Assembly (NCBI GenBank): GCA_024195265.1
Contig: JAJLRJ010000002.1
Span: 3,146,283 to 3,210,282 of the forward strand
Reading direction: 5' to 3'
DNA length: 64,000 nt
Source: Dendrophyllia cribrosa
Taxonomy: Eukaryota > Cnidaria > Anthozoa > Scleractinia > Dendrophylliidae
Shown here one piece after another: positions 1 through 64,000 of this stretch (its first letter is position 1; the number at the start of each line of letters is the position of its first letter). The notes under the pieces were generated by a model. The model did not search any database, was not told the origin of the DNA, and saw only the letters and a list, made by a program, of their open reading frames with translations. Made by a program: the position numbers and the translations under genes.

Positions 1-12954: not shown

Positions 12955-13102
12955 ATATGGTTTTCTCGTTCAATTTGGGATTAATTTGCACTTATGAGTT
13001 TTTCAAAAAGCTCAAATTGCACTCGCCGAAGCGGCTCGTGCAAGTTTGAGCTTTTTGAAAAACTTAAAATTAATCCCAAATTGAACTCGAAACCGTATGA
13101 TA
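12955..13102. repeat. 148-bp foldback hairpin
   Basis: Arms TTCAATTTGGGATTAATTT and GAGTTTTTCAAAAAGCTCAAA pair with AATTAATCCCAAATTGAA and TTTGAGCTTTTTGAAAAACT around a short GC-rich centre (CGCCGAAGCGGCTCG). Confidence 0.75.
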
Positions 13103-13559
13103 ACCTATACTTATTATTTTTATTATTATTATTTTCTTTTTATTATTGTTTACTGAGACCCCGGGGGGAAGACGAAGACGCGATGGAATTCGAGTTATTG
13201 ATGTTATCATTCGATTCATTTTTTTTTCTGCGAATAACTGCCTACGAATAATTCTGATCATGCTCACAACGATGCAGTTGTTTTGCTGCGAATAATTGTC
13301 CTGCTCCCGTCTTCTACAATGGCAGCCCGATTTCTGCTCTGTTTTAGCAGTTATGAATAAATCAGTATTAAATTGAAAAACAAACTCGATCGGTGATCGA
13401 ATGATAAAACAATTATTGAACTCGGCTATCGTAAAATATCGTGATTTCTCAACCTCGTCGAATAATTAATAATTAATTGCACGTAGTTGTTTGTGGACAA
13501 AGTCTTCAGAGATTGATGTCAGTGTGAAGTTTGCATCAGGTCCTAGATTTCCCAACGGA

Positions 13560-13702
13560 TGTTGTAGGAGAAAAGGCCGCGTGGTTGACGGTTGAGCCGG
13601 CCTCTTGTTTTGCAGTTACTGGACTGATACCTCTGCTGGGTCTGTGACTCTGTGACGTCCTCGCCGTCTATTACAAGAGACTCGACCTGGCCGCTACAAA
13701 CA
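13560..13702 (+). mobile_element. Probable solo or truncated gypsy-type LTR with primer-binding site
   Basis: A 143-bp segment starts TGTTGTAG and ends CTACAAACA, an imperfect inverted pair with TG...CA ends. It is followed at once by TTGGTGGAAATCGGGGAC, which looks like a tRNA primer-binding site beginning TGGTGG. No gag or pol frame follows, and no second LTR was found in the window. Confidence 0.45.
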
Positions 13703-13870
13703 TTGGTGGAAATCGGGGACTTGATTGTTTTCCAGTTTGCTCGAGTCATAATTTTTATTTTTGTCGGTCAAGTTTGAGCAACAGCGTCGTTTATTTGAAT
13801 TACTTGTCTAATTTCATGCTTGACGTCACCAAATTTCTGAGAGACGGATAGACTTATAATTACCACTCAT

Positions 13871-14062
13871 TTACGCATTGCATGCACGAGCCTTTTTGTG
13901 ATGGAAATTTCCTTGTCTGATCATTGCTCTTAATTCGTCTGTTACCCACGGCAACGCGTTAGCGCGCACTCTCTTTGTGCATATCAGGGCGTGTTTATTA
14001 ACAATGTTGATTGTGGTTTCTCTGAATGATGTCCATGCTTCTTCGACCGTCAGGGGATGCAA
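13871..14062 (-). pseudogene. LINE ORF2 fragment (endonuclease-RT linker)
   Basis: A 63-residue open stretch containing NKHALICTKRVRANALPWVT, then DELRAMIRQGNFHHKKA. The LPW-x-TDEL-x4-RQ-x6-KKA pattern is typical of the region between endonuclease and reverse transcriptase in non-LTR retrotransposons. No flanking domain remains, so it is a relic. Confidence 0.6.
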
Positions 14063-14224
14063 ATCCGAGACAACGTTTTCGGCCGCCGTGTGTTATTCCC
14101 TGAGTACCAGTCCTTCCTAAGGGGAGAGGGACAGCAAGGGAGGGAATGGGAGGTCTGTCCCCCCCCCCCCCCCCCCCCCCCCTCCCCTCCCCCCACTCTC
14201 ATCCCTCGAAAAGTCTGATACTAA

Positions 14225-14464
14225 GGCCCCGTTTACACGGGTCCGGACAAATTTTTGCACGGACGAATTTTGTTCCTAGACCACGTGTTTACATGGATCC
14301 GTGCAAATTATGTTACAGATTGCAGTGGTGTTTACACGGATCTTGCACACTTAGCCGTTCAAAAATTCGTCCAGTACGTTCCGCCGGTCCCGTGTAAACG
14401 CAAGGTGGAACCGTGCAAGTTTTTGTCCGTGCAAAAATTTGTCCGGACCCGTGTAAACGGGGCC
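14225..14464. mobile_element. MITE, 240 bp, long GGCCCCGTTTACACGGGTCC ends
   Basis: About 40 bp at each end are nearly perfect inverted repeats (GGCCCCGTTTACACGGGTCC then GGACAAATTTTTGCACGGAC). The middle holds diverged GTTTACACGGATC copies. Flanks TAA and TGA would fit a 3-bp TNA duplication with one change. Confidence 0.85.
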
Positions 14465-14762
14465 TGAGGTTAATACGGCTGAGTAGGTTTTAAAACCGCT
14501 GACGAACACCGTTTCGTCAAATTTCGACGAATTCCTTTTATGAAACATAAACAAAAGAAAACTGTTTTCTACATTTAGAAGAAACATTTTTCCTTATGTC
14601 TGGTGGACAATTTCAGTTAAACTTTTCACAAAGTTGCCTGAAAAGTGCACTGAGTATATGCTTAACTTTGGTGCGTGCGTTTGCCGCAGAATGAAGTTAA
14701 AATACGTGAACAATTTTTTTCTAAAGCCATTATAATAAAACCTTTATTGAACTAGGTTGTTT

Positions 14763-14804
14763 GGTCCGTATTGGAGAATACTGGTCATTTCTCCAATACG
14801 GACC
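14763..14804. repeat. Short perfect hairpin
   Basis: GGTCCGTATTGGAGAA and its exact inverse around a ~10-base loop. Too far from any gene to be called a terminator or regulatory site. Confidence 0.7.
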
Positions 14805-16069
14805 TCACGCTATAGTTCAATAACATCTATATATCGTCAGCCTACGTTACATCTAATATTTAACGTATGTTTGACTCTCGCTCGATTTTCTCGGCAAAAT
14901 GCGGAAAGTTGTGGTGAAAATACGGTAACGTACAAAATATCATGCATGTAACAGGAAAAAAAAACTCGGAGGAAATTATTGAGGTAATTAATTCCTATCA
15001 TATTTTGCATCGGTTACTAAATGACATATTTTTTTATTTTTTTTACAAATGATTGCATGGCCTGATTCTCAGAGGGAGGAGCGGGGGAAGGGATCGCCGG
15101 GAGTGTGAGCGACCGCGTCCTCGGACTGTCCATGACTGAAATAGCCTAACAAAAGAATTATCTATTTCAAACTATGAATTATCTATTTTAAACTATAAAT
15201 TCAGAGATATATAGCTCCAGTTTTGTTAAATATAATATACTTAAGTGACGACTGAACCAATTGGCATGAAGTTCTGGCGAGTATGGTACATTTCAAGTTG
15301 TGTTAAAAAAAAAAAACACTTGATAATTGTGATCAATAAAGAAAGATGGTACATAGAGTTGACAAAATATGATTTTCGCGGCATCTAGCCCCTTTAATGT
15401 CCCAAATTCTTGCCAGTTCTGTAGCTTGCGTAACAGGCGGCCAAGCGCCGCTAGAGTAGGACGCATCGGCGGTAACTGCCAGCGCAGATATTTCCACTTT
15501 GACTGGGAAAGCGTCGCGTAGATGTTTGACGTCACGCAATGTGCAACATAACATACCGGCGCCGCCAAGCCCATCACTGTCCCATCCTTTAAAGCGGTTC
15601 AATATTAAGCAAGAATTTGCTTTTATAACTATTTATGACAAGTAATAAAACTTGAAGAAAATGACATAAAAACAGAAAAGCCACTAATATCCTGATGTTT
15701 TAGTTAGATAAGTAACTCATACGGGTGTGTCTCACACAATAATGTCGAAACTTCCAGAAATGATGAGGACCATTGCTTTTGAATATTAACCTTTAACTTA
15801 AGTTTCGTTCTTTGCTTAATTTAATAATAAAAAGGAAAACATCTATCCAACCTAATGGTAGATATTTATTCTAATGATGCAATACCAACAAATTTTTATT
15901 GGTGAAATTGTGATAAATAAATAGAAAATTTACGTCAATTGTCACGGCCGCTATGAATATTTATGATGTCATCATCGGATTGCACTGTACGTACCTCGTG
16001 AAGCTGTTTACTTGTTTGTTCATGCAGCAATTTGGCGTCTGAAAGGAAGATACTGTGTTTGTACGTGAA

Positions 16070-19000
16070 ATGATGGCGGAAAGCGACATAGGTACGTTTT
16101 AGTAATAGTTGTGAGAAATCGCGAAAGTTTTTAAGAGCAGCTTGGTGTAAAGAGTTTTATATAAACAAACGGAGCTCATAAACCTTTCGCCACGTTTCGT
16201 CGCTTTCTGTGGTCCATTTCAATGGCGGTCACTTATCGTCTCTAAATGTAATAAGTTTCGCAACGATTTTTTGGCATGAAATCTGTAAATAAGCCGCCAA
16301 AATTATTAAGTTTTAAACTTTTCTGTCCGTTAGATAGGTAAAACGCGCCTTTATTTGACAAAATTGTGTTGCTTTCTTGATAAATGAGGTTATTTTCTCT
16401 CGCGTTATAGGTTGGGTTCCCGAAATCTAAACATGCATGTCAACAAGGCGTATTAATGTGTTTATACTGCAGAGTAAATGTTAGAAGGAAAGGAAAAGTT
16501 TATTCTGGAATTGTTCGTTTAATTCTCAGTGAATTAAACACAGTAACAACACCCCATGATATACATACATACATGCTCTCTCGGCGGCGTACGCACTCGA
16601 AAGCGCTAATTCGATCAAGCTTTGCGGCTTTTGAAGAGGCATCCTATCTAATGTAACTAAATGTTCTTCATATAACGCTTAACCTTTTTTCATTAAGGCT
16701 GTCAGCTATTTAATATATAGCTTGCAAATTTTTATCTTGAGGCGAAGGAAATATTGAACTTCAAAGTGCGTGTTGGCTACTAGTAAGCTTATTGACTTTT
16801 CTGTGCCAATTCCTTTTCGTGTATGTTTTGCGCGGGCACGTTATATGCAAATTGCGTGACGATCGAACGCCCAATCGAACAAATAATCGGAATTAGAGCA
16901 AATAAGATGGATTAGAAAATTGCTAACTCGTGTCAGCATATCATGCATTCAGGGCTTACTGCGGAATTTATAGAGTAAGGTAATGGTCTGGGGGGATTAG
17001 TATATTGTGAATGAATGAACTTAAAGTGTCATGAGTAGATAGCATTTATGCTGATTTATGTTAATATCGATTTGAAATTAATTAAGTCTGTTAAATGACT
17101 GTGTACTTTTTCGCATTAAAATATTTTAGTTCGCACAGTTCAGAAGCAGTTTAGTTTGCTTGATGAGTTAAATGTCTTTAATTTATTCTTTGATTTGACC
17201 TTACCTGCTTACTCACAGTAGGAGATTTCAATTTGTTTTTATGCAGAAAATCGAACTCTCATTCATCTCTAGCTGTTTCCACACTTATCGACACAAAACA
17301 ACAACTAAACATGTTACTATACAGTAAATACTGCGAGGATCATTCTTCATTTGACAGTAAATACTGTTGTCTCAAGCTTAACTTATTGGACTAAATAAAG
17401 AGACACATTGGAGTTTTATAGGCATGGTTGTCATTAATTTTGTAAGTAGCAGGCTGAAAATGGAAAGTAGGCAGCTTGGCACTCGAGCGTCGAAGGCTTC
17501 TTCGGCATGGACGCCATGCTTTTTTGCTGGAGATTACGTGCAAACCTGGTAACCACCTGTGAAAATGTTCCAGACGCTACCCACAGACCTTCGATAACTT
17601 TGAAAGAGATCGAGTAGCCCATAACATCGGCTACCGTGCCGATGTTTAAAACTGGTGTAATACAGATTAATACATCTTTACTTTGACTAAAAAATTAAAA
17701 AAGAGTGTCTTACAAGTATTTAAATTTTGATGGACTTTTTTATTACTGTAAGCTTTCTCTTCAACAGTAACAGTGAAATGAAACGAAAGTAGACAGCCGA
17801 GGATGGGCAAGTAGCCGGCTGTTTTGGCTGGCTACTGGCCCTTAATGACAGCCCTGATATGTGACTTAATTGTCACATGAGGGCAGAAATTATAATTTTG
17901 AGGGATGAGCGAAGTCTCACACCCAGTTTTTGCGCGACCATTTTCTGTTCACCAATGTTTTTTCGTTTCTTGCTCGACAGACTAAGTTGGGAAAGAGGGC
18001 CTACTGTTACATTCCATTTTACCACCACATAAAATTGTATACTGTTGTTATAAGTCATACCTTTGGACGAACAACTCTCTAATTGTGGTTGCCTTGGGTA
18101 GTTACATACTTGCCAAAGTTTACTTTTTGCTATTTAGTCAGCAGATGGCTTTTCTGGGCCTTGCCCATCAAGCATGCAAGTAGGAAAAGTTACTTGCCCC
18201 ACTTGTCCCGGACGACTGGACAGGACTTTTTTCGAGCCACATGTTAAAGCATTTTGTTTCATTATATTGTAGATGTTACAGATTCTACCTTCAAAGGAAC
18301 TATATTATATGAGCCCCAGCCTTACGTACCATCAAACCCAATCCATGAAAATGATATTGAAAGGCTGCTTTCAATAGAGGGCGAGAGCATGGAGGGAGCA
18401 TGGGCTCGAGTAAAAAAAACCAAGGACGCAGAGGTTTGGAGAAGAGAGTCGAATGAGGAGGGATATCCACCAATTACAAAGGTGACTCTTTATATCATTT
18501 AGTCAATTTTTGATAACCATATCACTGGAAATTGTTGTAACTGCTTAATTTTGTGACTTTGGAAGCAAGGGCAGTATATTGTGAAATTAAAATTTTTTTC
18601 TAATCATGTGTAATTTATTGGTGAATTTCTTTTGCAACATCAATTTTCAGATTTTTTAAGAATGAAAATCTCGGTATTGTGTGATTCCAGAAAATATCCA
18701 GACCCGCACCACAGAGGGAATTGGAAATTCTGGAGGGGTGGGGGGATCAATGGCCCAGGAAATTCCGAAAGGAAGGGGGGTTTGGAAGCCAAATTTGGGT
18801 CCGAATGGTCGGGAAAACAATTGACTTTTTGTGAACTCGTATTGACTTCGTAAGAGTCACTTACCAATTTTTGCGGGTCGTTCTGAAGCTTAAATTGGAC
18901 AACCTGCATTTTTCCTAACCTTGCTGCAGTTAAGAAACGTTTTTCTCTTTTTTAAAAGTTCTTTGGACGGAAACTACTGTAGCAACAATTAAAGATGAAT

Positions 19001-22000
19001 ATTCTTCATGCAGCAGATAAACCCACCATTACTCTTTACCAGTCTCCAACGATGGTTGGAGACTGGTAACGAGTAATGGCGGTGCACTGGTAACCAGCTA
19101 CCACCAACATTCTGCGATCGATACAAGAAATTTGAGTGTGTTGTAGATAAACAAAGTGACAAATCACTTGCCTTTTTTTACAGGAGGCTGAAATATGGCC
19201 AGGTAACAACAGAAAACTAGCTACTCGTTCATTTCTCCTTTTTTTCTCACTGATCGTAGTATTGCAGTTTGTTGACGATTGTGTTTATGTCAAGTTATGC
19301 AACGGGTCAGTTACGACAGAACATTTTTTTAATAAATCGAGAGCTTAAAATGCGAACCCCCTTTGAGTGCTAGCAGTATTGTGTAAATTTTAGACAGGAT
19401 CTTGTACGAAGAAATTGAGTTGATGTTATTTTTTAAAGCTAACTTACAGCGTTCATTTAACGCAGCTTTAGGATCGTTTATAAAATAAATTAACAAATGA
19501 ATGCCTATCGACACATGGCCTTTGGTTTAGTGTTTGTTCAACTCTTGAACCCTTCTAAAGGAAGAAAAAAACTTTCCAGGGGGTATTGGGGACGGGCGAT
19601 ATTTCTGTGAAAATTCCAGAGGGGTGGGGTCAACATTTCCTTGTGAACATGAAAAATTGAAAGGGGTGGGGGGTTCCTGTTTGAAATTCCCTCTGTGGTA
19701 GGGGTCTGGATATTTTCCGGAACTTACACATTGATTAGAAATATTGTGCTTTTGGTCCAAGTACAATATTTCTATGGAAAGCTAAAAAGCTAAAAATTTC
19801 TCTAACTTATTAAGATATTTCATCAGGCAACATTAGTTCTTGAAAACAACTTGTATAAATTTGACACCTGAAAAAAAAAAAAAAAGAAAAATGTTGCATT
19901 TTTTTCTGCAATATGCTTAACATGTATGAGAAGGCAGTTTTTACTGTATGTCACATAAAATTATTGACTTACAGTTTGAGTAGAAGTTTAAGGGTTATAG
20001 TTTCATATTTACTTAATATGTACGTTCACACTACCGTATTATTTTATTGATGAGTTTTTCTTTGTTTTTAATATCCAAGGCTGTGCTACAACTGGAGGAT
20101 GTTCCTTTTCAAAAAGGTTTGTAACCTGATTAGCAGATTAGTCAACAACTGGATGATCTTTTTTTTATTTCGGATAATGTTTTATTTAAAAAAAAAACCA
20201 TTCTGACAGTATTTGTATGCGGTAGGGAGTGGGGAGTGAGTGGGGCAAAATGCCTAGAAGAGTGGAGGGTCCAAAGGTATGCGGATCTTTTATTTGGACT
20301 GCTTCATTTTCATAAGGTGGCTCGACAGATCATAGGAGCCGTTGATTAATATGGTGTGAAAATTGACAGTGGTGAGCCAGTTTAATTTGAAACCTGTACG
20401 TTGATGTGTGGAAATTAATGCCAACTTAACAGTGTAAGTTCATTTGTTTGCTTTAATTTTCAGCGGTTAAACTTATGACAGACTGGAAGTTGCGCCAGGA
20501 ATGGGACAAAACTGCAGCTGTTGTTGATGTTCTGGACAGAATAGGAAACTTCAAAGTTGTTTACAAGTAGGAATTTTGAACTGTCTTGCATGGTTTTCCT
20601 TTTACATTTGAAGCTTTACTTCAAACTTGAACCCTGCATGCATAATTAAGGTTTGCAATAACAGTTGAAGTAGATGTAACAGCTAAGGCAAAGTAGGCAG
20701 CTTAATCTGAGAAAGTTTTCAGACTGAAGTAAAATCAAGACCAAGATAAAAACAGCAGAGCCACCTTATATTTTGTAACAATCACTATATGATAAGCTAA
20801 CTTTCGGGGATTCCTTTTTATCTGGCCTTGAACATACTTTCCCAGTTTTCTGGGAATCTAAGAAGACAAAGAGCGGTTGTTTTTATATGGGAGCCCCCCC
20901 TCGGGTAAAAAGTAAGCACTCCACTGACTGTCCAGTTTATCCCCAAGAAATGAACCCTGTGAAACACAGTAACTGTTATTTATATGCCTATGCCATTTGG
21001 TAGGGAAAAGAGGCAGCAGAAGGAATGATATTAGTATAGTTGGCGGGAAGAATTGTAGATGTAAATAAAATAATAATAATCATAAAAATAAAAATTATTG
21101 TACAACATAATTTGATTTACTGTATACTGAACAATAATTTTTGTTTACTTTGTAGCCGCCTTAAGATGCCATTGTTTTGCACCAACAGAGATGTTGTACT
21201 GGCCTCTTTAGAGCGTTACGATTCAGACCAGCGTTGCTACATTTTGGCTCTCCGCAGCACTGAACATCCTCTGATGCAACAAAATCATGGCAATTCCAAA
21301 ATTGTTAGGTACTTATTACAGCTAATAAAAAGACAATTTAAATTTCTCACAAGGTCAGGTGTACTTACAGCTTTTGTAAAGCCTCTTGCTAATCAACTCT
21401 TGTCTCTTTCATGTTGCGAGAGTGATATTTTTTAGCCATATTGTTATATATAGTAATGGTGTGCAATAAGGAGAAAGCAATAGACATGTACATTGAAAAG
21501 AAATGAAATTCAGACAAATCGTAAGTACATGTAAGAAATGAAAAGGGAAAAGAAATTGGTATTTGTGATGTCTCATCAGGAGCCCTTTCTTGCCTTCCAG
21601 CTCCCACCAGCAGGTTGCATGTTCTGTAACAGCCCATCAATTCTATACACAATCAATTTTTTATTTTGATTTGTCATTGGGATACCATATTGCTTGTGAC
21701 TGGACATCGATCAATGCATGACTTTGTAAGGTTATAGAACTGTCAAGTCTGTGAGTGAAACAATTCGAATATTTAAAAAGCTCCTGAGCAGTACTTTTCT
21801 GTTAATACAACTTGTTTTTTTAATATTGTACATGATGAAAATTGGGCTTTTTTCTTTCTTTGACCGTGGACCATTTTGCCATTCACAGAGCTGAGACCAT
21901 CCTATCTGGCACTGTAATACGGCCAGTTGATGATGGCTCCGAGTCCTCCACAGTCACTATCATTACTCAGATGAAGCTAAAGGGCTCTGCTCCACAGTTC

Positions 22001-22204
22001 GTGAAGAACAGTTACATAACAGGGAGTCCTCTGAAACGAATGCAAATGCTGAAGAAATTCTACATCAAACACAAGGACAACACAGACAGGAATTTGAGTT
22101 TGAGCGACAGTTCAAGTGATATTAAGATGAGTCCATACAACAGTATGAAAAGGCCAAAGCAGTCCACTTCAACTGCAGGAAGTATTGATAATGCAATGGA
22201 TTAG
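16070..22204 (+). CDS. START-domain lipid-transfer protein, complete (6 exons, 279 aa)
   Basis: Exons 16070-16091, 18273-18481, 20080-20116, 20464-20566, 21156-21308 and 21889-22204 have GT-AG borders and sum to 840 nt, exactly 280 codons including TAG. The first ATG of a tandem pair at 16070 was taken as start. START hallmarks in order: AWARVKKTKDAEVWRRES (about residues 51-68), TKAVLQLEDVPFQKAVKLM, the W-x8-WD strand (DWKLRQEWDKT), a VVYNRLKMPLFCTNRDVV segment, and the C-terminal helix SPLKRMQMLKKFYIKH. START domains bind one lipid such as sterol, phosphatidylcholine or ceramide in a hydrophobic pocket. There is no signal peptide, membrane span or second domain, so it should be a soluble cytosolic carrier, like the small START-only proteins. 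The last ~45 residues are Ser-rich, basic and probably disordered. The ligand cannot be told from sequence. Confidence 0.9.
19026..19079. repeat. Hairpin in START-gene intron 2
   Basis: CATTACTCTTTACCAGTCTC continuing CAAC pairs with GTTGGAGACTGGTAACGAGT continuing AATG: 24-bp arms with one mismatch and a 4-base loop. Confidence 0.75.
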
Positions 22205-25200
22205 AATTATTTAGAATTGTAATTTAGGTTATTTGCAAGTAAGGTTGGTGAGTGTTATTTATTATTCGTATTCATAACATATTTGTAAAACATCTCTAGC
22301 CTTAGAATTAAATTTTCTTTTAATCAGTGATATTTTACTCTGGATACCAGAGGATTTCTTGCGACATGCTTTCTTGAGAAGTCACCGCGAGAGGCGTGTA
22401 ATCAAGAGAGATGAGAGCACAGAAAAGCACCTGGCACCCATTGTAGTGATATTTAGTAAATATAACATAAGAGCTCTATAAGTACCCCCCCTCCCCCCCC
22501 CCCCCCCCCCCCCCCCCCCGCCCATCTATTGCACCCTACCCCTTCTAGAGGCCTGAAATTGAATATCCTGGGTTGGTTTCCTAGAGCTTCTATAGTAAAA
22601 GAGAATCTGTGCACTTACTTAAATATAATTTTAAGTTGTGGCTTATTTAATTTTATTGTAACTTTTTAAAATACTGTTATTTAGTTTTAGTTTTATGTGT
22701 TCTTCATTTTATACTTAGAACATATCTTCTATGAGTGATTTAATTTGATACGTAAAGTTTTTATTAATGGAAAACTGAGCCACTTCTGTAGTGTCCTTGT
22801 TGTTTTAACCGTGTTGACCCCAGTAGTATCTACTATGCAGACATTCGTTGGGCCTGTTTAACAATTTATTTTAATTTCTGGGATTCTGGAGACAGGTGTT
22901 TAATGGTCAGCCTAACAAATACCTTCTTAATTATGAGGCTGCCCTTAGCCCCGGTTCAGACACCATACACATGTACTTCACATGAGCTGAACCTAATTCA
23001 AATTTAGGCTGGCCCAAATTAATTTATCCTAGCTGAATCGATTAAGCCAAAATTAATTCAATGTGGACAAAATCAGTTGCAGATTTGCTAAGCAGAGATC
23101 GCTGCCAAATGCTCAGAAAGTTTAGCTCTTTGCTTCAAAATACATGTTAATATAAAAATTTATGCATTTGTTATGACTCATGTAAAGTTCGGTGTCTGAA
23201 TCAAAGTCAGTACACAGCCATTATTCCCGGGTGAGCTAGGGAGTAAAAACAGCTGTCAAGCTGATCTGAATTAGATCAGCCATGCCGAATTGATTCAGAG
23301 GCCATATTTCACCTGAACTTAACTTGTTGAATTAGGTTCATGTGAAGTATGTAAACAGTGTCTGAACTCGGCCTTAGAGCTACGTCTCCGCACATGGTTG
23401 GGTCTCATAAATTAAATACAGGCTGGCATTTGGCTCAAGAAAATGACCACAAATTCAAACAGGGGCTATGTCACGAGTTTTTAGTATCATTTGAAAAGCC
23501 AACAAACATCTAAAAATAAGGCCCAGTTTTGTTAGCTATTGCTTATATAATAATATGAGTGTTTTTAGCAGTAGATGGCAGGATGGACATGGATTGCACC
23601 TAAATTTTCCAATTTCTTCCCGTGTCTTTGAAAAATTGATAAAAAATGGCTGCGGTTCATTGTCCCTGTAAGAATTCACTTTTATATTCCTTTTTTTTTT
23701 TGGTTCAAAGAAAACTTTTTGCATGATTGAAGGTGTTTGCCAATAATTTTTGGAACAGTTTTGATAAAAAATGAGTCAAATTCTTGTGACATAGTCCTTT
23801 TAACTAGCACTATAAAAACTGTGTAGGGATTAGTAGCCATTGAGGCTTAGTAAAGTAGTTAGATCACTTGTTTACTTGCGTATTATAGTAAGCTCAGTGC
23901 AGTAATAATACTAAATATTATAAGTAAAAGGTAAAATCAGTTACACTCACCACCGTGTTATTACCATAGCTTATAAATGGCAGCCGTTAAACTGACAAAG
24001 TCAGGTCATAAAATGAGAAATTGAAATTGCATTCAGTGAAATAATTTGTAGATTTTTGTGTGTGTAAATATTCTATTGATGTATTGTTACTCACAGAACA
24101 GTCACATTTGAACTTGTTTACACTTAAAATGTTATTTTCCGCCTGCAGGCTGGGTTTTAATTTTTTTTGCACATTTTTCATGTTAACCTTCATCTACCCA
24201 GAACATGTCTGGTTTAACATTATTGCATCGTGAAGACAAAAAGTCTTTTGAGTCGCCAAAAGGTGCAATATTTGCACAACAATGCATGCAGTCCATTCCT
24301 TGGCTTTAACACACCCACACTGAACAGAAAGTTACCAAAACACACACCTTGGGAAGCTTAACTAGTTTGAGAGAGTCAGGATTTATTGAATAGGCGAATT
24401 TTTGCCGACGTCATTATTTAGTTTGTTTCTTAGCATAATTTTTTTTCATCAGCAGAAAAGGCATCGTGCTAAATCCGAAAAGTTAAAAGAGCATGCTAAA
24501 CTTAGTAATATAGGCAAATTTAAGTTTAGCTCTTTGCATGTGATGTTTAAAGGCCCACCTTCACCCAAAAGACGTTGCGGTCGTTTGTTTTTGTTTTGAA
24601 ATGCTCCATTGTTCATATTCATGATCTGATTGGTTGCACGCATTCAAGCGTGAATTTCGTGTTACACGAAGTTCGTCACAGAAAGAGATCACGGCGCGCG
24701 CAACTGCAAAGTTTCTGGGTTGCAAAAGCACTAATGAACCATACAGTCTTCGTAAGATTTCGATTTTTAAAAACAGCATTAATCAACAAGTTTTTAGTAT
24801 TTCAGGCTCAAATTTCCAGAGAAATCTAATTGTGCTATCGCTATGCCCTTTCAATATTCGGAGTAGATTATTCTTGTAGCTTCATTAGAGAATGGTGCGC
24901 ATTATATGCTTATCATAAAATAATTGTAAACAAAGATTCGCCTATAATGGCAGGATTCCAGTTAAATAAGTCATTGTTTATTTAAGGCTGTATTCTTTGA
25001 AGAGAATTAAGTTGCAGGCAGATTAGTATTGCCAAAAAATAAACGTAAGGTGATGGCCTAAATGTTAGTGGGCCAGGCCATGAAGTTCATCAAAATTATT
25101 GCAGTTACTATGTTGTTGTTAATGTTGATGTTATTGTAGTTGTTGTTGTTGTTGTTGTAACTGTCGTTTCTACTTTTCAAACCTAGGACTGCACAAAAAG

Positions 25201-25310
25201 TCATTGGGTGGTCAAAGCTTTTTAAAACGCAAGTACCTTGCATTGCTAGGTGTATAATGTACAAATCATTGTTAGTGACAAAAACCAAGTGATCAATAAA
25301 TCAAGCGTAT
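22205..25310. other. Spacer right of START gene: repeats, no gene seen
   Basis: Contains the START 3' flank, a poly-C run at 22486-22519, a MITE at 22944-23376, a copy of the 580-740 repeat at ~23510-23690, AT-rich sequence, and a (TTG)n microsatellite near 25134-25160. The short frames show no domains or splice logic. Confidence 0.5.
22944..23376. mobile_element. MITE, ~430 bp, GGTTCAGACACC ends
   Basis: The left end (CCGGTTCAGACACCATACAC, then ACTTCACATGAGCTGAACC and TAATTCAA) is matched in inverse by the right end (TTGAATTAGGTTCATGTGAA with GTGTCTGAACTCGGCC). The arms are ~60 bp, about 80% alike. Confidence 0.7.
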
Positions 25311-26005
25311 TAGTCTAGTGGCCAAACCAGTATTTTTTTAAGTTGGCTGCACCCCATGGGTGGCAAGCTGTTCTTGGTATCATTTTAAAGCTTAGAGACT
25401 GCTGATCACGAATCTGCTTGTTAACACGTAGAAAAAGTGTCCAAAGGGCTTTGTAACCTGGCCTAAACAACCCATACTCCTTTGCGCCAAATTTCACTAA
25501 ACCGCGGTTTTTTCCATTCTAATTGTATTTTCACGGCAAAATGTTGTCAAAACCTAGCCATTTCTACGCTGTGAAGCCCTCTGCAAGTATTTCATCTTTA
25601 AAGAGCAGCACAATTGCTCAATTTTAGAGAGTTTAGTAAATTTTATGCTAACTAGAGTGGAGGGAGCCGAAAGTGCAAAAACAAATTTACATTTTCGCGA
25701 CATTAACACTTCAAAACCGAAACATGTCACTCAGATACACTTGTTTCATACTTTTAAATCCTTATCTGCACAGAAAGTGACAAATTACGAAAGGAAAGAG
25801 ACGATAAGGCCATTTTGGGCCAAACCGGAAGTGAAAACATCTATTTCCGGTTTGATTATTCTACAGTAATTATGTATGCTATAGGGTTATTTCCAACTAA
25901 GACGACGAATTTCGTGCATAAAATAACTGAAAAAGATTTTTGGGTTAAAAATACATGTAGGCCCTCTAAACTAAAAGCAGTACATTCAATGAAAAAGTGA
26001 TTAAT
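25311..26005 (+). repeat. Left terminal inverted repeat of element A
   Basis: Pairs with 32405-33098 in inverted orientation. Shared landmarks run inward in the same order: the block around GTTGGCTGCACCCCATGGG, then TGTTAACA with GTAGA, then GGAGGGAGCCGAAAGTGC, then GGCCAAACCGGAAGTG and GTATGCTATAGGG. The paired CCGGAAGTG and TTCCGGTTT near 25835-25858 also form a small hairpin within the arm. Confidence 0.88.
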
Positions 26006-26325
26006 GACGTCATATATTTTAAATGATAAATAGTTCAGACAAAGATTCGTTTTTTTTTTCACTCTTGGACTACCATGCTACCGTCCGGTTGCTAGTAAAT
26101 CTACTGGTTGAAAACCTTTTTTTAAATACTACCATGCTACCATCTAGCACTGCTAACTGTGACCGGTTGCTCGCAATAACGTGTTACTGTTTTAAAATAT
26201 TCACCAAGGGGAACAAACACTCCTTACAAATACATTATAGCTAGTTCTTTGGGTCTTATGTTTGTTGCTTAAAATCATATGTTCATATTTGTTACTGAAA
26301 ATCTGCAGTTTTACTCAGGATGATC

Positions 26326-29300
26326 TCACTGTTCTTCGTCCTCTTCGCTGTTCTCAGCTCCTTCTTCCCACACGTAGTTGTGAGGATTCTCACATTTATC
26401 GCCGCACTGGCATGATTCTGCGCAGGGTAGACCATTTCTCTTGCACGTGCAGTGATCTGTTGTGCAGTTTGCAATGCAGCCACACAGTACAAGCTCCAGT
26501 AATGCCTCAGGAGCAGGCGGCAATGACATCCAGTCGATCTCAACATGGCCATCCACGATGAGCCATCCCTGGCCCTCAGGCGATGGGACTTCGGGATTTG
26601 CATCCAGTGCACGCCGCCAGACAGCAGCTTGGTAGTTTGCTCGCATAGTGTGATTTCGTAGTGCATCTTGGCATGGTGGAAGACTCTGCGACTGTCCTTG
26701 CTTTGCACAAAACGTGACATACCGACATTCATTAACGTCCGAAAGATTAGACCTCCCATACATCTTGCACACAAACCCCTCACATTCAGAAAAAGGAACT
26801 CTCTCCATGTCAAATGAACAGCCAAGGAGCGCCATAGCCTCACTTGCCACCGGGTAAGTCTTACAAAGATTCAAAGGAGCCTTCTTCCCTTTACCAGAAA
26901 ACGCACTTGTTGAGTCGCAGCCGGTGAAGGCGTGCAGACCAGGCAGGGCCTTACATGCTTGGGGCCCAGCAGCATCTGCTATTGCAGAAATCTCAAGATA
27001 GATGATCCTTGTTTTTTCTTTCTTCATAATAAGAAGCCGTGCTCGTATAACACTGCAAAAATGGCAAGCCAGGATTGCCACATCTGTGTCGGGAGACTTG
27101 ATTATGACGGTGTTCTCGCCATTTTCAGATGCATGCTTTGAATGGAGAAGCAGCTTTGTATCAGCTTCTTCGTGATTGCTGTTTAGCTCAGGGATCTCAC
27201 AAACAACCTTGCCATGATCGTTGACAGACAAACGAAAGCACTTGCTTTCAACAGCAAAATAGATGTTGCGATTTCCAATTCGATCTGCGTAGTTGTCACT
27301 CGACCACTGCTGGAGGAGAAACCTCGTTAGTGTTCTCTTGTTCTCCCCACTGCTTAAGAACTTCTTCCATTGCTTGGGGCACTTTTGGCCACCTCCGGTT
27401 ATTTTGATCTTGACGACTCCTTTACTTCCACGCTTTGCTCTCTCGGGGTTCTTAATGGAAATATCTGGATATGTGTCTGTGACAAAATCAACCCTTCTTG
27501 CCAAGGTTTTCTGAGGAACAACTGAATGAAAAACAGCAGTCGCCAACTCTTCAAATGTGTCTGGAATTTCTTTCATCGCTTGAAGTACAGCCATGCCATC
27601 AACAATCAATGCTGCGGTGGGTGGAACATCCTCAGCTGGTTCGACTCCCTTAACCAGTGACTCCAGTAACTTGGACTTCACAGTCTTGCAGAGAGACCCG
27701 TCAGCTGCAGCCAGAGACCACGGAAGAGGACCCAGAGAATACTTGAAGACTTCTCTTAGATCCATATCTCTTGTCTGGGCGACAACGAGAAGACGAGCGA
27801 AGAGATCCCTATCGGCTTTAAGCATGACTTCTCTTCCACCTATCTTAACAGATGAAAGGTACACAGAATCAAAGGTGGCCAGCTTCAGTTTCGGTATCGG
27901 ATCGTACAAGGAAACTTCAGTAGTCATCAACCTCTTCCTGATGAAAGTTGTCATTGCTTCTTCACCCTTATCATAGGCCATTAAGAGATCTTCTTCCACC
28001 TTTTTGGGGGCCGTCATTCCTGATGCGAGGTGGCAGATTTCATCAGTGTCAGATGGCGAAAACGGATTGCCCCAGGTGCTCAGAGTTGATTGGACCTTCT
28101 TAACATCTTTTTCATCGAGTGACATCCTCCCTTTTCCTCTCTCCTTTATTATGCCCTCGCCATTTGTCACGGACATTCCAGCCATCTCACGGCATGCTTG
28201 GGTGATCGCAGCACGCTCATGTGAAGTCAGTATCCATCGCTGCACGGCTCCTTTGTTCTGGCTAAAGCCGATAATTCCGCCTTTGGATTTTGTATCTCTG
28301 TTAATGGTCTGCTCAATGGTCTGGTCGACGGCCACTTGACTGAATGCATTGCAGGAGCGTTGAACCACAAAGTCACCAGCTTGGAAGGCTTCATAGGCAG
28401 TGGGGTGTCGGTCCTTCAGTGACATCATGTCACACCAGTAGACCGGTAGGTACCTTGAGTAGTTGGTGCGATCATAGGCAAACATCCAAGGGAGCATGTC
28501 ACGAATACAAGAGAGATACAAGTTCCAATCACCTTCTCTTGTTGACCGTATGAAGCATAGAAGAAGACTGGCCATTTCTATGTATGATTGCCAGTATAAA
28601 CTCATCTTACTGCTTGACCGTTTATGGAATTCTTGATACTTCACTCGGAGCTCTTCAAGTTCAGGAGTTTCATACAATTCCTGGATTGTGGAAGACGTTA
28701 GCTCTTTTTGCACTTTGGTTGTGGCTGACACCACGGCCTGCCTAAGCAAATGCACTTCTGGATCATCTTTTGCTGCACTAATGAACGTCTGCCAGCTGAG
28801 TCGTAACAAGGCCTCTAGAACCACCTGAAAACAAGAATAACCACAAACTACGGTAAATGTAGGTAGTTGAGGAGTGTTCTGAGGACGAAGCCCTTAACCT
28901 TAACTACCAACAGTGCTAAGGGAAAAGACAAATAATAACAATAGCAGAAGAAAAAAACATTAGATCAATAACAACGATAATGCTAATGATGACAATAATA
29001 ACAATGATGATCATTAAAAAATTAATAACCTTATGAGTGCGCAGTGCCCTATTGTAGTGCTTCCCCTCAAGTACACCGTTTAGTGAGCCACTGCCCACCA
29101 GTCTCGACTCGAGCAGAAGGTCCCTCAGTCCACCATCCCTGAAGCGCTTTCCCATAACTGAAAGAAATACACACGTAATATGGAAGCCTCCCATTCGTAG
29201 CGCAACGCTCTTAAACTCCTCCTTCTGCTTCCAGACTACCTCAAGGGCCTTTGCATATATTGCTTGATCTAAAACCACAACAGTGTCATCGAGGCCTAGC

Positions 29301-31880
29301 TGAGTTGCCATTTCAACGGACTTCTTCAGTAAGGTATACACTGTGGACAGCTCTGTCGGTGAAGCATCTATAAGTTGGCAATAGCCAACGATACTCTTGG
29401 ATGGAATTTGCTGGTTGCTTGCCACTGCATTGAACCCGCTCCAACCCGGTACAGTTTGCGGAGAGACTGAGACCACTTCCGATGGATAAGGAAGTCGTGA
29501 TAAGAACCATGCAAAGTCCTTGGACAGTGCCTTGCAGCGATCGTCCGTTCGTCTAGCAAGTACAAGATCTACAGGATATCCACCAGGGCTACATCTTTTT
29601 CCGGCGTTGTACTCATGAATCTGTTGATTCAAATACGTTAGGACTTTAATTATTATCAAAAACGTAAGTATACATTTGCAGTGAACTTCGCTAAGTTTTT
29701 TTATAACATAACTAAAGTAAAGCGCGCGCTCTGATTGGTCAATTAAGCATGACTATGACGAAAGCGAGTGCGCGCTCAGGCCGATACGAGTCAATTAAAA
29801 TATGAATACAATTCTGATTTGACAGCGGAGTTTTAATGCATTTGGGACCAAAAGTTGTTAAAAACGTACAAAATTCTTTTTAGTTTTACAACCTACCTGG
29901 ACACTTAAAACAACAGGATTGAGCGAAAATGTTTTCTCAGTAAAATGTCATTGAAAAGAATAAGTTGTTTTCGCCATACAGAAGGCGGGCACACTATCAC
30001 ATACACGTCTCAGCACTCAGATGAAAACAAAACCTATTTCGCTGTTTAGATTAATATGTTATAAAAGAAATGATAAACGCCACAGCTGTGGAACCATTCA
30101 GTCTGATTGAGTTATGGATGCACTTTGATGGCTGCTAAGTACTCAAAAAGTTATCGCTTCGAGCAACTCTTACGCTTCTTTCGTACTTAGCAATATCCCG
30201 CGTGCATCCACAACTCGATGGTTGCATGCTGCACGTTTGCTATTTCTTAATGTTTTCACCCATACCTGGCTTGGAGCTGCATGAAAAGTGCGCCTTCGGA
30301 CACCCCTTTTTTTGTGTCACTACGGGTGGTAGATCGCATCCTGCGACTTGCCTTTGTACCACGATGTCATTAGTACAGTGAGTTGTGCCTCTTCCCGATA
30401 ATGTTTCTTCAAGTAGATCAATGTTATCCCAGCAAAATGTGCTAAACACATTGGGACAGACAACCTTAGGCAAAATTACACCTTGCTCTTGTGATTCTAA
30501 GTGGTTCTCGGCGAGACTTGTCTCGATCTCAAGAACCTGATCGTACGACACTCCATGACCATACCTATTCAGCAAAGTGATCACTTCTTTGGAACCAGTG
30601 AGATTTTTTACTGCAAGAGGCAAGGCAACATGCTTCGGTGTTTTCTGTCTTCCATTCGATACATTGTATAAGAGATCTTGAGCAAGGGAGAGAACAAGCC
30701 GCCGACAGTGCTCATCTACATCCACCTTTTCTTTATTCTCTTCTTCTGGCTCACCACTCTCGCTTAGGATCCATGCAAGTAAGTTGTAAACAACATTTGG
30801 AACTATGATCTTCTCTTCCTTGATGATATTAGAATATGGTGGCCACGGCATGTACGATTCCTGACTTAACAGGGCAGCGCGCACGGTCTTTGCAGCATGA
30901 AATACATGGTTCTTTAGAGATACATCCTCTGGCTCTGTGACAAACATTTCATTTTCAATGCTACAGTTAAGACCACACTCAATGATCTGGCCCTTAGACA
31001 CCTCTTCACAATAGACAATTTCAGCCTCAGATCGATTTCTTGGGTGCCAAAAGCTTATTCTTCCCGGATAAGACTTTTGCAATCTGACCTTCAGCTTTTC
31101 AGAACGATACAGAGGGTTCTGTACGCCATGTAGAGATAAAAGTTCCACGTATCTTTGTCGTAGGTCAGACATACGCAGAACTTCCAAACGCCCAAATAGC
31201 CTCGTCTCCATCTCAGATTTGAGTACCTGAAAAGCATCATCATATCGAGATTCGAGCTTGCCTTCTTGATTTTTCTTGATGACTTCTATTTGCTTCGTGT
31301 TTGTGTACGTCCGATAACAAGTCCTATGATAGCATAACTCGATGGCAATAGGATCTTGATCACTTAGAGCCACAATAAGCCTTTGGTCATCTCGAATTTG
31401 TGCCGCCTCGAGAAGAGTTTTTCCAGCTTGCATTGTTTCACATGGGGTCAGCTTCTCTTTTCTTCGTCTGTCTTTGGAATCCGTCTTTTCTGTTTGACAT
31501 ATCGCACATTTCTTCATGTCTGCTGCCTGTAGTGAAGATCTGGTCAGGAGGGCATTAGCCTGCAGCTCAGAAGATAGAGTGCTGTTCTCCTCTGACAAGG
31601 GAATCTCCTCTATCTTCCTCTTTTTCGCGGCACGCTCAAGAAGGTTCTTGGCTGTGTACGTTTGGTAACATTTTCGGTGATACACACCAAATGGACCGCT
31701 TTCCCATTTTCCTTCCATAATTGTTGCTATTTCATCCTTTCTAAGGTCAGCGGCTTCCTTGAAGGTGTTCCAGCTGACATCAGAAAAGTTTGTTAGTGGA
31801 CCTTGCACTCCAGGTTTGTGGCACAAACAGTTTGAGGCAGTTGTAGATGGCCTCGGATTTAGCGAGAACGCCATAATCAC
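26326..31880 (-). CDS. Element A protein: Cys/His modules, FEN/XPG-like nuclease and CXC domain (3 exons, ~1575 aa)
   Basis: Reading leftward, exons 31880-30266, 29643-29030 and 28824-26326 join at GT-AG borders in phases 1 and 0 and total exactly 1576 codons. Exon 1 has two similar Cys/His modules (CLCHKPG with YHRKCYQTYT, and CAICQTEKT with YHRTCYRTYT) that are probably zinc-binding. Exon 3 carries the order expected of a FEN/XPG PIN-like nuclease: ALIVDGMAVL near exon residue 409, a lysine/arginine segment (IKNPERAKRG), EEADTKLLLH near 552, SPDTDVAIL near 577 and GCDSTSAFSGKGK near 635. Upstream is a conserved-looking DQTIEQTINRDTKSKGGIIG block. The C-terminus (CGCIANCTTDHCTCKRNGLP and following cysteines) is a tesmin/TSO1-type CXC DNA-binding domain. 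No DDE triad is apparent. No stops or frameshifts interrupt it, so it may be recently active. Confidence 0.8.
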
Positions 31881-32404
31881 TAACCTAGCAACTGTAAATT
31901 AACAGAGGCTCTCTTCAATTTAAATCCAATGATTGTATTTAACCTAATTACAATGTATCAAGTTTATAATGATAAAGCAAAGAATCAAAGAAAACTCTTT
32001 TTTATTAACTATATGACACGGCGGTATCGAAAAAATTGTGCACCGTTCTCAATATTAATCTTTGTTTGTGTCAAAATTTGCTAGTTCAATTGAAGAACTA
32101 TATTTCAGTCAATTTATGAGATTTATACAAGCAAAATATGTATACTTACAGCCATTCTAGACATCCATCGTGTATTAACTCGTGGGGGCAGCCATCTTGA
32201 ATGACAACCGCTGGTCATGACAGCAGGCCCATGAAATAAGCACAGGCATCCCAACGTAATCAGTTTTTATTGGCCCTCAAAATCTAATAACAGAGGTGTT
32301 CGTATACAGGCTAAAATATTAATTTTTTTCTTCATGTCATCTAGTTTGTGTTTCTTACCGATAATCTTTTTCCAATAATTTGCAGTCTTGCATGGCAACT
32401 TGTC

Positions 32405-33098
32405 ATAGTTAATCACATTTTTCATCGAATGTACCAATAAAGAGTGCCCACTTTTAACCCAACGAGCAATTTCAGTTATTTTATACACGAAATGCATCGT
32501 CTTAGTTGTAAATAGCCCTATAGCATACATAGTTATTGCAGAATGATCAAACCGGAAGTAATTTTTTCACTTCCGGTTTGGCCCAAAATGGCCTTTTTGT
32601 CTCTTTCTGTTCGTAATTCGTCAGTTTCTGTGTAGATAATGATTTTCAAATATGAAACAAGTATATCTGAGTGAAACGGTTCAGTTTTGAAGTGTTAATG
32701 TCGCGAAAATGTAAATGTGTTTTTGCACTTTCGGCTCCCTCCACTCTAATTAGCATAAAATTTACTAAAATGTATAAAATTGAGCAATTTTACTGCTTTT
32801 TAAAGTTAAAATACTTGCAGAGGGCTAACAGCGTAGAACTGGCTAGGTTTTGACAAGGTTTTTCGGTCAAAATGCAATTAAAATGGAAAAAAGGGAAGTT
32901 TAGAGAAATTTGGCGCAAAGGAGTATGGGTTGTTTAGGCCAGGTTACAAAGTCGTTTGGACACTTTTTCTACGTGTTAACAAGTAGATTCGTGATCAGCA
33001 GGCTCTAAGCTTTAAAATGATACCAAGAACAGCTTGCCACCCATGGGGTGCAGCCAACTCGAAAAATAAAGCCCTTTTTGGATTTGACCACCAGACTA
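32405..33098 (-). repeat. Right terminal inverted repeat of element A
   Basis: Inverted partner of 25311-26005. Its outer end at 33098 is followed by TAT, matching the bases left of 25311. The arm lies just upstream of the transposon gene's start, so it may carry the promoter for that gene. Confidence 0.88.
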
Positions 33099-33116
33099 TA
33101 TATGTACTGTCTACGA

Positions 33117-33763
33117 CACCGCGGCAGAACGTTTGCGCATGCGTAAACTTCAAGCACTTCCGGTCCGTTAAACTACCAGTCAACATCGATGCGAACAGCA
33201 TAAAACAACACTTCTGCATGAACCAACAGACCTAGATTTTCTAGACGCAATGATGAAAGGACCAAAACCGAAGAAAATTATGGTACGTACACGATCGGTT
33301 CTTGCATGAATACATTTCGAGATGGGGTGAAGACTTGTTTTTTGTGAAAAAATGCCATGCAAAAATTATTTGTTCATATTTCGTTGTTGGTGCAAACACC
33401 AAACCCCTTGGTGCAAACGCTTGAAACTTGAACGATGAAAAAACTTTTCAACGAAACAAACTTTTTCTCTACCTTTGTTTTATAACTCTTACTTTTTGTT
33501 TTCAAACTTCGCGGTACGGGAGTTTTATGTTGTTTATGTTGTAGTTCATTTTTTATTTCAGGTAATTTTTGTTTTTCCTTTGTTTCAAATTCATCAGCAT
33601 ATATTACCATACCCAAAAACAATGGAAAAATAAAAATTACCTGAGATAAAAAAATTAACTACAACATTTACATGGGATTACAGTACGTCACCGGAAATGC
33701 GTAATTCACCGGATGCTCAGTTTTCTACTCATGCGCAGTGCGTTCTGCCGCGGTGCCACTGTC
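33117..33763. repeat. Inverted-repeat unit with CACCGCGGCAGAACG ends
   Basis: ACACCGCGGCAGAACGTTTG at 33117 is mirrored by CGTTCTGCCGCGGTGCC near 33745. Both ends carry GCGCA-rich sequence followed by ATCCGG- or TTCCGG-type motifs. A smaller foldback (33535-33672, same family as 3061-3202) is nested inside. It may be a MITE or a promoter caught between inverted copies. Confidence 0.5.
33125..33292 (+). promoter_or_regulatory. Possible promoter and first exon
   Basis: TTTGCGCATGCGTAAAC resembles an NRF-1 site and CACTTCCGGTCC an ETS site, a pairing common in housekeeping promoters. About 80 bases downstream ATGATGAAAGGACCAAAACC opens a frame (MMKGPKPKKIM) that ends in a strong GTACGT donor at 33284. 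No matching second exon was found before element B, so a gene here is unproven. Confidence 0.25.
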
Positions 33764-36383
33764 TACAAGGTAAAAAATGTCAGTGCAAGGTAGTTTCTGA
33801 ACCTGCATGTTGTATAATGAACTTACATACGTGGTATTCGTTGATATAAATGTAAGGGATACGTAATCTTTGCAAGGTGCATGTCTTAAGAAGTTACATT
33901 AAGTTTCATCAGTTCATAAGCGTTACGTTTTTGTTGTTTTAGAGTTTAATATCTAAGAAATCACTTCCGCCTAAAATTTGTCTTGCGAATTTTTTCTCAA
34001 AGAAAAAAGGATGCATTGTAAAAATTCCGACAAAAAACGAGAAACGGATGAAGATTTATTTACTGGATAAAGTTGTTTGTTTTTTAAATAACAAGAGTAA
34101 GGAAACCAACTCAAATTTTTATGTCCATGGGTTGGTTTCCTGAATATGGCGCGTTGTGATTATTCTTAGAATTTTTTTGTTTAAATTTTTCTCAAAATCG
34201 GGCCTCATTAGACCGGTTAAATCACTATAAACATGTAACCTAACCGGTAAAGAAATTTACTGCATTTCAAGGTTCCGGGGATGAAATTTTTAAAAACGAG
34301 TTACCAGATGGTCATTGCTAACTCGTTTTTTTAACGTGAAGGGTTTGAGAATAAACCTAACAGAAGTAAACGTTTTCTAAAAGTTGTAGAATACAAACAG
34401 TAAATACTTGGTAAGCGTCCATTTATAGTATTTGTGATTCAGATTGAGGGTGGTATCGTATTAGCTAAGGGTTATTAACCAATGTACAGTTAACTCGTCT
34501 TGCGAACACTGATGTTTCGGTCACACTTGTGCCACGGAAAGGAATTGGACCGTCCTGGAGAAACTCGTGCAATTTAGGAAAGACAGTCGCGATCGCTAAT
34601 GTGTCCGTTTTTATGGGAGATAACTGTACGTATTAGCCGCCCCTCCGATGTAGTCCGTTGGTACCTTCTCCGCTCGAATAGGAGTCACGCCTACAATATA
34701 AGAGATCCTGGTGTCTTTAAGGGGGCCCTTAATTTCCGACGAGTACTAATCCGGTCCGTCACTTTTGTACTGATGGGATTCCCCTCACCAACGTAGTCGA
34801 TACATTGACATATTTTACTGCCCTCTTCGTCGCACGACGCAGTTCCTACTGTTGTTAAACTATTTTCATCATTTTTTACTATTCGTATTATTACCATGTT
34901 CTGCGTTTTAGCATTCGTAACTGTGTTATTCCTTAACAATACGAAATAAAATGAAGTATAATCAGTTTTGTGTGTGTTCAATTTGCATGAAAGGTGAAGG
35001 GCTTCTGTTAAAGTGCTGTTTATAGAAGGTGGACATAAAACCCAAGTATCAGAAATGAAAATTATCGACAAGGAATTCCACCAGTACGGAGAAGATTGTA
35101 ACATGCTACTTTGAATTCTCTCTAAGCGGGACACGCCCCGGGACCAGCTCCGGCCGGCTGTCCGCGTAAGAAAGTGTTCGTCTTGTATAGAGATTATTCA
35201 CAGACAAATAAGCGAACTTCAGTCAGAACCAGCCAGCCTCTGGTGTCCGTCTAATTACTGCTCTGGCTTTCACTTGAATGGTCCTGTCATTTTTGTGCTT
35301 TGATTTTACTCTGGTACCCAGTGCTGACCACGCATCCGAGGTCTATTCTGTTCTTCACGGATTTATGGCGCCTATTTTGAAGTGCTATGTGATTTTGTGG
35401 AGCGGCTTATTCGTCATATAACAAGAGATGTTCAATTTGTTCGAAGAAATGCAATTTAACGTTATTCTACTGCGAGGGCGACCAGTCAGAATGGGAGCAG
35501 CACCTATTTTTGTGCGAAAAATGAGCCATTTGTGGAGAATTTTAGACACCGAAAAGAATTTTAGAAAATCAGTAAAATTTGGTAGAATTTTACATAAATA
35601 TCAGCTTCCAAGGTTACAATTTGACAATTTTTTACAAGCAAAAACGTTGCAAAAGTGTTTATTTTGTGTTCCCTCTGTCCAACTTGCGGGCAAACACTCA
35701 CTGTAGTGTCTACAGTGCAACTTATCAGCGATTTCCCACTCAAATTATGCTTTCCATGCAAATATGGCCGATTCCAGAAACAAGAGAGAAATTTGAAGAG
35801 TTTCGAGAGTTTTTTTAAAATAATTTTTGAAATAATTTGACATTTTTTTGAGAATTTCCCAAATTAGCCATTTTTGGGGAATTTTGTACCTAAGCCTACC
35901 ATGAGTAAGTGTAAAGGTGCCTTCACACGACAGACTAAAGTTTAGCAAACTCCTAACCTTGGCTATATCGTGTTTTCCACAAAATCTTTCACGCAATTTT
36001 CAGGGTACTCTTTACTTCCGGGGAGGAAGACAGAAGACCCTGCATGAAAAACGAGGTTGTGCAGTAAATACGAATTTGCCAAAAGTTTGGTACCCTGGGT
36101 GCCAGAGGTTTTTTTTAGTGAAAACCGGAGAGTTTGAGCTGCGAAGCCGCGACAACGAGGCGCAACGCGATATTCAGATTTGGCGAAAATTAATAGAAAC
36201 AAATAATATTATTTTCGCCAACAGTTACGCACAAGCGCATTTGCGCATGCTGTAAAGAACGTGTTTGCTGACTTCTTGGCCTGGTTGAATCACCCATGAG
36301 TGCAAAATATGACTTGTTTGTAATTGCGTACGTGCATCAAGTCATTACTTATGTCGTTTGGTAAAAAAAAAATAACGGATAGT

Positions 36384-36769
36384 GTATGGTGGCCCATTCA
36401 CGCCATAGCACTTTTTGCTTATTTTCCAACATTTTTTTACTAAATTACTTTTTTTTTTTAATTTTATTTTTTATTTTTATTTTTTTATTTTTTATTTATT
36501 TTTATTTTATTTTTATTTTATTTTTATTTTATTTTATTTTTTTATTTTATTTTATTTCATTTTATTTATTTAATTTTTTTTGTTTTACTTTCAAATTTTT
36601 TCTCTTTTTTTTGTTATTGCGGTTGGCCCAAGAGCGCCATAGCGTTTTTTTTTTACAAAAAAAAAAAAATTCGCATACGGCCCAGCAACGCCATAGCACA
36701 CAATGCCTTTCGGTGCTTCCATCGCCTCGCAACCGCTCCTTTCCTCAATCCATCATGGCGTCTCGTATT
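36384..36769 (+). repeat. Left terminal inverted repeat of element B
   Basis: Matches the reverse complement of 38460-38809. It includes about 180 bases of nearly pure T/A sequence, the main source of length difference between the arms. The last 15 bases encode MASRI, the transposase start. Confidence 0.87.
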
Positions 36770-37180
36770 AGGAACGGAGATTGGGAAGATGATTTGGCAT
36801 TACAAAACGATCTCAAAGTGTACGTTCTACGTAATTTGCGTCAATCGGAGATTTTAGATGTAATAAAAGTCCAGTATCCGATGTATGCGTGGAGCCTAAG
36901 GACTCTCTCTCGCCGTCTGCACCACTTCGGAATAAAGTTTACGAACTACGACGTGGATATTGAAGAGGTAAAACGCGCTGTTGAAAAAGAGATGGATGGG
37001 CCAGGAAGTTTGCTTGGCTATCGTGCTCTTCACAAAAAAATCCGTGAAGTGCATGAAATAAATGTACCGAGAAATGTGGTCTATGACGTGATGGCGGATG
37101 TAAATCCTCAAGGCCTCGAAGACAGAGGTGGTGTGGGGCAACCCAAACGGCCGAAGAGGAAAGGAGCATTTACCTCCGGT
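36755..37180 (+). CDS. Integrase-type transposase, N-terminal part only
   Basis: Starts at the ATG inside the terminal repeat (MASRIRNGDWEDDLALQNDL) and reads about 142 residues to a good GTAAGC donor at 37181; continuing unspliced it stops at 37195. The visible part holds a helix-rich DNA-binding region: SWSLRTLSRRLHHFGI-like helix-turn-helix text (here AWSLRTLSRRLHHFGI), then MDGPGSLLGYRALHKKIREV, then a basic PKRPKRKGAFTSG end. In related eukaryotic integrase-like transposases I recognise, this part is directly followed by the DDE catalytic core. No such core is found downstream, so the gene is truncated. The Phe-rich frame upstream of 36755 is the T-rich repeat and not protein. Confidence 0.7.
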
Positions 37181-37485
37181 GTAAGCATATGCTGAAAATC
37201 CTTTTTAATTGTACAAGGTGCAGTAGCCACAAGGAGGTCCTTGTCTACCTCTTAACTTACATTTCGTACTCTGGTTACCAGCTGTATCTTTTTTAAATCT
37301 GTTACGTTTCAAAATATATTAATTCTTGTGACTTGTCATGTGCCTTTATTTACAACTAGATGATTATACTGGACCACTCCAGGGGGGGAGAGGGGCGTAA
37401 TACAGTTTCATACAGAGATGCTGCACCCAGAGGTTCAATCCGATACCCTTTCACAAACCCACTTCACGGGTCAAAAACTTCAATC

Positions 37486-38196
37486 TCACACCAACTCATG
37501 CCTGCAGACCAATTTCTCGCTCCTAGCTGAAAATAAGATGTCCTTCGCCAGATACGCTTCGCGGACTGCTCCATGAGCAAACGGTTTTCGCTGAAGGGAA
37601 ATTGTGACCTCGAAGGGTTCCAGCCACTCCATATTGGCTATTGAAAACTCTTCGAGCTGAAGGGTCACAACATCCGCCTGAGGCACAATAACCTTTCCCA
37701 ACTTTAGCATTTGGCTTAGCGATACGGAGGGCACCACTGATGACTTGACAGCTAACGACGTCGCCGCTCTTTGGTAGGATTCATTCTTCTTCGGGCTGTC
37801 TCTTGTAGGCTCACTTTGGTGACTTTTGACAGGAAGCTCGTTTGGGAGACCTTCGACGAATCGTATGTGCAGAACCTTCCAATTCTGTATTTGGCTTAGG
37901 TCCGTGTACGAGGGGCCGCGCTCCCCGGCGAGCAAATCGCAATCTAGATCTGTGCTGAAATGTGCCTTGCAGGCCGCTTTTATGTTTTCTAATGTTGCTT
38001 CTTTTTCTAAAGGCACTAATGTTAAAGGGCCAATGCGGGAGTACTTCTGGCACTTGCCTTCTACATTTGATGACAATCGCTGTACGGTGATGCCAGTCAA
38101 ACCACTCGGTGCTCCCTTTTCTTCGCCCATCCGCCCTCTCTTCTTTGCAATACGATCATTATAGTCGTCCCAGTTATGCTTTCTCATCACAGACAT
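37486..38196 (-). pseudogene. Alpha-kinase-like cargo gene of element B, truncated after the first kinase motif
   Basis: An open frame on the - strand; the ATG at 38196 (MSVMRKHNWDDYNDRIAKKR) is a likelier start than the upstream one at 38274. It encodes about 236 residues: a basic start, a domain I do not recognise (LTGITVQRLSSN to WKVLHIRFVEG), a polar linker, and then EPFEVTISLQRKPFAHGAVR followed by EAYLAKDI. That last stretch resembles the beginning of an atypical alpha-kinase domain, where F-A-x-G-A-x-R marks the first strands. The frame ends about 15 residues later, so the ATP-binding lysine and catalytic part are missing. It points toward the transposase gene, leaving 305 bases between them without coding potential. 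Confidence 0.55.
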
Positions 38197-51100: not shown

Positions 51101-54100
51101 CCAAATTTCCCGAAGCCTGCAATGGTTGCTGGTCAGCAATTCTCGAGTTGATAAAGGTATTAATGGCAGAGTTGATAAGGTGGTAAGGATAGTCCAAACG
51201 TGAAAATAAAGACTTCAAGCGCTCACACTCCTCCGAGAAATAAGGCCATGAAGAAGACAAACGGTACGCGCGATCGAGCATAGTTGTTAATAAGCTCCGT
51301 TTGTATCGATTGTCAACGTGGCTCTGATAGTGGACAAGTAAACCAGTGTTGGTAGGCTTTTTGTCAGTCGGAAAATTGGCCAAGACCTTAAAGATTGTGA
51401 GACTAAACCGCAGTTAGTTAATCAACAGTGCGTAGTGTACCAGTTTAAATGTAACCTGTGTGATACAGGGAGCTATGTTGGCTACACGCGCGGGCATTTA
51501 TATGCCCGCGTGGATGGCCATAAAAGCACATCATCTTCAATACACAAGCACTATGACAACGACCACGCGGGTGCTGTCCCTGAGGACCTCCGTAGCTGTT
51601 TCAAAGTTCTCAAGAATGCATGAACAAATTTGATTGTCTAGTCAACGAGATGCTTTACATCAAACAATTAACACCGAGTTTGAATGTGCAAACGGATTCT
51701 ATCCGTGCTAAAATATTTGTGTAGCCACCTCCGCTATGTAAATTAGTTATTACTCTTGAACTCGCATTTGTTAATTTTATTCTCATTTGTACCCTTGATA
51801 ATGGCGTCATGAGGTCGCTGAAACGTCGGGATATTATATCGCTTGTTTTTACTTGTCTATGTATTTCTAAATCATTGTTAATATTTGCAATGTAATAAAA
51901 TTTTCCTCGCTCAGCTATTTTAAGATGCAAGTGCATTTTTATTCCTGTGTTTGCTTATTATTAAAAAATGTGCGTGCGTGTGCCGGTTTCGAGGCGTCTG
52001 GGGATTTGAAAAAGGTCCATTTTTTGTTGGAATGCATCGCTGGCATCGAAAACAATGAAATATAATTAAACGTTAATATTCTAACTCATTGTTTTTGCTC
52101 TGCTCATTACGGGAAAAAAGTTCTTAAAAAATGCTTCTTATATATCTAGAGAACACTGTCTATTTAATTAACTGCACCCACCTTAATCCAAGTTTAAACA
52201 CAAAGGGGTGCATTTAATTTGATTTTAACGGTTGGTATGAAAAAAGCATTAGAAGTTTTTCTGTCAAATTTAAGTGTAATTTGTTTGTGAGTTTATTAAG
52301 CGTTCGATAATGAATTTACCCTTCTTAACATAACAAAGATGTAACCAGTACATTTAACGAGACTCGAAGTTTTGGGTCCTCAGTGCAATGAAAATACCGG
52401 GCTTTGATAATCAAAAGAAACCGGCCTGGTAATCTTCTCATGTCACGGCAATATTCGTGATGGCAAATGCTCATTTACATAAATTGTAAAAAAAAAGTGT
52501 TGTATCGTAATTCACTTTAGAAGAAAACAAACAGATAAATTGAGTTACACTGCTGTTGATATGGTGCTCGTTAACCGGTGTATGAGTATGCGAGAAAGTT
52601 CGCTCGTTGGCTACCCGCGAACCCGGGGGGAGTGGGGGGGGGGGGGGGGGGGGGGGGGGACTCCTTTATATGACCTATACGGTGACGTGCCGCTGGACAA
52701 GGTATGGTTTTTAGCATATTTGTCCTCAACAGCGTACATAATTTAACGTGAATCTGTCCTAAACAGGGTATGGTTCTAGTTAACTTAGCGCTTGTGGTGA
52801 CTTCTCTTGTCTTGATTAGTATATTCATGCGAAGGCGAAGTCGTTTTAGACTTTTCAAAGGATGCGTCTGCCATTTTTTTAAGCTCAGATCAATAACCAC
52901 GCACGAGCCGTGTCCTAGACAGGGTCCTAAAATAGAGGGTGTTGTCCTACACAGGGTATATTTTTGTCCTAAACAGAATCAGGGTCTCAGAACCTCAGCG
53001 GCACCCCTATACCCAAATATTGGTCAAGTACCCACCCCCCTCCCCCGGTAAGAAATAGCCTTTCCAGGCGTCCATTTAGTGTGCAGCGGAGAAAAAAGCG
53101 AGGAAACTGGGGAGAGAGTCAGCACTCGCACGCAAAATATTTCCTTCGCGTGCTGGCTATTCTTTGCTCACCACTCCATTTATGCGGAACGCCTTAAACA
53201 GGCTAGCTTTATGTGACAACCGAGCTTCTTTGGAAATTATTGCTATATTTTTTTATTTTCTCTGGTCCAGCTGTGCGCTTACGTTAGTCGAAAGATATTT
53301 TTATTTTTTCGACTTGATTTGGTTTAATGTTTACGAAATAAATGTAGAAACGATCTTTGTTTTACGCAGACAAAATTGCCCATCTTGAGTCTGAAGAAGG
53401 AGGGGGATTTGTTATAGGTAGGTAAAGGAGCAGTAAAACTGGGAAAAAAAAAAGAAACATGTTAGACAGTTTTTATCGCAGTTTATTTTCAAACTCTTTG
53501 TATTCTAGCATTAAACAACACTTTCTAGTAATTTTTAGTTCTTAGGGACGAACCATTAGAATAGTAGTTATGGGGGGGGGGGGGGGGGGGGGGGCAAATA
53601 CAAAAAAAATTCGTGAAAGGGAAAATTAAAAAAAGAAAATCATGCACAGCAACACACAAAAAAATTCCTGCATCGATCCTCCCAACTATTTCTTACCATC
53701 AAAAGAAAAAAATTCATGCAGAAGACTTTAACCCCCCCCCCCCCCCCACCCCCGAAAAAGAAAAAAAAAAACAATTAAAAACAAAGCAACACAAAATTCC
53801 TGCTTAGCGCCCCTAATTTTCTAATATTCCGTCCCTTACTTAGTTAATGCTACAATAATGGTATCAAATAAATGCCTAGTCATTGTTGAACAAGTTATGG
53901 TTATCATCATGACATAGCAGGTTACCAATGACAGTATAACCAGGAGCTGATTACCGGCTTCTGGTATAACCTGTTATATACACCCTTTATTTGAGCTTTT
54001 AATAAGTGCTTTTAACTAAAAAAACGAATCGAATTGTAATTAGCATGTTTGCAACGTTCAAAAAAGTGTTTGGGAAGCTGCTCATAGAGTCAACTCAAAT

Positions 54101-57100
54101 TTTCAAAAATTCGTTCGTAAAACTGTTAGCCACATGGCTGGTGTTCATCGAACAGTGCAAGAAAAAAAAAAGAATATGGCGCATGGCAAGCAGCCAGTCT
54201 GTACCAAAATCCTAAACTGGATAGAAGAAAAATGAACGCAAACAATTTTAGTGAGCAAACGAATCTGAGACTTCCATTTTCAACGCTTTGTTTTTCGCAA
54301 AGAGTTGGCCGAGTAACTGGTGTCACGTTTGACGCTTTTAGTTTGTTTTTTATAATGCTGATGAGCGCTCAGGCTCATGCAACAAGAAATTTGATTTGTT
54401 TCACAGACAAAGTTATGGTGACAACATACGAAGATATCGATGATGGAGAAGCAGGCCGAGACAAAACCGCGCTGAAGGAACAAGAGATGACTGTTGACAA
54501 AGGTACTGTTTAAACGTTAGAAATGCCAGTAACGAGAAAACAAAATCTTACAAAAAATTTGTCAAATACTGGTTTAGAAACAGAAAATACTTAGAGCTAG
54601 GGTATACTAACTTTGTTTGGAGAAACAAAAGGTAATCTGTTTTGGGAGGCAGAATAAGGTCAGCATTATGACTGGATCGGGAAGACGGTATGGGTCAAAA
54701 CTATTTTTTGACGGTTGGAAGAGAAGATTCAGAACCCCTGTTTTGAACCTTCTGATTTAAGAAAACGGACAAACTCACTGTTTTGCAAACTTGCGTCCTT
54801 GATTTTGTAAAATCTTGTAAATGTTCTCCTTGGACGAACGATGTCTTTCACTGGGAAATTTCGTTGATTGCAGCACTTGAACGAATTTGCTCAAAATGTG
54901 ACATTTTATTCCGTAACTTCAGTTGTTCACCAATAAATTAATCTTAATACCAGTAAAACAAACCAATGACTATCTCATGAGGTTCATGTTCTATTCACTC
55001 AACAGGCTAATCCGAAAACTTTTAAACTTTTCAATAATAATTATTTCTGCGCAAGTGGACCATGGTGACGTTGTTTTGTACCTGTATTTTAGGTCAAGAT
55101 TATCTGGTTCACATATTCACTGGCAATAAGTGGGGGGCTGGGACCGATGCTAATGTATTGATTACCATATTTGGAGAAGAAGGAGACTCAGGCGAGAGGA
55201 AGTTGGACAATGACAAGAACAACTTTGAAAATGGACAGTAAGAAATCACGTTTTTAAACTTATTTTCCCTTACCAGTTGAACTTCCTTTTAGCTAGTTTG
55301 TTGGCTATGGATATGAGTTTCTTCCAGAAAACGTCCTTGGTGCTATTTCTTTGTAGTGTGTGCATGCATACTGCACAAACTATTACTGTAACCTGCCTCC
55401 TTCTCTCCCCATAGAGCTTGCTTGCAGGCTGACTATGAATGTAGCCTGCTCTTCCCCTCTCCCCCAAGTGCCGTTTGTTGCTGATTCGGTGGGTGGGTAA
55501 TTGGGTTTGTTTGACGACGTTCTTATAATTAACGTCTATAACAAATAAAAAATGCCGGCACAGCGAGTTTGAGTACCACATACGCCTTTCAAGCAGGGTT
55601 ATCAGTTTCACGGATCAGGAATTTCAAGATATGAATTCCATTTACGATGAATGGTTCTAATTTGTAATGTGTGTTTATTTGTTTTCTCTTTTTCCAGGAA
55701 AGACTCATTTACTGTGAATTGTGCAATGCCACTTGGGCGACTGACCAAGATACGAATTGGACACGACAACACTGGTTTTGGTGCAGCATGGTTTTTAGAC
55801 AAGGCAAGTTGCTTGGATTCAACTCTTTGAATTTAGTCCCTCGGACGTTTAGCAAAATGGACCAAAACAGAAAAATGATGTTTACTTATCCTCTAAACGT
55901 TGTTACTCATTTGCAGTCGAAAATGGCAAAATATCTACTACTGTATATCGATCTATATCCTATATTTCAGTGCTAGCCGAGTAATAAAGCTTTCCCACGA
56001 GATACTTATTGCAAGCGCAGCACACATGCCCTTTGGCAGTATACATATGTATGCCAGACTGCCTAAATAATTATTGCCCGTGGATAATTCGCTTGTATCC
56101 ATTTTTACTTTAAGCTGATAAATGTATAACGGGTCAAATATGGGTAAGTATATGTAAGGGTTATTGCACTGGTAATGTTTAAGGGTGCAATAAATGATAA
56201 TTATGCAAACGTTTTCACCTAACTTTGTAGAGAAATATTTCAGATGCCTCCTTCCTACTTGGTCTATTTATGATAATAAAAATGGCGTTTGTGGACGTAT
56301 TTTCAGGTTGCTGTCGAGAATCCTAAGACAGGAAATGTAGTTGAGTTCCCTTGTGAACGGTGGTTTTCCACAAGCGAAGATGATGGACAGATTACCCGTG
56401 AATTAACTAGAGCAGATGGAAACAATGAGAATATTGTTGATAAAGGTAAGTGTCATAAGTGAAAACCAAAAGATTCATTCATATGTTACTACTAACATAT
56501 ACGTTACGTACCGGTAGATCATTGAAGTGGACCATTGTGACGTTGTTTTGTACCTGTATTTTAGGTCATGATTACCTGGTTCACATATTCACTGGTGATA
56601 AGTGGGGAGCTGGGACCGATGCTAATGTAATGATTACCATATTTGGAGAAGAAGGTGACTCAGGCGAGAGGAGGTTGGACAATGACAAGAACAACTTTGA
56701 AAATGGACAGTAAGGAATCACGTTTTTATGATTTCCCCTTTCTGATTTTTCTTTAACAAGGTGGTTGTGTATGGTTATGATTTGTGTCTCTTCTACAAAT
56801 CTTCTGCAAACCATCCCTACTGCCGGTAAAGTTTTTTTTCTTTTCATAATGTTGAGATCAGTTAAACCACGACATATAGGTCTTATTCATAAATGGCGGC
56901 CGATTCATTATAATTATATATTTATGTTAATTAGCCCTCTTGGCCTCAGTTCAAAGGAATTTTTACCATAAAATGAGGCTAGCGAGCTAATTAACATAGA
57001 TATAGAATTAATAATAAATCGGCCGCCACTTTTTAATAAGCTCTATGGAAGAGGAGAAAGTAGTTTTTTTTTTGCTGAAATATACTTGCACCCAAGTATA

Positions 57101-60100
57101 AAAAAATAGTATCGTTAAACGTGCTGACTTTGTAAAGTAAGTTAATCCTATTCTACCGATTTGTTCATAATTTAATGTGTTCTTTTTAGGAAAGATTCTT
57201 TTACGCTGTCTTGTGCAACGTCCCTTGGGCGACTGACCAAAATAAGGATTGGACATGACAACACTGGTTTTGGTGCAGCATGGTTTTTAGACAAGGCAAG
57301 TTGATAGAATTTTACTCAAAGAATAAAGTCTTACTACATGAATGGAATAATGCATTGAATTATGTTGGGTAAATCCTTTTTGGAATTTTTGAGCTGGGTT
57401 GTGCAACGCAAACCGTGTAGGGTCTCTTCACTGCATGCGTTGCCAGTTTTGGTCACAGGTTTAGCTGCATAGAACACACTGATGTGTCACGCTTCCTAAA
57501 CAATTTGCTGCCATATCCTGGGCTGATAAACACAACAGGTCTTAAATATCATATAGTAACGGATACATATAACAGGTAAAGCTGCAGCGGCGGATTATCA
57601 AACAGCCCTTCTTCACTAAAATATGTTGAATATCTCAAAAGCTTTCTTCTTTTTAAAGCTTACAAGCTTACATCAGAGGAAAACTTCGTGTATTTTTCAT
57701 AAGTAATATGGCATTTTATGGACGTATTTTTCAGGTGACTGTTGAAGATCCTAAGACAGGAAATGTAGTTGAGTTCCCTTGTGAACGGTGGTTTTCCACA
57801 AGCGAAGATGATGGACAGATTACACGTGAATTAACTAGAGCAGATGGAAAAGACGAGAATATTATTGATAAAGGTAATTGCCGGAAACGAGTGAAAACCT
57901 ATAGATTTATTTGTTTTTTTTTATATTACTTATTTTTCCATGCTAACATGTACGTACCGGTAGATCATGTAAGTGGACCATTATGACGCTGTTTTGTACC
58001 TGTTCTTTTAGGTCACGATTACCTGGTTCACATATTCACTGGTGATAAGTGGGGAGCTGGGACCGATGCTAATGTATTGATTACCATATTTGGAGAAGAA
58101 GGTGACTCAGGCGAGAGGAGGTTGGACAATGACAAGAACAACTTTGAAAATGGACAGTAAGGAATCACGTTGTTTGCGATCCATCCTTTCCCATGTTGTT
58201 AATAAGGTGGTTTATCTATGCATAATGTCTTTTTTAACATAATGTCTTTTTTTTACAGGGAAGATTCTTTCACACTGTCTTGTGCAACGTCCCTTGGGCG
58301 ACTAACCAAAATAAGGATTGGACATGACAACACTGGTTTTGGTGCAGCATGGTTTTTAGACAAGGCAAGTTGCCCTTTGGAGTTTATTAAAAGATTTGAA
58401 GGAACACTGTACCGCCGAAATAGCAAAATTTCGCTTAGCTTATTTCCATGTTATATCGACAAATGCCACCCAATATACAACGTAACTGGGATAAAACATC
58501 CTGTAGAGCAAAACAGAAGCAGTAGTTTGGAGATAAAGTGCAGGATTGCAAGGATGGAAGTGGATTACAGTTAATCAAATTTGATTTCGTGACAGGCGGT
58601 CAAATAATCAAAATTGCCATTCTTGTCGAATTTTGACTTTTTTGAACTGTTAATTTGCCTCTTTATTTAATATTTCTTTGCTTTCACACCTTCTGTCAAT
58701 TTTTTCTTTCTAAAGTAAGACAATAAAACTAGCTTAAAGCAAGCTCCTGACCATAATCATGAAAACACGATATTTTAGTCGGGACAGTTTGCAGTCCCTT
58801 TAAGAGTAAAATCCTTCCTACATGAAGAGAGAATTGTACGTCTTTGATTTCGGAGAGTTCTTTTCGAAATTGTGGGCCGGATGAGCATTGCAAGCCGTAT
58901 AAAGTTTCACCAGTAAACTGAATACGTTACCAATTTAGTTGAATTACAATGCTCTTCATCGAATGATTTTTCAGGTAATTGTTGAGGATCCTAAGACAGG
59001 AGAAACAGTTGAGTTTCCATGCCAGCGGTGGTTTTCCACAAGTGAAGACGATGGACAGATTACACGTGAACTGGCGAGAGGAGATGTAAAAGATGATGAG
59101 ATGATTGTTGTTCAAGGTGAATTTGTAATAAAACGAAACCATAAAGTAATAATCACTGAATAATTCAGGTGATCTAACTCTTGTTGTTCAGGAGCTTCTC
59201 GTAATTTTAGCAGCAGCTCTTCAGTGGTGCTTTGAAGTCATTTTATCCCAGTAATATTCATCTACAAACCCGTTTGTTTTTCGCAGCCTTTTCCTTGTTC
59301 TCAGCATTGCTTCTCGGTTCTTCAAATTCAGGAAATTATACAGTCGGGCGGAATGGTCGAGAAAGCAGCAAATAAATCGTAATTTTTAAAAAGGTCACGA
59401 TGTTTTTTAATTTATAATACATGTTTCGATGTGACTCACATCTTCGTCAGTTACAAAGAGTGTTTGAAAAACTGTTTGAACTTGCGCCGTGGAGAGCTGG
59501 AGTCAAATGCGCATACGCAACTGAAAAGATAACTGATCATTTAACATTGCATGCTCAGAAAATAAACAAACACTTCTTATGGAGTGTTTTCACATGACGT
59601 CACGGCGGCCATGATGGTGTCCCAAAACAATAAAACGGCGGCCATATTGGTGTCCCAAGCTAATCCTGTGGGGGATTGAACTCTTTTCTAATGCAAACAC
59701 TTTGTTTTGTTCAAACAAATTAGCATAGCTGCAGACCACGTGGTGAAAACACTCTATACTAAACGATCTTTCCTGACAACACTGTCTAACATCTTGTTTT
59801 TAATTCGAACATTTTAGCCTCAAATCCTTAAATTAAAAAAAGGTTTACTTCAGCCCAAAGAAAAATATATCCTTCTGTTTTAAAAAGTATATTCACAAGT
59901 TTTGCCGTTGTGTTAAGTTGTGAGATTAATACATTCATTTTGTTCGAAACAACGCTTCGGGGCCGGGAAAATCATGAAATTAAATTACATTTTTCTTTTT
60001 AAAAGTTCTTAACAGGAAAAAAAATCCTCAACTATATTGTTGAACCGGTTATAATTTGTATTTACCAATTTAAACTAAATGTAAACTCTTTAAAAAAAAC

Positions 60101-63100
60101 CTTGACAAAGGACATCGTTAATTTGTGATTAGATTTCTATTTGCTATCATTATATTAACATGCACAACGCCTTTCTCCTTCCCTTTCTTATGTAATTTTT
60201 GTTTATAAAGATTTCAACAAGCTCTTGCTAATGAATTTGCCGTTCTTAACCTAACAAGCGAGTTGTCATCGCAATGATACGGGGAAGAGTTAAATTTTGA
60301 AACGCGATTGAAGTCAACAAGCGATGATCATGCGCGGGATGTTATCATTGGCTGTTTGTCTATGCATAGTAATGGAAGGATTCATTTGCATCGATTCTAA
60401 TAACATTATTATGCAATCACTCGATCTGGTCGCTTTTTAAATATCTTGAAGAAGGTGTACTCAAAATCGATCCAGTTCAGCTCATCGCGGCCTAAATCGT
60501 TAACGGCCATGGAACATATTTAATTTTTGAAGGCGTAAGTAAAAACAGCACACTAAAGATTAAATTTCTGTTTTATTTTCTCGGGGTTTCGATCGGTTGT
60601 AAACCTGTGTTTACATGTCTGAATAATATATTTTTCTTTCTTGACTCGCTGTGGTTTTGTGCTTGAGCCAAATAAATGTAAACACAATCTTTATTTTGCA
60701 GAAGAAATTGCCGATCTTCAATCTGAAGAAGGAGGTGGGTTTGGTAGATATAAAAACTGACTGGATCGAAAATAGCAGTGTTTATGATAGTTTGTTTTTC
60801 AATATATCAGTCTAAGATTAAAAAAAAATATAAACTCTATTCAACAATCATATTTATTTTATTTACGTTTATCACAAAATTTTGAAGTTAGCTTTGTAAA
60901 TACAGTACCAACAGGACAACAAATAATTTCTGTTACGTTGTATTATTTCGCTTGCTTGTTCAAATTAATGCTTCGCTGGCTTTCTGTATTCAAATAGTAA
61001 TTTATTCCTTCCTATTGTGTTTTTCGAAAAAGATAAACAAGAACGATTCTCCGTAGGTGATCAACTTGCCTTCCCAGTTTAAACGTTTTTTAAAGATTTT
61101 TGACAAGATCTAATACAATGTAACAATGTTGCAAATGTTACGATGAAAGTATCCATGTTAAATGCGTTGTAATGTTCGCGAAAAGTCAAAAGAAGTTTCT
61201 AGATTACTATTCTTTTGAATAACGTTTCGTTTCCTTGCATTTGGTGGCAGCAGGTGTCTTGTTTGGCGCCTTTTGTTCACTGCTGATGAGCGTTCATGCA
61301 AATCTCTTTGTTTACAGACAACGTTTTGGTGCCAGCGGACGAAACACATGTTACTATTATTGAAAGAAATGACGAACCAGGCCAAGATGACAACTCGCTA
61401 AAGGAACAGGAGAGAAGGATCATAAGGGAGGCGAAGGAACGACAGCGAAAGGAGGAAGAACAGAAAAACAGACTAGAAGAAATTCAAATCATAATCGAGC
61501 AAGAAGAAGGTAAAAGAGAAGACATGGATAAGGAGCGAAGGGAAGCCGAGGCGAGAATGAAATTAGTTCTCGACGAAGAAAGAATGATGCAGCGGCGAGA
61601 AAAACCAGACGGAGAAGATGAGACGCAACAACGAGAACAACCACAAGAAATAGAGGAGAAGCACAGTCCTCAATATTCTAGAATTGAAGAAGAGCATCGG
61701 AGACGAATGGAAGAAATCTCAGCGGTTCTGGAAGAAGATGAAAAACGAAGGATAAGAGAGAAAGAGGAAAAAAGAATGAAAGAAGAGGATGCACGAAAAA
61801 AGAAAGAAGAAGAGAGAAGGAAAAGAGACGACGAGCTTAAGCGAAAACGCGAAGAAGAAAGACTGAAATGGGAAGAGGAGCATAGAAAGTGGGAAGAGGA
61901 GAGGAAAAAACGAGATAGAGAACTTGAAGCAGTGTTAGAGGAAGGTAGAAAAAAACGGGCGGAAGATCGGCGTAGACGGGAGGAAGAATTAAAAAAGAAT
62001 CGAGAGGAAGAACGAAGAAAAAGAGAGGAGGAAAGAAAAAAACGCATGGAAGAAGAAATGAAAAAGCTGGAGGAGCTTAAAAAAGAGAGGGAAGAAAGGT
62101 GGAATAGGAAGGCAAATGTTGCAATAGTCGACGTTGATCTATCCGTGCAAGATAAAGAGGAAGATGACAAGAATCGCCAAGAAGAGAAAAAGAGGAAAGA
62201 AGAGGGATGGAAGAAAGCAGTGGAAGCCCCTCGCAAGATTGAAGAAGATTTGAAGAAGTTTAGAGACGAAGAACGGAAACGTCTCGAGGAGGAACGAAAG
62301 AAGTTACAGGAAAGCGAACATGCCGAGGCAGAAGCGGAAAAGGAGTTTAAATCAGAGATACGAGTCAAACGGCGGGAGGAACCTGACACTAAAACACACA
62401 TAACTGTAGCAGCAATTCAGCTTGCTCCTTCAAGGGACGTGGCGATTGCGGAAGAGAAGCGGAGGATCGAGTGGAGAATGGAGAAAATTGAACAAGATCG
62501 TCTGGTTAGAGAAGAAGAAGAAAAGAAACGAAAGGAAGAAGCTGAAAGAAAGAGGAAAGAGAGGGAAGAAAAAACGAGGAAAGGGGAAGAAAGAACGCGA
62601 AAGGAGGAGGAGGAGGAATGGCAAAGGCGTAAGGAGGAGCTGAGATTGAAGCGGGAATCAGAGGAAAAAGAAAGGCGGGAAGAATCTGAACGTCGACGCC
62701 AAGAAGAGGACAGGCGTCGAAAAACATCTCTTGAGGAGAAGAGGAAACGCTTGGAGGAAGATAGAAAAAAGCGAGAGGAGGAGGAACAGATCTGGCGCCG
62801 TGAAATGGAAGAAAGAAAATGGAAAGAAGAGGAGGAAAGACGGAAACAGATAGAAAACAAGAAAAAGAAGCGTCTGAGTATCGAGCGGAAGAAATTTGAA
62901 GAAGAAGAAAAGAAGCGTCTGGACGCTATTGATCGCGAAAGAATGGAAGAGGAAGAAAGAGTGCGAATGGAGGAGGAACAAAGACGACGCGAAGAAAGAG
63001 AGAGATGGAAAATGAAACAAATGGAAAAGAGACGAAGTGGAGAGATTTACCGACGGAAGAGCGAAGAAGACTTGAGAAACAGAGAAGATAGAGCTTCATT

Positions 63101-63186
63101 TAAGGAAAGGCAAAGGCAGAAGAGAGATAGCAAACACTTTGAGACTAAATGGAATTTTGTAAACGGCGAGAGAATTGAAGCACCAG
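42040..63186 (+). CDS. Discoidin - triple PLAT - coiled-coil protein (at least 17 exons, both ends open)
   Basis: Exons 42040-42102, 47003-47151, 48116-48259, 50077-50227, 53370-53417, 54407-54502, 55093-55237, 55698-55803, 56307-56445, 56565-56709, 57190-57295, 57735-57873, 58012-58156, 58259-58364, 58975-59116, 60702-60734 and 61318-63186 join in phase throughout (3726 nt, about 1241 codons, no stop). The order is a short N-terminal linker, one F5/8C domain, linker exons, three PLAT domains, duplicated linker exons, and a long charged helix. The first visible exon starts in mid-codon and the last ends in mid-codon, so both ends lie outside this set. PLAT domains bind membranes or proteins and F5/8C domains bind glycans or lipids; I know no named protein with this architecture. 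Function is unassigned; an adaptor or scaffold role at a membrane is only an inference. Confidence 0.85.
43511..45554. mobile_element. Harbinger-like non-autonomous element, 2.0 kb, with nested LINE
   Basis: Ends TGCACCAGTCAATGTAAATC and, inverted, TGCACCAGTCAATGTAAACC, each continuing into CCCGCCCCCCCAACCCCGGG, so ~40-bp terminal repeats. TTA flanks both sides (43508-43510 and 45555-45557), as in PIF/Harbinger elements. Subterminal GCGGGGATTAG motifs repeat at both ends. The only coding material inside is an inverted LINE remnant. It sits in the large intron before the discoidin domain. Confidence 0.8.
44455..45310 (-). pseudogene. L2/CR1-like LINE 3' end with frameshifted reverse transcriptase
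   Basis: On the - strand the frame 45158-44634 reads [20 protein letters not shown], then [18 protein letters not shown], then [20 protein letters not shown] with LWNSLP, the conserved C-terminal end of CR1/L2/Rex-type ORF2 proteins. Upstream, text recognisable in shifted frames (a [15 protein letters not shown] and an RNIGKK-like stretch) shows frameshifts. The 3' end is a (TTAT/ATT)n tail near 44460. It is a dead, 5'-truncated copy. Confidence 0.8.
45785..46495. mobile_element. piggyBac-type MITE with TTAA target sites
   Basis: TTAAGGTTACCGTGTACCTT plus C at 45785 is perfectly mirrored at 46475-46495. TTAA at both extremes fits the piggyBac target duplication. About 700 bp, no transposase frame. 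Confidence 0.8.
47003..50227 (+). CDS. F5/8C (discoidin) domain exons of the PLAT gene
   Basis: Exons 47003-47151, 48116-48259 and 50077-50227 give one complete coagulation-factor 5/8 C (discoidin) domain. Visible landmarks: [20 protein letters not shown] at the start, RLNGPSSWC, the [19 protein letters not shown] strand at the first exon junction, [24 protein letters not shown] after the second junction, and [13 protein letters not shown] with MRVELYG at the end. The fold is a beta sandwich that in other proteins binds phospholipid or carbohydrate through loops. The two cysteines that normally open and close the domain and form its disulfide are both absent here: Gly stands at the start and Ala after ELYG. 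The neighbouring introns hold a Penelope dimer, a tRNA-like tandem array and several hairpins. Confidence 0.92.
47328..47432. repeat. Perfect 105-bp palindrome
   Basis: AACCGCGGTGATAAACATAT continuing TGAACTTATTCATTTTTTATA is exactly mirrored after a ~23-base T-rich loop. The exact match over ~41 bp suggests recent formation by inverted duplication. Confidence 0.85.
47809..47939. mobile_element. Small MITE with GGTGCAGGATTGCAGAAAA ends
   Basis: A 20-bp inverted repeat AGGTGCAGGATTGCAGAAAA at both ends of ~130 bases. A related GTGCAGGATTGCA string occurs near 58538 in another intron. Confidence 0.7.
48350..48890 (-). repeat. 71-bp tandem array of tRNA-like 5' halves ending in one tRNA-like 3' half
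   Basis: On the - strand each unit begins TCGTAGCTCAGTGATTAGAG, a polymerase III A-box/D-arm, followed by GCATCCGACCGGTGTGTGAA and a non-tRNA spacer (GCTTCGCTCGCCAAAAG). About seven units; the spacing of GGATGCTC at 48461, 48532 and onward is 71 bp. Only the last, at 48350-48415, continues into ACAGGTTCGATTCCTGT, a perfect T-arm with B box. It is a tRNA-derived SINE whose head has been amplified. Confidence 0.8.
49611..49696. repeat. Hairpin with CTGACTCGTCCCCAGTCGTC arms
   Basis: 21-bp arms mirror each other around a GACGCGGGAGACGCG centre. It is embedded in a longer repeat with AAGCGCTCC and TATTCGAGG text. Similar ATAAGC-type text recurs at 63208-63260. Confidence 0.75.
50619..51360 (-). 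pseudogene. Penelope-like ORF: RT thumb remnant plus GIY-YIG endonuclease
   Basis: Reads about 247 codons without a stop. [20 protein letters not shown] is the end of the reverse-transcriptase region. [20 protein letters not shown], then [13 protein letters not shown] with IHKHYDNDH is the GIY-YIG endonuclease of Penelope-like elements, including the zinc-finger-like CNLC ahead of the motif. The first six codons of the longer frame (MANFPT) come from the opposite arm of the dimer. The RT palm and fingers are missing, so the copy cannot move on its own. Confidence 0.85.
51379..51724 (+). pseudogene. Second Penelope-like GIY-YIG fragment, frameshifted
   Basis: The + arm repeats the endonuclease ([20 protein letters not shown]) to [14 protein letters not shown]. 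There one base is missing relative to the other arm (GAATGCATGA against GAAATGCATGA), which creates a stop at 51621-51623. The rest ([20 protein letters not shown]) continues in a different frame to 51724. Confidence 0.8.
53370..54502 (+). CDS. Linker exon pair, copy 1
   Basis: Two short exons. 53370-53417 reads [17 protein letters not shown] and 54407-54502 reads [20 protein letters not shown] followed by [12 protein letters not shown]. Both begin and end in phase 1, so they can be added or lost without a frame change. They are acidic and have no recognisable fold. They precede the first PLAT domain directly. A second version of the pair occurs at 60702-60734 and the start of 61318, with similar flanking intron sequence, so this is a duplicated module. 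Here the first exon uses a donor 15 nt further downstream than the second copy, because GGAG-GT has become GGAG-GG; this adds five residues. Confidence 0.75.
55093..56445 (+). CDS. PLAT domain 1 (3 exons)
   Basis: Exons 55093-55237, 55698-55803 and 56307-56445. The domain reads [20 protein letters not shown], then [15 protein letters not shown], then [20 protein letters not shown], then [14 protein letters not shown], then [20 protein letters not shown] and [13 protein letters not shown]. The Y-x-V-x-I-x-TG-x8-GT opening, the [19 protein letters not shown] core and the FPCxRW segment are PLAT/LH2 hallmarks. PLAT is a beta sandwich found in lipoxygenases, lipases and polycystins and mediates membrane or protein contact. 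The second exon ends AAG followed by GCAAGT, a GC-AG intron. This copy is more diverged from copies 2 and 3 than they are from each other (for example K for R in GERKL and VAVEN for VTVED). Confidence 0.95.
56565..57873 (+). CDS. PLAT domain 2 (3 exons)
   Basis: Exons 56565-56709, 57190-57295 and 57735-57873, with the same intron phases as the other two PLAT units. It opens [20 protein letters not shown] and ends [20 protein letters not shown] plus the [13 protein letters not shown] tail. Again the donor after WFLDK is GC (GCAAGTTG at 57296). Its first exon is almost identical at the DNA level to the first exon of PLAT 3, and the upstream intron end is also conserved, which points to a recent tandem duplication of about 1.45 kb or to gene conversion. 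A hairpin element sits in its first intron (56874-57046). Confidence 0.95.
56874..57046. repeat. Foldback element in PLAT 2
   Basis: ATAGGTCTTATTCATAAATG then GCGGCCGATT pairs with AATCGGCCGCCACTTTTTAA then TAAGCTCTAT. The inner arms GTTAATTAGC and GCTAATTAAC also pair. Confidence 0.7.
58012..59116 (+). CDS. PLAT domain 3 (3 exons)
   Basis: Exons 58012-58156, 58259-58364 and 58975-59116. The first two introns are shorter or different from those of copies 1 and 2, but the borders and phases agree, including a GC donor (GCAAGT at 58365). The reading is [20 protein letters not shown], then [20 protein letters not shown], then [20 protein letters not shown], ending in [10 protein letters not shown]. 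The tail after the domain differs from copies 1 and 2 (no NIVDKG). Reading on past 58364 gives an open frame to 58574, but that is retained intron. Confidence 0.94.
59380..59530 (-). mobile_element. 3' end of a retroelement, probably Penelope-like
   Basis: On the - strand: CTGACGAAGATGTGAGTCAC then ATCGAAACATGTATTATAAA. Directly repeated or palindromic GTGAGTCACATCGAAAC text of this kind is common at the 3' ends of Penelope-like elements, as in the dimer here (TGAAACGTCGGG). No coding part is present. Confidence 0.4.
59582..59753. mobile_element. MITE, ~172 bp, GAGTGTTTTCAC ends
   Basis: GAGTGTTTTCACATGACGTC at the left and GTGGTGAAAACACTC at the right, with two GGCGGCCAT-x-TTGGTGTCCCA-like copies inside. 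Confidence 0.7.
60702..60734 (+). CDS. Linker microexon, copy 2
   Basis: A 33-nt exon after TTTTGCAG and before GTGGGT, reading [11 protein letters not shown] with split codons at both ends. It is the counterpart of the exon at 53370-53417 ([11 protein letters not shown]). The polypyrimidine tracts and about 50 bases of upstream intron also resemble that copy. Phase 1 at both sides matches its neighbours at 59116 and 61318. Confidence 0.7.
61318..63186 (+). CDS. Long charged coiled-coil exon of the PLAT gene
   Basis: A single 1869-nt exon (about 623 residues) between a TTTACAG acceptor and a GTATGA donor. It starts [19 protein letters not shown] and NSLKEQERR, the relative of the linker exon at 54407, and then becomes an almost unbroken run of Glu, Lys and Arg with EEERKK-type repeats, as in caldesmon-like helices. 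Two short apolar breaks interrupt the helix: [11 protein letters not shown] near residue 267 and [20 protein letters not shown] near residue 360. The charge pattern suggests a long coiled coil or stable single alpha helix acting as a spacer. The DNA is purine-rich on the + strand, which creates spurious Ser- and Phe-rich frames on the other strand. The open frame beyond 63186 is intron. The gene continues outside the window. Confidence 0.85.
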
Positions 63187-64000
63187 GTATGAATGTAAAT
63201 CCTCTATTAAGGCCCCCACTCAAATAAGCCCCACCTCTCTAATAAGCACCCCTTCCCCCCTTACTGGAGCAGAAAATGTATTAGGCCACCCCTCTCTTTT
63301 AAACCCCCGCACCGCCCCCCCCCCCCCCCCCCCTTCCCCTTCCCCCTTTTCCTTCACAAAAATTAACGACAGACTGTATTACCGGTTCATTTTTACCGTA
63401 CCAATCCGAACACGAATTCACACAGAGTACTCGCGAGCTTTGAAGAAAATATTTCCGGTACTGCTACTAAAAAATAGTCGTAATTACGGTAATCATGAAT
63501 GAATGAATTACAAAAAATGAGTGGTGAACTGCTGGCGTTTCGCTTAATTATAATAAGTCCCCTCTCTGTTAAGCCTCCCGTCCTTCCGGCAGAAGAGGAA
63601 AAGAAGTTTTCGTTTGCTTCTTTTTTTTAAAAAAGCAAGACTTTCTCATTTTTCGCTTTTTTTCTTTCAGTCTCTGCCAAATAAAGCGTTTGCACATACG
63701 CTAAAGATGGGGTTGACCAAAGAGACAACGACTCGTCATGTAAAAAAAAAACACTAGCTGGCTCCGCTCGTTTAACCGTTTACGTATTTCATCTGAGCCG
63801 GGGCTAGTATTTCTGGTACTGACCCGTACCAATTTTACCCGTACTCGGACTACCTTTTTAGAAGGTCCGAACATGGGTGACTTTTTAGTTCGGCACGGTT
63901 TCCCGAGTCGTCATACATTTTTTGGTAGCTGTATGCTTTTTATTTGAGCCAACCCAAACATTTTCTAACGTGTAACTTAGCCCATTTAAGAAATGTTTTG
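63187..64000. other. Intron after the coiled-coil exon, incomplete
   Basis: After the donor at 63187 there is no recognised exon. The stretch has AATAAGCCCC-type repeats at 63205-63300, a poly-C run at 63307-63333, and a PyCCGTACC-rich region at 63800-63900. The next exon should start in phase 1. Confidence 0.55.

Follow-up and report, generated by a model that had tools for sequence, protein, structure and literature searches.

A probable AcademX transposon of the coral Dendrophyllia cribrosa with a predicted DDE transposase core and a FEN/XPG-like nuclease in one protein

The 64,000 bp stretch of Dendrophyllia cribrosa DNA analysed here (the window) carries what is very probably an autonomous cut-and-paste transposon, with AcademX as its most likely kind and with one protein that combines a predicted DDE core and a FEN/XPG-type nuclease. 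The order predicted for the protein with the help of homologue models is N-terminal cysteine/histidine repeats, the DDE core, a FEN/XPG-type 5' nuclease in the C-terminal part and a CXC domain. The original prediction was of an element whose only protein is a nuclease, but the same protein has a predicted DDE core. The features are given in Table 1.

Table 1. Features of the transposon, in window positions
Feature	Position	Strand	Remarks
Whole transposon	25311..33098	.	7,788 bp; 19 copies with both ends elsewhere in the genome
Left terminal inverted repeat	25311..26004	+	outer end TAGTCTAGTGGCCAAA
Right terminal inverted repeat	32409..33098	-	outer end TAGTCTGGTGGTCAAA
Target-site duplication TAT, left copy	25308..25310	.	
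Target-site duplication TAT, right copy	33099..33101	.	
Exon 1	30266..31874	-	ATG at 31874; end out of frame with exon 2 in window copy
Exon 2	29030..29620	-	
Exon 3, up to stop codon	26326..28824	-	
Putative zinc-binding repeat 1 (CLC ... YHRKCYQTYT)	31653..31829	-	from sequence; zinc binding putative
Putative zinc-binding repeat 2 (CAIC ... YHRTCYRTYT)	31302..31508	-	from sequence; zinc binding putative
First catalytic Asp codon (predicted; WDNIDLLEETLSG)	30426..30428	-	strand beta-1 of RNase H-like core, homologue models
Second catalytic Asp codon (predicted; VLDQAIYAK)	29267..29269	-	after strand beta-4, homologue models
Catalytic Glu codon (predicted; DQTIEQTINR)	28312..28314	-	closing helix of core, homologue models
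FEN/XPG-like nuclease domain	26578..27681	-	limits from alignment to P0036 677-1043
XPG-type Asp in IVDGMAV	27598..27600	-	
XPG-type Asp in FVTDTYP	27475..27477	-	
KNPERAKR, Lys and Arg seven residues apart	27430..27453	-	
EEAD	27160..27171	-	
DTD	27082..27090	-	
Asp of TGCDSTS	26914..26916	-	family profile pairs motif with EXO1 SGCDYLSSLRG, E 0.44
CXC (Tesmin/TSO1-like) cysteine-rich domain	26386..26484	-	E 2.2 in window protein; clear in relatives

The inverted repeats, predicted at about 695 bp, comprise arms at 25334-26004 and 32409-33066 that are 87.5% identical over 672 alignment columns, together with the outer 16 bp at 25311 and 33098, which both fit TAGTCTRGTGGYCAAA exactly, and the TAT claimed for both flanks is present. 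The left and right arms of one element are 10-12% different and the left arms are nearly identical across copies; the two arms of an element are not kept alike by conversion. There are no internal repeats of 14 bp or more in the arms except for one 19-bp pair in the right arm. Elsewhere in the window there is an inverted repeat to the right of the element (33549-33653, with 37-nt arms that are 92% complementary and 31 nt apart), and a weak tRNA-like match on the minus strand at 48355-48412 (Rfam RF00005, 29.4 bits) for which ARAGORN makes no call.

A search for copies with the left arm covered the genome from which the window comes (22 contigs, 627 Mb). Of 51 candidates 40 were scored as matches, 20 of them left arms at about 100% identity (that of the window among them) and 20 right arms at 89-90%. 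For two right arms, at C22:6393793 and C6:11394839, no partner left arm is among the matches listed. The first is in L028, a lone right end with element positions 6809-7788, and is the one exception among the 20 stretches retrieved, the other 19 having both element ends; the second match extends over C6:11394839-11395453. Seventeen of the 19 other copies align to the window element unbroken at 99.55-99.95% identity, and L015 and L023, which have small internal deletions, align in two pieces at 99.07-99.59%. Pairwise comparison of the 20 copies (190 pairs) gives a mean substitution of 0.20% and a maximum of 0.41%. The element has been active and has spread recently.

Perfect duplications flank all 20 copies, of 3 bp in 18 and of 4 bp in L019 (TAAA) and L027 (TATT), and as a 3-bp match is expected for 2.0% of pairs of random flank positions they are not due to chance. 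The L024 copy is inserted in a repeated sequence, probably a SINE family, in which inspection by eye shows a tRNA-like B-box motif. With the L024 flanks joined, the best 40 of 979 candidates match at 88-92%, all 40 spanning the junction, and there are in addition five short rows. The empty sites aligned in L032 and L033 both read TTCTAGGTAAT, with a single TAG, and it follows that insertion creates the 3-bp duplication. The expectation of other copies sharing the ends and the gene, of 3-bp duplications and of empty sites is thus borne out, the empty sites being two for this one insertion.

In the case of the gene, one intact spliced frame of about 1575 codons had been predicted, and this holds for the family but not for the window copy. 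Splicing of three exons is suggested by the homologues and the exon borders, with both introns bordered by GT/AG in all 20 copies, and the three-exon model gives an uninterrupted frame of 1,564-1,566 codons in 11 of the 20, but in the window copy the frame is broken within exon 1. The break lies in a homopolymer run whose length differs by one base; past it another frame encodes the RRRTF.AP segment known from homologues, and the same break point is found in L009 and in L010, the latter also having a length change in exon 3. A start of exon 2 further upstream, which might rescue the window frame, is ruled out by the homologues and the sister copies, as the borders work and the frame shifts inside exon 1. 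The other interrupted copies are L015 with a separate break in exon 1, L011, L016, L026 and L027 with a single inner stop each, and L021, whose exon 3 has an early stop as well as a length change. All 19 other copies have one codon more in exon 3 than the window copy. Single-base codon changes among the 20 copies comprise 39 that are non-synonymous or to stop, at 3,607 sites, and 19 that are synonymous, at 1,046 sites, counts that are uninformative on selection.

The protein belongs to a widespread family. A search with the exon 3 protein gave 123 proteins among 7,997 scored (120 listed) and one with a 14-sequence alignment gave 289 among 7,992 scored (120 listed), the two listings together having 220 distinct proteins, all of which were aligned. 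The hosts among the matches listed include echinoderms (sea urchins, a feather star, sea cucumbers and a starfish), a tunicate, lancelets, an acorn worm, bony fishes, a marine snail and a sea spider, as well as octocorals, an anemone, a hydrozoan and a sponge. Thirty-nine stretches of viral contigs fit a pattern, with no relative among them. Exon 3 has matches at 59 places at least in the window's own genome (54 of 1,088 candidates scored), those of other families having 36-60% identity, and six stop-free matches sit in open frames of 1,552-1,612 aa. One of these other families, also Academ-like, is seen in L029 (1447-7556), a 6,110 bp element with outer ends TAGTCCATCAGCT, the duplication TGT and one frame of 1,551 aa. 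A third family, in L030 (1598-7427) and L031, has one open frame of 1,583-1,587 codons and the left end TAGTCC; identity between the two copies is 98.8% over 733 bases and 99.0% over 5,096 bases, and the right end has no visible inverted repeat or duplication.

The DDE core is seen in structure models made for homologues of the window protein and not for the window protein itself. In these models the strand order is RNase H-like, with D, D and E in place and conserved, and in a fold search the first 32 of 50 VIA-align rows are all DDE transposases or RAG1. The modelled core is spread over three exons and is interrupted ahead of the Glu by a large helical insertion; P element, hAT and RAG1 likewise have such an insertion. 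The position after strand beta-5 is GxFH, with G in 97% and H in 95% of 165 alignment rows; a passage in PMC9587614 gives C/DxxH between the second D and the E as a signature of hAT, P, MuDR, Kolobok and Dada.

These models bear directly on the proposal that the nuclease itself drives movement, with no DDE enzyme present, which we now regard as extremely improbable. Both the fold and the acidic residues of the nuclease are indeed well conserved, Pfam scans gave no DDE family above threshold, and Foldseek alone gave no DDE match for the transposase model against the PDB at E <= 0.001. However the RNase H-like order with its conserved D, D and E is found elsewhere in the protein in the homologue models, as the original prediction had envisaged for the case that it was wrong, and it is the VIA-align fold rows, which point to a DDE core, that led us to reject transposition by nuclease only. 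FEN-type enzymes moreover hydrolyse DNA, and none is known to join strands. Movement is thus probably not by the nuclease alone, and the original interpretation is upheld in part. Other searches gave little: the transposase model had no fold match to viral proteins at E <= 0.001, profile A1 had nothing in PDB sequences at E <= 1, exon 3 alone had only one unrelated PDB match (E 0.56), and a match of profile A3 to BBK32 (E 0.0099) looks like chance.

The profile of DUF6589 (PF20231), annotated as a family of unknown function, reaches from ahead of the second Asp as far as the Glu, with E 1.9e-4 for P0036 (184-471) and E 8.7e-6 for P0182. It scores below the gathering score in all our scans, yet the database lists PF20231.4 for some relatives, for example P0045. 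DUF6589 has fungal members, a literature search found no papers naming it, and its other members may be transposases.

With regard to the nuclease, the exon 3 motifs named in the original prediction were all found, and the likeness to FEN/XPG extends to structure, as the homologue models have the predicted fold, matching FEN1 and EXO1, together with the conserved set of acidic residues. The structures matched include, by their titles, complexes with 5' flap and 5' recessed-end DNA. We take the Asp residues of IVDGMAV and FVTDTYP to be D34 and D86 of FEN1, the Lys and Arg of KNPERAKR to be K93 and R100, and EEAD, DTD and the Asp of TGCDSTS to be at the positions of E158/E160, D179/D181 and D233. 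Identity to FEN1, EXO1 and the XPG/Rad2 nucleases is 12-19% in the matched rows, and in contrast to them the nuclease is here fused to a transposase. Nuclease activity is a prediction, and the alternative is a catalytically dead domain retained for DNA binding or structure, but with the acidic positions and the Lys/Arg pair conserved this seems very unlikely. The CXC domain predicted to follow the nuclease is weak in the window protein and clear in relatives, of which 9 of 14 match the CXC profile at E <= 1 (best 2.5e-7), and the family profile matches LIN54 at E 0.0016.

AcademX elements are long, with inverted repeats, and have animal hosts, and the Academ nuclease is of XPG type. Kapitonov and Jurka in 2010 and Kojima in 2020 are said to have dealt with the AcademX lineage and the Academ superfamily. 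Our element has the DDE core (homologue models), the nuclease in the same element and the 3-4 bp duplications, and in a comparison by described features, rather than by Repbase sequences, no difference from AcademX was found. It is thus most likely of this little-studied kind, as the original prediction of Academ or a near relative had suggested. There is also an Academ element named Academ-1_NV, in which NV presumably stands for Nematostella vectensis. A separate superfamily, like Academ by convergence of DDE core and XPG-type nuclease, could be proposed as long as the likeness rests on described features and not on reference proteins, but is unlikely given that duplication length and enzyme pair are the same and that a listing in PMC9004415 includes an Academ-1_NV entry. 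Academ is also among the 17 superfamilies whose DDE/D domains are used in PMC10294476. In the AcademH elements of the same superfamily there is a helicase, and duplications are of 9 or 10 bp as against 3 or 4 bp for AcademX, a difference that according to PMC10045372 seems tied to the encoded helicase or nuclease. In contrast the duplications here are of 3-4 bp in all 20 copies, and no helicase family was found for the window exons (E <= 10), the 14 relatives (E <= 1) or six more (E <= 0.1).

The catalytic core fold in the homologue models is also that of the P superfamily, but the duplications are of 3-4 bp and not 8 bp. P elements have 8-bp duplications and no known XPG-type nuclease, and a PDB search at E <= 10 gave no sequence match to the Drosophila P element transposase (6pe2, 6p5a). 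The element would work in the P/hAT/RAG manner but is not a P element, because the duplication length differs. Hermes (hAT), RAG1 and Transib likewise differ, having duplications of 8 or 5 bp and no known FEN-like domain.

We infer the catalytic roles, DNA binding, splicing and order of steps as follows. The zinc and CXC parts would bind the 670-bp inverted repeats, the DDE core would make the 3' ends and join them to the target at points 3 (sometimes 4) bp apart, and the FEN-like domain would cut or trim the 5' strand, which is not transferred. It would do so either during excision or on 5' flaps once strand transfer is complete, the two being about equally likely. For the first, the DDE core would cut no strand but the transferred one, leaving the second-strand cut to the FEN-like domain, much as strand cleavage is divided between TnsB and TnsA in Tn7. 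This is possible, at rather less than an even chance, and is in keeping with the covalent fusion in one protein and with the conserved active-site set including the Lys/Arg pair. An exact-match search of the genome for remnants in which 11 bp of both ends lie 0-30 bp from each other found none, which also agrees weakly with this and argues weakly against long footprints. However in P element and hAT transposases the DDE site alone cuts both strands, and FEN-type enzymes prefer flaps and junctions to plain duplex. For the second, the DDE core would transpose and the FEN-like domain would act afterwards, in removal of 5' flaps of flanking or element DNA, gap repair or copy gain, being helpful but dispensable for excision. 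This we hold just as tentatively. The 5' flap and recessed-end complexes among the matched structures favour it, as does AcademH, in which, according to PMC10045372, a helicase replaces the nuclease and duplications are longer, so that some Academ elements use another helper. However the nuclease is in frame in same-genome families that are only about 40% identical, suggesting that it is more than a bonus.

A broader reading, for which we would claim no more than a fair minority chance, is of a P/hAT/RAG-type DDE recombinase fused to a complete FEN1-type nuclease, with the work divided, the DDE site dealing with the 3' ends and the FEN site with the second strand or 5' flaps, and this division shaping the 3-4 bp duplication. 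If so, the element would have a eukaryotic two-nuclease transposase in one chain, reached by a route unrelated to Tn7.

While the element is most likely of a kind already known, Academ is little-studied, and the analysis corrects the tempting reading of a transposon moved by a flap nuclease. It provides a model of practical use for a transposase that has received little study, with the predicted DDE triad placed, split over three exons and overlapped by Pfam DUF6589, and with a conserved FEN-type active site retained beside the DDE core. The family, in which 11 of 20 copies have an uninterrupted frame and mean divergence is 0.2%, is a good place to test the purpose of that nuclease.
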